A stretch of DNA of 64,000 nucleotides. Origin: Alphaproteobacteria bacterium LSUCC0684. Lineage in GTDB: Bacteria; Pseudomonadota; Alphaproteobacteria; Puniceispirillales; UBA1172. The notes under the pieces were generated by a model. It had not been told where the DNA came from. It saw only the letters and a list, made by a program, of their open reading frames with translations, and made no database searches. The position numbers and the translations under genes are program-made. The stretch lies in contig CP166130.1 in the NCBI GenBank assembly GCA_041228335.1, positions 1,016,638-1,080,637 of the forward strand, in the 5' to 3' direction. This document shows, in pieces, positions 1-64,000 of this stretch (positions within the stretch are counted from its first letter, which is position 1; every line of letters starts with the position of its first letter).

Positions 1-1
1 C

Positions 2-2285
2 TACAGTATCCACAGCGTGACCAGAACATCCGGTGAGGAGATGCCGCTTGACTGGTTTTCTATTGCACCTGAGACAGGTGAGTTGACGCTGGCGAGCGAG
101 GCAGCGCTGGATTACAGCGAAGTGGGTGACCTTTCGATCATCATCGAAGCGAGTTCAACTTCCCTGCTAGGTGGGTCTGATCCAGTTATAAAAACGCAGT
201 CACTGGCTCTGACCATCCAGGTTGAGGAAATGGATATGAGGCCAATCAGTATCAGCCTGAGTCGCAATGCCGCGGTGCAGGAAGATCGTGTAATTGGCCT
301 CGTTCATGTTGAAGATCCTAACATCAGCGAAAATTTCCGGGCACAGGATTTCATTATAGGCGGCCAGGACAGTGCTCAATTCGAGATGGTAGATGAAGAT
401 GGTGATGTCCAGATCAGGTTCAGAGATGAGGCTGCAATTCGTCCCGAAAGTGGTGGCCGCAAACCTTTGGGTCAAGTGTATCATATAACCCTGAATGTGA
501 CGGACATGGGAGGGCTCTCATTGCCTGAACCCGAAGTGGTGGAAATTATAGAAGGATCACTTTTCATCCTAGATGCTGAAGATGGAATCTCTGCGCGTTA
601 TACAAAATATCAGGATGAAAATGGCCATGGCCTGCTTGCTGAAAACACCAATGGAGCCGCAGAAGGGGTAGTGATTGGTGCTCTTGGTGATCATCTTGAA
701 GCCATATCCTATCATCTTGAGGCTGGTGTTGAGGGCAATGATGATTTTGATATCGTCAATGGAAGTCTTGTATATACGGGAGCCGATTCAGGAGATTTCG
801 AAAAGGCTGAAACAATCGTTGTTTCCATCAGCATGACAACAAGCCAAGGCGTCGTTATCAGTGAAAACTACCTGATCTATCTTTCAGACGGAAATGACGC
901 CCCCATTATTGATAGTGCTGCCGGAGCGTCCATGGGTATTGGGCAGTTGACCGAAGACGACGGCAACCCTGATATTGGTGATAATCGACTTGTTCTTAGA
1001 GAAAACATGTTCATGTTGAGCGATGTCGATATTGCTGACCAGGCTGAAGATGGCACGCTTGGAAGCGGGTTCAGCTTTACCGTCAGCGGATCGACAAATG
1101 GTCATGTAGAAGTTGGTAGAGAAGATCGAACCACTTTCACGATAGATGAGTTGCGAACAGGTCAGGTCGAGTTTGTTCGTGATGGAAGTGAGCTTTTTGA
1201 AATTGAAAACGGTGTTCTAACGAATATCCCAAGACCGACTACGTTGACCCTTATATTGAATGATGGCGAACTTGAAAGTGATCCGAAGACAGTCACCTTT
1301 AATGTTCTTCCCTATGATGACGCACCTGACATAGTGCCGACTACAGAAGATTTTCCCATAACCCATACCATACATGGATTGACATTTGAGGTCATTTCAA
1401 AGGATTTTGTTGGAATTGCATTTCAGGCGCACTCATCCTTAACCGAATTCTCCGTTTTCGACCCATCCCTTAATGATCCTACCTTTCCCAAAGGGTTTCT
1501 TGGATATTTCTATATTCCCAGCGATGGAAACATGACCTGGAACGAGATTGTCGAAAAGCTGAACGGTTTAATAGAAACTGATCAACTGACCGCAACAAGC
1601 ATAGAAAATCCCAGGGTAACAGAGGGATACGATCCTGCAGGTCTGATCGGCAATGTTCTGGATACAGAAACCGTTCTTCCGACGTCCTATCCACTGGATG
1701 GCGCGTATATAGATGCGCAATTCATCTCAATACACGGGATGGTTCTTTATGCAAAAGACGGCAGGTCGATCAGTGGCTGGACGATTGAATTCAAACCTGC
1801 CAATGGTGCTGAAACAGGCTTTGTCGAGGAGATTGATGCCGATAGAGGAGTGCTGGTTATAAGAACACGGGACGGCGAAAACCTTGATGCTCCGGCCCGG
1901 ATAGCTGAGCTTGTTGATGATATTGCCGCAGGTCCCGAGGGGATCAACCTTCCCAATGGAATTGGTATGGATCTGGCCGCCAGCAATCATGAAACATTCA
2001 CTACTCTGTTTGGACTGACGCTAGATAGCAATTTCACTCCATCCGCCTATCGCCAGGGCGATTACCTGAATACAGGTGCTGATAACGCTGATAATGAAAA
2101 GCATGGCAAAGAGAACGGTGTTTTTGCCGCTTATAATGGCCAGAAAGTTGCTGAAGGCGATATGCAAGTGCTCAGTCATGAAGCGCTGATGATGTTCAAT
2201 GATATGCCGGATACGGATGCAACATCGCTTATCTATACGCTGAACCGCCTTCCCGCTCATGGGCTGCTCGAATTACAGGGGTGTC
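2..2285 (+). pseudogene. Giant cadherin/VCBS-type surface adhesin, 5' part, cut by an insertion sequence
   Basis: The reading frame is open from the left window edge, so the true start lies outside. The protein is acidic and beta-rich, with repeated cadherin-like signatures such as 'FSIAPETGELTLAS', 'DAEDGISARY' and 'SDGNDAPIIDS', and a CSPG-like repeat near the end ('SLIYTLNRLPAHGLLELQG'). Proteins of this kind are secreted or surface-anchored adhesins; no signal peptide can be seen because the N-terminus is missing. The native frame ends at 2285, where an IS3-family element begins; the 44 bases up to the stop near 2329 are IS sequence. The matching C-terminal part resumes after 3476. The function is inferred from the architecture and the locus is probably inactive unless the element excises precisely. 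Confidence 0.8.
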
Positions 2286-2306
2286 TAGCCCCAATTTTCT
2301 GTGCCA
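2286..2306. repeat. Left terminal inverted repeat of the IS3-family element
   Basis: TAGCCCC, six diverged bases, then CTGTGCCA. It pairs in inverted orientation with 3456-3476 at identical spacing. Confidence 0.8.
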
Positions 2307-2317
2307 CTAATTTTCGA

Positions 2318-3061
2318 TTACTCTATTAGTGTTTCAGGTACGGGCGGTCGCATATTTAGTCCATGATGTGGTCTGATGTGATTGTATTGGCGGAGCCATA
2401 CATTGATTGCAGTTTGCGCTTGATGGACAGTGTGGAACCATTCTGCGTTTAGCACTTCATTGCGTAACGTGCCATTGAAGCGCTCGTTATAGCCATTTTC
2501 CCAAGGCGAGCCTGGATAGATTTGGATTGGCTCGATGCCAACCTTCCTAAGCCAAGTTTGAAGATGCTCTGCAATGAACTCGGGGCCGTTGTCCGATCTG
2601 ATGAACCTTGGTTTTCCTCGCTTAAGGATCAGATCAAACAATACGTCCAGCACGTCATTGGCATTCATCTTCGGCCTGACGGCCACGCACAAAGCTTCTC
2701 GTGTGTATTCATCGATAACGGTCAGCATTTTGTAGCTGCGTCCATTTGTTAGCTTATCGTGGACAAAGTCAATCGACCAAATATGATTTGAATGCTGAGG
2801 TCTTAGCCTGATGACAGAGCTGTCTTTGTGATACAGGCGTTTTCGTTTCTTGTGACGCTGTGGAAGTTGCAACCCTTCTTCACGCCATAATCGTTCTACT
2901 CGCTTGTGGTTGACCTTCCAGCCCTCGATCTGCAGCAACTGAGTTATCTTCCGATAGCCGTAGCGGCCATACGCCTTGGCCAATCTCATCATGGCCAAGC
3001 GTAGGGCATCATCATCGTGCTGAACCGCCTTGTAGTTCAGCGTTGAACGAGCAATATCCAA
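2318..3061 (-). CDS. IS3-family transposase OrfB (DDE integrase core)
   Basis: This is the catalytic part of the IS transposase. The rve-type core is complete: 'WSIDFVHD' gives the first Asp, 'RSDNGPEF' the second, and 'NGYNERFNGTLRNE' the Glu, with the usual spacing of about 35 residues between the last two. An N-terminal HTH_21-like segment ('YGRYGYRKITQLLQIEGW') precedes it. The coordinates start at a TTG codon, but the same frame stays open to about 3165 and reads 'GLTQEQQRQAVIHTRQKLN' into orfA. The active protein is therefore probably an OrfAB fusion made by a -1 frameshift at a TTTTTTA run at the end of orfA. No inactivating lesion is visible. Confidence 0.9.
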   Translation of the reverse strand: MDIARSTLNYKAVQHDDDALRLAMMRLAKAYGRYGYRKITQLLQIEGWKVNHKRVERLWREEGLQLPQRHKKRKRLYHKDSSVIRLRPQHSNHIWSIDFVHDKLTNGRSYKMLTVIDEYTREALCVAVRPKMNANDVLDVLFDLILKRGKPRFIRSDNGPEFIAEHLQTWLRKVGIEPIQIYPGSPWENGYNERFNGTLRNEVLNAEWFHTVHQAQTAINVWLRQYNHIRPHHGLNMRPPVPETLIE

Positions 3062-3138
3062 GACCTTGCATGTTCGTCGCTCAGATGTGTTGAGCTTTTG
3101 TCTTGTATGAATGACGGCCTGACGTTGTTGCTCTTGCG

Positions 3139-3426
3139 TCAGACCTTTGGCTTTAAAAAATCCAAGCTTTCCTTCAAGATCAACTTGTCCAACTCAAGTT
3201 CCGCTACAATCTTTTTGAGCCGATCATTCTCTTTTTGCAGCGACTTCATCTCGCTGAGCTGAGACCGCCCCATGCCGCCGAATTTCTTGCGCCAGCCGTA
3301 ATAGGTTTTGTCCGAAACTCCTGCCTTGCGACAAGCGCTAACAACATCCATGCCACCATGAATATGAACTTCAATCTCACGTAACAGCTTCAAAATATCT
3401 TCGTCCGAATAACGCTTCCTAGCCAT
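3139..3426 (-). CDS. IS3-family transposase OrfA (helix-turn-helix, leucine zipper)
   Basis: A 95-residue DNA-binding subunit of the insertion sequence. It has the IS3 OrfA pattern: an N-terminal helix-turn-helix ('MDVVSACRKAGVSDKTYYGW') and a C-terminal heptad stretch ('LQKENDRLKKIVAELELDKL') that normally mediates multimerisation. The frame ends just after GAT-TTT-TTA-AAG, a slippery run suited to -1 slippage into the orfB frame. It lies directly inside the right inverted repeat, whose strand reads toward it, and probably uses an outward-inward promoter there. Confidence 0.9.
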   Translation of the reverse strand: MARKRYSDEDILKLLREIEVHIHGGMDVVSACRKAGVSDKTYYGWRKKFGGMGRSQLSEMKSLQKENDRLKKIVAELELDKLILKESLDFLKPKV

Positions 3427-3455
3427 AATTTCGATCCTCCGTCTCTATCAAATTA

Positions 3456-3476
3456 TGGCACAGTTTTACGGGGCTA
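3456..3476. repeat. Right terminal inverted repeat of the IS3-family element
   Basis: The reverse complement begins TAGCCCC and has CTGTGCCA after six bases, matching 2286-2306. Confidence 0.8.
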
Positions 3477-3479
3477 AGT

Positions 3480-4952
3480 CAGGGCGACAAGGCCAAGGTC
3501 AACGCTTTGGGTAACGGTGAAGAAATAGAAGAAGTAATCAAACTTTCTATCACCGATAGCGGCGGTACGGTGGTTGAAGCATCCGAAACTGTCATCATAA
3601 AAGGACAAGAAGACCCGATAGAGTTTATCACCGCGCCTCCAACGTCAATCCGTATCGAGGAATACTCAACGACCGCACCGGGAGTCATCTATACTGCCAT
3701 AGTGGACGACCCGGATAAGAACAACGAACTGAACAACATTACTTTTACCTTAGGTAGCGTTGATGGAGATGCAAGTTTATTCACTGGCACAGCCAATGGG
3801 AACTCCTATGAGATTACCTTTGATCTGCCAGACTCTGGTAAGGACTTCACCAAACCATCTGATGGCATTTATAATCTTACATTGACCGCACAGGATAGTG
3901 ACGGTGTCACTGCTACCCAGCATATCAATATGGAGATTGTTGAAACTCTCTACGCCGAGATTAGCGGCAGTGTACTCGACAGCCGGGCAGGGGATGATCT
4001 CATGATCGGGAATGGCGGAGCTGATAAATTTGTCCTGACTCTTGCCGATGGTCAACGTGGCCGGGATGCTGTGCAAGATTTCGAAGATGGCACGGATAAG
4101 ATACAGGTTACCGTGCCGGATCCGGTGATCCTCACGGATGCCAATTTCAAAGGTAAAATAGGAATAGACATTGCGCAGGGTATTGCTGAAACAGCAGATG
4201 AAAACCATACCATCATTACCTATGATAAGGACGGCGTGGATGAGGCGGTTGTGATGGTGCTGGAGAATGTGGCCGAAGCCAACATCACCTTTGATGATTT
4301 TGAGTTTGCCAGCCTGAGGAAGCCGAAAATCGGTACAAGCGAGGTTGACACCTTTGTCCTGACACTTGCCGATGGTGAACGTAGCCGGGATATTGTGAGA
4401 GATTTCGACGATGGCACGGATAAGATACGGGTTATTGTGGCGGACCCGGTGATCCTCACGAATGACAATTTCAAAAGTGAAATAGGAATAGACATCGCAC
4501 AAGGTACTGGAACGGCGGATGCTAACCACACCATCATTACCTATGATAAAGACGGCGTGGATGAGGTGGTTGTGATGGTGCTGGAGGGTGAGACCGCAAC
4601 CAACATCACTTTTGATGATTTTGAGTTTGTCAGCAGGAGGGAGCCGGTGGACGGCACAAGCGGGGCTGATAGATTTTTCCTGACCCTTGCCGATGGTGAA
4701 CGTAGCCGGGATATTGTGCGGAATTTCGCCGATGGCACGGATAAGATCGAGGTGGATGTGGAAACCCCGTCCGAGATTAATTCAGGTAATTTTCTCACTA
4801 AACTGGATATCACCATCGCACAAGGTACTGGAACGGCGGATGCTAACCACACCATCATCACCTATTATCCGGATGGCGCGAATGATGTTGTGATGGTGCT
4901 GGAGAATGAAACCGCAACCAATATAACCTATGCTGATTTTGAGTTTATTTAG
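3480..4952 (+). pseudogene. Giant adhesin, 3' part: VCBS-like end and three RTX-like C-terminal repeats
   Basis: This is the C-terminal remainder of the adhesin interrupted at 2285. Its frame is open from the IS edge; the first ATG is at 3507. It begins with the end of a VCBS/cadherin-like domain ('SITDSGGTVVEASETVIIKG'), passes another beta domain ('YNLTLTAQDSDGVTATQ') and ends in three tandem modules of about 107 residues. Each module holds 'FVLTLADGERSRDIVRDF' or a close variant followed by DGTDKI, recalling the C-terminal modules of RTX/serralysin-type type I secretion substrates. The protein ends 'TNITYADFEFI', a hydrophobic end of the sort read by type I secretion systems. No transporter genes are adjacent. 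Confidence 0.75.
4009..4952 (+). repeat. Three tandem in-frame repeats, period about 321-324 bp
   Basis: The motif CTTGCCGATGG recurs at 4041, 4365 and 4686, giving periods of 324 and 321 bp (108 and 107 codons). Long near-identical blocks are shared, for example around the codons for 'TADANHTIITY'. The high similarity of units 2 and 3 at DNA level suggests recent duplication or gene conversion. Confidence 0.85.
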
Positions 4953-4994
4953 CGGATAAACAATTTTCAGCGCGCCGTGAATTTGCCGATAAGA

Positions 4995-5915
4995 TCAATA
5001 GGGCCACTCTAGGCGGCTGAGCGCCGTGATGGCCGAGGTGATTTCATCAAAACTCTCTTTAGCCGCGGCGGCAGTGTGACGCCCCCTCAAAAACCCATGG
5101 GGAAGACCATCGGCAATCTTGAACGCGACCTTGCCGCCGGAAAGACCGATCTTTCGGGCAAAGTCAGGTGTGTCTGAAGCCAGCGGATCGCAGCCTGCGG
5201 CAAGCATGAAAGTCGGGGGCGATTTCCCAAGATCAGCAAGCGCCATCGGCGGCGTCAGGTTATTCCTGTTATGGGGGCAATCAAAATATGTCTGCCAGTA
5301 TATCGCCACTTGTTCGGTGCTGAGAAGGGGGGCATTGGCATGGGTCATGTAACTCCCCTGATCAAGTGCGCCGCCAAGCATCGGGTAGATCAATACCTGG
5401 CCTATGGGTTTGCCCGGCCGTGCGACGGAAACCATGGCAGCGAGCCAGGCACCCGCGCTGTCCCCCGCCAGCAGAAAAGGGGTGTCATCTTCACCAAGAA
5501 CGGCATCCAAAACCGCAAGACAGTCTTCGAGCGCGGCGGGATGTTTGTGTTCCGGGGCAAGGCGATAATCAACGGCAATCACTTCAAGTTGCGTCGTGTT
5601 ACAAATCTCCGCGCAGATATCATCATGACTATCCAGGCCGCCGACAACAAACCCGCCACCATGAAAGTAGATTACCCGGGCATGGGCAACGCTGGTGCGA
5701 TAGCGGCGGACAGGCACATCACCAAGTTTCTGATCTTCTGATGTAACCCCTTCCGGGCGACTTTTCGCAAAATGAGTGCAGAGCGATGTGTAAATTTGCC
5801 GTTGATCTTCAATCGTCAGATCATTGCGGGAATCTGGGTAGAAACTTTGGGTTGTCTCAATGAAATCCCAGGTGTCTTTATCCATCACATTGCGGTAATC
5901 CAAGATACCCTCCAC
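4995..5915 (-). CDS. Alpha/beta-hydrolase, HSL-family esterase/lipase
   Basis: A 306-residue carboxylesterase-type hydrolase of the hormone-sensitive-lipase group. The oxyanion-hole motif is 'YFHGGGFVVGG' and the nucleophile elbow is 'LAGDSAGAWLA'. The remaining catalytic residues fit 'AGCDPLASD' (Asp) and 'LPHGFLRG' (His). There is no signal peptide, so it is probably cytoplasmic. The natural substrate cannot be told. It converges with the adhesin and lies downstream of znuB on the same strand, but nothing links it functionally to zinc uptake. A second Met ten codons in is an alternative start. Confidence 0.85.
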   Translation of the reverse strand: MEGILDYRNVMDKDTWDFIETTQSFYPDSRNDLTIEDQRQIYTSLCTHFAKSRPEGVTSEDQKLGDVPVRRYRTSVAHARVIYFHGGGFVVGGLDSHDDICAEICNTTQLEVIAVDYRLAPEHKHPAALEDCLAVLDAVLGEDDTPFLLAGDSAGAWLAAMVSVARPGKPIGQVLIYPMLGGALDQGSYMTHANAPLLSTEQVAIYWQTYFDCPHNRNNLTPPMALADLGKSPPTFMLAAGCDPLASDTPDFARKIGLSGGKVAFKIADGLPHGFLRGRHTAAAAKESFDEITSAITALSRLEWPY

Positions 5916-5932
5916 AAAAAGACCGCTCTATC

Positions 5933-6739
5933 CTAGCGTATTTGAAGCCGGGCAGATAGAGCGCTTGCGATCATGCTGAAGGCGAAAAGACTTGTCAGGA
6001 TAAGCACGATACTCGGGCCGGTGGGGATGTCTGCGGCTAGCGACAGATTGACCCCTGAAATGACCCCGATAATGCCTACAAGCACCGCCAGCAATGCCAT
6101 TGTTTCAGGACTGCGAGCAAAAGGGCGTGCGGTCGCGGCCGGGATGATGAGCATTGATGTGATGAGCAGAATTCCAACCATGCGAACTGATACAGCAACA
6201 ACCAGCGTCATGAGAAATAGAAAGAGTAACCGCATCCGGAAAATATCAATGCCTTCGGCGCTGGCCAGGTCTTCACTTAATGTCATGAGCACAAGGCGTG
6301 GCCAGACAGTATACACCAGGATCAGTACGAGCGTTCCACCACCAAGAATTACAGCAATATCCGTCGGCATCACCGTCAGGATATCACCAAAAAGAAGGGC
6401 ATGAAGATCAACGCTAATTCCGGAGAGACTGATCAGAACTACCCCGGAGGAAAGCGCTCCATGGGCCAGTATTCCAAGAAGGGTATCTGTTGCGAGAACG
6501 CCGCGTTGCTGCAGCCAGAGTAGGAGGATTGCAAAGCCTGAACATACCAGAAGGATGCCGGTTGAAATGCCTATCCCGAAACCGAAACCGATAGCTATCC
6601 CAAGCATTGCGCTATGGGCGAGGGAGTCACCAAAATAGGCCATCCGTCTCCAGACAACAAAGCAGCCCATAACGCCGGTAACAATGGCAATACCTGTGCC
6701 GGCGATCAGTGCCATAAGAATAAAACTATCCATTGTCAC
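5933..6739 (-). CDS. znuB: Zinc ABC transporter, membrane permease ZnuB
   Basis: A 268-residue polytopic membrane protein of the ABC-3 (manganese/zinc/iron chelate) permease family, with hydrophobic helices throughout ('GIAIVTGVMGCFVVWRRMAY', 'LAHSAMLGIAIGFGFGIG'). It forms the inner-membrane channel for zinc delivered by ZnuA, driven by ZnuC. The start is a GTG whose bases overlap the znuC stop, with an ATG two codons later as an alternative, so the two genes are translationally coupled. It is third in the zur-znuC-znuB operon and should be under Zur control. Confidence 0.92.
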   Translation of the reverse strand: MTMDSFILMALIAGTGIAIVTGVMGCFVVWRRMAYFGDSLAHSAMLGIAIGFGFGIGISTGILLVCSGFAILLLWLQQRGVLATDTLLGILAHGALSSGVVLISLSGISVDLHALLFGDILTVMPTDIAVILGGGTLVLILVYTVWPRLVLMTLSEDLASAEGIDIFRMRLLFLFLMTLVVAVSVRMVGILLITSMLIIPAATARPFARSPETMALLAVLVGIIGVISGVNLSLAADIPTGPSIVLILTSLFAFSMIASALSARLQIR

Positions 6740-7476
6740 TGATCCTGTGCAGCAGGGTGATCATGATCATGATGGTGATCATGGTCATGCTGATAGACGG
6801 CCATCATTCGGGCCATATCCTTACCGAAAAGCTGGATAAACTCTGGATCCCGGGTAACTGCAGTGGGCTCTCCTGAACAGCACACATGATGATAAAGGCA
6901 CACAACCTTTCGGGTGGAGGCCATGACCATATGCAGATCATGCGAAACCATGACAAGGGCAATATTCCGCTCCCTGTGGACACGGTTCAAATGTTCGTAA
7001 AATGCAAGCTGGCCAGAAAGGTCAAGATTCTGGGCAGGCTCGTCAAGGATGATAAGATCAGGTCTGTTGATCAGCGAACGCGCCAGCAGAACACGCTGCC
7101 ATTCTCCTCCGGAAAGGACATGGATAGACCGGTTCATAAGGGAATTAATATCGGTTTCAGTGGCAACTTCGTCCAGATCATGCTGGCTGGATCGGGTGTT
7201 CAGCTTAAGGAAAGACTTCACGTCCATCGGCAGGCTTGCTTCAGCGGTCATACGTTGCGGGATATAGCTTGTCCGCAGTCCTGCTCGGCGGCGTATCACC
7301 CCGTCATCAGGTTTCATCACGCCAGCAAGACAACGAAGGAGGGTGGTTTTTCCGGCGCCATTTGGGCCGATAATAGTCAGAAAATCTGAGGGCACAACTT
7401 CAATTGAAACGCGATCAAGAAGCGGTCTTCTGTCTCGGTATACCGTCAGATTTTCAGCTGCGATAAGCGCATTCAT
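6736..7476 (-). CDS. znuC: Zinc ABC transporter, ATP-binding protein ZnuC
   Basis: The ATPase of the zinc importer. Walker A is 'GPNGAGKTT', the signature is 'LSGGEWQRVLLARS', Walker B is 'DLIILDEPAQNLD', and the switch His lies in 'MVSHDLHMVM'. I place the start at the ATG at 7476, which overlaps the zur stop as ATGA, rather than at the in-frame ATG at 7494 inside zur. The C-terminus is a His/Asp tail ('QHDHDHHHDHDHPAAQDQ') of the metal-binding sort seen in some ZnuC proteins, which may sense or buffer zinc. The gene sits between zur and znuB with overlaps at both ends. Confidence 0.93.
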   Translation of the reverse strand: MNALIAAENLTVYRDRRPLLDRVSIEVVPSDFLTIIGPNGAGKTTLLRCLAGVMKPDDGVIRRRAGLRTSYIPQRMTAEASLPMDVKSFLKLNTRSSQHDLDEVATETDINSLMNRSIHVLSGGEWQRVLLARSLINRPDLIILDEPAQNLDLSGQLAFYEHLNRVHRERNIALVMVSHDLHMVMASTRKVVCLYHHVCCSGEPTAVTRDPEFIQLFGKDMARMMAVYQHDHDHHHDHDHPAAQDQ

Positions 7477-7946
7477 GCGGCATTGCCCTGGCACTGGGTG
7501 CAGGTGCCCAATATCTCAAGCGTGGTGACGGTTGGAGTAAAACGATGGTGCTTCGCGGCATTGCCAATCGCTTCAGCCAGGTCGGTATTACAACATTCTG
7601 CAGCGGTGCCACAATCGCGGCAGATCATGAAATAACAATCATGACGCTGTTCTGGATGGATGCAACCGACATAGGCGTTCATGCTGTCTATTTTATGCAC
7701 AAGACCTTCATCGATGAGAAAATCCAGCGCTCGATAGACTGTCGGTGGTGCGGCGCTCATGGAAAAGTTATCTTCACTGATTTTTTGGAGAAGATCATAT
7801 GCCTTGATCGGCTGATGGCTTTCCCAGATCATTTCAAGTACCCGCCGACGAATTTTGGTCAGCCTGGTTCCGTTGCGTGAGCAAATCATCTCCGCTGCTT
7901 TGAGCGCAGTCCTGCGGCAAGAACGATGATCCTGACAAAATGTCAT
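7473..7946 (-). CDS. zur: Zinc uptake regulator Zur (Fur family)
   Basis: A 157-residue Fur-family repressor. The winged helix covers about residues 20-85 ('LTKIRRRVLEMIWESHQPIKA', 'PTVYRALDFLIDEGLVHKI') and the dimer/metal domain follows with 'HDCYFMICRDCG' and a second Cys pair in 'LGTCTQCQG', the structural zinc site. Its place at the head of znuCB and opposite znuA identifies it as Zur rather than Fur. A Shine-Dalgarno AGAGGAA precedes the ATG. It should repress both divergent units when zinc-loaded, through the palindrome at 7970-7985. Confidence 0.93.
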   Translation of the reverse strand: MTFCQDHRSCRRTALKAAEMICSRNGTRLTKIRRRVLEMIWESHQPIKAYDLLQKISEDNFSMSAAPPTVYRALDFLIDEGLVHKIDSMNAYVGCIHPEQRHDCYFMICRDCGTAAECCNTDLAEAIGNAAKHHRFTPTVTTLEILGTCTQCQGNAA

Positions 7947-7969
7947 CTTTTGGGTTCCTCTTGTTTAAG

Positions 7970-7985
7970 TAATGTTATAACATAA
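7970..7985. promoter_or_regulatory. Zur box between zur and znuA
   Basis: TAATGTTATAACATAA has a perfect GTTATAAC core and near-symmetric flanks, resembling the AT-rich Zur operators known from alphaproteobacteria. It lies in the 78 bp between the divergent zur and znuA starts, where it could repress both promoters. Confidence 0.8.
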
Positions 7986-8024
7986 CAAAAAATGATATCC
8001 ACCTTTTTCCTTAACGAGGCAATT

Positions 8025-9134
8025 ATGTTCTTACCGACCCGATTTCTGTCCAGGGTGTTGATTGTGCTTTCATTGACCCTGATGGGTACGAAGGCGGCAT
8101 TGGCTGAAAATTTAAGGGTGTCTGTGAGCATCAAGCCAATTCATTCACTGGTGTCGATGGTGATGGGAGAGATGGGTGAACCCATGCTTATCATGGGTGA
8201 TGGGGCATCGCCCCATGGATTTTCCCTCAAACCTTCTCAGCGCCGCATCATGGCCCAGTCAGAGGTGATTTTCATTATTCATGAGGGGATGGAAACAGGT
8301 CTCACCAAAATGCTGGAAAATAGCGATGCCAAGATCTTCCAGATTGCCTCTATCAAGGAGTTGAGTCTGTTGACTCGCCGTCGCGATGATGAGTTTATTT
8401 CGGCAGAAATCGGAACTTTTCATCGGCATGGTGATCACGATGACCATCACGATCATGATCACGATCATGATCACAAAGATCAACATGAAGATGACGATCA
8501 TCAAAAGCTCGAAGATCATGACGAACATGATCATGATGGTCATGGTGGAGATGATGGCCACAAGAAAACGCATGATCACGATATGCTCGATAGCCACGAT
8601 CATTATCACGGGCCTGGTGCGATCGTTGACTTTCATTTTTGGCTTGACCCACTTCGGGCAAGGCAAACGCTATTACCTATTGCGGAAATCCTGGGTGAAG
8701 CCTATCCTGCCTATGCGCCTACTTTTCTCGCCAATGCACAAAAGGCTTATGATGACCTGGGGCAATTGCATCTGGATATTCATAAGAAACTTAATGCGTA
8801 TAAGGGTCAGCAGTTTATTGTTTTTCATGATGCCTATCAGTATTTTGAAAAAAGATATGATCTTAAGGTTATTTCCAGCATTCTTGATCACCATGACGGA
8901 CAGATTACGCCTTCACGACTGTTGCGGTTGCGGCATCTGGTCGAAGACCATCAGGCCGATTGCATTTTTGCCGAACCGCAATATTCCTTACGGCTCGTGA
9001 ATGCACTGGCAATGATCGATGATATTCCAGTTCTTGAGCTTGACCCAATTGGACAGGATATCCCTCCAGGTGCCAATCTCTATGCTACACTGATGTATGA
9101 TCTGGCAGATGCTACCCGATCATGCCGTCCTTAA
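8025..9134 (+). CDS. znuA: Periplasmic zinc-binding protein ZnuA
   Basis: The solute-binding protein of the zinc importer (cluster A-I, ZnuA/TroA type). A signal peptide ends near 'GTKAALAEN'. Zinc ligands are expected from 'MGDGASPHGFSLKPSQ', the histidines after the loop ('GPGAIVDFHFWLDP'), and 'FHDAYQYFEKRY' further on. Between them is a very long His/Asp-rich loop (about residues 135-198) thought to gather zinc. I chose the ATG at 8025 because GAGG stands five bases before it, whereas the upstream in-frame ATG at 7992 has no such site and would place ten extra residues before the signal peptide. Confidence 0.93.
   Translation: MFLPTRFLSRVLIVLSLTLMGTKAALAENLRVSVSIKPIHSLVSMVMGEMGEPMLIMGDGASPHGFSLKPSQRRIMAQSEVIFIIHEGMETGLTKMLENSDAKIFQIASIKELSLLTRRRDDEFISAEIGTFHRHGDHDDHHDHDHDHDHKDQHEDDDHQKLEDHDEHDHDGHGGDDGHKKTHDHDMLDSHDHYHGPGAIVDFHFWLDPLRARQTLLPIAEILGEAYPAYAPTFLANAQKAYDDLGQLHLDIHKKLNAYKGQQFIVFHDAYQYFEKRYDLKVISSILDHHDGQITPSRLLRLRHLVEDHQADCIFAEPQYSLRLVNALAMIDDIPVLELDPIGQDIPPGANLYATLMYDLADATRSCRP
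8451..8474 (+). repeat. Tandem 12-bp repeat in the ZnuA histidine loop
   Basis: GATCATGATCAC occurs twice in a row and in degenerate form on both sides, encoding His-Asp repeats. Such repeats allow the loop length to change by slippage without breaking the frame. Confidence 0.75.
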
Positions 9135-9195
9135 TTGCTGTTGAGCTCTTCTCCCGTGCTGGTAAGGTGGGAATGTAATAATTGGAGGAAGTGAA

Positions 9196-10065
9196 ATGCG
9201 CATCGGTTTCATTGGTCTTGGAAACATGGGAGCGCCCATGGCCGCAAATCTGGTCAAGGCCGGCTATGACGTAACCGGTTATGATGTTGCGAAGATTTCT
9301 ATTGAAAACGTCACGATGGTCTTGACCGCAGCCGAAGCTGTATCAGGCCGGGATGTAGTCATCACCATGCTGCCAGATGGTGCGGTCCTGCGTAAGGTTG
9401 CCGAGGAAATAATTCCGCATATGGAGCCTGGGACAGGGTTTGTTGATTGTTCTACCGTAGATGTCGAAAGTGCCCGTGCTGTAGCCGAGATGGCGGAGGC
9501 TGCAGGGCTTTTACCGGTGGATGCGCCAGTATCCGGTGGTGTAGGCGGAGCCGAAGCCGGAACATTGACGTTCATGGCCGGCGGTAGCAACGATGCTTTT
9601 GAAAAAGCAGCCCCACTTTTTGATATTATGGGCCAGAAAGCGGTTCATTGCGGTGGCAGTGGTTCCGGGCAGGCCGCGAAGATCTGCAATAATATGATCC
9701 TCGGGATTACCATGATAGGAACCTGTGAAGCATTTGCTCTCGCAGACAAGTTGGGGCTGGACCGGCAGAAGATGTTTGATGTTGTAAGCACATCCTCAGG
9801 ATATAGCTGGACCATGAATGTCTATTGTCCCGCGCCAGGAGTAGGCCCTAAATCTCCCGCGGATAACAGCTATCGTCCCGGGTTTGCCGCCGAGCTTATG
9901 CTCAAGGATCTCAACCTGTCGCAAATGGCCGCAAAAACCGCTAATGCCGATACACCTCTCGGTGCGGCGGCAGCGGAACTTTATCGTATATTTGTGGAGG
10001 AAGAAGACGGTCGGGGCATGGATTTTTCTGCCATGCTCCCCAGATTTGAAAAGCGTGGCCGCTAG
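9196..10065 (+). CDS. mmsB: 3-hydroxyisobutyrate dehydrogenase-type oxidoreductase
   Basis: A 289-residue NAD-dependent beta-hydroxyacid dehydrogenase. The Rossmann fingerprint is 'IGFIGLGNMGAPMAANL', the substrate-binding motif is 'DAPVSGGVGGAEAGTLTFM', and the catalytic lysine lies in 'GSGQAAKICNNM'. Length and motifs fit 3-hydroxyisobutyrate dehydrogenase of valine breakdown, although tartronate semialdehyde reductases are close relatives. A strong GGAGG stands before the ATG. It opens an operon with the next three genes (3-base gap to the oxidase), none of which is a usual valine-pathway partner, so the substrate may be another hydroxyacid. Confidence 0.8.
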   Translation: MRIGFIGLGNMGAPMAANLVKAGYDVTGYDVAKISIENVTMVLTAAEAVSGRDVVITMLPDGAVLRKVAEEIIPHMEPGTGFVDCSTVDVESARAVAEMAEAAGLLPVDAPVSGGVGGAEAGTLTFMAGGSNDAFEKAAPLFDIMGQKAVHCGGSGSGQAAKICNNMILGITMIGTCEAFALADKLGLDRQKMFDVVSTSSGYSWTMNVYCPAPGVGPKSPADNSYRPGFAAELMLKDLNLSQMAAKTANADTPLGAAAAELYRIFVEEEDGRGMDFSAMLPRFEKRGR

Positions 10066-10068
10066 CAC

Positions 10069-11184
10069 ATGCGCGCCGAAGCGGATTTCTGCGTCATTGG
10101 CGGCGGCATCGCGGGGATCAGTGTCGCAGCTTTGCTTTCGGCAGAAGCAAGTGTTGTTGTGTTGGAATCCGAGGATGTGATTGGTTTTCACTCAACCGGT
10201 CGCTCGGCGGCGATGTATATTGCCAATTACGGCCCTCCCGCCATACGAGTGATGACAAAACTATCGGGGTCTGTATTTGAAAATCCGGCCGGTATTACCG
10301 ATGCACCTTTGCTATCGCCAAGAGGGGAGCTTATTGTCGCGCGGGAAGATGAAATTCCCGATCTTGAAAAATACCTCGATGGTAGCGAGGGCATGGAACG
10401 GATCGACGCAAGAGCGGCGGTTGATCTCATGCCAATTCTGAACCCGCAATATATCCATGCTGCCGCCTATGAAGCCGGGGCTGCAGATATAAATGTTGCA
10501 GCTTTATTTCAGGGATATGCAGCGATACTCAGGCGCCAGGGTGGGGAGATTATCACCCGAGCCAGGGTACAAGACATGAAATGGGAAAGGGGAAGCTGGC
10601 GTGTTGAAACGGCAATCGGGAAAGTCAGTGCGCCGGTTGTCATAAATGCGGCAGGCGGCTGGGCAGATCAGGTGGCAATGCTGGCTGATATAGACCCCAA
10701 GGGCATTCAGCCTATGCGGCGGTCAGCTGCCTTGATCCCGCCACCGGATGGCCATGATATCAGCCGATGGCCTCTGGTTGCTTCTGCCAGTGAAGACTGG
10801 TATTGCCGCCCAGATGCCGGCAATCTAATGGTCTCGCCTGCGGATGAAGACCCTGTTGAAGCCCAGGATATATATCCCGATGACATGGTGCTGGCCATGG
10901 GCATACACCGATTTGAAAATGCTACTACCTGCAAGGTGACGCGGGTGAGTCATCGTTGGGCAGGTCTTAGGAGTTTTGCGCCAGATCATAATCCTGTTGC
11001 TGGATTTGACCCTCAACACGCCGGTTTTTTCTGGCTGGCCGGTCAGGGCGGGTATGGTATCCAGACATCTCCTGCAATGGCTCAATATGCTTTTGATCTC
11101 CTTATGGGGCAGACGCCTACTCCCGATACGGCAACTTGCAATGCCATGTCACCATACCGTTTCAGCAAAGGGGTTGAGGCATGA
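10069..11184 (+). CDS. FAD-dependent oxidoreductase of the DAO (D-amino-acid/glycine oxidase) family
   Basis: A 371-residue flavoprotein. The dinucleotide-binding motif lies at the N-terminus ('FCVIGGGIAGISVAALL') followed by 'VVLESEDVIGFHSTGRSAA', and the C-terminal DAO signature is 'SHRWAGLRSFAPDHNPVAG' with 'WLAGQGGYGIQTSPA'. Family members oxidise amines or amino acids such as D-amino acids, glycine, sarcosine or hydroxyglutarate; the substrate is not deducible. It starts three bases after the dehydrogenase and its stop overlaps the next start, so the products are probably made together. Confidence 0.85.
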   Translation: MRAEADFCVIGGGIAGISVAALLSAEASVVVLESEDVIGFHSTGRSAAMYIANYGPPAIRVMTKLSGSVFENPAGITDAPLLSPRGELIVAREDEIPDLEKYLDGSEGMERIDARAAVDLMPILNPQYIHAAAYEAGAADINVAALFQGYAAILRRQGGEIITRARVQDMKWERGSWRVETAIGKVSAPVVINAAGGWADQVAMLADIDPKGIQPMRRSAALIPPPDGHDISRWPLVASASEDWYCRPDAGNLMVSPADEDPVEAQDIYPDDMVLAMGIHRFENATTCKVTRVSHRWAGLRSFAPDHNPVAGFDPQHAGFFWLAGQGGYGIQTSPAMAQYAFDLLMGQTPTPDTATCNAMSPYRFSKGVEA

Positions 11185-12269
11185 AAACAAGCATTGCGGT
11201 TATCCGCGGAGATGGCATAGGCGGTGACTGCATTGATGCCGGTCTTGCGGTTATGGAAAAGGCGCTTTTGCTCAGCGGTCTTCCCACGCCTGAATGTATT
11301 TCTCTTGACGCAGGGGCAGCATATTTCACCGAAACCGGCTGCGATATTGAAAAGGGTGGAGAAGAACGTGCTGGGCAAGCAGATGCCATTTTTCTTGGTG
11401 CAATCGGTTTGCCAAAGATACGTTACCAGGATGGGACGGAGATTTCTCCGCATCTCCGTCTCAGAGATCAATATGGTCTTTATGCCGGAGTTCGGCCGGT
11501 CCGTGCTTTCCCTAATGTGCCACCAAAGCTAGTGGCGCCAGAAGCCGCCAAGATTGATCTTGTACTGATAAGGGAAAGCACCGAAGGACTTTTCTATTCT
11601 GCTGCAGTTCATGCAAGGAGCAAGGTTGAGGGGGATGATGCCGTTGAGGAAATGCTTCGGATCACCCGTTCCACTTCTGAACGGTTGCATCATTTTGCTT
11701 TTCGCCTGGCAGAAAAGCGGAAAAATCTAGGCAAAGGGCACAGCGTCACTTGCGTTGATAAAGCCAATGTCTTTAGAGCTTTTGCCTTTTTCCGAAAAAT
11801 TTTTGATGAAGTTGCGGAAAATTATCCCGCTATTCCACGGCTATATTCTTATGTGGATGCCATGGCGCTTGAATTGATCCGTAAGCCATGGAGGTTTGAT
11901 GTCCTCGTTACAGAGAACATGTTCGGTGATATACTTTCTGATCTTGCCGCCGGGCTTGTCGGCGGGATGGGGATGGCGCCTTGCGCGGAAATCGGGGATC
12001 ATACCGGCCTTTTCCAACCTGCCCATGGAAGCGCCCCCGATATCATGGGTCAGGATAAGGCCAATCCGATTGCAACCATTTTGAGTGCAGGCTTGTTGCT
12101 GGATTATCTTGCGGAAAAATCAGGACATGCTGGGTTTGCCGAGGCGGCGGTGCGGATTGAGCGGGCTGTAGAAAGCGGTTTTGCCAGCCATGAGCTACGC
12201 CCGATTGAATTTGGTGGCAATATGGGTACAAAAGCGATGACGAAAGCAATACTCAATCATCTTACATAG
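11181..12269 (+). CDS. Isocitrate/isopropylmalate-dehydrogenase family enzyme (tartrate dehydrogenase-like)
   Basis: A 362-residue NAD(P)- and metal-dependent beta-decarboxylating dehydrogenase. Family motifs include '[14 protein letters not shown]', '[13 protein letters not shown]', '[13 protein letters not shown]', and '[20 protein letters not shown]' with '[18 protein letters not shown]'. Leucine biosynthesis genes are absent and it sits in an oxidative catabolic operon, so a tartrate/malate-type or other 2-hydroxyacid substrate is more likely than isopropylmalate. The ATG overlaps the preceding stop (ATGA). Confidence 0.8.
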
Positions 12270-12280
12270 AGAGTTTTAAC

Positions 12281-12577
12281 ATGTATGTCGTGACGGTCAG
12301 TTTTGAGATAAATCCAGAAAGCGTTGATGACTTTATGCGTCTCATGCGTGCACAGGCAGTGAACTCACGCCGGCTTGAGGATGGTTGCCATCAATTTGAT
12401 ATTGCCTATGAAGCAAACCAGCCTGATCATATTTTTCTCTATGAACTTTACAGGGACAGGGTTGCTTTTGATCTCCATCTGGAAAGTGCGCATTACCAGG
12501 AATTTGCGGCTCAAGTTGAGAGTATGATCGTAAAGAAGATCGTCAACACTTTCGATACGCACGAAGCAGGACACTAA
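12281..12577 (+). CDS. ABM-domain (antibiotic biosynthesis monooxygenase-like) small protein
   Basis: A 98-residue dimeric ferredoxin-like fold protein. It starts 'MYVVTVSFEINPESVDDFM' and carries 'EDGCHQFDIAYE' and 'FLYELYRDRVAFDLHLESAH', the typical strand-helix pattern of ABM/LsrG/YgiN proteins. Family members are cofactor-free monooxygenases or isomerases, and many have unknown substrates. It follows the dehydrogenase by 11 bases and closes the four-gene operon. Confidence 0.85.
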   Translation: MYVVTVSFEINPESVDDFMRLMRAQAVNSRRLEDGCHQFDIAYEANQPDHIFLYELYRDRVAFDLHLESAHYQEFAAQVESMIVKKIVNTFDTHEAGH

Positions 12578-12644
12578 CCCTTCCCAGGGAAGCAAAGTGA
12601 TCTAATTTTAGGCTATGATTGGATTTCATTCAGCGAGATTTGAT

Positions 12645-13235
12645 ATGCGCAGCCTGAAACATGCTTTTGCCACGATGATGTTAATGTTTGTGATGGCCGG
12701 TTGCAGCGAGAACAGTTTATCAGAAATGAAAGATAGAAAACCCATGTTTTCCTTGGAAGAATTCTTTGCCGGACAAACGGTGGCATACGGTATTTTCGAA
12801 GATCGTTTTGGCAAGTTGCGCCGCCAGTTCCGGGTAAACATCACGGGCAAGGTGGATGGAAATACACTCATCCTTGATGAAGATTTTCTCTACGATGATG
12901 GAGAGAAGGCAAATCGTATTTGGATGATCACCAACATGGGCAGAGATGCTGAGGGCAATATCCAGTATAGAGGTGAGGCTGAGGATATTGTGGGGGTTGC
13001 CACAGGTGCTGTTGCTGGTAACGCGCTGAACTGGTCTTATATTATTGATCTGGAAACTGGCGGCAACACACTTCGAGTCAAGTTCAATGACTGGATCTAC
13101 CAGCAGGATGAGCATGTCGCAATTAACCGCGCCTATGTCAAAAAATTTGGTGTTGAAATCGGTTCCGTTACGCTTGTGTTTTTGAGGGGGAAGGCTGCAG
13201 AGACGCTTGGCCCTCTTGACCTTTCATCCTGGTAA
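12645..13235 (+). CDS. DUF3833 family lipoprotein
   Basis: About 196 residues. An N-terminal signal with lipobox 'FVMAGC' shows an envelope lipoprotein. The body ('LEEFFAGQTVAYGIFEDRFG', 'VNITGKVDGNTLILDEDFLY', 'RGEAEDIVGVATGAVAGNAL') matches the DUF3833 family, whose function is not known. I start at the ATG at 12645, which has GCGAGA upstream and gives a normal-length signal; the ATG at 12615 adds ten residues. The stop is followed by yciB after five bases, so the two are probably co-transcribed. Confidence 0.85.
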   Translation: MRSLKHAFATMMLMFVMAGCSENSLSEMKDRKPMFSLEEFFAGQTVAYGIFEDRFGKLRRQFRVNITGKVDGNTLILDEDFLYDDGEKANRIWMITNMGRDAEGNIQYRGEAEDIVGVATGAVAGNALNWSYIIDLETGGNTLRVKFNDWIYQQDEHVAINRAYVKKFGVEIGSVTLVFLRGKAAETLGPLDLSSW

Positions 13236-13240
13236 TTTCG

Positions 13241-13774
13241 ATGCGGCTTTTCGCCTTTTTCATGGAAATACTGCCTCTTGTCGTCTTCTTTATTGGCTAT
13301 GAATGGTTTGGGCTTTTTGTAGCCGCAGGGCTCTCAAGTGGTGTTGGGGTGATAATTCTTCTCCATGGCTGGATCGCTCAGCATCGAGTTGCATTTTTTC
13401 CAATTTTTACAGTGCTCTTATCGGCAACCTTCACCTTAATTGCTATCATTAGTGGGGAGGAGACATTTATCAAGATTCAGCCAACAATATTCAATGGAAT
13501 TTTCAGTTTTGTCCTTCTCGTCGGCGTGATCCGCAGGATTGCTGTGATGAAGTATTTCTTTGGACAACAGTTTAATCTCGATAATCAAACCTGGATGACG
13601 TTAAGCCTTCGCTGGGGGATTTTCTTCGGTTTTCTTGCAATGGCCAATGAGCTTGCCTGGCGTAACCTTGACAGCACCGGGTGGGTATGGGTTAAGACAT
13701 TTGTCTTTGCGCCGCTGAGCGGGGTGTTTATGCTTGCGCAATTGCCAATCACCTTGCGGGGGCGGATTGATTAG
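13241..13774 (+). CDS. yciB: Inner-membrane septation protein A family (YciB/IspZ)
   Basis: A 177-residue membrane protein with about five helices. Family motifs are 'EILPLVVFFIGYE', 'FNGIFSFVLLVGV', 'LRWGIFFGFLAMANE' and 'WVWVKTFVFAPLSGVFMLAQ'. YciB proteins help coordinate cell-envelope synthesis and septation in enteric bacteria and Shigella; the mechanism is unclear. It follows the DUF3833 lipoprotein closely. Confidence 0.92.
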   Translation: MRLFAFFMEILPLVVFFIGYEWFGLFVAAGLSSGVGVIILLHGWIAQHRVAFFPIFTVLLSATFTLIAIISGEETFIKIQPTIFNGIFSFVLLVGVIRRIAVMKYFFGQQFNLDNQTWMTLSLRWGIFFGFLAMANELAWRNLDSTGWVWVKTFVFAPLSGVFMLAQLPITLRGRID

Positions 13775-13788
13775 AGAAATCACCCCCA

Positions 13789-13806
13789 AGACTGGCTTGC
13801 CAGTCT
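13789..13806. repeat. 18-bp palindrome between yciB and mnmC
   Basis: AGACTGGC-TT-GCCAGTCT forms an eight-pair stem. It lacks a T-run, so it is either a weak transcript end, an mRNA-stabilising hairpin or a protein site. Confidence 0.5.
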
Positions 13807-13827
13807 CGCTTCTGCTAAGCCAGTTTT

Positions 13828-15654
13828 ATGATTGAGCGACTTCTGCCAGCTGATGTTGAAATCGAAGACAGGAACGGGATGACCGCGCTGGTCAGTCGCC
13901 GATTTGGAGACATCTATTTCTCAATTTCGGATGGTTTGGCCGAAACACGTCATGTGTTTATAGAAGGCAATCAACTCCCCGAGCGCATGCCCGGGCGTGG
14001 TCATTTCACCATCGCAGAAACAGGGTTTGGAACAGGGCTTAATTTCCTTGCAACACTTGCCCTTCTTGATCAGTTTGGCAGCTCTGCCCCGCGACTTACA
14101 TATATTGCGACAGAGCTGGCACCTCTTGATGGCAAGATGATACGAAAGTCGTTGTCGTGTTTCCCTGAACTGGCGAAAAACTGTGAAACGCTGATCACGC
14201 ATCTACCACCTCGCTGGCCAGGACGGCATCGGGTCGTATTGAACGGCGGCAATGTTGTGCTGGAACTTCTTTATGGTGATAGTACCGCCATGATCAAAAA
14301 GGCAGATTTTCGCGCTGATGCCTGGTTTCTTGATGGGTTTGCTCCAGCGCTGAATCCGGATATGTGGGCAGGTGATCTGTTCGGGCTTATTGCATCCCAT
14401 ACCGCTGAAAAGGGAACTCTCGCCAGTTTTACCGCTGCCGGACACGTGCGTCGAGGACTGGAAGAAGCCGGGTTCCGTGTTCACCGACTTAAAGGGTATG
14501 GGGCCAAACGTCACCGCATCATCGCTGAATACGATGGCTTGCCGGAAGAAATTCCTACGCATTCAGGCCATGTCGCGGTAATCGGTGCTGGTATTGCCGG
14601 GGCCTCGGTTGCAGCAGGGCTAAGACGGCGCGGATATGATGTCACGGTGTTTGGGTGTAGTGCCGGTTCAGCTGATGGAGCGTCGGGGAACAGGATAGCC
14701 GTGCAGGCGCCTCGGCTGACGGCGACAGATACATCTGCGGCCCGTCTGTCACTTACAGCCTATGGATACGCGCGCGCTCTTGCACGGGAGAGTGGTGCAA
14801 GTGTTGCGGATAAAACAGTTCTCCTTGCCTGGAATGAGCGGGAAAAGATCAGGCAGTCCAAGCTCGCATCGCTCGGTTGGCCTGAAACTGTCTTCCGCCT
14901 GGTGGATTGCACCGAAGCAGAGGCGATTACCGGGTATAAGACAGGACTTGGAGGAATGGTATTTCCCGAAGGCGGGACCGCAATCCCGACGCGCCTTGTT
15001 CAATTTCTCCTTGGGGATATCGATTTCTGCCCTGAAGTGGTCGTTCGTTCCATCACCAAACAGCTTTCATGTTGGAAAATCCAGACGGATACCGGCCCAA
15101 TATTCTCTGATATAGTGGTGATTGCGATGGGCGCAGGCTTGCCTCTTCTCATCCATCCAAAAGAGAAGGTTCTGCCTGGGTTTCAAGTAACTGCGGGGCA
15201 TGTCAGCCATATACCTGATCATCTGCTTAAAGCACCCCAAAGCGGTATGAGCTTTGGCGGATATATGGCTGAGATGCCGGACGGCGGCACGGCACTCGGT
15301 GCAAGCTTTGACCATCATGATCCGGCTTTACCCATGCCAGAATTGGAAGAGATAGTCCATGAGGCTAATCTTGGGCTGCTGCCCGCCAAAATGTTGCCCT
15401 TTCCTTCTTCTGAATTTAGTAACTGGGGTGGACGGACAAGTTTGCGCCTTGCGTCACCTGATCGCCAGCCGCTTGCCGGGCAGATTGAAGACGGTCTTTT
15501 TATTTTGACTGCATTGGGCGCGCGGGGAATGGTAACCGGCCCTCTGCTTGGTGAATTTGTTGCTTCAAGGATTACAGGGGAGCCATCACCGCTTGATCTT
15601 GGGATGGAAAGGGTGGTTGATCCTTTGCGCTTTTCCACAAAGAAAAAGGCTTAG
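13828..15654 (+). CDS. mnmC: Bifunctional tRNA mnm5s2U biosynthesis protein MnmC
   Basis: A 608-residue two-domain tRNA-modification enzyme. The N-terminal MnmD half (about 1-235) is a SAM-dependent methyltransferase ('IAETGFGTGLNFLATL', 'WFLDGFAPALNPDMW'). The C-terminal half (about 248-600) is an FAD oxidase ('VAVIGAGIAGASVAAGLRRR'). Together they convert cmnm5s2U via nm5s2U to mnm5s2U in the wobble position of some tRNAs. The fused form is standard in proteobacteria. The stop overlaps the converging amidohydrolase gene by four bases. Confidence 0.93.
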   Translation: MIERLLPADVEIEDRNGMTALVSRRFGDIYFSISDGLAETRHVFIEGNQLPERMPGRGHFTIAETGFGTGLNFLATLALLDQFGSSAPRLTYIATELAPLDGKMIRKSLSCFPELAKNCETLITHLPPRWPGRHRVVLNGGNVVLELLYGDSTAMIKKADFRADAWFLDGFAPALNPDMWAGDLFGLIASHTAEKGTLASFTAAGHVRRGLEEAGFRVHRLKGYGAKRHRIIAEYDGLPEEIPTHSGHVAVIGAGIAGASVAAGLRRRGYDVTVFGCSAGSADGASGNRIAVQAPRLTATDTSAARLSLTAYGYARALARESGASVADKTVLLAWNEREKIRQSKLASLGWPETVFRLVDCTEAEAITGYKTGLGGMVFPEGGTAIPTRLVQFLLGDIDFCPEVVVRSITKQLSCWKIQTDTGPIFSDIVVIAMGAGLPLLIHPKEKVLPGFQVTAGHVSHIPDHLLKAPQSGMSFGGYMAEMPDGGTALGASFDHHDPALPMPELEEIVHEANLGLLPAKMLPFPSSEFSNWGGRTSLRLASPDRQPLAGQIEDGLFILTALGARGMVTGPLLGEFVASRITGEPSPLDLGMERVVDPLRFSTKKKA

Positions 15655-16547
15655 CCGTTTTTGTAGCGTGACATCATTTCATCCATTCGCATGATAAAAC
15701 GGGTGAGAATGGATGCGGTTTCCTGCCAGCCATCCTTTAGCGTCTGGTTTGTTTCGTCAAGGTAGAGCGAGCGGCAGATTTCGATCTGCAACGCCGAAAC
15801 CCCGTTATCCGGTTGCCCATAGTGACGAGTAATATATCCGCCAGCAAAGGGAGCATTCAGTTTTACCGTCATGCCTTCGCGGGTAAAATACGCCTGCGCT
15901 TCATTCACGATCCAGTTTAGCGTGGATTGACCGTGGTTACTGCCGATGATTACGTCGCTATGAATGCCAAACAACCCGGAAGGCATGGAATGACAGTCAA
16001 TCAGCAGGGCGTGGCCTTGTGTTCTTGCCATCGTAATCAGTTTTTCAAGTTCCTGATGATATGGCCGATAGAACTGACCAAGCCTAAAATCCGCTTCGGC
16101 TGCGGGCAGGCTATCGGTATATATATCCTGTTGATTGGCGGCCTTGCTTGGAATCACACCAAGTCCTGATCTGAGATATCGTGTTACGGATTTGTTGGCA
16201 AAATGCACCGGATTATCAAACATAAGATGATCGATCTCATCAGGGTGCCGGTTCAGATCGACAAAACTGCGGGGAAATTCCGCCAGAATGAGCGCCGATG
16301 GCAGGGGTTGAAAAGTCAGGAGGCGATCCATGCCCGCATCTTCAACCTTACGCAATTCCTGAAGGGATAGATTTGACTGATGAATAAAGTGGCTTAGATA
16401 TTTGCGCCCACTATGGGGGGAGGCAGCAATGACCTGGCTTTGCCGATTGCCTTTTGGCGGGATAACACAAAACGGTTGCTCCATTTGCTGGACAATCATG
16501 GCGGAGCAATCCGTTGTGATAGCATGCTGCGAAGGTGGAGTGGTCAA
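15651..16547 (-). CDS. N-formylglutamate amidohydrolase family protein
   Basis: A 298-residue zinc hydrolase of the FGase family. Motifs are 'VIAASPHSGRKY', 'FVDLNRHPDEID', 'ALLIDCHSMPSGLFG' and the C-terminal 'ALQIEICRSLYLDE'. The family releases glutamate from N-formylglutamate at the end of one histidine degradation route. No other hut genes are nearby, so the role may be a more general deformylase or amidase one. In-frame ATGs at 16547 and 16499 are both possible; the second still leaves the whole domain. Confidence 0.85.
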   Translation of the reverse strand: MTTPPSQHAITTDCSAMIVQQMEQPFCVIPPKGNRQSQVIAASPHSGRKYLSHFIHQSNLSLQELRKVEDAGMDRLLTFQPLPSALILAEFPRSFVDLNRHPDEIDHLMFDNPVHFANKSVTRYLRSGLGVIPSKAANQQDIYTDSLPAAEADFRLGQFYRPYHQELEKLITMARTQGHALLIDCHSMPSGLFGIHSDVIIGSNHGQSTLNWIVNEAQAYFTREGMTVKLNAPFAGGYITRHYGQPDNGVSALQIEICRSLYLDETNQTLKDGWQETASILTRFIMRMDEMMSRYKNG

Positions 16548-16642
16548 CGATTAATCCTACAAATAAGCGGTGTATTAGCGATGCTAACATCAATTAGTTG
16601 GATTGTAGCGCGAAGATATGTAAAAAAACAATCAGCATAGGC

Positions 16643-16670
16643 TTGCTTCTATCTGGATTTTCGCTATGTT
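16643..16670 (+). promoter_or_regulatory. Putative sigma-70 promoter of tRNA-Val
   Basis: TTGCTT and TATGTT are separated by 16 bases, ending 10 bases before the mature tRNA 5' end. Confidence 0.5.
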
Positions 16671-16680
16671 CACTTTCAGG

Positions 16681-16755
16681 GGACGCGTAGCTCAGCGGGA
16701 GAGCACTACGTTGACATCGTAGGGGTCGCTGGTTCAATCCCAGCCGCGTCCACCA
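16681..16755 (+). tRNA. tRNA-Val (anticodon GAC)
   Basis: A complete cloverleaf: the acceptor GGACGCG pairs with CGCGTCC, the D arm contains TAGCTCAGCGGGAGAGC, the anticodon arm is CTACG/TTGACAT/CGTAG with GAC at 16713-16715, the T arm contains GGTTCAATCC, and CCA is encoded. Its 3' end is the likely attachment site of an integrated element, as an integrase relic begins 83 bases further on. Confidence 0.97.
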
Positions 16756-16779
16756 TTTTTATAATAATTTCAGTTTCAT

Positions 16780-16802
16780 AAAAGGCTTAAATTAGGCCTT
16801 TT
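16780..16802 (+). terminator. Hairpin after tRNA-Val, possible terminator
   Basis: AAAAGGC pairs with GCCTTTT across a nine-base loop, with the T-rich arm acting as the run. Weak but well placed. Confidence 0.5.
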
Positions 16803-16810
16803 AGTCCTTC

Positions 16811-16827
16811 TGTTACACTGTGTCACA
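16811..16827. repeat. Near-palindrome upstream of the integrase relic
   Basis: TGTTACACTGTGTCACA is symmetric except for one base pair and the centre. It lies 11 bases before the relic start codon, the position of an integrase operator or core-site repeat. Confidence 0.5.
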
Positions 16828-16837
16828 GGATGTTTTT

Positions 16838-16950
16838 ATGGCGTCGATTCGTAAAAGAAGTGGACGCTATCAGGCGCAGGTCAGAATGGATCCTTCTCAA
16901 GGTCTGCAAGTTTTTCTACAAGGGCAGAGGCGCGCGCATTGGCGGCTGGC
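16838..16950 (+). pseudogene. Tyrosine-recombinase (integrase) N-terminal relic
   Basis: From the ATG the frame reads 'MASIRKRSGRYQAQVR', a standard opening of phage/island integrases (the arm-DNA-binding beta strands). The similarity then continues in another frame as 'RSASFSTRAEARALA', which matches the next conserved stretch (usually ...F.TKAEAEAWA). One frameshift and loss of everything after about 40 residues, including the catalytic domain, show a dead fragment. It lies just 3' of tRNA-Val, as integrases of tRNA-targeting islands do. Confidence 0.75.
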
Positions 16951-17186
16951 GTTTTGTGTATCTGCTTTGGGGTAAGGCCAGTTCAGAAAGATTAAAATGG
17001 CCTGCGATCCGGTGCACCTCTGTTGAAATATGCCATGGCGGCGTGTGAGTTTCGCATATAGAACCGATCTGTCTTTTGGCAACGACACAGAATAAGCCGG
17101 AGGCTCTATGGAGACTGAACAGTGCCATCTCCCCAGCGAGTATACTTAATCAACTGATTGACGTAACTCAAAAACTTTATCACATT

Positions 17187-18233
17187 ATGGGTATGATGAG
17201 AAAAGTAGTGCGGCCAACGGTACATGATGTTGCCAATGAGGCAGGGGTAAGTCTGGCCACGGTTGACCGTGTTCTGAACCGCCGCACCGGTGTTCGTGAC
17301 CAAACAGCAAAGCGGGTTTTTGAAGCTGTCAAACGCATCGGATATATCCGCGATACTTCCGCTGCCAATCTTGCACGCCAGCGTGAATATCGATTTGCAA
17401 TTGTCCTGCCTGACGATGCTAGCCAATTTAACGAGACGTTGAAAAATGCCTTGCGCGAAGCTGCCGAAGCACAAATGGTCGATCGGGTATCCGTGCGGAT
17501 CGTCACCGCCCCTACCGGTGATGCGCATGCCGTGGCACGAACACTGCATCATCTTCGTACCTTGCAACTGGATGGCATTGCGATCACAGCCCCGGAGACT
17601 CCTCAGGTCCGGGACGCGATTAACCGGCTCAAAAGCGATGGTATCGCTGTTGCCGCCCTGCTTTCAGATTTGCCAAGCTCAGAACGGGATTATTTTGTCG
17701 GCATCAACAGTGTTTCCGCCGGACGCACCGCCGCCCATCTCATGGGAAAGTTTTCAAATAATACAACTGGAAAGATACTTGTTGTCACGAATTCCATGAT
17801 TTCCCGTGACAATATCGATCGCCGCCTTGGATTTGATGCAGTCATGCTTGCCGAGTTTTCTTCGCTCACTGTAATGCCTTCGGTCGAAACCCATAACGAT
17901 CCTGAACGGGCGCGAAACATTATTCACCGAATCGTGTCCACCTACCCGGATCTGCTGGGTGTGTATTCAATGGGGCCGGGTAATCGCTATCTGATCGATA
18001 TTTTCAGGGAAACAGGACGCCTGAAAGATATGGTGTATATCGTCCATGAAATTACTCCCCATACAATAGAAGCGCTGCAAAACGATGAGATTGATGTCGT
18101 CATCGCGCAGAATGTGGGGCATCTGGCCCGCAGCACGCTGCGGGTTCTGCGCGCGAAATGCGACGGCGTAGCCATTTTCGAAGCGCAAGAACGTATCAGG
18201 ATTGATATCATCACCCGGGAAAACATTCCCTGA
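17187..18233 (+). CDS. LacI-family transcriptional regulator
   Basis: A repressor-type regulator of about 348 residues. The LacI helix-turn-helix is 'TVHDVANEAGVSLATVDRVLN' and is followed by the hinge and a periplasmic-binding-protein-like sensor ('RFAIVLPDDASQFNETLKNA', 'DGIAITAPE', 'YSMGPGNRYLI'). The frame is open further upstream to a TTG at 17076, but the helix-turn-helix should be near the N-terminus, so one of the ATGs at 17187, 17193 or 17196 is the start; no clear Shine-Dalgarno chooses between them. It is transcribed toward the ABC transporter operon and probably controls it through the palindrome at 18271-18286. Confidence 0.88.
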   Translation: MGMMRKVVRPTVHDVANEAGVSLATVDRVLNRRTGVRDQTAKRVFEAVKRIGYIRDTSAANLARQREYRFAIVLPDDASQFNETLKNALREAAEAQMVDRVSVRIVTAPTGDAHAVARTLHHLRTLQLDGIAITAPETPQVRDAINRLKSDGIAVAALLSDLPSSERDYFVGINSVSAGRTAAHLMGKFSNNTTGKILVVTNSMISRDNIDRRLGFDAVMLAEFSSLTVMPSVETHNDPERARNIIHRIVSTYPDLLGVYSMGPGNRYLIDIFRETGRLKDMVYIVHEITPHTIEALQNDEIDVVIAQNVGHLARSTLRVLRAKCDGVAIFEAQERIRIDIITRENIP

Positions 18234-18270
18234 TTTGCACATTAGCAAAAATTTCTGCGTTAGAATTTTT

Positions 18271-18286
18271 TGACATACGTATGTCA
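18271..18286. promoter_or_regulatory. Perfect 16-bp palindrome, likely LacI-family operator
   Basis: TGACATACGTATGTCA is perfectly symmetric with the central CG step favoured by LacI-family proteins. The TTGACA at 18270-18275 in its left arm could be the -35 element, so a bound repressor would block the promoter. It lies 114 bases before the binding-protein start. Confidence 0.75.
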
Positions 18287-18399
18287 TTTTTGATTTGCAT
18301 GAGTTACGTACCTCAATTAATCTTTGTGTGAGTGGCACAAATAACTGGTCATGATGCCAGAGCCAAACGTGATCGCTTTATAAAACAGGAGGAATGACA

Positions 18400-19722
18400 A
18401 TGAGACTTAAAACGCTAACCGCCGCAATGACGGTGGCTTGTGCGGCCGCAGCGTTCTCACCAGCAGCGCAGGCAGATGACCTGACCTTGTGCTGGGCGGC
18501 GTGGGACCCTGCCAATGCCCTGATTGAACTATCCAAGGATTTTGAGGCAAAATCCGGCCACAATATGAGCTTTGAGTTCGTGCCATGGCCAAACTTTGCC
18601 GACCGGATGCTGAACGAGCTCAACTCGGGCGGCAAACTCTGTGATCTTATGATTGGCGACAGTCAGTGGATCGGCCTTGGTGCAGAAGCTGGTCATTACA
18701 TCAAGCTGAACGACTTTTTCGATGCCAATGGTATTTCGATGGGCGACTTTATCCCGGCAACCGTCACCGGTTATTCGGAATGGCCGAAGGGAACACCCAA
18801 TTACTGGGCCCTGCCGGCATTTGGCGATGTCGTGGGTTGGACCTACCGTAAGGACTGGTTCAACCGGGCTGATCTGAAGGCAGAGTTCAAGGGCAAATAC
18901 GGGCGCGATCTTGATGTGCCCAAGACGCTGGCCGAACTCAAGGACATTGCCGAGTTTTTCCAGGGACGGGAAATCGACGGCAAGACGGTCTATGGCGCCG
19001 CAATCTATACCGAGCGTGGCTCCGAAGGGATCACCATGGGGGTGACCAACGCACTTTATAACTACGGCTTCGAATACAACAATCCGAACAAGCCATACGA
19101 TCTCGATGGCTTCGTCAACTCGGATGGGGCAGTTGCCGGCCTTGAATATTACAAGGCACTTTATGATTGCTGCACGCCTCCAGGTTCATCCGACTGGTAT
19201 ATGTCCGAGAATATCGACGCCTACAAATCAGGACAGGTTGCGTTGCAGATGAACTTTGCTTTTATCTGGCCAGGTGTTCATGCCGACCCGAATGTCGGCG
19301 GCGACAAGTCAGGCTACTTCCCTAATCCAGCCGGTCCGGGCGGGCATTTTGCCCAGCTGGGAGGCCAGGGCATATCTGTTGTATCCTATTCGGATAGCCA
19401 GAAAGCTGCGCTGGAATATATCCAGTGGTTTGCTCAGCCGCAGATTCAAAAGAAATGGTGGGAGTTGGGCGGCTATTCTGCCCTGCGCGCCGTGGTTGAA
19501 GACCCAGGTTTTGCATCCAGCCAACCTTATGCGCAGACCTTCCTCGATTCCATGGCAATCGTGAAGGATTTCTGGGCTGAACCATCCTATGCTTCGCTGC
19601 TGCTGCCCATGCAGGATCGTATCCACAAATACGTCATTGCTGGTGAAGGCACCGCCAAGGAAGCGCTTGATGCACTGGTTAAGGACTGGAAGGAAGTCTT
19701 CGAGGACGAAGGCAAACTCTAG
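18400..19722 (+). CDS. ABC transporter sugar/polyol-binding protein (family 1)
   Basis: A periplasmic binding protein of about 440 residues. The signal peptide ends near 'AAFSPAAQA'. The mature part has the extracellular-binding-protein-1 pattern ('FEAKSGHNMSFEFVPWPNF', 'LCDLMIGDSQWIGLGAEAGH', 'GQVALQMNFAFIWPG'). AGGAGG at 18387-18392 is seven bases before the ATG at 18400 and only one before the ATG at 18394, so 18400 is the start. It is the first gene of a transporter-kinase operon, which suggests a small ketose or polyol that ends as dihydroxyacetone or a related compound. Confidence 0.9.
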   Translation: MRLKTLTAAMTVACAAAAFSPAAQADDLTLCWAAWDPANALIELSKDFEAKSGHNMSFEFVPWPNFADRMLNELNSGGKLCDLMIGDSQWIGLGAEAGHYIKLNDFFDANGISMGDFIPATVTGYSEWPKGTPNYWALPAFGDVVGWTYRKDWFNRADLKAEFKGKYGRDLDVPKTLAELKDIAEFFQGREIDGKTVYGAAIYTERGSEGITMGVTNALYNYGFEYNNPNKPYDLDGFVNSDGAVAGLEYYKALYDCCTPPGSSDWYMSENIDAYKSGQVALQMNFAFIWPGVHADPNVGGDKSGYFPNPAGPGGHFAQLGGQGISVVSYSDSQKAALEYIQWFAQPQIQKKWWELGGYSALRAVVEDPGFASSQPYAQTFLDSMAIVKDFWAEPSYASLLLPMQDRIHKYVIAGEGTAKEALDALVKDWKEVFEDEGKL

Positions 19723-19766
19723 GTCAAACCTGTTGCCCGGCCCAAGTGTTTGGGCGAACATACGAA

Positions 19767-19795
19767 GCGGGGCCATCAGGCCTGTATGGCCCCGC
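19767..19795 (+). promoter_or_regulatory. Strong hairpin between binding-protein and permease genes
   Basis: GCGGGGCCAT pairs perfectly with ATGGCCCCGC over a nine-base loop and has no T-run. A smaller hairpin (GCCCAA/TTGGGC) stands just before it at 19740. Such a structure usually protects the upstream message and keeps binding-protein levels above permease levels. Confidence 0.75.
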
Positions 19796-19832
19796 CTGTT
19801 ATCCTGATGAATCGTTTGGGGAGCCCCGGATC

Positions 19833-20780
19833 ATGGTGAAAGGCGTAATTGAGCGAACAGCCGACATGACGCCTGTTGCGGTTGCACGGAAGATCAGAGG
19901 GCTTTCAGATCGTGCCATTGCCTGGATCTTCATCACGCCAACAATCATGCTCTTGCTGGCGATCAACATTTTCCCGCTTTTCTGGACCATCTGGCTCAGC
20001 TTTACGAATTATCGCGCCAACCGGCCCAATGCCGAGGTCAAATGGATCGGGCTGCGAAATTACGAGCGCATCCTGACCGACAGCGATATCTGGCTGACGA
20101 TGCAGGCGACCGCGCATTTCCTCGTCTGGACATTGGTCCTGCAGGTGCTGATCGGCTTTGCGCTGGCCTGGTTGATCAACCGGAAATTCAAGGGCAATGA
20201 TCTGTGGACGACGATCATCGTGTTGCCCATGATGCTGTCGCCGGCAGTGGTGGGCAATTTCTGGACCTTTCTCTATCAGCCCCAGATCGGCCTCTTCAAC
20301 TATGTGATCGCTTTCTTCACGCAATCTGATCCGACCAGCTTTTCGATGATCGGTGATGTCGATCTGGCTCCCTGGTCCATCATCATTGTTGACACCTGGA
20401 TGTGGACGCCGTTCGTCATGCTTATCTGTCTTGCCGGGCTGCGCTCAATACCCGACTATATCTATGAAGCCGCCGAATGCGACCGCGCGACGAAATGGCG
20501 GCAGTTCTGGACCATCACCGTGCCCATGGTGCTGCCTTTCCTGATGCTGGCGGTGCTTTTCCGGGGCATAGAGAATTTCAAGATGTTCGACCTTGTTGTG
20601 CAACTGACGGGCGGCGGCCCCGGTTCCACCACCGAGTTGACGTCAATAAACCTCAAGCGAGAGGCTTTCGAAAAATGGCGCACCGGCTATTCTTCGGCCT
20701 ATGCCATCATCCTCTTCGTCACCGTGTTCGGCCTTGCGTCGATTTACGTCAAGGCATTGAATAAGGTAAAAGAACGATGA
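19833..20780 (+). CDS. ABC sugar transporter permease 1 (MalF type)
   Basis: A permease of about 315 residues with six membrane helices ('IFITPTIMLLLAINIFPLFW', 'TTIIVLPMMLSPAVVGNFW'). The EAA loop that docks the ATPase reads 'YIYEAAECDRATKWRQFWTI'. The first ATG after the hairpin, at 19833, is taken as the start; the frame continues upstream through the hairpin but has no start with a ribosome site there. Its stop overlaps the next permease gene. Confidence 0.9.
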   Translation: MVKGVIERTADMTPVAVARKIRGLSDRAIAWIFITPTIMLLLAINIFPLFWTIWLSFTNYRANRPNAEVKWIGLRNYERILTDSDIWLTMQATAHFLVWTLVLQVLIGFALAWLINRKFKGNDLWTTIIVLPMMLSPAVVGNFWTFLYQPQIGLFNYVIAFFTQSDPTSFSMIGDVDLAPWSIIIVDTWMWTPFVMLICLAGLRSIPDYIYEAAECDRATKWRQFWTITVPMVLPFLMLAVLFRGIENFKMFDLVVQLTGGGPGSTTELTSINLKREAFEKWRTGYSSAYAIILFVTVFGLASIYVKALNKVKER

Positions 20781-21715
20781 GCAGCTATTCGATCACCGAA
20801 CCTTCGGCAAAACAAAAATGGATTGCGGGCGCGCTGGTATCGATCTATGCGCTGATCACGTTGATGCCGTTGCTCTGGATTATCGCTACCGGTTTTAAAT
20901 CCGGCGCTGACTCCATCGCCTATCCTCCCAAAATCGCCTTTGAGCCGTCGCTGGAGGGCTATGTTAACCTCTTCACGACGCAGACACGCCAGACACAAGA
21001 CTATATGGAAGCGAACCCGCCCCAGACATGGTATGAGCAGATCGTGCATGCAAAAGGCATGGTCATTGCCGGGCCGTCACGATTTGGCGAAAGATTCCTC
21101 AATTCGACCATCATCGGGTTTGGTTCGACTTTCCTGTCTGTGTTTCTTGGCACGCTTGCAGCCTATGCCTTCTCCCGCTACCCAGTGCCGCTCAAGGATG
21201 ATCTGTTGTTTTTCATCCTGTCAACGCGGATGATGCCGCCTATCGCCGTTGCCATCCCGATCTTCCTGATGTTCCGCGCGGTTGGCCTGTCGGATACGCA
21301 TGCTGGCATGATTCTTCTCTATACCGCGGTCAACCTGTCGCTGTCGGTCTGGCTCCTCAAGGGGTTCATCGACGAAATACCCCGCGAATATGAGGAAGCA
21401 GCCCTAATCGATGGATACACGCGTTTCCAGGCTTTTTACAAAGTCGTGCTGCCGCAGGCGGCAACGGGCATCGCCTCAACCGCCATTTTCTGCCTGATAT
21501 TCGCCTGGAACGAATATGCCTTTGCGGTGCTGCTCACCTCGGGCACTGCACAGACCGCGCCGCCCTTCATCCCGACGATTATCGGGGTGGCCGGGCAGGA
21601 CTGGCCGGCGATGGCGGCGGGTGCAACCATTTTCCTGTTGCCGGTCATGGTTTTCACCATTCTGCTGCGTCGCCACCTGCTGCGCGGAATAACCTTCGGA
21701 GCCGTGCGAAAATGA
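20777..21715 (+). CDS. ABC sugar transporter permease 2 (MalG type)
   Basis: A 312-residue inner-membrane permease. Helices include 'ALVSIYALITLMPLLWIIAT' and 'TIFLLPVMVFTILLRRHLLRG', and the EAA motif is 'IPREYEEAALIDGYTRFQAF'. The first periplasmic loop is long (about residues 45-100), a common trait of MalG-like partners. It overlaps the genes before and after by four bases, giving tight coupling. Confidence 0.92.
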   Translation: MSSYSITEPSAKQKWIAGALVSIYALITLMPLLWIIATGFKSGADSIAYPPKIAFEPSLEGYVNLFTTQTRQTQDYMEANPPQTWYEQIVHAKGMVIAGPSRFGERFLNSTIIGFGSTFLSVFLGTLAAYAFSRYPVPLKDDLLFFILSTRMMPPIAVAIPIFLMFRAVGLSDTHAGMILLYTAVNLSLSVWLLKGFIDEIPREYEEAALIDGYTRFQAFYKVVLPQAATGIASTAIFCLIFAWNEYAFAVLLTSGTAQTAPPFIPTIIGVAGQDWPAMAAGATIFLLPVMVFTILLRRHLLRGITFGAVRK

Positions 21716-21900
21716 GCAAGTTTTTCAACGAGCTGCTGCGGTTTCGCCGCGGCCCCTGGGAAATGATGGCGTCGGTTATCATCGCTGTCGGGGTGTTCAT
21801 GCTGATGCAGCCCTTCACGCTTTTCGCCTTTACCTATTCCTTCATCGTGACACTGACCGGCACGGTGATGTTCATCATTGTCAGCCATTTTCCGGAATAG
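21712..21900 (+). CDS. Small two-helix membrane protein in the ABC transporter operon
   Basis: A 62-residue protein starting in the stop of permease 2 (ATGA overlap). It has two hydrophobic segments, 'MMASVIIAVGVFMLMQPFTL' and 'YSFIVTLTGTVMFIIVSHF', joined by a short turn. I do not recognise the family. Small hydrophobic genes also occur in glycerol/polyol ABC operons (DUF2160-type), and this one may be an analogous accessory subunit. The overlap and codon use support a real gene. Confidence 0.7.
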   Translation: MSKFFNELLRFRRGPWEMMASVIIAVGVFMLMQPFTLFAFTYSFIVTLTGTVMFIIVSHFPE

Positions 21901-22013
21901 ATAAGAGGACCGCATGTTGTTAAGCCAGATGACCATCGCCCCGGGTTGCCCATCCCAAAACGTTCCGGCAGGGCTGAAATGCGTGCCGGCGATATTGCCA
22001 CAGGAGCGTGCAG

Positions 22014-23111
22014 GTGGCTGAAATCCGGATCAAGAATCTGCGCAAGGAATTCGGTGACTTTACCGCTGTTCAATCTTCGTCCTTTAAAGTTGAGGATGGT
22101 GAGTTCTTCATGCTGCTCGGCCCGTCGGGATGCGGCAAGACCACCACGCTGCGCATGATCGCCGGCCTTGAGCTGCCAACCTCCGGCGAGATAACCATAG
22201 ATGGCGAGGATGTCAGCCAGATGCCGGCGAGCCAGCGGGATATAGCCTTTGTTTTCCAGATGTTCGCCCTTTATCCACATATGAATGTGCGCAAGAATAT
22301 CAGCTATCCCCTGACAAGCCAGGGAATGTCCAGAGACGAAGTTCAGCGCAAGGTGGCGGAAGTCGCGGCAACATTGGAGATCGAAAACCTGCTTGATCAG
22401 CCGGTGAGCGGACTTTCCGGTGGCGACCGCCAACGTGTCGCGTTGGGGCGCGCCATTGTCCGCAGCCCGAAGTGTTTTCTGATGGATGAACCGCTTGGTG
22501 CGCTTGATGCCGAATTCCGCGAACACATGGCCGAAGAGCTGCGCAAACTGCATGACCGAATGGGCGCGACCACTGTCTATGTCACTCATGATCAGCTTGA
22601 GGCGATGCAGATGGGCGACAAGATCGTAGTGATGAATCATGGCGTGATCGAACAGTTCGGCACTCCGCAGCAGATCTATGACACCCCGATGACCATGTTC
22701 GTGGCTCAATTCATCGGATCACCACCCATGAACTTCCTTGATTTCGAGGCCGAGCTTGAAACCGGTGCGTCAACTGTTTCGCTCCATGAAGAGGCCTTCA
22801 AGGTGCCTCAGCTCCACCAGACCTGCGCCGGCAAACTTGTTTTCGGCGTGCGGCCGGAACATGTTCGTCTTTCGGACAGCACCAGGTATCGCGGGGAGAT
22901 TACCGCGACAGAATATCTTGGCACAACGCAGATCGTCACGCTCAACACACCAAATGGCGAAGTCAAGGCGCGCATTGCTTCTGATCAGGTGGCGCGCGTC
23001 GGTGAGCAGGTCGGGCTTGTGTTCGAGGACAGCAAAATCACGCTGTTTGATCGCCCGTCCGGGCATGCTATCCGCTCGGCGTTGAATGAAGGGGTTAAGT
23101 CACATGGCTGA
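22014..23111 (+). CDS. ABC transporter ATPase 1 (MalK/UgpC type)
   Basis: An ATPase of about 365 residues with a C-terminal TOBE/regulatory domain. Walker A is 'LGPSGCGKTTTLRMIAG', the signature is 'LSGGDRQRVALGRAI', Walker B is 'CFLMDEPLGALDA', and the H-loop is 'VTHDQLEAMQMGDK'. The start is set at GTG 22014 because AGGAG lies seven bases upstream; the GTG at 22008 would leave only one base. The signature has Asp where Gln or Glu is usual (GGDRQ). It probably pairs with ATPase 2 as a heterodimer. Confidence 0.9.
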   Translation: MAEIRIKNLRKEFGDFTAVQSSSFKVEDGEFFMLLGPSGCGKTTTLRMIAGLELPTSGEITIDGEDVSQMPASQRDIAFVFQMFALYPHMNVRKNISYPLTSQGMSRDEVQRKVAEVAATLEIENLLDQPVSGLSGGDRQRVALGRAIVRSPKCFLMDEPLGALDAEFREHMAEELRKLHDRMGATTVYVTHDQLEAMQMGDKIVVMNHGVIEQFGTPQQIYDTPMTMFVAQFIGSPPMNFLDFEAELETGASTVSLHEEAFKVPQLHQTCAGKLVFGVRPEHVRLSDSTRYRGEITATEYLGTTQIVTLNTPNGEVKARIASDQVARVGEQVGLVFEDSKITLFDRPSGHAIRSALNEGVKSHG

Positions 23112-24114
23112 TGTCGTCCTGCAGGGAATCCGGAAAACCTTCGCCACGTCCAATGCCGTCGCATCGCTGAATTTGGACATAGAAGATGGTTCCTTTGTGG
23201 TACTGCTCGGCCCAACCGGCGCCGGGAAAACCACGACGCTACGCCTCATTGCCGGACTTGAGCAACCGGATGCCGGCGATATCAGGATCGCAGGCCAGTC
23301 GGTTATCGGCCGGACACCGGCGCAACGCGATGTGGCGATGGTATTTCAGCAATACTCGCTCTACCCGCATATGAGCGTAAAGGATAATCTGGCCTTTCCA
23401 TTACGCTCCCCTATCCTCAACACACCTGAAGACGAAATCCAACGTAAGGTGCGCGAAATTGCCGAGGTGCTGCACATATCCCACAAGCTGGATAATCGCG
23501 CGACCGCTCTTTCCGGCGGTGAAATGCAGCGCGTTTCGATCGGCCGTGCCCTGGTTCGCAACCCATCCATCTACCTGATGGACGAACCCCTTAGTTCACT
23601 TGATGCCAAACTCCGGGCTGATTTACGGCTGGAGTTGAAACGAATACACGCACAGCTTGGCGCGACGCTGCTTTACGTCACCCATGACCAGATCGAAGCG
23701 ATGACCATGGCCACCAAAATTGGCGTGCTCAACCAGGGTCATCTGGTGCAGTTCGGCACCCCGCGCGAAATCTATGAGGATCCCGTGAGCCTCTATGTCG
23801 CTGGCCGGCTGGGCTTGCCCCGAATCAATGTCCTGCCTGCCGATCTTTTTTCGGGCGCACCTGAAGGTGCTGCAACCATCGGGCTTCGGCCCGAGCATAT
23901 CCGGTTAGGGGCGGGCCAGCCCGCCTCGGTGATGCGGATTGAACATCTGGGTGACCAGACAAGACTGCATCTTTCGCTCAATGGCCATGACATTGTGACA
24001 CTGGCCGATAGCCAGACGCAGCTCGCCACTGGCGACCTGGTCAAGATTAAACCACGTAGCGCGCTCTATTTTGACGCCGACGGCAATCGCATAAAAAGAG
24101 GAAGAAAGCCATGA
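23104..24114 (+). CDS. ABC transporter ATPase 2 (MalK/UgpC type)
   Basis: A second ATPase of about 336 residues. Walker A is 'LGPTGAGKTTTLRLIAG', the signature is 'LSGGEMQRVSIGRAL', Walker B is 'IYLMDEPLSSLDAKLR', and a TOBE domain ends it ('TIGLRPEHIRLGAG'). The ATG at 23104 overlaps the end of ATPase 1. Two different MalK-like ATPases in one operon are typical of glycerol-type and some polyol importers, where they form a heterodimer. Confidence 0.9.
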   Translation: MADVVLQGIRKTFATSNAVASLNLDIEDGSFVVLLGPTGAGKTTTLRLIAGLEQPDAGDIRIAGQSVIGRTPAQRDVAMVFQQYSLYPHMSVKDNLAFPLRSPILNTPEDEIQRKVREIAEVLHISHKLDNRATALSGGEMQRVSIGRALVRNPSIYLMDEPLSSLDAKLRADLRLELKRIHAQLGATLLYVTHDQIEAMTMATKIGVLNQGHLVQFGTPREIYEDPVSLYVAGRLGLPRINVLPADLFSGAPEGAATIGLRPEHIRLGAGQPASVMRIEHLGDQTRLHLSLNGHDIVTLADSQTQLATGDLVKIKPRSALYFDADGNRIKRGRKP

Positions 24115-25733
24115 ATCAGTTTATCAATTCAAAGGAGACCCTTGTCACCGAGGCCATTGATGGCATGCTCAGGCACGCTGGCGGAAGATTGGCGCGTCTT
24201 GATGGCTATCCTCATATCAAGGTTGTCATCCGCAATGACTGGGATCGCAGCCGGGTGGCACTGGTCTCAGGCGGCGGATCCGGCCATGAACCCAGCCATG
24301 CCGGCTTTGTCGGCGAAGGCATGTTGACCGCGGCGGTATGTGGCGAGGTGTTCGCCTCGCCATCGGTCGATGCTGTATTGGCCGGCATCCTGGCGGTGAC
24401 CGGCCCGGCCGGATGCTTGCTCATCGTCAAGAACTATACAGGCGACCGGCTCAATTTCGGGCTTGCAGCCGAACGCGCGCGGGCCTTTGGGCTAAAGGTG
24501 AATATGGTGATTGTCGATGATGATATAGCCCTGCCCGACCTGCCGCAGGCACGTGGCGTCGCCGGCACGCTGTTCGTGCACAAGATTGCCGGGATGCTGG
24601 CCGAGCAAGGCGCCGATCTTGACACCATTACCGAAACAGCACGCCGCGTCATCAATGGCACGGCGTCAATTGGCATGTCGCTCGACTCCTGTACCGTGCC
24701 GGGCAACAAAAAGGACAACCGCATCCCCGAAGACAAGGCCGAACTCGGCCTGGGCATCCACGGAGAGCCGGGCATAGAACAAGTTGATTTCAGGGACGCA
24801 AAGACAGCCATCGCCATGGTTGCCGAACGCCTGGCGGCGAGCATCGGGCCAGGCCCACATGCGGCACTGGTGAACAATCTTGGCAGCACCACGCCGCTTG
24901 AAATGTCGGTACTTGTCGAAGAGTTGATGAAATCGCAGATCAGCAAACAAATTCGCTGGGTGATCGGGCCTGCACCGCTGATGACATCGCTTGATATGCG
25001 TGGATTTTCCATCTCTCTTCTGCCCGTAAGCAAATCCGATGAGGCAGCGCTGGCGGCGCCGGTGGGTTGCGCCGCCTGGCCGGGCTGCAATGCGGTTGGC
25101 GATATCGACCTCCAGCCGCTGCCCGACGGGCTGGCCCCGATCGCGCCCATGCCGTCAAAAAACACTGCCAACAGCGCCTTTATCGAGAAATGCTGCCATC
25201 TCTTTATCGCCGCCGAAGATGATCTCAATGCCCTGGACCAGAAATCTGGCGATGGCGACACTGGCAGCACGCTTGCTACCGCGTCACGGGCGCTGCTCGA
25301 TGCGCTGGAGCGGTTGCCTCAGGCGGATATCACCCAACTTTATCGCGCCATCGGGCAGGAATTGAGTCAGGCGATGGGGGGATCTTCCGGCGTTCTTCTG
25401 GCCATTTTCTTTGCGGCTGCAGGGGATGCCTCGGCCAATGGCGAAGATATGCTCGGCTCGTTGAAAGCAGGGCTGGCCAGGATTCAGGAAGTTGGCGGCG
25501 CTAAACCAGGTGACCGGACGATGATCGATGCCCTCGCCCCGGCACTGGAATCTTTTTCGCAAGGCCTGGCAGCAGCAGCCAGGGCGGCACGCGAAGGGGC
25601 CGACACGACCGCAATGATTGGCCGCGCCCGGGCAGGACGTGCCAGCTATATCAGTGAGGACAAGCTCGTGGGCCATAATGATCCGGGTGCCGAGGCTGTT
25701 GCTCGCCTGTTTGAGCATCTGGCAAAAGGCTAG
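24111..25733 (+). CDS. Single-chain ATP-dependent dihydroxyacetone kinase (DhaK-DhaL fusion)
   Basis: A 540-residue kinase. The DhaK domain (about 1-330) has 'LVSGGGSGHEPSHAGFVG' and 'LGLGIHGEPGIEQ', whose His covalently holds the ketone substrate. The DhaL domain (about 355-535) has the ADP/magnesium site 'DQKSGDGDTGSTLATA' and 'QAMGGSSGVLL'. With both domains in one chain it uses ATP directly, unlike the PTS-dependent DhaKLM system. Expected substrates are dihydroxyacetone, glyceraldehyde or a related short ketose such as erythrulose. The ATG overlaps the ATPase 2 stop, so the kinase is the metabolic end of the transport operon. Confidence 0.9.
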   Translation: MNQFINSKETLVTEAIDGMLRHAGGRLARLDGYPHIKVVIRNDWDRSRVALVSGGGSGHEPSHAGFVGEGMLTAAVCGEVFASPSVDAVLAGILAVTGPAGCLLIVKNYTGDRLNFGLAAERARAFGLKVNMVIVDDDIALPDLPQARGVAGTLFVHKIAGMLAEQGADLDTITETARRVINGTASIGMSLDSCTVPGNKKDNRIPEDKAELGLGIHGEPGIEQVDFRDAKTAIAMVAERLAASIGPGPHAALVNNLGSTTPLEMSVLVEELMKSQISKQIRWVIGPAPLMTSLDMRGFSISLLPVSKSDEAALAAPVGCAAWPGCNAVGDIDLQPLPDGLAPIAPMPSKNTANSAFIEKCCHLFIAAEDDLNALDQKSGDGDTGSTLATASRALLDALERLPQADITQLYRAIGQELSQAMGGSSGVLLAIFFAAAGDASANGEDMLGSLKAGLARIQEVGGAKPGDRTMIDALAPALESFSQGLAAAARAAREGADTTAMIGRARAGRASYISEDKLVGHNDPGAEAVARLFEHLAKG

Positions 25734-26229
25734 CACAGGCTGCTACCGTATTAGACATTGATAGCATCTGCAGCCTTTAAATTGGCATGTGAAATTTTTT
25801 GTGATGGATGTGATCGTCGGAGCTGCCTTTTTCATAGACCAGAAAGATGTTCTCTCTGGAAGAGACGTCCTGCTTCTGGATTGTCTGGTCATCGGAAGGC
25901 ATGCAGGTTGAGGTTTTCCTGATGAAGGAAATCCTGATCACATGTCGGCCAGTGGCAATGCGCTTCAAGTGACTTTTTCTGTTTTTTGCGTAGGTGGTGA
26001 GAGAATTTGGATTTTTCCTCCACCATCCGGCGGGCAATCCCGACATCATGGGAGATGAATACATTTCCCATGATTATACTCGTTGATCTTGGGTTTATGT
26101 CCCAAGATGCCATTGATCATGTTCGATCCTTCAGGCCGGGCGCCATAAAGACAGAAATACAAGAAAACTTTACCGCGTCCACCATCCTTATCTTTCAAAT
26201 CATCAGCACGGCGCGCGTCAGTTAAGTCA
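25734..26229. other. Region without a confident gene, possible gene relic
   Basis: This 496-base stretch holds a weak hairpin at 25737-25779 (AGGCTGC/GCAGCCT then TTT) that could end the kinase operon. The minus strand has two short open stretches in different frames (26113-25889 and 26064-25777). The first contains 'MGNVFISHDVGIARRM', which recalls the switch region of peptide-type ABC ATPases, but no Walker motifs accompany it. I read it as decayed DNA, perhaps the far edge of the island, and see no functional gene. Confidence 0.4.
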
Positions 26230-27039
26230 TCACGTCAAGATCTGATCCTTAAGGAAACCAACGAAAGCTTCGTTGAACTCGTCCCTTTTTTCAATATTTG
26301 GCAAATGTGCGGCATCTTTCAGAATAACCATCCGTGATCCTTTTATGCCAGCCTTAAGTGTTTCGGCCGCACTGACCGGGCAGGCCGGGTCACAGTCTCC
26401 AACAATGATATTGGTCGGGGCCTTGATATCTTTGAGCATTGCACACTGGTTCATGTCGCGGATGGCTCTGGCGCAATTTATGTATCCCTTGACCGGTGTT
26501 GCCCTGATCATGTCGATGATTTTTTGAATAGCCTCAGGATCGCGTTGCCGGAACGGCGCGGTGAACCATCGCCCCAGCGTTGCTTCAATAAGAGCTTCTA
26601 TCCCGTCACGTTCCGCTATTTGTATGCGGTCATCCCACAGAGATGGTGGCGGCATGACACAGGCGGTATCGCACAAGGTCAGGGAAAGGATGCGTTCCGG
26701 ATGTCTGACGGCAATGAGTTGGCCTATAAAGCCGCCCATCGAAAGGCCGACAAAATGCACTTGTTCGATTTCCAGATTATCCAGAAGTGCGATCGCATCA
26801 TCAACAAAGAGTTCAATTGAATATGGGCCTTCCGGTGCATCTGTCCTGCCATGACCACGCGTGTCGTAGCGAAGTACCTGAAAATAATCAGTAAGCGCCG
26901 TGATCTGATCATCCCACATTCCGTAGGCGGACATGAGGCTGTTGCTGAGCATGACCACAGGCGCTGTGGCATCACCTTTTATCTGGTCGTCAAGGTGGTA
27001 GTTGATATTTATGCCGTTCGCAAAGGTTGTCTTTGACAT
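26230..27039 (-). CDS. Alpha/beta-hydrolase, 3-oxoadipate enol-lactonase-like
   Basis: A 269-residue hydrolase. It has 'VMLSNSLMSAYGMWDDQI', 'VLRYDTRGHGRTDAPEGPY', the nucleophile elbow 'FVGLSMGGFIGQL', the acid in 'IVGDCDPACPV' and His in 'LKDAAHLPNIEKRDEF'. This combination is typical of PcaD, which opens 3-oxoadipate enol-lactone in the beta-ketoadipate pathway. No other pca genes are present, so the assignment is by family pattern only. Confidence 0.8.
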   Translation of the reverse strand: MSKTTFANGININYHLDDQIKGDATAPVVMLSNSLMSAYGMWDDQITALTDYFQVLRYDTRGHGRTDAPEGPYSIELFVDDAIALLDNLEIEQVHFVGLSMGGFIGQLIAVRHPERILSLTLCDTACVMPPPSLWDDRIQIAERDGIEALIEATLGRWFTAPFRQRDPEAIQKIIDMIRATPVKGYINCARAIRDMNQCAMLKDIKAPTNIIVGDCDPACPVSAAETLKAGIKGSRMVILKDAAHLPNIEKRDEFNEAFVGFLKDQILT

Positions 27040-27144
27040 TTCTACTTCCGTATTTTTCTTTCGGTGGCAGGACTTAGCCAGTGATATATTTCAATCTTGT
27101 TTATATGTTGCAAGCACATGCCTTCCTGATCAATACTTTTCCTT

Positions 27145-27813
27145 ATGTCAAAACCAATACTTGAATTTGATCATCTGGTGATCGCCTGTTCGGATCTTGC
27201 CGCAGGGATAGCTTATATAAAACATACATTTGGGGTCGATATCCCAGCAGGTGGCCAGCATCATTTTATGGGCACACATAATGCGGTTATGGCTGTTGGT
27301 GACGGAATTTATCTTGAGGTTATTGCCGTAGACCCAAAGCTCCCCGCGCCGCCCGGACCGCGCTGGTTTGGTCTTGATACAAGAACGCTTCAGGACCGAT
27401 TGGACGTTGCCCCTGTGCTTGTGCATTATGTATTGCGAACGGATGACATGGCCGCAACCCTTGCAGGACTTGATGAGGAATTGCTCGAAATGCTGGGTCC
27501 GGCAACCTTGGCGTCCAGAGGAGATCTTCGCTGGAAAATCACACTGAATACAGATGGAGTTCCGCCCTTTTCTGGGTGTATTCCTGCCCTTATCGAATGG
27601 CAGGGAGTACCGCCTCAATATGGGATGGCTTTCAAGGGTCCGGTGTTTGGGCAATTGAAATGCCTCTATCCGGATGCGGGCAGACTTCAGGCTTGGCTTG
27701 AGATGCTGGGTGCTGGACGTCTTATTGAAGATAAAATAATTGCGATTGAGTCCGGGCAACCTCCCGGTCTTATGGCGGAGTTTTTTTATCAGGAGAGCAA
27801 AATTCAGGTCTGA
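27145..27813 (+). CDS. VOC-superfamily protein (Glyoxalase_3-like)
   Basis: A 222-residue protein opening 'LEFDHLVIACSDLAAGIAYI' with 'PAGGQHHFMGTHNAVMAVGD' and 'YLEVIAVDP', the pattern of the glyoxalase-like domain family PF13468. Members are metal-dependent or metal-free enzymes of mostly unknown substrate. It is divergent from the lactonase-like hydrolase and its 3' end overlaps the converging EamA gene by ten bases. Confidence 0.8.
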   Translation: MSKPILEFDHLVIACSDLAAGIAYIKHTFGVDIPAGGQHHFMGTHNAVMAVGDGIYLEVIAVDPKLPAPPGPRWFGLDTRTLQDRLDVAPVLVHYVLRTDDMAATLAGLDEELLEMLGPATLASRGDLRWKITLNTDGVPPFSGCIPALIEWQGVPPQYGMAFKGPVFGQLKCLYPDAGRLQAWLEMLGAGRLIEDKIIAIESGQPPGLMAEFFYQESKIQV

Positions 27814-28709
27814 TTTCCTGATATATGTGGGAGGGTGGATTTATTTCCGCTATAGGCCCAGCTTCCAAGCATAATACCAGCCACCGCGGCAACCATCCCG
27901 AAATACTGTATACTGGTGAGATGTTCTTCCACCAAAACCCGCGCCGCCAGGAGAGTGATAATCGGCTCGATATTCATGACGAGTGCAACCAGGGATGCAG
28001 GTGCATGTCGCACAGCCAGGACTGAAAACATGACACCCAGGGCGTAGAGCAGTGAGGCCGCGATCGTGGCGGTAAGGCCGATGGAATCTTCCGGCAGGCT
28101 GATTGCAACATCCGCCGAAAAATATCTCCATAATATTGCTAGTCCGGAAATCAGAATAATGATGATATTTCCCCAGACCGCAATTCCGCCACCATACCCA
28201 TGGCGTGAGGCATCAGCGCTGATCAACAGGAAGGCGGCCATCCCAAGGGAAGCTAGCAGAGCCAGCATAATACCTTCAGGAGCAATAGGCCCGCCCACGC
28301 CCACACAGGTGATGATGCCTGCAAGCGCAATACTAAAAGCAATTATCGTCATCAAAGGTGGAATGGCCTTGATCCTCAGGCTATCGGCAACAAGCACAAG
28401 CATTGGAAAAAGGTAGAGAATTGCCACCGCAAGCCCTGGGGAGATATAGGCAACCGCGCTCATATAACCAAACCCAACCATGGACAAGGCAATTCCTTGC
28501 CTGAGGGCAAAACCCATGCCTCTTCTATCCTGAAAAATCGGCTCACCTAGGACTCGGCTTGCACCTATCATGACAAGTGTAGCAACAAGTCCCCGGAGCA
28601 GGATCAGGCTCAAGGGCTCTATTCCATGATTATATGAAAGTGATGCAAAACTGGTGATGCAGCCCAGGGAAACTCCAGCCAGCAGGGCAAGTGCGATTCC
28701 AAGTATCAT
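27804..28709 (-). CDS. EamA/DMT-family transporter
   Basis: A 301-residue inner-membrane protein with about ten helices in two EamA repeats ('ALALLAGVSLGCITSFASL' and 'ATIAASLLYALGVMFSVLAV'). A C-terminal EamA feature is 'LLAARVLVEEHLTSIQYFGM'. These transporters export metabolites such as amino acids or bases; the substrate is unknown. Confidence 0.88.
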   Translation of the reverse strand: MILGIALALLAGVSLGCITSFASLSYNHGIEPLSLILLRGLVATLVMIGASRVLGEPIFQDRRGMGFALRQGIALSMVGFGYMSAVAYISPGLAVAILYLFPMLVLVADSLRIKAIPPLMTIIAFSIALAGIITCVGVGGPIAPEGIMLALLASLGMAAFLLISADASRHGYGGGIAVWGNIIIILISGLAILWRYFSADVAISLPEDSIGLTATIAASLLYALGVMFSVLAVRHAPASLVALVMNIEPIITLLAARVLVEEHLTSIQYFGMVAAVAGIMLGSWAYSGNKSTLPHISGNQT

Positions 28710-28731
28710 ACATATCCTCTATGCGCTGGAG

Positions 28732-29547
28732 TCAGGAGGTCGGTTGGCCTTCTGGTGTTAATTTCAGCAGGCGTGTGTTGATATCAGTGAAAAGGGCAAT
28801 CTGGTTCTGCTTCAGCCAGTGCTGGTGGGTACGATAATCAGGCATGATTTTCTCGACAAGATGCCAGAAATGAGGTGAGTGATCGTGATGGTGCAAATGC
28901 GCCGCTTCATGAATAACGACATATCGAAGCGATAAGGTTGGTGCCATGATTAACCGCCAGTTGAATGACATTCGGCGTCTGGTCGAACAACTTCCCCAGC
29001 GGGATTTTTGATCGCGAATGGAAATTTGCACAGGTTTTTCGCCCAGTTCTGGAAGAATACTTGCCAGTTCTTCTTGAATGGCCTCCTTGGCCATGGATTT
29101 CAGCCAGTTTTCCAGTACGCGCGAGGGGTTGAGGCGGCTTTCATACGGCAGATGAATTATAAGATTTCCGTCTTCAACAGTAATTCGGCTTTTCCCCTTT
29201 TGCCCCGGGTTATGCATGAGTTTGACAGTCGTGGGCTCACCACGAAAGAATATAACGGGGGTTTCTCCATCGGCGTCACACAGATCAGAGGAGGGGATGC
29301 GGGCAAGATGGTTCAACCTCTCCTTTTCTGCTCTGATCCAGTGCCTGTTTTCAATGATGAAATTTTCAATCACTTTCGCAGTAACACCGTGTGGAGATGT
29401 GATCTGTAGCCCCTTATTTTGCCAGCGCATGGTCAGTTTGCGTGCGTTACGACGTCGTCGCCAGCATACTTCGTATAATTCACCACCTATGGTAAATTGA
29501 CACCATTCGGTTGCAGGTTTGGTTTTTCCAAAAATCGAGGCGAACAT
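28732..29547 (-). CDS. YgjP-like zinc metallopeptidase domain protein
   Basis: A 271-residue cytoplasmic protein of the M48-related YgjP/SprT-like group (DUF45). The metal site is 'YVVIHEAAHLHHHDHSPHFW', i.e. HExxH-type with Ala at the third position and a later His/Glu in the same helix-loop, followed by 'VEKIMPDYRTHQHWLK'. 'DQKSRWGSCSTRRRMSFNWR' is the other conserved family block. Substrates are unknown. Confidence 0.88.
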   Translation of the reverse strand: MFASIFGKTKPATEWCQFTIGGELYEVCWRRRRNARKLTMRWQNKGLQITSPHGVTAKVIENFIIENRHWIRAEKERLNHLARIPSSDLCDADGETPVIFFRGEPTTVKLMHNPGQKGKSRITVEDGNLIIHLPYESRLNPSRVLENWLKSMAKEAIQEELASILPELGEKPVQISIRDQKSRWGSCSTRRRMSFNWRLIMAPTLSLRYVVIHEAAHLHHHDHSPHFWHLVEKIMPDYRTHQHWLKQNQIALFTDINTRLLKLTPEGQPTS

Positions 29548-29627
29548 GCCATATCATGGGGGCAGGCAGGTTAGTGGTCAAGGATGACATAGTTGTCGTA
29601 TATCAATTTTTTTGGTTCACTTGAAAG

Positions 29628-30044
29628 ATGGTTGCCATTGATAAACGCATCGAAAACACAAGCCTATTAATAGGCCATGTGAAATTCTGTCAGCTAAGAC
29701 TGGTGCAGGATCAGCGGTATTTCTGGCTACTTATCATTCCTGAGAAGGAGGGGTTGGTGGAATGGCATGATTTGAACGACAGCGAGGTAGTCTTTGTCAG
29801 CAAGTTGATTCATCACTGCTCTGCTGAATTGAAGCGGGCGACCAATGCCGTCAAGATCAATATCGGGGCAATCGGAAATATCGTACCAATGCTTCATATT
29901 CATATTGTTGCGCGGCAGACTGGCGACCCGGCCTGGCCAGAACCTGTCTGGGGCCGAGGTCAGGCAACAAAGATGAGCCTGACCGAAGAGGCATGGAGAG
30001 CTGCTGTCGTCAAAGATATCATCAAAAGATTTTCCAATGAATAA
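29628..30044 (+). CDS. HIT-family hydrolase
   Basis: A 138-residue protein with the histidine triad as 'MLHIHIVARQTGDPAWP' and the N-terminal strand pair 'CQLRLVQDQRYFWLLIIPE'. HIT proteins cleave nucleotide phosphates such as AppA or adenylated amines. The third histidine of the motif is replaced here (HIHIVAR), as in other bacterial members of this subgroup. Its stop overlaps the DksA-like gene by eight bases, indicating coupled expression. Confidence 0.85.
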   Translation: MVAIDKRIENTSLLIGHVKFCQLRLVQDQRYFWLLIIPEKEGLVEWHDLNDSEVVFVSKLIHHCSAELKRATNAVKINIGAIGNIVPMLHIHIVARQTGDPAWPEPVWGRGQATKMSLTEEAWRAAVVKDIIKRFSNE

Positions 30045-30372
30045 TAATGATTACAATGAATTAAAATTAAAACTTTGTTCAGAGCATGAAGAATTATCTT
30101 CCCTGAGCCAAACGACGAAGGAGGCACGGGCACCGGTCGAACTTGATCAGCAGTCGGTCGGGAGACTGTCACGCATGGATGCGATACAGCAGCAGTCTAT
30201 GAATGTTGCAAGAGAAGAAAGACGGCAGCGCAGGCTGAAACTTATCCGAGCGGCCCTTGATCGTCTGGACAGCGATGAATACGGGTATTGCCTTGCCTGT
30301 GGTGAGGATATTCCCTATAAGAGGTTATTGGCTGACCCTGCCACCACCTGTTGCGTGGATTGCTCGGCCTGA
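30037..30372 (+). CDS. DksA/TraR-type C4 zinc-finger protein
   Basis: A 111-residue protein. The N-terminal 75 residues are helical ('AREERRQRRLKLIRAALDRL'), and the C-terminus is the family zinc finger 'YGYCLACGEDIPYKRLLADP' followed by 'CCVDC'. It is shorter than full DksA and more like YbiI/TraR-type proteins that act on RNA polymerase; whether it has DksA activity is unknown. Confidence 0.85.
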   Translation: MNNNDYNELKLKLCSEHEELSSLSQTTKEARAPVELDQQSVGRLSRMDAIQQQSMNVAREERRQRRLKLIRAALDRLDSDEYGYCLACGEDIPYKRLLADPATTCCVDCSA

Positions 30373-30391
30373 TAATCTTTCAGGTTTTTTG

Positions 30392-31303
30392 ATGATGGTG
30401 CCACGTTACTGGGATGTTCCCATCCTTCTGATCCTGTCGTTGATCTGGGCGTCATCCTTTGGTGCGATCAAGATTGCCGTTCCTGAAGTGGGCCCTGCCT
30501 ATATTGTTGCAGCACGTTGCCTGATCGGCGGATTTCTTATGCTCACGGTAAGCCTTATGGTCAGGCGCGCCACATGGCCGCGTGGGATCAAGGCCTGGTT
30601 ATGGCTTGCCATGACGGGAGTGATTTCCACCGCCACACCCTTTTATCTGATTGCATTTGCAGAACAGCAGATTTCCTCCGGGATGACGGCAATATTGATG
30701 ACCATCGGGCCGATCATTTCAATTATTCTTGCCCATGCCGCAACGGAAGACGAGAAAATAACCCGAAGTAAAGTCGTTGGAATAGGGTTCGGCTTTTTAG
30801 CCACCATTTATCTTCTGCGTGGTGGGATGACAGGTTTCGACGCTGTTGAGATAGTCTATCCTCTTGCGGCTATGGGAGCCGCATGCTGTTATGCTATCGG
30901 CGGCTTGATGGCGAAGCGGATGGTTAATGTTTCGGCAGAAGTCATTGCGGCGGTGGTGCTGTTGTCCTCCGGCACTTTTGTTCTCCCCTTTGTGCTTCAG
31001 GACCAGGTCCCGGCTTTCACTTCACTGCCACTGGATGTAATGACCGCCTTGTTGTGGCTGGGACTTTTCCCATCCGGGTTAGCTTTTTATCTGCGGTATT
31101 TTCTTATCAAACGTGCGGGGTACAGTTTTGTTTCCTATGTTGGGTATCTGATCCCTGTTTTTGCCGTGCTGATCGGTCTTGTCCTACTGGATGAGATGAT
31201 CAGCCTCGATACAATCCTCGCTATGGCGGTAATCCTGTTCGGGCTTATGTTGACCCGAAGTGACCGCGAAGTTTCAACTCTACTCAAGAGAATGAGGTAT
31301 TAA
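30392..31303 (+). CDS. EamA/DMT-family transporter
   Basis: A transporter of about 303 residues with ten predicted helices ('VPILLILSLIWASSFGAIKI', 'MTAILMTIGPIISIILAH', 'FVSYVGYLIPVFAVLIGL'). I place the start at the ATG at 30392, just before the first helix and after the DksA-like stop; the frame runs upstream inside the DksA-like gene. It probably belongs to the HIT-DksA transcription unit. The substrate is unknown. Confidence 0.88.
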   Translation: MMVPRYWDVPILLILSLIWASSFGAIKIAVPEVGPAYIVAARCLIGGFLMLTVSLMVRRATWPRGIKAWLWLAMTGVISTATPFYLIAFAEQQISSGMTAILMTIGPIISIILAHAATEDEKITRSKVVGIGFGFLATIYLLRGGMTGFDAVEIVYPLAAMGAACCYAIGGLMAKRMVNVSAEVIAAVVLLSSGTFVLPFVLQDQVPAFTSLPLDVMTALLWLGLFPSGLAFYLRYFLIKRAGYSFVSYVGYLIPVFAVLIGLVLLDEMISLDTILAMAVILFGLMLTRSDREVSTLLKRMRY

Positions 31304-31402
31304 CCATACTTTCGGATTAAATTCTGGGCGATTTGGTCTATAGAAACTGACCAACCCGAAACGGTAGAGTTGTCTTTTCCTTTAAGTTGGAGGGGGAAGA
31401 CA

Positions 31403-32350
31403 GTGCTTCATGATCCGGTTTCAAGTGATGATGAAACCGCCGATGATCTGGCCCGGTGTTTTGATGAAATCACCGAGGAGATTAGTTCTGTTTTCATCGG
31501 CAGAAAGAGAGCGGTCCGTCTCGCGCTGAATGCTGTTCTTGCGGGTGGCCACCTGCTTATTGAAGATGCTCCGGGAACAGGGAAAACGGCACTTTCCAGA
31601 GCTTTGTCTTCATGTCTTGGTCTTGATTTCAAACGCATCCAATGCACGAATGATCTACTGCCAGCGGATATCACCGGCATGTCAGTTTTTGACAGCACAA
31701 GTGGTAATTTTGTCTTCAGGAAGGGGCCGGTATTCAGCCAGATCGTTCTTGCGGATGAGCTAAATCGTGCACCTTCCCGCACCCAGTCTTCATTGTTGCA
31801 GGCCATGGAAGAAGGCTGGGTAACCATTGACCGCGATACTCACCCGCTGCCCCGACCGTTTCTGGTTGTGGCAACTCAGAACCCGAGGGAGTTTATCGGT
31901 ACTTTTGATCTACCGGAATCCCAACTTGACCGCTTTTCCCTTTCCATGACTATTGGGCGCCCTGAAAAATCTGTGCAGAAAATGATTTTGGGAAATTCAG
32001 GGAAGGAGCGCGCACCTGATCAGGTTAAAATTCTGGCGGATGCCGAGAAGGTCTCAGCCTGGCAGAAGAGAGTATCTGAGGTGGTGGTAGACCATGCCAT
32101 CATCGGTTACGCGATTGATCTTGCGGACAGGATTGAGGCCGAAGGTCAGGCTATGTTGTCAATGCGTTATCGAAAGCAGCTTGTTCGTCTTGCCCAGGCG
32201 TCTGCGTTGATGGATGGCCGGGAGTTTGTCTTTCCTGAAGATATTCAGAATGTCTTTTATCCCAGCCTTCGCCATCGGCTTATTGGTCTTGATCGGAATG
32301 AGCGTCAGGCGCTGGCAAGTTCGGTCATTGCTCTGACAAATCTGCCCTGA
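31403..32350 (+). CDS. MoxR-family AAA+ ATPase
   Basis: A chaperone-like ATPase of about 315 residues. Walker A is 'LLIEDAPGTGKTALSRAL', Walker B is 'QIVLADELNRAPSRTQ', with sensor 1 'VVATQNPREFIGTFDLPESQ'. The start is GTG 31403, preceded at six bases by GGAGGGGG; the frame extends up to 31370. MoxR proteins assist assembly or activation of partners, and this MoxR-DUF58-transglutaminase trio is a widespread operon. Confidence 0.92.
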   Translation: MLHDPVSSDDETADDLARCFDEITEEISSVFIGRKRAVRLALNAVLAGGHLLIEDAPGTGKTALSRALSSCLGLDFKRIQCTNDLLPADITGMSVFDSTSGNFVFRKGPVFSQIVLADELNRAPSRTQSSLLQAMEEGWVTIDRDTHPLPRPFLVVATQNPREFIGTFDLPESQLDRFSLSMTIGRPEKSVQKMILGNSGKERAPDQVKILADAEKVSAWQKRVSEVVVDHAIIGYAIDLADRIEAEGQAMLSMRYRKQLVRLAQASALMDGREFVFPEDIQNVFYPSLRHRLIGLDRNERQALASSVIALTNLP

Positions 32351-33279
32351 TGGTGAGATGCGCAATGGATAATGATGTGGAGTGTTCATTGTTGCATATA
32401 TTCAATCATCGCTTAAGGCGAGAAAGGCCATGGTTCTCTCATGAATTACTCAAGTTCCGCATGATGGTTCTGCCGCGTCGTGAGGGATGCATGTCAGGTC
32501 TTGCCATCCTTGGCATTTTTGCCATCAGCCTGAGAGTGCAGAACAATATACTCTTATTGCTGGCGGTTGGACTCGCTGTTCTCTTTCTATTGTCATTTAT
32601 CTTGTCTTGCAAAAATGTTGTGGGGATCAAGGTTGAACTTCAACATGGCCAGAGGTTGATTGCAAGCATAGAACAGCAGATCACGTTTATCATCCGGGCA
32701 ACATCTCCAAGGCATCATCTGGTTCTTGTCATGGGGGCAGACCGACATGGATTTGATCTCAGCGAAGGATCGTCGAGATTAAAACTAAGGATCAAATGCG
32801 ATGACCGTGGCTGGCAATCTCTGCCTTCGTTACGGATCGAAAGCGATTTTCCCTTTGGAATTGCTCGAAGCTGGTGCCGGATTTCCCCCGGCAGGATACT
32901 GGTTGCGCCTCGCCCGAACTATGGCCAGGAGCATGTATTTCAGGATGGTTGCATTCCATGGTCAGGTGACGCCCAAATTGCTGATTCTATTGAAGACTGG
33001 CGGCAGGGCATGTCGCTTTCGCGCATCCATTGGAAAAGATATGCAGGAACGCGGCGCCTCACTGTCAAATCAGCTGAAGACACAACTTTTGTACCGCTTG
33101 AGATTGATTATGATGTTGTCAGGCATTTCGGGCATGAGACGGCACTCGGCATCATGTCTGCGGCAGTCTTGAACGCGATGCATTATCATCAGGCTTTTGT
33201 GATTACGTTACCCGATATTCGTCTCAGTATTGATGCCGGTAATGGCGGGGAGGCGCTGGATGCTCTGGCGATGGCGTGA
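32350..33279 (+). CDS. DUF58 domain membrane protein
   Basis: A 309-residue protein. Two membrane helices lie at about residues 50-90 ('GLAILGIFAISLRVQNNILL', 'LLAVGLAVLFLLSFIL') and the DUF58 core at about 200-240 ('IADSIEDWRQGMSLSRIHWK'). The ATG overlaps the MoxR stop (TGATG). DUF58 proteins are paired with MoxR ATPases in most bacteria; their action is unknown but envelope-related. Confidence 0.9.
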   Translation: MVRCAMDNDVECSLLHIFNHRLRRERPWFSHELLKFRMMVLPRREGCMSGLAILGIFAISLRVQNNILLLLAVGLAVLFLLSFILSCKNVVGIKVELQHGQRLIASIEQQITFIIRATSPRHHLVLVMGADRHGFDLSEGSSRLKLRIKCDDRGWQSLPSLRIESDFPFGIARSWCRISPGRILVAPRPNYGQEHVFQDGCIPWSGDAQIADSIEDWRQGMSLSRIHWKRYAGTRRLTVKSAEDTTFVPLEIDYDVVRHFGHETALGIMSAAVLNAMHYHQAFVITLPDIRLSIDAGNGGEALDALAMA

Positions 33280-35290
33280 AAACATCCCCTGTCTGGGTCG
33301 TTATCACGAAGCAGTCCTCATTTTGTGGCAATTTCCGCTTGTGTTGGTCTTTGCCATTGACCCCGGGCCATATGTGCTTCTCTGCTGGATTGCCAGTCTT
33401 CTTCTGATGGCGGTTCAGCGATGGCGGTGGATGCTGCTTCTACTTGGTCTGTCGCTGCTTTATCTGCACATGATCTTTCCAGCCCCAAGGGTCGAGTTTT
33501 TTATTGGTATGCTCATCATGATACTTCCCTTGAGTTGGCAATCTGGTGATCATCGACCACTTTCACCAGGTGGTCTTGCGCCAACTATTTTTCTGGTTGG
33601 AACAGTCTTCATATTTCACGTTCAGTTTTTTCTGCTGATGTTGCTTATTGTCTGGTTACTCTCGTTTCTGCTCTGGTTTTCGATGATCTATGCGGGATGG
33701 TCTTTTCGAGAAATTCGCATCCACTGGTGGAGACTGCTCAGCCTAGCCTTTAGTATTTCATTTATAGTTGTTCTGATCTTTGCACTTGTTCCAAGAATAA
33801 ACATAGGAGCAACACCGTTTTTAGCCCATGTACAGAAACAGATCAGGTTGACCGATCAGCTGACTGCCGAAGGGTTCAGCAACCTTCTGGCAGATGATAC
33901 GATTGCCTTTCGTGCCTTTCCCCAAGATGATGTCCCCAGTCTTACTCCATATTGGCGAGTATTCGCCCTTGATCAGCAGAATGAAAATGGCTGGAGCAGG
34001 GGGGAACGTAAAAGTGAGAAAACAATCAAGATGTTATCACTTGATGCGCCATACCGCAGTTTTCAAATTTTGGCCGACAGGCATGACCTTGGCTATCTTC
34101 CGGTTCCGGGATGGCCTGCACATCTTGGAGATGATGAATATTATCTCACGCCCTTCGCTGAGCTTGAAAACCGCAGTTCATCCCATCAGCACGCCACAGT
34201 AAAAGCTTATGACGTCATGGTTGAGATTTCATTGGACCCGAGACCATGGCAAGGCTCAACTCATCTTGGAGATGAGGGCAGGCTTGCAAAATGGGCGAAG
34301 GATAAACGGCAAAAAATGTCTTCCGATCGTGATTTTGCCAATTTTCTTATGGCAAACTTCAGGCAGAATTATGCGTATTCACTCACATCAAGTTATGTCG
34401 CTGGTACATCAAGTCAGGTGCTCGACTCGTTCTTTTTTAAGGGGAAATCTGGGCATTGTTCTCTCTATGCCCAGGCACTGGCAACGGCCTTCAGGGCCGC
34501 AGGAATAAAGGCAAATGTTGTGACCGGCTATCTTGGTGGAGAATGGAACAGCTATGGCCGATACTGGATAGTCCGAAATAACATGGCACATGCCTGGGTA
34601 GAAGCGAGGCTTGATGGAGGCGCCTGGCAGCGTTTCGATCCATCGGCAATGGTTTCCGTCTCAGTCGCCGAACAGGTCGCACAACTGGATTTCGGGCAGG
34701 AGCTACTCAAGACAAGACCAAAGACCCGCCAGAACCCCTTTTGGGTTGAGACAGTATATTGGATAGATTCACTGAATACCCGGGTTACACATATGATCCT
34801 TCAATATGATGCCTCGCCAGTGAAGACGTTATTCAAACGCTTTCCTGGTCTCGACTTCGTCGCTCTTTTCTGGATATTGGCTGGCTTGATGATATCAGGA
34901 AGTCTTGTTGCGATCATGCTCATTGGAGTCAGAGTCTTATTTTCCGGCCTGCATTTCATATCACACCCAGATCAGGGGCGGAGGTTGGAAGGGCAGCTTG
35001 AACATCTGTTGATGCAGGTTGCCTCGCCGCGACAAGCTGGCGAAGGACTTATTGATTATGCGGAAAGATCCTGTGTGAACTGGCCTGAAAGGCTGAAAGC
35101 CCAGACATGTAGCCTTGCCCGCCGTATATATTTTATCCGGTTCAACCCGGAGCCTGCCACACGTGATCGCTTGAAAAATCTTAAGCGAGATATCAAAATG
35201 CATCGTTTTTTGCTTCAATCCATAATCGATCAACAGAGGAACGATGAAAGAGGATCGCAAAAGATTTCCGTGCCCTATTTCCCAAGATAG
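33260..35290 (+). CDS. Membrane transglutaminase-like protein (TgpA/DUF3488 type)
   Basis: A protein of about 676 residues. Its N-terminal part has at least six membrane helices, then comes a periplasmic transglutaminase-like domain with Cys in 'GKSGHCSLYAQALATAFRAA', His in 'RNNMAHAWVEARLDGG' and Asp in 'WQRFDPSA', then a last helix ('FVALFWILAGLMISGSLVAI') and a basic C-terminal tail. The start is ATG 33260 because GGGGAGG stands before it; 33230 would lie deeper inside DUF58. It completes the MoxR-DUF58-TgpA unit, thought to modify or process envelope proteins. Its 3' end overlaps the converging cyclase gene. Confidence 0.9.
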   Translation: MLWRWRENIPCLGRYHEAVLILWQFPLVLVFAIDPGPYVLLCWIASLLLMAVQRWRWMLLLLGLSLLYLHMIFPAPRVEFFIGMLIMILPLSWQSGDHRPLSPGGLAPTIFLVGTVFIFHVQFFLLMLLIVWLLSFLLWFSMIYAGWSFREIRIHWWRLLSLAFSISFIVVLIFALVPRINIGATPFLAHVQKQIRLTDQLTAEGFSNLLADDTIAFRAFPQDDVPSLTPYWRVFALDQQNENGWSRGERKSEKTIKMLSLDAPYRSFQILADRHDLGYLPVPGWPAHLGDDEYYLTPFAELENRSSSHQHATVKAYDVMVEISLDPRPWQGSTHLGDEGRLAKWAKDKRQKMSSDRDFANFLMANFRQNYAYSLTSSYVAGTSSQVLDSFFFKGKSGHCSLYAQALATAFRAAGIKANVVTGYLGGEWNSYGRYWIVRNNMAHAWVEARLDGGAWQRFDPSAMVSVSVAEQVAQLDFGQELLKTRPKTRQNPFWVETVYWIDSLNTRVTHMILQYDASPVKTLFKRFPGLDFVALFWILAGLMISGSLVAIMLIGVRVLFSGLHFISHPDQGRRLEGQLEHLLMQVASPRQAGEGLIDYAERSCVNWPERLKAQTCSLARRIYFIRFNPEPATRDRLKNLKRDIKMHRFLLQSIIDQQRNDERGSQKISVPYFPR

Positions 35291-37386
35291 TAGGACCAGA
35301 GCGTTTGGGGGTAATCCTTTCTGTTTTTGAGCTTGCGGAGGATACTATTCATTTCTGTGGTGTTACCTGCTGCGCGTTCTTGCTGAAGATGTTCATGCAG
35401 GTGAAGGGTTTTTGATGAGAGCAAGAGAGGGGAGAAAACAGTTGTTTTTTCTCGCTTGCCTCGAAGAGTGATCCGGTCCACTTCAATCAAATCACATCTG
35501 CCGGAGGCAAGTGCGGTTGCCTTCGAGACCGAAATGGGAAGACCAGTTTTTTTACTGAACGGCTCCAGTCTGGCGGCAAGATTGACCGCATCGCCAATGC
35601 ATGAATAGTTGAATCGAAAGCTTGATCCAAGATTTCCGACCAGGGTTTTTCCTGTTGCAATGCCGATTCCAATTTGGATTTCCGGGAATTGATCAAGGTC
35701 ATCTGTTTCCGTTTTGATAGACCTGTTGATAGTTGGCAGGGCTTCTTCAAGGGCGATTGCGGCACGGATCGCACAGGCCGCATGATCTTCTCGCGCAATA
35801 GGTGCATTCCAGAACGCCATCAAGGAATCGCCGATATATTTGTCGAGTGTACCGCCATGTTCCAGAATGATGGCAGTTGCTTGATCCATAATGAAGTTCA
35901 CCACCGATGTGAGACGCTGGGGGTTTTCAGCCAGCTTTTCGCTTAAGTTTGTGAAGCCGCGGATATCCATAAAAAGTACTGTGAGTTCCATAGTTCGCCC
36001 GCCGAGGGAAACTGCACTGCCTGATGAATCAATTTCTCGGACCATCGCTGGAGAGAGATACTGGCTGAAGGCAAGTTTAAGTTTCCGGCGGCGACTTTCT
36101 TCAAACCCCGCCCGCGCGCTGATCGCTATCACGCTCAATCCCAGCATGAGTCCAAGCGTGAAATATATATTTCCAATGAGTCCGATGCGAATAAAGGCTT
36201 CGGTGTAGAATACGGCCGCACTAACTGCACACCCGGAAAGGAGGCTGATGGACCATATAAAGGGAAGCCGAAGCATCAAAAGTGCCAAGATGTAGCTGAT
36301 CATGCCCGCCAGCATAATTTCAAGGCTTTTGATTGCCGGCCCGGAATACAAGGTTCGGCCAGATAGGATCTGATGTAGAACCTGAAGGTGCAGATATGGA
36401 CCAGGAAGCACCGGTTCCAGTGAAGTTGAGTGTACATCCTTAAGCCCGGCAGCGGTACTGCCAATTACCACGAAACTGCCAGATATAGTTTCAGCCCAGT
36501 CAGTGTTGTCAGTTTTACCTAGTATCGATACCCCGGAGATGCGGGGAAAACGTGAATTATACCCATGGTGGAGAAGTAGATGCCCGTCCGTATCTGTGGT
36601 GATGATATGATCAGCTGTCTTGATTTGTGTAAGAGCCCGGCCAGTCTTTCTATCTTGTTTCATGACGTGACTTTTGCCTTTGTCAGCAAGTCGGAGCATT
36701 TCAAGTGAAAAAGATGGAATAATCCGGTCTTTTATTCTGGCTATCATAGGCATCCGGCGGACTGTTTTATCCGCATGAAGTCCAAGGCTGACAAATCCTG
36801 CCCCTGGCGAGGTGGCGAGTGCTTCAACTGGGGTGAGAGCGCCAGAGGCGCTTAGAATGGAGGGGGAGGGGAAGCCAATAGACGTGATGGGCACCGGTGC
36901 ATGTATCGGGCGAGATGTTTCCATTTCAAGGAGACTAGTTGCCTGTACCGCCGGTATGCGGGATAGAACCTGACCCAAGAGAGTATCGCCATCTGGCAGA
37001 ATGGCCGCAAGCATCGTTTCGCTGGTATTTGAAAGGCGAGCAATATTTGCCGGGCTGAACCTGTCTTCTTCGGTCATCAGAATATCAATCCCGATCACCA
37101 GTGGACCTGCACGATCAATGCGATCGAGCATCTCTGCCATTACGGCTCTGGGCCAAGGCCATTGACCCAGTTCGCTGATGCTGGTTTCGTCGATATCTAT
37201 GAGCACCAGTTTTTGCGCAATCTCGTCATTGCCTTCAAAAGGATAGAGGCGGTTCAAAAGATCATGAGATGCATTTTGCGTGCGTGTGGTAAATCCACCT
37301 GTATTGCTTACCCCTGCCAACATTACGCTTGCGCAAATCAGCAGAAGTATCGTGGAAATAAGGAGATGAAAGCGCCCTTTTCCCAT
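35275..37386 (-). CDS. CHASE2-domain adenylate/guanylate cyclase (class III)
   Basis: A 703-residue membrane receptor cyclase. A signal-anchor helix is followed by a periplasmic CHASE2 domain (about 30-345, 'LVLIDIDETSISELGQWPWP'), then membrane helices ('AGMISYILALLMLRLPFIW', 'GNIYFTLGLMLGLSVIAISA') and the cytoplasmic catalytic domain (about 480-665). The catalytic block has 'VLFMDIRGFTNLSEKL' with the metal Asp and 'LDKYIGDSLMAFWNAP', where Lys favours adenine, then 'YSCIGDAVNLAARLEP'. It should make cAMP in response to an envelope signal. It begins four bases after the stop of pilC and is the last gene of that transcription unit, which points to a role in pilus control. Confidence 0.9.
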   Translation of the reverse strand: MGKGRFHLLISTILLLICASVMLAGVSNTGGFTTRTQNASHDLLNRLYPFEGNDEIAQKLVLIDIDETSISELGQWPWPRAVMAEMLDRIDRAGPLVIGIDILMTEEDRFSPANIARLSNTSETMLAAILPDGDTLLGQVLSRIPAVQATSLLEMETSRPIHAPVPITSIGFPSPSILSASGALTPVEALATSPGAGFVSLGLHADKTVRRMPMIARIKDRIIPSFSLEMLRLADKGKSHVMKQDRKTGRALTQIKTADHIITTDTDGHLLLHHGYNSRFPRISGVSILGKTDNTDWAETISGSFVVIGSTAAGLKDVHSTSLEPVLPGPYLHLQVLHQILSGRTLYSGPAIKSLEIMLAGMISYILALLMLRLPFIWSISLLSGCAVSAAVFYTEAFIRIGLIGNIYFTLGLMLGLSVIAISARAGFEESRRRKLKLAFSQYLSPAMVREIDSSGSAVSLGGRTMELTVLFMDIRGFTNLSEKLAENPQRLTSVVNFIMDQATAIILEHGGTLDKYIGDSLMAFWNAPIAREDHAACAIRAAIALEEALPTINRSIKTETDDLDQFPEIQIGIGIATGKTLVGNLGSSFRFNYSCIGDAVNLAARLEPFSKKTGLPISVSKATALASGRCDLIEVDRITLRGKREKTTVFSPLLLSSKTLHLHEHLQQERAAGNTTEMNSILRKLKNRKDYPQTLWSYYLGK

Positions 37387-37389
37387 CGG

Positions 37390-38622
37390 TCAGGAAAAGG
37401 CGTCGCCGGCGGAGAAAATCGGCAGATATAACGCTACCACCATTACGCCGATCATTGCCCCCACAAAGACGATCATCAAAGGTTCGATAATGGCTGAAAG
37501 GCCCTCAACGACTGTGTCGAATTCCTCTTCATAGTATCTTGCAATGGACGTCAGCATTTCGTCCATGTTGCCGGTGCGCTCACCCACGGCCAGAAGTTGC
37601 GACAAGGCGAGGGGAAAGGCAGGTTCATCCCGGAACAGCGTCGAAAGTTCTAGCCCGCTGGTTATTCTCCCCCTGATCCGGCTGGTGGCATCTACAAAAA
37701 CCAGATTTCCTGAGACGGTTTGTGCCACTTCGAGCGTATCGATCACACTGACACCTGCGGCCAGGAGATTTGCCATGAGCAGGGACATTCGGGCTATGGT
37801 CGCCTTCATGATAATATCACCGAAAAGAGGGAGTTTCAGAAAAATACGTCCTTTCATCTTGAGATACGGGCGCAGAAATCTTGAAAGGAGTCTGTCGGCA
37901 AGCCAGATCGTAAAAGCGGTGCCTGAAACAAAAGCAAGGTTGCTTCCATCCCTGATCCAGTCCGATGCATCGACAATTTTCTGGGTTGGAGCAGGGAGTT
38001 CGGCACCAAGTCCTTCGTACATTTCCTGAAATGTCGGGACAACGCGGGTCAGCATGCCATAGGAGATAAGCAGGGTAATCACCACCAAGGTGACCGGATA
38101 AAACATGGCAGTTTTTATTCCAGCCCGAATTTTCTGTTGTTTTTCCAGCATTTCAACAAGTCGGTCGAGAAAACTGTCCAGCTTTCCGGATATTTCACCT
38201 GCATCTACCATGTTGATGTAAACGTTATCGAAATGGCGAACATGATCCCGAAATGCCGCCGAAAGTGAAGCTCCACTATTTAATCGGCTGATCATCTTAC
38301 CGATAACGGCGATGAGATTCTTGTTCCTGGTCTGTTCCCTGACAAGAATAAGAGCATCCATGATCGGCAAACCGGAACGAATCATCGTTGCCAGTTTTTT
38401 GGAGAAAATCAGAATTTCCTTTCGCGGAATTGATCCGAAGGGACCCCAGGTGATCTGGAGATCAAGTGCCGATGGTGTTTTGTCTTTCAGGCGGATGAGT
38501 GTGATTTCCCTCATGCCTTCAGCTCGAAGCTTCGAGCGTGCCTCTACCGGCCCATTAGCGGCGATTTCACCCTTCATGTGGCGGCCATTCTTCTTGCCTT
38601 TGTATCTGAATGTGGTGGGCAT
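37390..38622 (-). CDS. pilC: Type IV pilus/type II secretion inner-membrane platform protein PilC (GspF family)
   Basis: A 410-residue platform protein with two copies of the GspF domain ('IFSKKLATMIRSGLPIMDAL' and 'RMSLLMANLLAAGVSVIDTL') and three membrane helices, the last near the C-terminus ('MIVFVGAMIGVMVVALYLPI'). It couples the assembly ATPase to pilin polymerisation. It follows pilB by about 80 bases and precedes the cyclase. Confidence 0.92.
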   Translation of the reverse strand: MPTTFRYKGKKNGRHMKGEIAANGPVEARSKLRAEGMREITLIRLKDKTPSALDLQITWGPFGSIPRKEILIFSKKLATMIRSGLPIMDALILVREQTRNKNLIAVIGKMISRLNSGASLSAAFRDHVRHFDNVYINMVDAGEISGKLDSFLDRLVEMLEKQQKIRAGIKTAMFYPVTLVVITLLISYGMLTRVVPTFQEMYEGLGAELPAPTQKIVDASDWIRDGSNLAFVSGTAFTIWLADRLLSRFLRPYLKMKGRIFLKLPLFGDIIMKATIARMSLLMANLLAAGVSVIDTLEVAQTVSGNLVFVDATSRIRGRITSGLELSTLFRDEPAFPLALSQLLAVGERTGNMDEMLTSIARYYEEEFDTVVEGLSAIIEPLMIVFVGAMIGVMVVALYLPIFSAGDAFS

Positions 38623-38703
38623 GGCCGGATCCTGATCATATGCAAGTATAGAACACAGGAAATGAAGGTTGTACTCTCCCTTCGGATCAACATGAGTTTG
38701 GGA

Positions 38704-40401
38704 TCAACCTAGCACCAGGACTCTTGTGTATTCCTCCACACTGATCAGTTTTTCACGGATCATGTCTCGGGCAATCTCCTGCATGGTTTTAAACCCATCT
38801 ACCCGAGCAGCGCTCAGAATCTCCTGCGGGTTTGCTCCATTCAGGATGGCTCCTTCCAGTTCTGAATTAATCTTGAGAACTTCGTAAATTCCCCGTCGAC
38901 CCTTATAGCCTGTGTGGTTGCAGACATCGCATCCAGCGCCACGATGAGGAATTACATTCCCGGCCTGGTCTTCCGAAAATCCGAGACGGATAAGGCTTTC
39001 CGGGCTGGCGGCATTATCTTCAACAAGGCAGTTCGAACAATTGGCACGAGCCAGTCGCTGAGCAACAATCAGTGATACCGCCGCCGAAACCATGAAAGGC
39101 GGCACGCCCATGTTCATGAGCCGGGATATCGTCGAGATGGCATCGTTTGTATGAAGTGTTGACAATAAAAGGTGCCCGGTGAGAGCTGCCTTGATCGCAA
39201 TATCCACGGTTTCCTGATCACGTATCTCACCCACAAGAATGACTTCGGGGTCCTGGCGAAGAAATGCCCGCAGAATATTGGAAAAGGTGAGCCCTATCTT
39301 TTCATTAGCCTGAACCTGACCTATTCCTTCAAGGTAATATTCAACCGGGTCTTCAGCAGTCATGATATTAAGCGCGGGATTGTTTATCCACTGGAGCGCA
39401 CCGTAAAGCGTGGTCGTTTTGCCTGACCCGGTTGGTCCGGTCACCAGAACCATACCTTGCGGGGCTGAAATCGCCTCCAATACTTTCTTAAAACTTGTTT
39501 CTGAGAGTCCGATACTATCCAGTTTCAAAGCGGGATCACCCTTGAGAATACGCATGACAATGCGCTCACCATTCTTCCCTGGCAGGACATTGAAACGGAA
39601 ATCAATGTCTTCACTTTCATGCCGGATGGTGATGGCCCCGTCCTGGGGAAGCCGTTTTTCCGAAATATCGCAATCAGCCTGAATTTTTAATCGCGTGATA
39701 ACGCTGAGATAATGACGGGTGAGAAAGTCTGAAAATTCATTCCTCACAACAAGTCTTCCATCAATCCGAAAGCGAAGGCGGGCGGTTTCGCGAAAGATTT
39801 CGATATGAATATCACTGGCATTGCAATTTATGGCGGTAAGCAGAATATCATCACAGAATTTCGGGATTCTTTCTTCATTTTCCGGCTGGTATCTGCCCCG
39901 GCGACTTCGTGAAGGGCCTGCGTGAAGACGGGGTTGTGCCTCATCAGATTTTTTGGGATCAAGCACCAGCCGCAGTTTTTCATGTGCTCGCAAATTCTCG
40001 AAAGTTGAAAGCGGGATCAATTGGAATTCAATATTGTAATTTGAAAGAGATTTGAAATTTCCGGCTTGAGATGAAGTTGTAGGATCAACGATGGCCACTT
40101 TAAGAAATCTTCCTTCAACGGCATAAGGAAGTGCTTTGTTGGTTTCAATTACGTCTTTTGGCAGAAGGCTAACCGCGCGACTACCCGGATTGAGTTTCAG
40201 CCGCCGAATTGCATAGGCACGGGATAGCACCGTCTGCACAAGATCCTCATCTATGTTGCCATCTTGAAGAAGAGCCTCAAGCACATCACTTGGGGCGCTA
40301 AGCTCATCTTGAACCATTTTCAGTTTTTCCAGATCAAGACGGTTGGCGGTTTTCAGAACGCGGATCACTTTCTCAGCCACATCATCTTTATAGATGGTCA
40401 T
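38704..40401 (-). CDS. pilB: Pilus assembly ATPase PilB (GspE/MshE family)
   Basis: A 565-residue hexameric ATPase. The N-terminal MshE/GspE-N domain (about 1-150) is followed by the catalytic domain with Walker A 'LVTGPTGSGKTTTLYGAL', the Asp box 'VEYYLEGIGQVQANEK', Walker B 'ILVGEIRDQETVDIA', and the His box 'HLLLSTLHTNDA'. A four-Cys zinc site is present ('ANCSNC' and 'CDVCNHTGYKGR'). In MshE-like relatives the N-terminal domain binds c-di-GMP; whether this one does cannot be told without alignment. Confidence 0.92.
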   Translation of the reverse strand: MTIYKDDVAEKVIRVLKTANRLDLEKLKMVQDELSAPSDVLEALLQDGNIDEDLVQTVLSRAYAIRRLKLNPGSRAVSLLPKDVIETNKALPYAVEGRFLKVAIVDPTTSSQAGNFKSLSNYNIEFQLIPLSTFENLRAHEKLRLVLDPKKSDEAQPRLHAGPSRSRRGRYQPENEERIPKFCDDILLTAINCNASDIHIEIFRETARLRFRIDGRLVVRNEFSDFLTRHYLSVITRLKIQADCDISEKRLPQDGAITIRHESEDIDFRFNVLPGKNGERIVMRILKGDPALKLDSIGLSETSFKKVLEAISAPQGMVLVTGPTGSGKTTTLYGALQWINNPALNIMTAEDPVEYYLEGIGQVQANEKIGLTFSNILRAFLRQDPEVILVGEIRDQETVDIAIKAALTGHLLLSTLHTNDAISTISRLMNMGVPPFMVSAAVSLIVAQRLARANCSNCLVEDNAASPESLIRLGFSEDQAGNVIPHRGAGCDVCNHTGYKGRRGIYEVLKINSELEGAILNGANPQEILSAARVDGFKTMQEIARDMIREKLISVEEYTRVLVLG

Positions 40402-40425
40402 TCATTTCCCTTTCCCGGTTTTGGC

Positions 40426-41460
40426 TTAGTTCTGATTGATTAGTAAATCAGCTGCAGTCTTGGAGGAGTGTTTTCCTGTTCCATTTTGAGATTCATTTTT
40501 GATCTCCGGTTCAGGCAGTTGCGGATCAAGCGACGGTATCAGGTTGCTGTTCTGGCTGTTTCCTGTCTGAAAAGCTTCTTCGGGAATAAATGTCGTCGGC
40601 AGTTTTGCAATATTCCCAATCTGATCCACCAGCATGATCCCACTTGGGATGATCTTTACGGCGATGGCGCCATTACTGCCAATCGTTTCACCTTCCCGGA
40701 TGGTGATAATCTGGTTGGCGGCGGCAGCAAGATCAAAAACGGCACGATCTTTAAGCACATTAGCAACCGTTTCAGGGGAAAGACGGATGATTGCGGATGA
40801 AGTGAAGCTTTTGTTCGGTTCATCTCCGGGATAGTGGAGAAGAGCATGGCAGTTGCTGACCTGGCCTTCTGTAAAGTCAATCAGAAGATCACAAAACCCT
40901 TCTGCATGGCTGATGCTCCGAAAGGGGCCGAGATCCAGATCAACTTCTTTCCTCCTGTCTTTTGTAGATATGATGAAATACATGTCCATGAAATCGCTAT
41001 AGGACGTCATCAGGTCAATTGCTTGCTGGCGGGCTTGATCAATGGATAAATCCTGCCCGACCCGCAGATACGGCAGAAGCGGTTTTACCCCGGCCTTTTC
41101 ATTGACACTGGAATTTCTAAAATGGATATCAACTATCGATGGGCGTGCCAGCGCAAGGCCCATTACCCGGAACCGAGAGGCAATAACTGCTGCCTGGCTT
41201 TCCTTTCCCAAAAGTGCTTTGCCGATTTTTTCTTCTGCCAGGAAATTCAACTCCTGGCCGCCAAATATCAGACCGCCCGTTGCATCGTCTGCCGCACGCT
41301 TCAAGTCACGCGAAAATGGGTCGTCAATATCGAGAACTTCTGGAGGCGTGGTATCAATTACCGCCTGGCTGGAATTTACGGCATCTGTTTCCGCCTTAAG
41401 CATGCCTGCGCTTTGCCCAGCCAATAGCAACCCGATGATGAATTTATGGTAAAAATTCAT
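40426..41460 (-). CDS. Secreted PilP/GspC-like pilus alignment protein (putative)
   Basis: A 344-residue exported protein with an N-terminal signal ('KFIIGLLLAGQSAGMLKA'). Its end carries 'ITIREGETIGSNGAIAVKII' followed by 'GIMLVDQIGNIAKLPT', similar to the beta-sandwich of PilP/GspC proteins that link PilO to the secretin. The first 200 residues are unfamiliar. Gene order between pilO-like and pilB supports a PilP role; the assignment is tentative. Confidence 0.6.
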   Translation of the reverse strand: MNFYHKFIIGLLLAGQSAGMLKAETDAVNSSQAVIDTTPPEVLDIDDPFSRDLKRAADDATGGLIFGGQELNFLAEEKIGKALLGKESQAAVIASRFRVMGLALARPSIVDIHFRNSSVNEKAGVKPLLPYLRVGQDLSIDQARQQAIDLMTSYSDFMDMYFIISTKDRRKEVDLDLGPFRSISHAEGFCDLLIDFTEGQVSNCHALLHYPGDEPNKSFTSSAIIRLSPETVANVLKDRAVFDLAAAANQIITIREGETIGSNGAIAVKIIPSGIMLVDQIGNIAKLPTTFIPEEAFQTGNSQNSNLIPSLDPQLPEPEIKNESQNGTGKHSSKTAADLLINQN

Positions 41461-41527
41461 GACAATATTCTAATGTAATGACCGGTTTGCGAAAAAGGTC
41501 ATATGCCTTGCCATGAAGGATGATTGC

Positions 41528-42469
41528 CTATCCTTTGAGCCTTCCGGTTTTGGCCAATCTGATATGGATGTTAAGGGTGGATTTTTCTGGCGGTGCTATC
41601 AGGGTCTCTTCAAGGATTTGTGCACCGCCACTCATGTCTTTCAACTGATCTCGAAGTGCAAGCCAGTCAAGAAATGCTGTTTCCACTTCGAGTGTCAGCG
41701 CTAGTGTTTTTGTCCCGGGCAGGTCGTTATCCTTCTCTTCGATACGATGATGTCGAAGTTTGGCTTGAGGAGCAGTGCTGAGCTGATGGGCCATCGCGGA
41801 AAAAGTTTTGCGGATATCTGGTATCGTTTCAAATGCGGCAAAACTGGTCTCTGCCTGTTGAGCTAATGACTGCCTGCGTTTCAGCAAGGCAGATAATCTG
41901 GGTTGATCCGAATTGATCTGTTGGGCCAGATCACCGGATTGCTTGCCTATATCCTGATTGATTTTTGTCTCGGGAATAAAAAAAACAGTATTGATGATAA
42001 TGGTTCCTGCATTAATGAATAGAAATATTGATAAAGTGAAAACCAGTTGTGGAATATTGGTGCCGTTGCATTCGCGCAAATAACGGCGACGTGAAAACCG
42101 GTATTGCTGCAGGGGCTTTCGATGTGCGGTAGTCGTCGTCTGACAAGGCTGTTTTCCTTTGGGTCTCAGTGTGCCAGCTTTGGGTCGGCGTCGAAAAAAT
42201 AGAAATTTTGAATTCAGGTTTATTTCATTTTTATCAATGATTTTTGAATCAATATTAATGCTGTTTACAGGTTTAAGGTGTTCTTCTTTTTGTTGTGACG
42301 GCTGATTTGATTCAGGCTCTCCGTATTTTTCCTCAAGTCTTTTAAGCAGTTGTTCTGCGTCGCGGGAAAGTTCCGCTGGCCCGGGATGGTTTTTTTTATC
42401 CATCACGTCATTCAAGTCTCCTGCAGTATGGTTTTTACCTTCAGATTTCTGGCGAAATAGAAATTTCAT
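41528..42469 (-). CDS. PilO-like pilus inner-membrane protein (putative)
   Basis: A 313-residue bitopic protein. A long charged cytoplasmic segment (about 1-145) precedes one membrane helix ('LVFTLSIFLFINAGTIIINT'), a coiled-coil ('QQINSDQPRLSALLKRRQSL') and a ferredoxin-like end ('LALTLEVETAFLDWLALRDQ', 'TLNIHIRLAKTG'). This is the architecture of PilO/GspM, though the cytoplasmic part is unusually long. The start overlaps the PilM-PilN stop by four bases. Confidence 0.65.
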   Translation of the reverse strand: MKFLFRQKSEGKNHTAGDLNDVMDKKNHPGPAELSRDAEQLLKRLEEKYGEPESNQPSQQKEEHLKPVNSINIDSKIIDKNEINLNSKFLFFRRRPKAGTLRPKGKQPCQTTTTAHRKPLQQYRFSRRRYLRECNGTNIPQLVFTLSIFLFINAGTIIINTVFFIPETKINQDIGKQSGDLAQQINSDQPRLSALLKRRQSLAQQAETSFAAFETIPDIRKTFSAMAHQLSTAPQAKLRHHRIEEKDNDLPGTKTLALTLEVETAFLDWLALRDQLKDMSGGAQILEETLIAPPEKSTLNIHIRLAKTGRLKG

Positions 42470-44070
42470 TCTGTCTTCCTCAGCTTTCCGATTAGGGTAA
42501 AGGAGATGAAATCTTTATCTTTGACGGTCTCTATGCTGCTCTGATCGATGAAGCCACTTTGATGTAATTCCTGCTGAAAAAGGGTGATAGCCTGTTCCAT
42601 CCTGGCAAAGCCGGTAATTTTAACTTCATTTGATTGCTTCATTTCAAGAGAGGCAAGTTCCATCCTGTCTGGAAGTAGATCGGGCAGGGTTTCAAGAAAT
42701 GAAGTCCTGAAAGATGAAGATTGAAGAATTCGCATAATTTCAATTTCATGACCAATCTTCTGGAGCGCTTCCATCGCCTCATTAATCTGGGCATTTATAT
42801 GATCTGAGTTGAATTCAAGACTTTTGTAATCACGGCTGATCCGCTCACTATCAATGTATTGGGGTACAATGAAGCCAGCTGTCCATCCTGCAAGCAGAAA
42901 AATAGATATCATCAGGCCGCGTGAAAATGTTGTCGTAATGACGGAGATCTGACGATTGCGTTGCAGTATTTTGTGGCGAGGAAGAATATTTACTGAAAAA
43001 GGGGTGTGCCCTTTTTCTCCATAGATGCCCAATTTCTGCAAACTGGTCCCAATTGTAGATGCAAATTTAGTTGGGTTACTGCACCTATCTGCACATGCAC
43101 TTGCCTGAAGCGACAGGCTTATTCCTTGAAATGGATTCCACAGAATGAGAGGGGCCAGATCAAACTGTTTGCTGAGAAGCGGCAGAATATTCTCACATTT
43201 GTCATATTCGGAGACAAGATACACCTTTGACGGAGGTTCGAAATCCTGCTCTTCCTTAAGATAGAGAATTGCCTGGCGGATAACGTTCGCTACTCGTCCT
43301 GAAACCTCTTCCCAGAAATCTCCCTCAAGAGGGTTTGTTTCTCTTGCCTGATCCAGCAGAACCAGATCAAATTCGCTGATCTCAAGCTTGATACGATGCA
43401 CGTGGTGGCGCTCAAAAGCCAAACACTGGCAGAAGTTACGGTCAAGCTGAATGATCATCTGACCCTGCCGCTGGTCTTCTATTGGCAGGGTTATGTATCT
43501 AAGATTGATTAGTGAGAGCGCATCGCTTTCAAGAAAAACTGGATTGAGATGGGCAGCAAGCACAATATCTATCCAAGGCTGGATATGTGCGCTTTCAGCA
43601 AAGGTAAGAAGAATACGGGTCAGGTCATCATCTTCTGAAGACTGAAGGATTTGAAACGATAAAACGGGGTCGTCAAATTTTTCCAGATCAGGTTCATACT
43701 CGATCCAGAAAGCCATGTCTTTTGTTTCTCGGGTAATTTCCTTGGGGCTGAGATACGGCAGATTAATCTCACGGATCTGAATAATCTGCCCGGGGATGAT
43801 AATTGCAGCATCAACTACCGTAAGGCCGATTTGATCCTTCAAACTCCGGATAGCATCAGTGATCATCTCCTGATTTAGATGGATGGCGGCAGGATCAACT
43901 GGTCGCGGTAAACGAATATTGCCAAGGGTAATGACATGGAAGCTCTTGCCACTTGCCCTTATTTCAGCAATGGAAATTTCCTGATGGTGAAGTTTGATGG
44001 CAACGACGGCATCAATCTTTCCGCCTAGCGGTTTTAGTACTTTTGAGATCTTGGCAAGTGAATTTGGCAT
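42466..44070 (-). CDS. PilM-PilN fusion protein of the pilus assembly platform
   Basis: A 534-residue protein that joins two normally separate parts. About residues 20-345 resemble the actin-like PilM ('VVAIKLHHQEISIAEIRASG', 'AAIIIPGQIIQIREINLPYL', 'MAFWIEYEP'). Then a helix at about 383-405 ('GLMISIFLLAGWTAGFIVPQ') and a 128-residue coiled-coil plus ferredoxin-like end ('TLPDLLPDRMELASLEMKQS') resemble PilN. PilM normally binds the cytoplasmic tail of PilN, so the fusion makes that contact permanent. It heads the pilMN-pilO-pilP-pilB-pilC-cyclase unit. Confidence 0.7.
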   Translation of the reverse strand: MPNSLAKISKVLKPLGGKIDAVVAIKLHHQEISIAEIRASGKSFHVITLGNIRLPRPVDPAAIHLNQEMITDAIRSLKDQIGLTVVDAAIIIPGQIIQIREINLPYLSPKEITRETKDMAFWIEYEPDLEKFDDPVLSFQILQSSEDDDLTRILLTFAESAHIQPWIDIVLAAHLNPVFLESDALSLINLRYITLPIEDQRQGQMIIQLDRNFCQCLAFERHHVHRIKLEISEFDLVLLDQARETNPLEGDFWEEVSGRVANVIRQAILYLKEEQDFEPPSKVYLVSEYDKCENILPLLSKQFDLAPLILWNPFQGISLSLQASACADRCSNPTKFASTIGTSLQKLGIYGEKGHTPFSVNILPRHKILQRNRQISVITTTFSRGLMISIFLLAGWTAGFIVPQYIDSERISRDYKSLEFNSDHINAQINEAMEALQKIGHEIEIMRILQSSSFRTSFLETLPDLLPDRMELASLEMKQSNEVKITGFARMEQAITLFQQELHQSGFIDQSSIETVKDKDFISFTLIGKLRKTE

Positions 44071-44167
44071 CTTAAACTTGCTTTTAACTTGATTGCAAAG
44101 GTAGAAAGATAATGGTTAGCGTGTTGCCGGCAGTCTTAACTGAAAAAACGCTCGATCTGGTATAACG

Positions 44168-44632
44168 ATGCAATGGTTTCAAGACATCAAGGATAAGATT
44201 CTCCAAGGGGCATCGTTTTTGCTTGAGGCAGGAAACACTCTCACCGATCACGCCCTCAGCATCGGGATCAGTAAAGAAGCACTTGCCCTGATGGTTATTG
44301 GGGGCGGGATTTCGCTTCTGCTGCTCCTGTTTCTGATTATAATGCTGATGTTCAGGGCCACACCAACGTCTCAACAGGGGAATCCACGACTTGGAGCCGA
44401 TGCAGATGATGCAATTTCCTTGACAGAAACAACTTCGAGAACGATGGGCGCAGAAACGATTGCCCCTGAGGAAAGAGAAATTTCGGAAATTGAGAATAGT
44501 CAGGATGAGCTTGCTCAAATAGAGCGAGACATGATCACCTTGCGTGAACTCCATGATGCCGGGCGAATAGATGCCTCGGTTTTTCTGGAAGAGACCAGAG
44601 ATCTTTATCAAAAAGCCAAATCGCTGTTCTGA
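44168..44632 (+). CDS. Single-helix membrane protein with SHOCT-like C-terminus
   Basis: A 154-residue protein: an amphipathic N-terminus, one membrane helix ('ALMVIGGGISLLLLLFLIIM'), an acidic linker and an end 'ITLRELHDAGRIDASVFLEE' resembling the short SHOCT helix-pair. It lies between the secretin and pilMN genes but on the opposite strand, divergent from pilMN. I do not recognise the full-length protein; a pilus accessory role is only suggested by its place. Confidence 0.65.
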   Translation: MQWFQDIKDKILQGASFLLEAGNTLTDHALSIGISKEALALMVIGGGISLLLLLFLIIMLMFRATPTSQQGNPRLGADADDAISLTETTSRTMGAETIAPEEREISEIENSQDELAQIERDMITLRELHDAGRIDASVFLEETRDLYQKAKSLF

Positions 44633-44650
44633 TCTCAAATTTATCATGTT

Positions 44651-47600
44651 TTACCTCAGGTTTTGATTGATTGCCGGAAGGCGTGCAGAATTTGCGTCTG
44701 TCTTGCCGATTTCAGGCTCAATTACCGTTGGTGCCATGAGGATAATCATCTCCTCAACGGAGTTGGCTATATTATCTTCACCTCCCAGCAGAAATGATGT
44801 TGGCAACCCAGAGGTGGTGGTACCGGGCAGGCCCGTTACGTTCACGCTGTCAGCTTGTTTGAAAAGACCGGCCATAATAATCACGTCTCCTGGGGCCGCC
44901 ACAAATCTTGTTTTGATGAAATCAGATTTTTCTCCGGTATCAGCGGTGACGCTGGCAAGTGGCGCATCAAAGGAGGAATCGGTAAGCTCATACTCAATCG
45001 TGACGTTGTTGTTGTTGGGGTTGATCTGGATCTTTTTCACATCGAGTTTGAATTTTACCTCTTTCTTCTCGGGCCGGTTATTCGTGATATTGACAAGATT
45101 TCCGTTTGCATCCGTGATCTGCTCAATCACCGGAATGATGACGGTTTTCTTCAAGGTTCGGGAGACCTCGGCTTGGCCACCATCTTCCACCAGAATAGTC
45201 GGACTTGAGATCGTTCGCCCAAGATTGTTGGTTTCAATGAAATCTACCAGTGCCTGAACCTGATGATTGGGGGAGATCAATCCGGAAACAAAACCACCTG
45301 GGTTGCCGGAGGTGACCGTATGGCTGAGTTCGGTCAAATCACGGCGAAGAAAGAACTCTTCGGTATCTTCAAGATTTTCAGCAAGTGCATCGGTCTGGAA
45401 GGTAAGATTGAGGCGGCGGCCGAAATCCCTCGTGATATTGATCATGAAGACTTCGATGAGAACCTGTCGCTGAGGCTGGTCAAATTCCTCAATGAGCTTG
45501 AGTACAAGTTCTATATCTGAAATCAGTCCATAGACAACAAAGCCCGAAAAGTCATCGGCGCGAACATAATGGGGAGAATGGGCCGCTGGATCTTCAGCGC
45601 AGCTTTCATTAATCCTGTTTGCTTCTCCTGTTGCGCGGCGTTCATCAACTCGTGCAGTAGTTAAGTTGGAAATTGAATGGTTATTTATGTCATCTGGTAA
45701 AGTATCTTTACCAGTCTCAGTATTTGCTGGCGTTTCTGGTTTATCCTGAACGAGGCTTTCATCTGGACTGATCGAAAGTTTACTGGCGTTATTGGAAAAA
45801 TAACTTTCCAGAATAGCTTCGATTTTCGTGACCGATGTCTCACCCCCAAAGACAGCTATCTTCTCACTGAAGACTTCCCGCCCTGGATGAATACAGGGAT
45901 CATGAACAGCAATGGTCTCAAGTTCCGGAAAGGTGGAAGTAAGATAGTGAAGGTTTCTAACATCACTGGCCCCCCCGGTCCGAAGGGCAGATTGCCCGTG
46001 GCCAAAGGTGGCAGGGATAATTTCGGTATCATAGGTTTTAAGTTTATCCATAAGGTCGAGACGAAAAAGCGTAAGGTGATGTAGAGATGAGGACAGGACT
46101 TCACCGCCAGTGTTTCGAGGAAAGTCTGCGGCCTGATCCAGGAAGGTGCTGGCCTTGCCATCAAGCAAATGCTGGGCGAGAGCAAACATTTCAAGAAGCC
46201 TTCTTCGATCATCCTTAAGTTGCTCCAGCTTTTTCATCCCGGTCAGTGTGGGTTGCGGGAGATTTGCCTGCATAGGTAAGGTCAAGGTATGATCAGCAAA
46301 GTTTCCATCTATATGACCGGCAAGTTCGCGAAGCCAATCCTGCTTTTTCCTGAATGATGCGAGTGTAGATAAAGCGGCAAGGTCAGCCAGAAAGGTATTA
46401 AGCAGTTGGCCTGTTGTATCCTGTCCGAGAGTAGGAAGCATCACTTCGAGGTCGACCAACTCTTGTGGTATCAGGTTTGAGACATTCTCATCTTGAGGCA
46501 TGTCGTTCTTTATCTGATTGATAATATTCAGCAATGAGGTCAGGATATCTTGATGGTGTTCAAGTTCGGTAAGTCGTCGAGTTTTATGCAGGTATGAATT
46601 ATAGTTTTCAATAGCTTGCCTGATTTTATTTATGTGATTATTAAATTCTAAATCGCTTGTTATCTGGGCAACTTCAAGATCGCTGTCGTACAGGATCGAA
46701 ACATTGTGCTGATGAAAAACTGCATCGAGAATAGAAAGGATACGAGCTTCGGTATCTAGACTGAAGTTCCTTTCCATGTTCTCAACCTCATGTGAGATAA
46801 GAACGGGAAGTCCGGCATGGCCAGCAAGGAAGCGAATTGCTTCAGCAAGGGAGAGATGGTGAAAGCGAACCCAGACAACAGGATTGGGCAGATTGATATC
46901 AAGATTGGCAATTTTGCTTGACATCAATCCGGTTGAGTTGCTGCCAATGAGAGCAAGATCCGGCGGCAGATCAAGATATCCATCCTGGTCCCGCGTCAGA
47001 TTCATCCCGAAAATTTGGCCGGGCGTTGGCTGCTGAAGGCCGGGTATCTGTTTTTGTTGGAGGTTGCGGATTTCATCCTCAAGTCTTCCTATTTGTTGAT
47101 GCAATTCTTGGCTCAGCGCGTCGGTTGAGGATGCAAATTTGCTCAAATTGTTATTTATTGAAGTATCAATTTCAGCAATCTGTGTCTGAAGATTTGCATT
47201 GAGATCCTGTGTTGCGGCAATGAAGTTCTTATCGATTGTCTTGAGTTGGGAGAAAAGATATTGCTCAAGCTGCAAGCCTTGTCGAATGATGTAATTCGCC
47301 CGGTCACTGGTGGTATCAGGGTTTTCACGCTTGTCAGTAGCAGGCGGATCATATGTGAGTTCTGGTTCTGACTGAGATAGCGCAAGGGACGAATTTCTAA
47401 ACCCATGAATGCTGGAAAGGCGTTTAAGGGTGCTGATAAAGCTCGTGTTATAAAAGCTGTCTTGATGATATCGAACCTGAAGCAATTGACGGCGAGGCTT
47501 GGGTTTCGGCAGTTGTGTTGTTGCTGAATTGTTCCGGCTGAGTGGTGCAATCAAGCGTTCCTGCACAAGTTTGCGTGACTCATCGAGGCTGACATCCTGG

Positions 47601-47752
47601 GGTAGCCGGGCCGGACCACCGCAAGATGCTAGCACCAGCAGTGCAAGAGTGATAATACTTGAATTAAGGAAGATAAACAGTCGAGGAGGTGAGCTGATCC
47701 CGGCTTTATTTCTTTCGCTTTTTCGGGGAAGTTTTATTTTCGGTATCATCAA
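44651..47752 (-). CDS. Lipoprotein secretin of the type IV pilus (PilQ/MshL-like)
   Basis: A very long (1033-residue) outer-membrane secretin. The N-terminus is a lipoprotein signal ('ITLALLVLASC'). A helical part follows, then an STN-like domain ('VWVRFHHLSLAEAIRFLAGH'), a second helical insertion of about 250 residues, an N1-type domain ('FVVYGLISDIELVLKLIEEF') and the secretin core ('RQVLIEVFMINITRDFGRRL', 'ISSPTILVEDGGQAEVSRTL', 'FVAAPGDVIIMAGLFKQ'). Typical PilQ/MshL proteins are 550-750 residues, so the helical insertions are unusual. It forms the pore through which the pilus leaves. Confidence 0.88.
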   Translation of the reverse strand: MMIPKIKLPRKSERNKAGISSPPRLFIFLNSSIITLALLVLASCGGPARLPQDVSLDESRKLVQERLIAPLSRNNSATTQLPKPKPRRQLLQVRYHQDSFYNTSFISTLKRLSSIHGFRNSSLALSQSEPELTYDPPATDKRENPDTTSDRANYIIRQGLQLEQYLFSQLKTIDKNFIAATQDLNANLQTQIAEIDTSINNNLSKFASSTDALSQELHQQIGRLEDEIRNLQQKQIPGLQQPTPGQIFGMNLTRDQDGYLDLPPDLALIGSNSTGLMSSKIANLDINLPNPVVWVRFHHLSLAEAIRFLAGHAGLPVLISHEVENMERNFSLDTEARILSILDAVFHQHNVSILYDSDLEVAQITSDLEFNNHINKIRQAIENYNSYLHKTRRLTELEHHQDILTSLLNIINQIKNDMPQDENVSNLIPQELVDLEVMLPTLGQDTTGQLLNTFLADLAALSTLASFRKKQDWLRELAGHIDGNFADHTLTLPMQANLPQPTLTGMKKLEQLKDDRRRLLEMFALAQHLLDGKASTFLDQAADFPRNTGGEVLSSSLHHLTLFRLDLMDKLKTYDTEIIPATFGHGQSALRTGGASDVRNLHYLTSTFPELETIAVHDPCIHPGREVFSEKIAVFGGETSVTKIEAILESYFSNNASKLSISPDESLVQDKPETPANTETGKDTLPDDINNHSISNLTTARVDERRATGEANRINESCAEDPAAHSPHYVRADDFSGFVVYGLISDIELVLKLIEEFDQPQRQVLIEVFMINITRDFGRRLNLTFQTDALAENLEDTEEFFLRRDLTELSHTVTSGNPGGFVSGLISPNHQVQALVDFIETNNLGRTISSPTILVEDGGQAEVSRTLKKTVIIPVIEQITDANGNLVNITNNRPEKKEVKFKLDVKKIQINPNNNNVTIEYELTDSSFDAPLASVTADTGEKSDFIKTRFVAAPGDVIIMAGLFKQADSVNVTGLPGTTTSGLPTSFLLGGEDNIANSVEEMIILMAPTVIEPEIGKTDANSARLPAINQNLR

Positions 47753-48314
47753 CTTCCCAATTCAGCCGGGTTAACTCATTCTTGATGGCGTGGCGCATGA
47801 CATCTTCAAATTCATCATCGATGTACTGGCGAACCACATGACGGATCAGCGTCGAAAAAGCATCTCCAAAAGCATATTCAGGACTTTGGGTTTGGCTATT
47901 ATCCTGATGGGATGGTCGAATACGCGAAACGGCTTCCATCCGGGTTTTGACATTGTCAAAATCTTCGGTCTCGGCGATGTCAGGGCCGGCAAGTGCGGCG
48001 GTATTTACCCGTGCGGCGATTTCGTCGATTAAATCTTCTTCAGTTGGCAGAGCCTGATTTGTGTCAAATGCAGATGCTGAAATATCAGTTGATACCTTGC
48101 TTTCAGCATTAAAATGATCAATTTCTTCGGCAGATTGATTTTGATCAAGTTTTTCAGCTTGATACATAAGAGCATCTATCCGGCCCATGATCTCAGACCG
48201 GGCCGGATCAGGAACGGTTTCCTCAGGTGCGGTAATCTTTTCCGCTTCCTGCCATAAAGTTTTGATGCGGGCAAGCGCCGCATCCCTGTTTTGTGCTTGG
48301 TTTATGATGGTCAT
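47706..48314 (-). CDS. Hypothetical acidic protein with faint PopZ-like C-terminus
   Basis: A 202-residue soluble, acidic protein upstream of the secretin and overlapping its start by 47 bases. Most of it is low-complexity and Asp/Glu/Ala-rich. The end, 'FGDAFSTLIRHVVRQYIDDE' followed by 'FEDVMRHAIKNELTRL', resembles the C-terminal helices of PopZ/DUF2497 polar-organising proteins, but the N-terminal PopZ motif is missing. The likeness is weak; its place in the pilus operon is the main clue. Confidence 0.6.
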   Translation of the reverse strand: MTIINQAQNRDAALARIKTLWQEAEKITAPEETVPDPARSEIMGRIDALMYQAEKLDQNQSAEEIDHFNAESKVSTDISASAFDTNQALPTEEDLIDEIAARVNTAALAGPDIAETEDFDNVKTRMEAVSRIRPSHQDNSQTQSPEYAFGDAFSTLIRHVVRQYIDDEFEDVMRHAIKNELTRLNWEVDDTENKTSPKKRKK

Positions 48315-48364
48315 GATTAGAAAGCATTCTCCATGCAGATAATTGCTTTATGCAACTCAAAAAC

Positions 48365-49186
48365 CTAAACATATACAATAAGCAATAGATTGATTATCGG
48401 CCAGCAAATAAAAACAAGAGAAACAAAACTGGCAAAGGGCAGGGCGGTCGAAGCGTTACCTCTACCCGTTCTGATCAGGATTAGCCCCGTAATCGCTCCA
48501 AGCATGGATGCGGTAATAAAAACCATCATAGCTGAGAATGGCCCGAGCCAGCATCCGACTGCGCCCAGTAACCAGATATCACCTTCGCCAAATCCATCCA
48601 TCCCGCGCCAGAAGCGATAAAGCATGTTGATGGCTGAAAGCCCAAGTATCATCAGTATCATGCCCAGAAGTGCGCCGATTAATGTAACTGGCCAGAACGA
48701 GAATAAGGAGAGAACGCAACCTGCTGCCCCAAGAAGAAGCATCACCGGTAAATGGAGGATCATCCGGTCAAGATCAGTCAGGCCACATAGTAACATCAGG
48801 CTGCCTCCACCAATCCAGGCTAGTGCAACAGGCAGAGGATAGAGAAAGGCGATCATGAGGCAGAACCCGCCCATCACCAGTTCCGTCCAAAAATACAAGG
48901 GTGATATTCGAGCATTACAGAGACGGCATTTTCCATAATGATGAAGATAGCCGATCAAGGGGAGATTTTGCCGCCAAGACAGAGGTCTATTGCAATATTG
49001 GCAGGACGAAGGAGTGAAAATGAAATCGACACTTCTGTTCAGCCTTAGTGCCGCTGTATGGATGAATGAGCCAAGACTTATGCCTGCAATAAATACTGCG
49101 CCAAAGAAGACGGCGCCAAGGGTGCCCGAAAATTCAGGTATAGTGGCCGGAATGAAAAAAAATTCAAGGTGGTGGGAAAATATCAC
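48365..49186 (-). CDS. pilD: Prepilin peptidase/N-methyltransferase (A24 family)
   Basis: A 273-residue polytopic aspartic protease that removes the class III leader from pilin and methylates the new end. The N-terminal domain has the paired zinc cysteines ('SSCQYCNRPLSW' and 'CRLCNARISPLYF'). Catalytic Asp residues are in 'LTDLDRMILHLPV' and 'GFGEGDIWLLGAVG' (the GxGD motif). Its substrate is presumably the pilin at 51090. Confidence 0.93.
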   Translation of the reverse strand: MIFSHHLEFFFIPATIPEFSGTLGAVFFGAVFIAGISLGSFIHTAALRLNRSVDFIFTPSSCQYCNRPLSWRQNLPLIGYLHHYGKCRLCNARISPLYFWTELVMGGFCLMIAFLYPLPVALAWIGGGSLMLLCGLTDLDRMILHLPVMLLLGAAGCVLSLFSFWPVTLIGALLGMILMILGLSAINMLYRFWRGMDGFGEGDIWLLGAVGCWLGPFSAMMVFITASMLGAITGLILIRTGRGNASTALPFASFVSLVFICWPIINLLLIVYV

Positions 49187-49200
49187 GGAGGCCTGTTTCC

Positions 49201-49923
49201 CTATGGTAGAGGGTAAAGTCGTTCCAAGGCAGTTGAACTGCCAGCGGCAACTGCTTTTTTCAACCAGGCTTCTGCCTTGAACAAAGCATTGGGGGAGCTT
49301 TTCTTTTCATAGTAGGTTGCCAGAATAAGCATGGCCGGAATTATCCCACCTTCGGCAGCGCAGGTAAGTTCTTTCAAGGTCTCGCGCGTCGGGATCTGCC
49401 GCTGTATTTTCTGTTGCGCGGCCAGAACGCAGGCCCTGGGGTCTTTTTTATTTAGCGCGGCTTTCAAATGATAAGACGCTTTAGCCTTATCTTGGACCGG
49501 ATTCCGTTCATCCTGATAGAATAGCGCCAGTTCAAAATCTGCGCCTCGCGCCTGGCGCTGCCTCGCGCGCCACAACCATTTACCTGATTTCACGAAATTC
49601 TGCTTAACACCAGTACCTGAACGATAAAGGCTTCCGGTGAGGGTTGCGGCCTCGGGATGACCTAGACGAGCTGCAATTAACGCCCAGCCAAAAGCGTCGC
49701 TATGAAGCGTATCGTCATTTCTCCAACGTCTGTCTTCCAGGAGAAGTTTGGCAACTTCAACCATTGCCTCCGGACTGCCACGCCTTGCCAAAATAAGATG
49801 TTCGGCCAGGGTGTTATCTGGACTTTTCCCAGAAGTTGCTGCGGCACCAGCGCTGATGATCAGCATGCAAGTGATCTTAGTGGCTATTGCGAAAATCAGG
49901 CTGTGTGGAAGATTTAAGAACAT
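49201..49923 (-). CDS. Secreted Sel1-repeat protein
   Basis: About 240 residues with a signal peptide ('IFAIATKITCMLIISAGAAA') and several Sel1/TPR-like helix pairs ('AFGWALIAARLGHPEAATLT', 'GTGVKQNFVKSGKWLWRARQ', 'AEGGIIPAMLILATYYEKK'). Such proteins are periplasmic scaffolds. The start at 49923 gives a normal signal; the frame is open to 50031, overlapping pilT. It is divergent from pilT and followed 14 bases later by the prepilin peptidase. Confidence 0.8.
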   Translation of the reverse strand: MFLNLPHSLIFAIATKITCMLIISAGAAATSGKSPDNTLAEHLILARRGSPEAMVEVAKLLLEDRRWRNDDTLHSDAFGWALIAARLGHPEAATLTGSLYRSGTGVKQNFVKSGKWLWRARQRQARGADFELALFYQDERNPVQDKAKASYHLKAALNKKDPRACVLAAQQKIQRQIPTRETLKELTCAAEGGIIPAMLILATYYEKKSSPNALFKAEAWLKKAVAAGSSTALERLYPLP

Positions 49924-49959
49924 TTCAAATATGTTTCCCGACCATGGCAGAGGAATGAT

Positions 49960-50958
49960 ATGGAAAACGCAATCTACGAATATCTTTTGGACATTATAAC
50001 TACGCAAAAGGTTTCCGATTTTCATCTTCACGCCAATGCGCCGCTCGCCTTTCGCTCGGACGGGAAAATCATAAGACGTGAAGATCTCATCATCTCGCCG
50101 GATGAGATTGAGTCTTTCTTAAGGGTTGAACTGGGGGAAGAGGAATTTCAGCTCTTCAAATCCAACGGGGATGTTGATTTTGCGGTTCAATACAAAGGCC
50201 AGCGTTTTCGAGCCAGCGGCTATCGGATGATGGGGGGGTATGCGCTTGTTCTCAGGGTTATTGTTTCCGAGGTACCGCATATTGATATGCTAGGCCTGCC
50301 GGCGGCGGTGCATGATGTCTTGTCTGAAAGGGATGGACTCGTTCTGGTCACTGGAGCCACAGGTTCGGGTAAGTCCACGAGCCTTGCCGCGATGATCGAC
50401 AAGATCAACCGTGAAAGAAGCGAGAATATCATCACCATAGAGGATCCAATCGAGTTTATTCATGTTTCACAGAAATCTCTGATCACTCAACGTGAGGTTG
50501 GACGTGATACAGAAAGTTTTGCCCGGGCACTTAAAGGTGCTTTGCGGCAGGATCCCGATATCATCCTCATGGGAGAGTTGCGGGATTATGAAACCGTTTC
50601 CATGGCAATGACGGCTGCGGAGACCGGACATCTTGTTTTTGGCACGCTTCATACAAATGGGGCACCGGAGACAATCAACCGAATTATCGATGTGTTTCCA
50701 GCCGCCGAACAACCACAGGCAAGGTCACAGCTTTCGCAGTCACTCCGTCTTGTTCTAACCCAGCGTCTCCTACCCAGGCAGGGTGGTGGCCGCATAGGTG
50801 CGTTCGAAGTCATGGTCAATGTCACGGCTGTTGCAAACCTTATCCGGGAGGCAAAAATCATACAGATTGAAACGATCATGCAGACAGGGGCTCAATATGG
50901 CATGATTACAATGGATAAGTATATTGATATTCTTAAACAAAAGAACCTAATCAATTAG
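49960..50958 (+). CDS. pilT: Pilus retraction ATPase PilT
   Basis: A 332-residue hexameric ATPase. The N-terminal PAS-like domain ('VSDFHLHANAPLAFRSDGKI') is followed by Walker A 'LVTGATGSGKSTSLAAM', the Asp box 'NIITIEDPIEFIH', Walker B 'DIILMGELRDYETV' and the His box 'HLVFGTLHTNGAPETINRII'. These match PilT more than PilB, and the C-terminus lacks the zinc site. It depolymerises pili for twitching or DNA uptake. AGAGGA stands before the ATG. Confidence 0.92.
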   Translation: MENAIYEYLLDIITTQKVSDFHLHANAPLAFRSDGKIIRREDLIISPDEIESFLRVELGEEEFQLFKSNGDVDFAVQYKGQRFRASGYRMMGGYALVLRVIVSEVPHIDMLGLPAAVHDVLSERDGLVLVTGATGSGKSTSLAAMIDKINRERSENIITIEDPIEFIHVSQKSLITQREVGRDTESFARALKGALRQDPDIILMGELRDYETVSMAMTAAETGHLVFGTLHTNGAPETINRIIDVFPAAEQPQARSQLSQSLRLVLTQRLLPRQGGGRIGAFEVMVNVTAVANLIREAKIIQIETIMQTGAQYGMITMDKYIDILKQKNLIN

Positions 50959-51089
50959 ATAACACCAAAAGCTAAATAAAAATCTTAAGCATAGAAAAGT
51001 CAGAATTTAGTTGCATTGGCGCATTTGATCCATCATTTCGGGAGACATGACTGGCTAATCTCAGCCACCTGAAATTGAGGTATTAAACT

Positions 51090-51623
51090 ATGTCTTTTCC
51101 ATCAAAACAAAAGGGTTTTTCCCTCATAGAGCTTCTGGTGGTGGTTGCCATCATCGGTATTCTGGCTTCCGTTGGTATAGTTGGCTATCAACGATATATC
51201 GACAGTACCAAGGCAGATGTTGCCAAAACAAACGCGCAGTCGGTGGCTCGCTGGATGAAAACGAGCGGCATTGCCCGTGCCGGGGGAATCGCGCTTGAAC
51301 CTGAACAATGCAAGAAGGGCGTTGGTGATAACATGACCGCTTGTCTTTCCAATGCCACGGCAAGCACCGGACCTCTTGCTGATATCACTAATCCCTATCA
51401 CAATGCGTATGATGCGAGCACAACCATTCATGATAATGCCAGCGTTTCTGGTAGCGAGGGAGATCCGAGTTGTAGCGATGCCAGCAATCATGGCAAGGTA
51501 GTTCTTCGGATGTCATCGGGCACATATGACCACAACTCCGACAGCAATGATATCGAAATCGGGTATTGCAACGGCAATGACGGCAATGGAGCCTTTGCCA
51601 GCGTAGACACGGTTACCTGGTAG
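51090..51623 (+). CDS. Type IV major pilin-like protein
   Basis: A 177-residue prepilin. The leader of nine residues ends in Gly, and the mature protein begins with 'FSLIELLVVVAIIGILASVG', the classical hydrophobic helix with Glu5. The globular part contains four cysteines in two pairs ('EQCKKGVGDNMTACLS', 'GDPSCSDAS' and 'EIGYCNGND') and is Asp/Asn/Ser-rich, as in marine pilins. It is the only pilin-like gene in the window; no minor pilins are seen. A terminator follows directly. Confidence 0.9.
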   Translation: MSFPSKQKGFSLIELLVVVAIIGILASVGIVGYQRYIDSTKADVAKTNAQSVARWMKTSGIARAGGIALEPEQCKKGVGDNMTACLSNATASTGPLADITNPYHNAYDASTTIHDNASVSGSEGDPSCSDASNHGKVVLRMSSGTYDHNSDSNDIEIGYCNGNDGNGAFASVDTVTW

Positions 51624-51632
51624 AATGAGGGG

Positions 51633-51659
51633 AACGAGGCCTTCACGGGCCTCGTTTTT
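51633..51659 (+). terminator. Rho-independent terminator after the pilin gene
   Basis: AACGAGGCC pairs perfectly with GGCCTCGTT over a six-base loop and runs into TTT. It ends six bases before the STAS start codon. Confidence 0.85.
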
Positions 51660-51664
51660 CAATA

Positions 51665-52147
51665 ATGTATTCGATTGATATCATTGATGGCACAGCTCAC
51701 CTGGTTCTTGCCGGGGATATTGACCTCCAGACAACCGCAGACCTTAAGGCTGAAATTCAGCAACTTTCAGGAATTGTGCTCTTGGAAATCAATGCCAGTT
51801 CCGTAAGATATATCGACTCGAGCGGTATTGCCGTGCTCTTGATAGCCCGACAGCGTTGCCATGAATATGGGATCGAATTGCAGGTGCCCGTGATCAGCGC
51901 TCCTGTTTTCCGGGTTCTGGAGGTGGCAAAGCTGGATACACTTCTTCCGATCGGAGAAGTGGTGCCGGTCGAGGATGCGGTAACGGAAAATTTTGGTCTC
52001 ACCACGTTGGATGAAGTTGATCAAAAAGCCCCAAAGGATAAGGCGCTAACTGGTAGTGATATCGACAATAGCTTAACGGATCCGGATACAGACCTGAGCA
52101 CTGATTCTGAAACGGCTCCTGATATCAAACCTGGGACATTTCGTTGA
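51665..52147 (+). CDS. STAS-domain anti-anti-sigma-factor-like protein
   Basis: A 160-residue protein. The STAS domain (about 1-95) has 'LVLAGDIDLQTTADLKAEI' and the phospho-acceptor motif 'VRYIDSSGIAVLL'. The remaining 65 residues are acidic and disordered. In partner switching the unphosphorylated STAS protein binds the RsbW-type kinase and frees its target. No Shine-Dalgarno is visible before the ATG, because a terminator occupies that space. Its stop overlaps the phosphatase start. Confidence 0.88.
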   Translation: MYSIDIIDGTAHLVLAGDIDLQTTADLKAEIQQLSGIVLLEINASSVRYIDSSGIAVLLIARQRCHEYGIELQVPVISAPVFRVLEVAKLDTLLPIGEVVPVEDAVTENFGLTTLDEVDQKAPKDKALTGSDIDNSLTDPDTDLSTDSETAPDIKPGTFR

Positions 52148-53454
52148 ACTGGCGGGCCGCTTTCCCTATGATCGAAAAAAGCATCACCGAAAACATGGAA
52201 GAAACTAACGGGCTCAATCTGGTTGCCGGGCTCATGCAGAAGTTCGGGGAAACAGGCGATGCTGTGGTGGCCTTGCGATGGGCTCTGCCGAAAGTTCTGG
52301 AGGAGGTGAAGGCGGAGGCTGGATCCCTTTTTATGTACCGTGATGAGGATGCCATGCTTGAATGTGTGGTATGCCTAGGGCCGGTGGATATAACAGGCAT
52401 GTTGGTACCGGTGGAGCAAGGGCTGGTTGGGCGGGCTTTTTCCACTGGTGAAGCTGAAATCGTATCCAACGCCGAAACAGATGGGGCGCATTACCATCTC
52501 GCAGATGCAAGATCAGGGTTTCGCACGATTACCACCATAACAGCCCCCGTAAAGCTGGGAGATGACCGCTTCGGCGTCATAGAGGCAATCAATCGCAGAA
52601 AAGAAAACATCTCTGAAACCATTTGTTTTTTTGAGCCTTCTGATCTCTCTCTGCTATCTTCACTTGCATCTGTACTCGCTATGGCAGTAGTCAACATGCG
52701 CCTCGCTGAAAAAGTTATTTCTGATCAGATACTGCAACGTGATCTTGATCAGGCAACCGAAGCGCAGGCAACCCTTATACCTGATATTGATCCAACGGGA
52801 CATATCGCTGGGAAGGTCTTGCCTGCGCGGCAACTTTCCGGTGATTTCATGGATTTTCGGCATATTGGCTCCCGCATAATGTTCTGCCAGGGGGACGTGG
52901 CGGGTAAAGGAATTACAGCGGCGCTGTTGATGGCGCAGGTGGTCTCTGTTTTTCGTCTTCTGGCAAGGCAGGAGAAAAATATTCGCGTGATTGCAAGCCA
53001 GCTTAATGATGAATTTATTCGTAATGGCTCAGATCAATATATCACATTTGTTCTGGGATGGCTTGATATCCAAACAGGAGAGGCGGAGCTAATCAATTGT
53101 GGACACGGCCCGATCATCTGGCAGGATGACCAGACCGGTAAGATTGAAATGATCCCATCGCATACTGTGCCGCTTGGTATTGCTGATCTTTTTGTTGAAA
53201 CACTTGTTCCATGGAAAGGAAATCTTGCCTGTTCCGCGCTTTATTTGGCTACCGATGGGATTACCGAAGCTCTTTCAGATGGCAAGGAGTTGGGAATTGA
53301 AGGTCTTGCTCAAATCATCAAAACTCACCGTAATCTTTCCAGCTCGAAGCGGGTTACCTCGATCATGCGCCGCTTCTTGGAAGGTAAGTTGATCACCCAT
53401 GATGATGCAAGTCTTCTGGTCGTCACTGGCACGGGCCAGATGAGGGATGCATGA
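52144..53454 (+). CDS. GAF-PP2C (SpoIIE-type) serine phosphatase
   Basis: A protein of about 436 residues. An N-terminal GAF sensor (about 25-195, 'FGVIEAINRRKENISETICF') precedes the phosphatase (about 215-430) with metal motifs 'LSGDFMDFRHIG', 'CQGDVAGKGITAALLMAQ', 'YLATDGITEALSDG' and 'THDDASLLVV'. It should dephosphorylate the STAS partner. The TTG at 52144 overlaps the STAS stop; the ATGs at 52168 and 52195 are alternatives that keep the domains. Confidence 0.9.
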   Translation: MNWRAAFPMIEKSITENMEETNGLNLVAGLMQKFGETGDAVVALRWALPKVLEEVKAEAGSLFMYRDEDAMLECVVCLGPVDITGMLVPVEQGLVGRAFSTGEAEIVSNAETDGAHYHLADARSGFRTITTITAPVKLGDDRFGVIEAINRRKENISETICFFEPSDLSLLSSLASVLAMAVVNMRLAEKVISDQILQRDLDQATEAQATLIPDIDPTGHIAGKVLPARQLSGDFMDFRHIGSRIMFCQGDVAGKGITAALLMAQVVSVFRLLARQEKNIRVIASQLNDEFIRNGSDQYITFVLGWLDIQTGEAELINCGHGPIIWQDDQTGKIEMIPSHTVPLGIADLFVETLVPWKGNLACSALYLATDGITEALSDGKELGIEGLAQIIKTHRNLSSSKRVTSIMRRFLEGKLITHDDASLLVVTGTGQMRDA

Positions 53455-53876
53455 TGAGCCCCCATGCCATGAGAACAATGTTCCCGGCGACACTTTCCAG
53501 TCTTGCTAAGAGCAGGAAATTCATCAGGCAGGCGTTAGTTTCATTTAATCTTGATGAATATGAGACGGATATCCAGCTGGCGGTCGGTGAAGTGATGCAG
53601 AACATTATCCGTCATGGATATGGAGGTGGGGATACTAGTGGCCAAATTACCATCAAGATCTACTGCAATCATTCCTCAAGGCAGATGTTTTGCTGGATAA
53701 GGGACACAGCCCCGCCGGCAATGGCAGGGGAGTGGTTTTCACATGAATTGCACCGCAAACCTGAAGATGGAGGACTAGGGCTTGGGCTGATACAAACTCT
53801 TACTGAAAAATATGAAATTACCTCCGGGCGAACGGGCAATCTTTTTCACCTGGTTTTTGCTCTTGAAGATGGCTGA
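53451..53876 (+). CDS. RsbW-like serine/threonine kinase (HATPase)
   Basis: A 141-residue GHKL ATPase. The N-box is 'AVGEVMQNIIRHGYGGG', the Asp in 'CWIRDTAPPAM' holds adenine and the last glycine box is 'GGLGLGLIQTLTEKYEI'. It is the kinase/anti-factor partner of STAS proteins. It overlaps the PP2C stop (ATGA). No sigma factor lies nearby, so the downstream target is unknown. Confidence 0.87.
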   Translation: MMSPHAMRTMFPATLSSLAKSRKFIRQALVSFNLDEYETDIQLAVGEVMQNIIRHGYGGGDTSGQITIKIYCNHSSRQMFCWIRDTAPPAMAGEWFSHELHRKPEDGGLGLGLIQTLTEKYEITSGRTGNLFHLVFALEDG

Positions 53877-53879
53877 TCT

Positions 53880-54677
53880 ATGAGAGTAAAAATACGGCAA
53901 TCAGGTATCGCCATCCCTGAACTTCGATATGTTTTATGCCGCTGGCCTTCCAGTCTTTATTTTCTGGAACAGATGATACAACAAAGACAGGCGCCGTTCT
54001 TCCAGAAGATAGTGATCTGGGCTGGGGGCTGGCCATCATACACTCCTCATAAAATAAGAAAGCGTCTTTGTCGGGAAGTGACGCTAAATCCTCATTGCAA
54101 TAGTTATCATCATCCATGGCATACTGTAGCGGTGGTCGTTCAGGCAGCGCTTATCGGGAGATGGGCAAGATTGCCCCCTCGGGATCAGCGAATGTTGCTG
54201 CTGGCCGCACTATGCCATGATTTTGATCATCGTGGACGATTTGCAAGTCTGAAAACTGGTAGGGAAGAACGTCGATCAGCTCTCAAGGCTGGGCGTCTGC
54301 TTTTCACCAGGTCTGGATCTGGGATTTTGCGGCGACGTTTTGAGGCAATGATTATGTCAACCGCAAGGGACGGTGCCAAGTCAGCTATAAAGATGGATCA
54401 TGCTACCGCGATTCTGCGTGATGCTGATGTTTTTGGCTCACTATTCTTTCGGGTAGTGACCGCGACCAATTTCACGAAAGCAGTACTTCGTGAAAAAACA
54501 CAACATAAATTAAAACCGTCCAAGGCTGAACGTGAATTAAAGGAGTTTCATGCTTTGGTTTTACAGCGGGGTTTTGATCATCAGGCTACAAGAAAAATGG
54601 CGGCCCTGGCCGGTAATTACCCTGCCGCAATACATATTTCACCCGGCGCAGCTAAAGGCCTTGGATTTTCCAGTTAG
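53880..54677 (+). CDS. HD-domain phosphohydrolase resembling class I cyclic-nucleotide phosphodiesterase
   Basis: A 265-residue protein whose catalytic block has 'SYHHPWHTVAVVVQA' (about residues 76-89) and 'LCHDFDHRGRFASLK' (about 111-125). These fit the class I PDE metal sites (YHNxxH and HDxxHxG) closely, apart from Ala where the signature has Asn or Gln. A later Asp in 'RDADVFGSLFF' fits the last metal ligand. It starts three bases after the kinase stop. The cluster also encodes an adenylate cyclase, so cAMP is the most likely substrate; this is inferred. Confidence 0.75.
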   Translation: MRVKIRQSGIAIPELRYVLCRWPSSLYFLEQMIQQRQAPFFQKIVIWAGGWPSYTPHKIRKRLCREVTLNPHCNSYHHPWHTVAVVVQAALIGRWARLPPRDQRMLLLAALCHDFDHRGRFASLKTGREERRSALKAGRLLFTRSGSGILRRRFEAMIMSTARDGAKSAIKMDHATAILRDADVFGSLFFRVVTATNFTKAVLREKTQHKLKPSKAERELKEFHALVLQRGFDHQATRKMAALAGNYPAAIHISPGAAKGLGFSS

Positions 54678-54681
54678 TACA

Positions 54682-55857
54682 TTACTCTGCTGCTTCGGCT
54701 TTCAGCATCTGCTCGGCAATCCAGTGATGAAATCGCCAGGTTGGCTCTTCCATGACGGGAGAGAATTTGCCTCCATCATAACCGGGAGCTTTACGACCTT
54801 CATACATGCCCTCAACAACACCGATATCTTCTTTAAATACCGTATGCCAAAGCTTGGTATTGGCCTGCCTCAGCTTGGCATATTCATCCTGTGTACAGTC
54901 ATTTGTCGGGTAGTAAAGTTCGACATGCTCGATGGTTCGGTCATGGCCTGCAGGTTCGATAATGATGCTGAACGCATGGTCTCGATGTACCCCAAGCAAA
55001 AGATTGGGAAAAACAGCTATATATTCAGCTGCTTTTTCCCACTTTTGGGAGAGATTTTCAAAATCCGGGAATGCAAACCCATCTTCACTCAAAGATGGGT
55101 TATAGACAAGAGTTCCCTGACCGGCAAAACCAGCCTTGCCGACGATATTGTAGTGATCCTCAAGCCTCGAGTAACTATTGAGGTCAGGGTGAACAAACGG
55201 AAGATGATAGCTTTCGCAGTAATTATCAACGGCCAGTTTCCAGTTGCTTTTGAGTTCAAGCGAAAAGCTCGAATCAGCACCGCCATGGTGGATCGGTTGA
55301 TCAAACTCACGCCAGCGTTCAATCACATCACGATGCACGTCTTCAAATGGAGGGGCATTACCATTGATATTGACGAAGACAACATCTCTCCAGACATGGC
55401 TTGGAACAACAAGAAGCCCCATTTCATCAGGGTCGATGACCGGGTGGGTGTTGACGTTTGGACCACCAACATGAGGTGTTGCCTTTAATGCACCATCCAG
55501 ATCATAGGCCCAGGCATGATAGGGGCAGGTTATGGGCCCTTTGAGTTTGCCTTGTTCTTCGATAAGTTTCATGCCACGGTGGCGGCACACATTCTCAAAG
55601 ACACGTATCTCTCCTTGACGGTTTCGGACAACCAGAAGAGGCATGCCGAGGAAGTCAACGGGTTGAACGCATCCTGCCTCTGGCACCTGAAATCCGTTGG
55701 TCAGGGCAGACCAGTTGTCAAAAAAAACGTGCTGACGCTCATCTTCAAGAGAGGCGGTGTCAATGTAGAGTTGACTTGGCAGGCCACAAGCCTCTTCTAT
55801 GGGTTTGAATACATCGTTAAGATCAGAGTGAAGTGAGGATGCCATTATCGCCTCCAT
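54682..55857 (-). CDS. Rieske-type ring-hydroxylating oxygenase alpha subunit
   Basis: A 391-residue oxygenase. The N-terminal Rieske cluster is 'CRHRGMKLIEEQGK' followed by 'CPYHAWAYDLDG', and the mononuclear iron site is 'VDNYCESYHLPFVHPDLNSY'. This size and pattern are shared by aromatic-ring dioxygenases and by quaternary-amine (betaine, carnitine, choline) oxygenases; the substrate is unknown and no reductase gene is adjacent. It converges with the phosphohydrolase gene and is divergent from selO. Confidence 0.88.
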   Translation of the reverse strand: MEAIMASSLHSDLNDVFKPIEEACGLPSQLYIDTASLEDERQHVFFDNWSALTNGFQVPEAGCVQPVDFLGMPLLVVRNRQGEIRVFENVCRHRGMKLIEEQGKLKGPITCPYHAWAYDLDGALKATPHVGGPNVNTHPVIDPDEMGLLVVPSHVWRDVVFVNINGNAPPFEDVHRDVIERWREFDQPIHHGGADSSFSLELKSNWKLAVDNYCESYHLPFVHPDLNSYSRLEDHYNIVGKAGFAGQGTLVYNPSLSEDGFAFPDFENLSQKWEKAAEYIAVFPNLLLGVHRDHAFSIIIEPAGHDRTIEHVELYYPTNDCTQDEYAKLRQANTKLWHTVFKEDIGVVEGMYEGRKAPGYDGGKFSPVMEEPTWRFHHWIAEQMLKAEAAE

Positions 55858-55879
55858 GACAAGCCAATAAGGATATTAT

Positions 55880-57331
55880 ATGGGTGAATTTATTCCCAAA
55901 CGCAATCATCTCTATCTTAGTCGCGACTTGTTTCGGCGTGTAAAAGCAGCATCATTTCCGGAAACCCTAATTTGCTATCAGAACCTGGCTTGGGCGGAGC
56001 GTCTCGGACTTGGCGAATTAGCGTCAAACAACTCGGAATGGTGTCGTCGTTTTGCTCGATTTGAGGGATTCCCCGGTTCCTTCAAAGCTCCGCTCGCCCT
56101 TGCCTATCATGGCCATCAGTTCGGTGTCTATAATCCAGAGATCGGTGATGGAAGAGGGTTTCTCTATGCCCAGATGGAAGACCCTGTGGATGGAAGATTG
56201 CTTGACTTTGGTACAAAAGGCTCTGGGTTGACGCCCTTTTCACGCACAGCGGATGGCAGATTGACCTTAAAGGGAGCAGTCCGCGAAATTCTTGCAACAG
56301 AGATGCTTGATGCCTTGGGAGTGAATACATCCAAAACTTTCTCGGTTATCGAAACGGGCGAAAAGCTACAACGTAATGATGAACCGTCGCCGACACGTTC
56401 CGCTGTTCTGGTGCGTCTCAGCCATGGTCATATTCGTATAGGCTCCTTTCAGCGGCTGGCCTATAACGGTGACAAAGATCGGCTGGTCATGTTGTTGCAA
56501 TACGCGGCCCATAATTATTACCCTGCAATTTTCCAGGAAAATATGGACGACGCTGCCCTTGCTGAAGCTTTTGTTGGCCATGTGGGGGGAGTGCTGGCCG
56601 AATTGGCTGCAAGCTGGATGGCGGCAGGCTTTGTTCATGGTGTTTTGAATACCGACAACTTCAACATCAGTGGTGAGAGTTTCGACTACGGCCCCTGGCG
56701 GTTTCTGCCAAAATTGGACCCGGGCTTTACCGCTGCCTATTTTGACCATCAGGGGCGTTATGCCTATGGCCGTCAACCTGAAGCCACGTTCTGGGCTCTC
56801 TGCAGACTGGCGGACTGCTTTGTCGATATCACGGGGATAGAAGCGATGCAGAAATCTGTTAGCAGGTATCAGGAGAAAATTAATGGTGCAATGATTAAAT
56901 CCTTGTGCCGCCGTCTTGGAATTGATGAGACATGGGATGAAGCCGAAGCCATGAGCGAGACATTCTTCAAGACGCTCAAGGCGGAGGATATCAACTTTGA
57001 ATCTGTCTTCTTCGATTGGTATGGCGGGGCAGCAAGCAGGGATCGCGCCTATGATGGCCCTCGCGGGTCTATCTATAAAAGCCCGGGTTTTGAAATTCTT
57101 ACGTCGTATCTTGGCTCAGCCCCAACAAAAGAGGGGGCAACGCCAGATCATCCGTATTTCAGTCGAACTCATCCGGTGACGATGCTGATAGATGAAGTTG
57201 AAGCAATCTGGGCTCCCATTGCAAGGGAGGACGACTGGTCATTTCTGGCGGCAAAAATTGAAGATATTCATCAGATGTCGGAAGCCTGCGGGCTTGCAAC
57301 CACAAAGCCGAAAATCCGCATAGGGTTATAG
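55880..57331 (+). CDS. selO: Protein adenylyltransferase SelO (YdiU/UPF0061)
   Basis: A 483-residue pseudokinase-fold AMP-transferase. Conserved blocks include 'YHGHQFGVYNPEIGDGRGFL', 'LDFGTKGSGLTPFSRTADG', 'TLKGAVREILATEMLDALGV', and 'VHGVLNTDNFNISGESFDYG' with the Asn/Asp that bind metal. SelO adds AMP to redox proteins under oxidative stress. The C-terminus has a Cys in 'SEACGLATTK'. The start follows the divergent Rieske gene by only 22 bases. Confidence 0.93.
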   Translation: MGEFIPKRNHLYLSRDLFRRVKAASFPETLICYQNLAWAERLGLGELASNNSEWCRRFARFEGFPGSFKAPLALAYHGHQFGVYNPEIGDGRGFLYAQMEDPVDGRLLDFGTKGSGLTPFSRTADGRLTLKGAVREILATEMLDALGVNTSKTFSVIETGEKLQRNDEPSPTRSAVLVRLSHGHIRIGSFQRLAYNGDKDRLVMLLQYAAHNYYPAIFQENMDDAALAEAFVGHVGGVLAELAASWMAAGFVHGVLNTDNFNISGESFDYGPWRFLPKLDPGFTAAYFDHQGRYAYGRQPEATFWALCRLADCFVDITGIEAMQKSVSRYQEKINGAMIKSLCRRLGIDETWDEAEAMSETFFKTLKAEDINFESVFFDWYGGAASRDRAYDGPRGSIYKSPGFEILTSYLGSAPTKEGATPDHPYFSRTHPVTMLIDEVEAIWAPIAREDDWSFLAAKIEDIHQMSEACGLATTKPKIRIGL

Positions 57332-57790
57332 AAGCTCTACCGGGAGACCCCGATTAGCAACCGTGCGCAGGACAAAGTTTGATTCCATGCTCTGCACATG
57401 GGGGAGAGCGGCAAGATGATCGCTGTGAATGATGCCGTAATCTGATACATCCCGGGCCGCAATCCGCAGAATATAATCTTTTGCACCAGCCATCAGAAAA
57501 CAAGCGAGAAGGTTGGGAATTCGTACAACAGCTTCTTCGAAATCGCGTAATATGGAGGCGGACTGGCCGGTCAGGGTAATCTGAACCAGAACCACCACAT
57601 CATAGCCGACTTTTGCGGCATCAATCTCAGCATTGTAACCTGAAATGATCCCTTTTTTCTCCAGAAGGTTGACCCGACGCAGGCAGGCAGAAGGTGAAAG
57701 ACCCACTCGATCCGCCAGTTCTACATTGGTCAGTCGTGCATTGTCCTGTAAGGCGCTGATGATGGCACGGTCTGCGCGGTCAAATGACAT
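57326..57790 (-). CDS. Lrp/AsnC-family regulator
   Basis: A 154-residue regulator with the N-terminal helix-turn-helix 'TNVELADRVGLSPSACLRRV' and a RAM ligand domain ('GAKDYILRIAARDVSDY'). It is divergent from alanine dehydrogenase, which such regulators often activate in response to alanine. Six bases of its 3' end overlap selO. Confidence 0.93.
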   Translation of the reverse strand: MSFDRADRAIISALQDNARLTNVELADRVGLSPSACLRRVNLLEKKGIISGYNAEIDAAKVGYDVVVLVQITLTGQSASILRDFEEAVVRIPNLLACFLMAGAKDYILRIAARDVSDYGIIHSDHLAALPHVQSMESNFVLRTVANRGLPVELL

Positions 57791-57952
57791 GATTAATACC
57801 TTATTTTCATTATTTTCGTATAATATATTAATAATTCACAAAATAATTAAATAATATATCATTTCTTTGTGTTGGAATCAATGAAATTGCAATCACCCTG
57901 CGTGCGATTTGAGGTATAAGGATTGCGATAAATAAACATAAGGAGTATCGCC
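57791..57952. promoter_or_regulatory. AT-rich divergent promoter region between the Lrp-type gene and ald
   Basis: About 160 bases with long A/T stretches (for example 57805-57870), typical of Lrp-family operators. A GGAGT stands before the ald ATG. No single palindrome stands out. Confidence 0.5.
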
Positions 57953-59065
57953 ATGCGTATTGGTGTGCCAACAGAAATTAAAAACAGGGAATTCCGTGTT
58001 GGGCTTGTGCCTGAATCCGTGAAAGAGCTGACGTCGCGTGGCCATCATGTGCTCATGCAGTCAGGTGCCGGTACAGGCATTGGTTCAAGTGACGATGATT
58101 ATCGTGCCGCCGGAGCTGATATCGCTCCTGATGCGGCAACGGTCTTTGCTGAAAGCGAGATGATCGTCAAAGTCAAAGAGCCGCAGGAAGTTGAATGGAA
58201 GCAGCTGCGTGAAGATCATATCCTTTTCACTTATCTGCATCTTGCGCCAGATCCGGCACAGACAATCGGATTAATGGAATCGGGCTGCACGGCGATCGCT
58301 TATGAAACTGTAACCGATCAGCAGGGTGGATTGCCGCTTCTTGCCCCGATGAGCGAAGTTGCCGGTCGGCTTTCAATCATCGAAGGTGGATATTTCCTCA
58401 AGAAATCAGCTGGTGGTCGTGGCTTGCTTCTATCGGGCGTGCCTGGAACCGATCCGGCAAATATTGTTGTCATCGGTGGTGGAGTGGTTGGCACGAACGC
58501 GGCCAAACTTGCTGTTGGTGTAGGGGCAAATGTAACAATTCTTGATCGTTCTGTTCCACGTCTTCGCTACCTTGACGATGTTTTCGGTGGCCGCCTCACC
58601 ACGAAGTATTCTACCGGCAAGGCCATTGAAGATGCCCTTGCTACGGCTGACCTTGTTGTTGGTGCGGTGCTTATCCCGGGGGCCGCAGCACCTCGCCTGG
58701 TTCGTCGCGAGCATCTTGCCAGCATGCGTCCGGGGGCGGTTCTCTGTGACGTGGCAATTGATCAGGGGGGATGTTTTGAAACTTCCCGTGCCACAACCCA
58801 TGAAGATCCGGTGTATGATGTTGATGGAATCGTGCATTATTGCGTGGCTAATATGCCAGGTTCAGTGCCGCTGACTTCGTCTCATGCCCTGAACAACGCA
58901 ACCTTGCCATTTACTTTGGCATTGGCGGAAAAAGGTGTTGCGGCACTTGAAGACGATCCACACCTTAAAAATGGCCTGAACGTGAAGGCCGGAAAAATTA
59001 TTCACCCTGCAGTGATTGAAAGCCTCGGGCAAAACCCGAAACTGGAAACACCTGCGGCCGAATAA
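57953..59065 (+). CDS. ald: Alanine dehydrogenase
   Basis: A 370-residue NAD-dependent dehydrogenase of L-alanine to pyruvate and ammonia. Motifs include 'IGVPTEIKNREFRVGLVPE', the catalytic Lys block 'MIVKVKEPQ', 'LFTYLHLAPD', and the NAD site 'VVIGGGVVGTNAAKLAVGVG', with 'CVANMPGSVPLTSSHALNNA' near the end. Length and order match Ald closely. Confidence 0.95.
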   Translation: MRIGVPTEIKNREFRVGLVPESVKELTSRGHHVLMQSGAGTGIGSSDDDYRAAGADIAPDAATVFAESEMIVKVKEPQEVEWKQLREDHILFTYLHLAPDPAQTIGLMESGCTAIAYETVTDQQGGLPLLAPMSEVAGRLSIIEGGYFLKKSAGGRGLLLSGVPGTDPANIVVIGGGVVGTNAAKLAVGVGANVTILDRSVPRLRYLDDVFGGRLTTKYSTGKAIEDALATADLVVGAVLIPGAAAPRLVRREHLASMRPGAVLCDVAIDQGGCFETSRATTHEDPVYDVDGIVHYCVANMPGSVPLTSSHALNNATLPFTLALAEKGVAALEDDPHLKNGLNVKAGKIIHPAVIESLGQNPKLETPAAE

Positions 59066-59089
59066 TTTAAACTTTTTACTAGTAAGGGC

Positions 59090-59118
59090 TTGACGTCAGG
59101 CCCTTGCTGGTGAATAAA
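59090..59118 (+). promoter_or_regulatory. Putative promoter of tRNA-Ala and rpmF
   Basis: TTGACG and AATAAA are 17 bases apart. The -35 box lies in the loop of an inverted repeat AAGGGC/GCCCTT (59084-59105). Confidence 0.5.
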
Positions 59119-59128
59119 GACTGCCGTT

Positions 59129-59146
59129 CCACGCGATATCGCGTGG
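59129..59146 (+). repeat. 18-bp palindrome in the tRNA-Ala leader
   Basis: CCACGCGATATCGCGTGG is a perfect palindrome giving a seven-pair stem, followed by GTTTCTGTTT. It ends ten bases before the tRNA and could be the ald terminator or a leader hairpin that helps 5' processing. Confidence 0.65.
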
Positions 59147-59156
59147 GTTTCTGTTT

Positions 59157-59232
59157 GGGGCCATAGCTCAGCTGGGAGAGCGCCTGCTTTGCAAGCAGGA
59201 GGTCGTCGGTTCGATCCCGTCTGGCTCCACCA
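59157..59232 (+). tRNA. tRNA-Ala (anticodon TGC)
   Basis: A complete cloverleaf: acceptor GGGGCCA pairs with TGGCTCC (one G-T pair), the anticodon stem is CCTGC/GCAGG around TTTGCAA with TGC at 59190-59192, the T arm is GTCGGTTCGATCC and CCA is encoded. It is probably in one transcript with rpmF, 29 bases on. Confidence 0.97.
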
Positions 59233-59261
59233 ACAGACTGATTTTTTCAGGAGACACCACC

Positions 59262-59447
59262 ATGGCTGTTCCAAAGCGTAAAACAACTCCTTCCAAGCGT
59301 GGCATGCGCCGGGCTCATGACGCGATCAAGGCCGATGCCTATGTTGAAGATAAAACAACAGGTGAACTGCATCGCCCGCACCATATGGATCCGAAAACCG
59401 GTATGTATCGTGGTCGCCAGGTGCTTAAAGTTAAAGAACGTATCTGA
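59262..59447 (+). CDS. rpmF: 50S ribosomal protein L32
   Basis: A 61-residue basic protein beginning '[20 protein letters not shown]', as L32 does, with '[19 protein letters not shown]' later. It lacks the four-Cys zinc motif, as usual for alphaproteobacterial L32. AGGAG precedes the ATG, and a terminator follows at 59471. Confidence 0.96.
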
Positions 59448-59470
59448 TAATTCAGATCATGTTTCACATG

Positions 59471-59495
59471 AAGGCCGCTTCATGCGGCCTTTTTT
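59471..59495 (+). terminator. Rho-independent terminator after rpmF
   Basis: AAGGCCGC pairs with GCGGCCTT over TTCAT and is followed by TTTT. Confidence 0.93.
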
Positions 59496-59519
59496 AAAAT
59501 CTTCCATATGGGGAATGCT

Positions 59520-59864
59520 ATGTCCAAGGATGTAAAAGTCGAGCGGTTGCCGATTTTTTCAATCGGTGATGTTGTTCGGCATCGTCATTTCTCCTTCCGT
59601 GGCGTCATTTTTGATGTCGATCCTGAATTTGCCAATACCGAAGAATGGTATGAGGCTATTCCGGCTGAAATTCGCCCGAGCCGTGAGCAACCTTTTTATC
59701 ACTTGCTTGCTGAAAATGAGGACAGTTACTACACAGCGTATGTGAGCCAGCAGAATCTGCTGCCCGATGGCGAATCAGGGCCTGTTGATCACCCTGAACT
59801 GACCGAAATGTTTGAAGAGTTTGATGACGGCAAATATCTACCGCGACGCGATAGCATCAACTAA
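59520..59864 (+). CDS. hspQ: Heat-shock protein HspQ (YccV-like hemimethylated-DNA-binding family)
   Basis: About 114 residues. It has the YccV/HspQ fold signature 'FSIGDVVRHRHFSFRGVIFD' and 'QPFYHLLAENEDSYYTAYVS', with an acidic end. In enterics HspQ is a Lon-protease specificity enhancer. I use the ATG at 59520, preceded by GGGGA at five bases; the ATG at 59508 lies in that ribosome site. Confidence 0.92.
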   Translation: MSKDVKVERLPIFSIGDVVRHRHFSFRGVIFDVDPEFANTEEWYEAIPAEIRPSREQPFYHLLAENEDSYYTAYVSQQNLLPDGESGPVDHPELTEMFEEFDDGKYLPRRDSIN

Positions 59865-60009
59865 CCCTGTTGACGACAAATTTTTTACCTATAAAGCAAG
59901 AATATCACGGAAATTTGATTTCTGTTCGGTAAGTGTTTCGGTCAAGATGAAGTTGGAACCTTACGCATGGGATCCAGCCCCGCTGTTTTAGAATAGCGGG
60001 GTTTTTTTT
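59865..60009 (+). ncRNA. Possible small RNA or long hspQ 3' end before a strong terminator
   Basis: Between the hspQ stop and the terminator at 59978-60009 lie 113 bases with a TTGACG (59873) and downstream TATAAA, and a GTAAG/CTTAC pair that could close a stem around 59930-59965. This may be an independent small RNA or simply the untranslated end of hspQ. I do not recognise it as 6S, SRP or tmRNA. Confidence 0.35.
59978..60009 (+). terminator. Strong rho-independent terminator
   Basis: CCCCGCT pairs with AGCGGGG over a ten-base loop and is followed by eight T. Confidence 0.95.
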
Positions 60010-60099
60010 ATATTTCGATGCTGGTATCTGATTGTTTCAGTTCGTTCAATCTCTTGAATTATTGCGATTAATTCGCATTTTCATACGCAAAGATAGGGC

Positions 60100-60130
60100 T
60101 TGCATTATGTTTATAAACATTCCATATAAC
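60100..60130 (+). promoter_or_regulatory. Putative suf operon promoter
   Basis: TTGCAT at 60100-60105 and the CATATAAC stretch at 60123-60130 give a spacing of 17-19 bases. A perfect palindrome, ATGTTTATAAACAT, fills the spacer. Confidence 0.55.
60107..60120. promoter_or_regulatory. 14-bp perfect palindrome between -35 and -10 of the suf promoter
   Basis: ATGTTTATAAACAT is fully symmetric and would place a bound regulator on the promoter face. The cognate protein is unknown. Confidence 0.55.
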
Positions 60131-60132
60131 AT

Positions 60133-60153
60133 TCAGGACCAAATTGGTCCTGA
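60133..60153. promoter_or_regulatory. 21-bp palindrome at the expected suf transcription start
   Basis: Half-sites TCAGGACCAA and TTGGTCCTGA are perfectly inverted about one central A. It covers the expected start of transcription, where an Rrf2/IscR-type repressor would act, and the first gene of the operon encodes such a protein. Confidence 0.75.
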
Positions 60154-60273
60154 TTAAAACTTGCCCTGATCGTGAATAGTCCTGCTCAGTCTGGAAAAAT
60201 CGATTTTGGTGAGGAAAACTTGCAGGTTCTGGAGACACTCCATCCGGCAATCATTGAATTTAACGAGGTTAAT

Positions 60274-60774
60274 GTGATCAAGCTGAATCGCATGACAGAT
60301 TACGCAGCAATCCTCTTAAGCCTGCTGGCATATGAGCAGCGTCATGATGAGGATACGTGTCTCTCTGCGGCGGACATATCAGGAAGGACCGGTCTTTCTC
60401 AGCCCACCGTTGCCAAAATACTAAAAATGCTGGCGGCAGCAGACCTTGTTTCGGCTACCAGAGGCAAGTCAGGTGGATATGCATTGATGCAGGATCCTGC
60501 TTCGATTTCAGTTGCGGCAATCATTGAGGCTCTTGAGGGCCCGATTGCTCTTACCGCCTGTGTTGAGACATCTGTTGACGCCTGTGCCTCAAGATATAGT
60601 TGTTTTCTTGGCGGGAACTGGGAACGTGTCAACGTCGCTATCGCTGATGCACTGGCAAGCGTTACCCTCGCAGATCTCGTGAACCCGGACAGCCTTTTTG
60701 CTCAGGAAGGGGTGCGTCATCCTTCCGCCGAAGTTACCACAGGGAGTGATAGATTTCATGTCGGCAACAGTTGA
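60274..60774 (+). CDS. Rrf2-family SUF system Fe-S assembly regulator
   Basis: About 166 residues. The winged helix reads '[20 protein letters not shown]' and '[20 protein letters not shown]'; three cysteines for an Fe-S cluster are in '[20 protein letters not shown]'. I start at GTG 60274 (GAGG five bases before), the normal N-terminus for the family; the frame extends to 60172. It likely senses Fe-S status and controls the operon through the palindrome at 60133. The stop overlaps sufB. Confidence 0.9.
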
Positions 60775-62209
60775 AACCATCCGTCAGGTCGAAGAAGCCA
60801 CGGGCAAGTATAAATACGGCTTTGTTACGGATATTGAGGTGGACAAGGCCCCAAAGGGGCTTAATGAGGATACCATCCGCCTTATTTCGGCAAAGAAAAA
60901 TGAACCGGAATGGATGCTTGAATGGCGATTAAAGGCTTATCGCCACTGGTTGACCATGCCGGAGCCGGACTGGGCCAAACTTAACTATCCTGCCATTGAC
61001 TATCAGGATATTCACTATTACGCGGCCCCAAAAAAGGCGGAAGGCCCAAAAAGCCTTGATGAGGTGGATCCGGAACTGCTCCGAACCTACGAGAAGCTGG
61101 GTATACCTCTCAAAGAGCAGGAAATGCTGGCCGGCGTCGCGGTGGATGCAGTCTTTGACTCGGTTTCTGTTGCTACAACATTCAGGGAGAAACTGGCTGA
61201 AGCCGGGGTGATTTTCTGCCCGATTTCAGAAGCCATCCAAAAACATCCCGAAATGGTGCGTGAATATCTCGGCTCAGTCGTGCCCCAGGCCGATAACTAT
61301 TTCTCCGCGTTGAATTCTGCGGTGTTCACCGATGGATCATTTGTCTATATCCCGAAAGGGGTGCGGTGCCCGATGGAACTTTCCACTTATTTTCGCATCA
61401 ATGAGAAAAATACCGGCCAGTTTGAGCGAACTCTTATCATTGCCGATGAAGAAAGCTATGTATCGTATCTTGAGGGATGCACGGCGCCCCAACGTGACGA
61501 GAATCAGCTCCATGCCGCGGTCGTTGAACTTGTTACGATGACTGATGCTGAAATCAAATATTCCACGGTTCAGAACTGGTATCCTGGAGATGAAAACGGC
61601 AAAGGCGGAATTTATAATTTTGTCACCAAGCGTGGTGCCTGCCGTGGTGACCGGTCCAAGATATCCTGGACGCAGGTGGAAACAGGTTCAGCAATTACCT
61701 GGAAATATCCATCCTGCATCCTGCAAGGGGCAGATTCCATCGGTGAGTTCTATTCCGTTGCCGTAACGAACAATGCCCAGCAGGCGGATACCGGTACCAA
61801 AATGATCCATATAGGGCCTAGAACGAGGTCAACCATTATCGCAAAAGGCATTGCCGCGGGCAAATCTGACAGCACATATCGTGGGTTGGTGCGAATGATG
61901 CCCGGGGCCGAAGGAGGGCGCAACTTCACCCAGTGTGACAGTCTACTGGTGGGGGATAAATGTGGTGCCCATACCGTACCTTATATCATCTCGCGCAACC
62001 CGAGTGCGCGAATTGAACATGAAGCGACCACCTCCCGTATTTCGGAAGATCAGCTTTTCTACTGTCTGCAACGCGGGATGACAGAAGAAGATGCGGTCTC
62101 GCTAATCGTGAATGGCTTCTGCAAGGAAGTCATGAAAGAACTTCCCATGGAATTTGCCGTTGAAGCCCAGAAGCTCATTGGCATTTCTCTGGAAGGCAGT
62201 GTTGGATAA
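60758..62209 (+). CDS. sufB: Fe-S cluster assembly scaffold SufB
   Basis: A protein of about 483 residues with the conserved beta-helix core, for example '[20 protein letters not shown]', '[20 protein letters not shown]', '[20 protein letters not shown]' and '[14 protein letters not shown]'. It receives sulfur from SufS/SufE and forms a complex with SufC and SufD. The ATG at 60758 follows AGGGAG and overlaps the regulator gene by 17 bases. Confidence 0.96.
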
Positions 62210-62234
62210 TCGGCAAGAGAACAGGAATATCATC

Positions 62235-62987
62235 ATGCCATTGCTTGAAATCAAAGATCTTCATGCCAGTATCGGGTCAACAGAAATCCTTAGAGGAATA
62301 AGCCTGAAAATAGATCGCGGAGAAATCCATGCCATCATGGGGCCCAACGGCTCTGGTAAAAGCACACTTTCTTACGTGCTTGCCGGTCGCGACGGGTATG
62401 AGGTTACCGGTGGAGATATACTTCTTGACGGGTCTTCCATCCTTGAGATGGAAGCCGATGAACGTGCCAGAGCCGGCATGTTTCTTGCGTTTCAGTATCC
62501 GGTTGAACTTCCGGGTGTTGGCGGGATGAGTTTCCTGCGGGGCGCTGTCAATGCCAGACGTCGTGAAAATGGTCAGGATGACATTGACAATCTTGAATTT
62601 GTGAAACTTGTTCGGGCCAAAGCCGCTGATCTTGGTATTAAGGATGATATGCTGAAACGTGCGGTGAATGTCGGGTTTTCCGGGGGAGAGAAAAAACGGT
62701 TTGAAATTCTCCAGATGGCCTTGCTTGAGCCTTCAATGGCTATTCTTGATGAGACCGATTCCGGTCTTGATGTGGATGCGCTTAAAATCGTTTCTGAAGG
62801 CGTGAACGCCCTGCGAGGTGGCAATATCGGTATGCTGGTGATCACGCATTACCAGCGCCTGCTAGATCACATTATCCCCGACCATGTGCATATTCTGGTC
62901 GATGGAAAAATATTAAAGTCAGGTGACAAGAACCTCGCACTAGAAGTTGAAAAATCAGGATATTCGAGCTTTACAAATGCAGCCTGA
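62235..62987 (+). CDS. sufC: Fe-S cluster assembly ATPase SufC
   Basis: About 250 residues. Walker A is '[17 protein letters not shown]', the signature is '[16 protein letters not shown]', Walker B is '[19 protein letters not shown]', and the H-loop is '[13 protein letters not shown]'. It is the cytoplasmic ABC-type ATPase that drives the SufBC2D complex. The frame is open up into sufB; I use the ATG at 62235, which is 25 bases after its stop. Confidence 0.96.
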
Positions 62988-64000
62988 ATTGATGAAACAA
63001 CGGGCCGCTGAAGGCCCTCTGTCTTCGCTCAGGCAAGCCGCAGCTGCAAGGTTCAATACCACCGGTTGGCCTTCTGCTTCGGTGGAGGCCTGGCGTTTTA
63101 CGAATCTTGCACGACTCAATAAACGTGTCTTTGATCCGGCTTTGGCCGGCATAGCCCCTTCAGGGCTTGAGTTGCCTGATGGTCATCGAGTTGTTTTTTT
63201 CAACGGTATCTACCAGCCAGAGCTATCAACTGATCTGCCGCAGGCTATCACGCTTGAAGAACTCGTGGATGGATCCACCTGCGCCACGCTACTCGAAGAT
63301 GGACGCCTTGCTGGTCATCCGGTGGCTGATGCATCTATGGCGCTGCTTGGATCCGGCAAAGGGCTTCACGTTAGCGGTAAGGTTGATGCCCCCCTTAACA
63401 TTGTTTTTATAAATGATGGAAATGATACATCAAGCCATCCTGTTATTGCTGTGCATATAACCGATGGAGCAGAAGTAACACTGCTTGAGCATCATATAGG
63501 GGAGGGAAGTGGTCTTTCCTTACCGGTTGTGGCTGTGTATGTCGGAGAAGGGGCTGTTTTCAACCATGGCCGCATACAGGCTGAAGGCGCGTTGCGCCAT
63601 CACCTTGGCCAGGCGGTATTTACGGTTTCATCAAACGCGATTTATCGCGGGGTTTCACTTCAGACGGGCGGGGTGCTCTCACGCACCGAAAATCACATTG
63701 CCATGGCAGGAGAAGGCGCCGACGCCACCCTGACCACATTCTATCTTGCCCGGCGTGATCAGGTGATGGATGTCACGACCCAGATCAATCACGATATGCC
63801 TTCCTGCACCTCCATGCAGATAGTGCGCGGCGTGCTCGATGACACGGCCAGGGGAATTTTCCAGGGTAAGGTTAAGGTTGCGCCTGATGCACAGAAAACA
63901 GACGGAAATCAGATGAGCCGCGCCTTGCTTCTGTCGCGAAAATGTGAAGCAGACGCGAAGCCTGAACTGGAAATCTATGCCGATGATGTGGCCTGCTCCC
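62977..64000 (+). CDS. sufD: Fe-S cluster assembly protein SufD, cut by the right window edge
   Basis: The frame runs from ATG 62977 (or 62992) to the window end without a stop, giving about 341 residues. The N-terminal '[20 protein letters not shown]' is typical SufD, and the beta-helix part has '[19 protein letters not shown]' and '[20 protein letters not shown]'. It overlaps the SufC stop by 11 bases. The last 80-100 residues are probably missing. Confidence 0.93.

Follow-up and report, generated by a model that had tools for sequence, protein, structure and literature searches.

A compact HD-domain protein resembling class I cyclic-nucleotide phosphodiesterases, encoded behind a partner switch at an alphaproteobacterial type IV pilus locus

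Class I phosphodiesterases (PDE1-11, PF00233) are described as mainly eukaryotic, and their published metal motif is H(X)3H(X)25-35D/E (PMC4320098). The conserved purine-binding Gln of these enzymes is known as the glutamine switch; in HD phosphatases the residue three positions ahead of the first metal His is typically an Arg (PMC8177086). The closest described operon is SiaABCD of Pseudomonas aeruginosa, whose PP2C phosphatase, kinase and antagonist govern SiaD, a diguanylate cyclase encoded in the same operon, through direct binding of SiaC to SiaD (PMC7647112, PMC8457831). Our literature searches brought up no account of a class I-type PDE from bacteria, nor of a partner switch with an HD phosphodiesterase.

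The locus studied here lies in a window (the whole stretch of DNA that was analysed) of 64,000 nucleotides from Alphaproteobacteria bacterium LSUCC0684. Its relevant features are as follows.

35275-37386, minus strand: CHASE2-class III nucleotidyl cyclase, the sole PF00211 match in the genome
37390-38622, minus strand: PilC/GspF-like protein (T2SSF, 3.6e-55)
38704-40401, minus strand: PilB/GspE-like ATPase (T2SSE, 1.4e-121)
49960-50958, plus strand: PilT/PilU family ATPase (TIGR01420, 3.9e-125)
51090-51623, plus strand: type IV prepilin-like protein (from sequence scans)
51665-52147, plus strand: STAS antagonist with the serine of a DSSG motif (STAS_2, 2.4e-11)
52144-53454, plus strand: GAF-SpoIIE (PP2C) phosphatase (SpoIIE, 2.2e-32; catalytic motifs intact)
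53451-53876, plus strand: RsbW-like serine kinase (HATPase_c_2, 3.2e-20; N and G boxes intact)
53880-54677, plus strand: predicted compact HD phosphohydrolase with a class I PDE-like active site, 265 aa, ATG start
54105-54137, plus strand: YHHPWHTVAVV, holding H77 (general-acid His position), H81 (putative metal ligand) and V85, all three invariant
54213-54236, plus strand: CHDFDHRG (aa 112-119), holding H113-D114 (putative metal ligands), H117 and G119, invariant in the alignment
54417-54440, plus strand: RDADVFGS, in which D183 takes the fourth metal ligand position in the alignment
54564-54575, plus strand: QRGF (aa 229-232), candidate counterpart of the QxGF of the PDE purine clamp; the Q varies in relatives

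On the plus strand the PilT-family ATPase and the prepilin are followed by STAS, GAF-SpoIIE, the RsbW-like kinase and then the HD protein. The STAS and SpoIIE genes overlap, as do those for SpoIIE and RsbW, and a gap of 3 nt separates RsbW from the HD gene. The initial annotation had called the HD gene the last of a partner-switching operon, and the STAS-SpoIIE-RsbW-HD run confirms this. The switch is of the RsbW/RsbV/RsbU type, having a PP2C phosphatase, a GHKL kinase and a STAS antagonist with a phosphorylatable Ser (DSSG), and the catalytic motifs of all three proteins are intact. On the minus strand a secretin, a PilN/M-like, a PilB-like and a PilC-like gene precede the CHASE2-class III cyclase, which begins 3 nt past the pilC-like stop and so appears to close a type IV pilus operon. 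The pilus locus thus ends in the cyclase on one arm and in the PDE-like HD protein on the other. The Lys/Asp/Asn/Arg motifs of the cyclase are intact; in known class III cyclases the Lys/Asp pair reads adenine. Three cNMP-binding domains are found in the genome.

Like SiaABCD, the plus-strand operon brings together a PP2C phosphatase, a kinase and a STAS-like antagonist, with a (here putative) second-messenger enzyme encoded last (PMC7647112, PMC8457831). It differs in that the last gene encodes a PDE-like HD protein and not a cyclase, and in that the switch genes match HATPase_c_2 and STAS/STAS_2, not DUF6272 or SiaC. Does the switch act on the HD protein, or is the HD gene a mere passenger at the operon end, with no functional tie to STAS, SpoIIE or RsbW? 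The operon of pilT, pilin, STAS, SpoIIE and RsbW occurs without the HD gene in one relative (G078) and probably in a second (G130, whose contig extends about 220 bases past RsbW), SpoIIE-RsbW stand without it in a third (G073), and two loci (L022 and L081) have the HD gene without RsbW or SpoIIE. Because each module thus occurs without the other in some relatives, neither requires the other. Against the passenger reading, the HD gene lies directly after RsbW on all eight relatives' contigs that bear both modules; SiaABCD is a switch that drives a second-messenger enzyme encoded last in its operon; and the same order contains a SiaABC-type switch joined to a class III cyclase. We regard the absence of a functional tie as a serious possibility that falls a little short of probable; it is compatible with a PDE function for the protein. 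The initial annotation had proposed that STAS or RsbW binding sets the activity of the HD protein, and the SiaABCD precedent together with the SiaABC-type switch joined to a cyclase makes such control plausible by analogy.

The pilT-pilin-STAS-SpoIIE-RsbW order (49960-54677 in the window, its last gene being HD; also L063 and L065) recurs throughout the order whether or not an HD gene follows, pointing to a pilus-related role of the partner switch itself. The SiaA/SiaB/SiaC-type switches joined to a class III cyclase, in place of SiaD, lie at L147:1168-5339 and L148:577-4946 (genomes G109 and G123); there is a weak match to the SiaD model (E 1.3e-4) in aa 8-71, at the N-terminus of the L147 cyclase.

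The HD gene at 53880-54677 is real and conserved, with homologues in 13 out of 136 genomes from its order when the genome of the window is included. These form a compact family of about 240-270 aa, and the homologues have 21-37% identity to the window protein. Residues 75-86 of the latter read SYHHPWHTVAVV, and the spacing H77-x3-H81-x32-D114 agrees exactly with the published H(X)3H(X)25-35D/E motif. The resemblance of CHDFDHRG and the HxxxH motif to class I PDE metal sites, noticed in the initial annotation, is upheld by this exact spacing and by the invariance of the residues. Equally, the stretch HDFDHRGRFASL fits what we take to be the PROSITE PDEase_I pattern except for Ala in place of Asn/Gln, just as had been described.

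In Pfam the best match of the window protein is PDEase_I (E 0.002; 18.3 bits against a cut-off of 24.8, with 24 aa matched), and generic HD follows at E 0.094. The profile comparison proposed earlier therefore comes out in two parts: PDEase_I is ahead of generic HD, but its score is below the cut-off. A best match to a (p)ppGpp or other HD family had been named as the finding that would tell against the annotation, and PDEase_I was found best instead. The NCBIfam scan gave no match, and in the Pfam and NCBIfam scans no SpoT-type, HD-GYP, YfbR or dGTPase family rose over its cut-off. HD-domain phosphatases (SpoT, YfbR, dGTPase) share the H...HD...D metal motif; the window protein differs from them in having no such family match and in lacking the Arg three residues before the first His (PMC8177086), a position that is His78 here and H, N, Q or D in the family. 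It also lacks two marks of HD-GYP c-di-GMP phosphodiesterases, having no GYP and no HH between D114 and D183.

Invariant in the 13 family members are H77, H81, V85, H113, D114, H117, G119, E130, S133, T161, D181, A182, D183, S187, T199, E205 and G231, hence all the residues of HxxxH...HDxxH. All 13 members scanned match Pfam PDEase_I (best E 4.8e-6). A PDB search with the 13-member profile found PDE10A as best match (E 3.8e-7, over about 60 residues) and PDE8A and PDE5A as well, and hhalign against PDE4D and PDE5A (sequences identical to PDB chains) gave a probability of 91.5 over 57 columns. At the level of sequence, then, the class I PDE resemblance is above chance, and since significant similarity to PDEs spans only about 57-60 residues around the two motifs, homology is secure for the HD core only.

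Other hallmarks of the class fare less well. The signature Asn/Gln after HDxxHxG is variable in relatives, and the first His of HxxxH is followed by H, N, Q or D where PDEs, with their YHN, have Asn, so neither position is conserved in the family alignments. For the conserved purine-binding Gln, which the initial annotation had proposed to look for, the sequence offers one candidate: QRGF sits 46 residues past D183 (the Asp-to-Gln distance in PDE4D is 51 by sequence count), and its Q is found only in the window protein, with E, K, A, R, T or S in relatives, cyclase-coupled ones included. Because this position varies, a PDE-type purine clamp cannot be claimed, and conservation argues against such a clamp as a family trait. 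With its sub-cut-off score, its Ala at the signature Asn/Gln and its unconserved purine-clamp Gln, the window protein is not a clean member of Pfam PDEase_I, and formal membership fails on two of the features tested, the score and the signature residue.

Structure prediction extends the comparison. Two AF2 models are confident: that of the window protein has pLDDT 84.2 and pTM 0.86 (alignment of 13 sequences), and that of a homologue from a second order, described below, has pLDDT 86.9 and pTM 0.86 (28 sequences). Compared with PDE7A, the window model gives Z 17.7 and rmsd 3.6 Å with 240/265 aa aligned, and the homologue Z 17.9 and rmsd 3.2 Å with 225/239 aa aligned; Z below about 13 in helical proteins may reflect a common arrangement, and both values exceed this. 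The structure prediction proposed with the initial annotation gives a nearly full-length match to class I PDEs in two predicted models. For both models the best 50 PDB entries in structural alignment are exclusively class I PDEs, although the VIA and Foldseek lists are filled by many PDE entries, which mask other HD families. Raw Foldseek results are weaker (best E 4.4e-4 for the window model and 6.9e-3 for the homologue, TM about 0.5-0.6), and compact phage HD phosphohydrolases reach about the same TM-score as PDEs against the model. The modelled fold is PDE-like, and with lists so crowded by PDE entries our claim does not extend to its uniqueness. A class I PDE-like fold and metal site are well supported. 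Shared with class I PDEs are H(X)3H(X)25-35D, HDxDHxG, the fourth Asp, the His at the general-acid position and the near end-to-end match of the predicted fold; the differences are in length (300-340 aa in class I PDEs, ~240-270 aa here), in the absence of a conserved signature Asn and purine Gln, and in being borne on bacterial operons.

A class-wide search recovered compact HD homologues (family f99) in small-genome alphaproteobacteria. At three loci (L109-L111) the gene for a GAF-GAF-PAS-class III cyclase of 768-770 aa ends in a stop codon that overlaps the HD start. When all 32 genomes of this second order were considered, the HD gene was present in 20, and in 18 of these 20 a GAF-GAF-PAS class III cyclase gene stands immediately 5' of it, 17 of the pairs having ATGA overlaps and one a gap of a few bases. 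The cyclase-adjacent cases come from seven genera, and HD identity to the L109 protein drops among them to 48%. Three of the genomes were counted and have two class III cyclases each; if there is about one gene per kb, chance adjacency would be some 1 in 700 per independent event. Being related, the 18 cases amount to few events, perhaps one, kept by selection. In a maximum-likelihood tree the second-order clade groups with the compact family at 100/100 and nests within the window's family as sister to the window protein, L014 and L015 (97/94); as the tree is midpoint-rooted only and the window row is on a long branch, membership of the compact group is more certain than this precise sister placement. 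Across both orders H77, H81, H113, D114 and D183 are invariant or nearly so.

The two exceptions (L141 and L142, in G898 and G880) belong to one clade in which the cyclase has been lost and the flanking genes, a small DUF192-like protein upstream and an outer-membrane efflux protein downstream, have been kept. In both the DAD motif has drifted (TAD, SSD), with the last Asp retained. In L142 the ATGA overlap persists, now with a short tail (MKAK*) similar to the C-terminal end of the cyclase.

The strongest argument for a cyclic mononucleotide as substrate is cyclase adjacency. Gene context ties the family to class III cyclases in the second order, but in the window's order there is no clear co-occurrence, the presence of the HD gene and of class III cyclases being not clearly associated (10/13 vs 97/123); the pairing may go back to a single ancestral event that one order has retained. 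No class III cyclase match was obtained in at least five genomes with an HD gene (G107, G115, G506, G620 and G621, some of them incomplete assemblies), so the substrate is not settled. Two of these five have compact HD forms and three have long or multi-domain ones. Long-form alphaproteobacterial HD proteins (310-410 aa; L092-L097, L102-L107) belong to the same superfamily and have in common the motifs YHNxxH...HDxxHDGxxN, T-D and DAD; they form a separate group (support 100/100), with cyclases elsewhere in their genomes and no partner-switch operon in the loci read. In one genome (G621; L101/L108) a frame of more than 1000 aa holds two tandem long-form copies, the second of which has CHWHHTG in place of HDxxHxG and looks degenerate.

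Because the protein has a PDE-like build and its nearest relatives are stop/start-coupled to a cyclase, we predict a bacterial cyclic-nucleotide PDE, and on balance expect it to hydrolyse a cyclic mononucleotide, cAMP being more likely than cGMP. The protein would be a metal-dependent HD phosphohydrolase with a class I PDE-like catalytic fold, its catalytic metal held by H81, H113, D114 and D183, a second metal by D114 and waters, and H77 acting as general acid. It would oppose the class III cyclase at 35275-37386, at the other arm of the same pilus locus, as its counterparts in the second order would oppose the translationally coupled GAF-GAF-PAS cyclase. Because the HD gene is placed after STAS-SpoIIE-RsbW, these proteins would be a likely but optional regulator of HD level or activity, serving pilus or surface behaviour.

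A rather unlikely alternative is that the protein, still an HD phosphohydrolase with this fold, has some other nucleotide or phosphoester as its substrate (as a nucleotidase, or acting on a 2',3'-cyclic nucleotide, a dinucleotide or an alarmone) and looks like a PDE only through the shared HD core. The unconserved purine Gln and Asn, the HD-bearing genomes without a class III cyclase, the restriction of sequence similarity to the core and the phage phosphohydrolases among the Foldseek matches all suit this alternative, but it leaves the conserved class III cyclase operon unexplained, and the lack of any SpoT-type, HD-GYP, YfbR or dGTPase match, the His78 where phosphatases have Arg (PMC8177086) and the near end-to-end alignment of both models with class I PDEs stand against it. 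That the protein is catalytically dead, and instead regulates the switch or the cyclase by binding a cyclic nucleotide or a partner, is very improbable: a short C-terminal region without a conserved purine clamp and the drift of DAD where the cyclase is gone could be so read, but the last Asp stays even there, and the invariance of the metal-site residues argues that catalysis is kept.

Returning to the predicted cyclic-nucleotide PDE, the full picture, in which class I-like prokaryotic PDEs that recognise cyclic mononucleotides with no conserved glutamine clamp are paired one-to-one with a class III cyclase in one order and controlled by STAS/RsbW at a type IV pilus locus in another, is put forward tentatively, as a possibility we would not yet call probable. 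If true, the HD protein would be a candidate cAMP-degrading enzyme of these alphaproteobacteria, a compact cyclase-coupled bacterial family would bear on the origin of eukaryotic PDEs, and the breakdown of cyclic mononucleotides would join the synthesis of cyclic-di-GMP among the processes under partner-switch control. This reading can be tested directly in the cyclase-HD operons.

Wider scans placed the family further. Among 398 genomes of Pseudomonadota there was no full-length PDEase_I, and the one PDEase_I match over the cut-off spans the first 51 positions only. Many phylum-wide matches (family f42) were dropped as HD domains of CCA-type nucleotidyltransferases; this identity was judged by eye, the nucleotidyltransferase part being visible in three f42 sequences read fully. 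A scan of contigs with the single HD protein as query gave no match, and a profile scan gave nine loci, most of them in genomes already counted as relatives. A new one (L081, on NZEI01000013.1) is in a MAG labelled Gammaproteobacteria, and its genes are arranged as in this alphaproteobacterial order (HD, ParA-like, Rieske, YdiU, AsnC, Ald); the label is therefore doubtful, and probably wrong.
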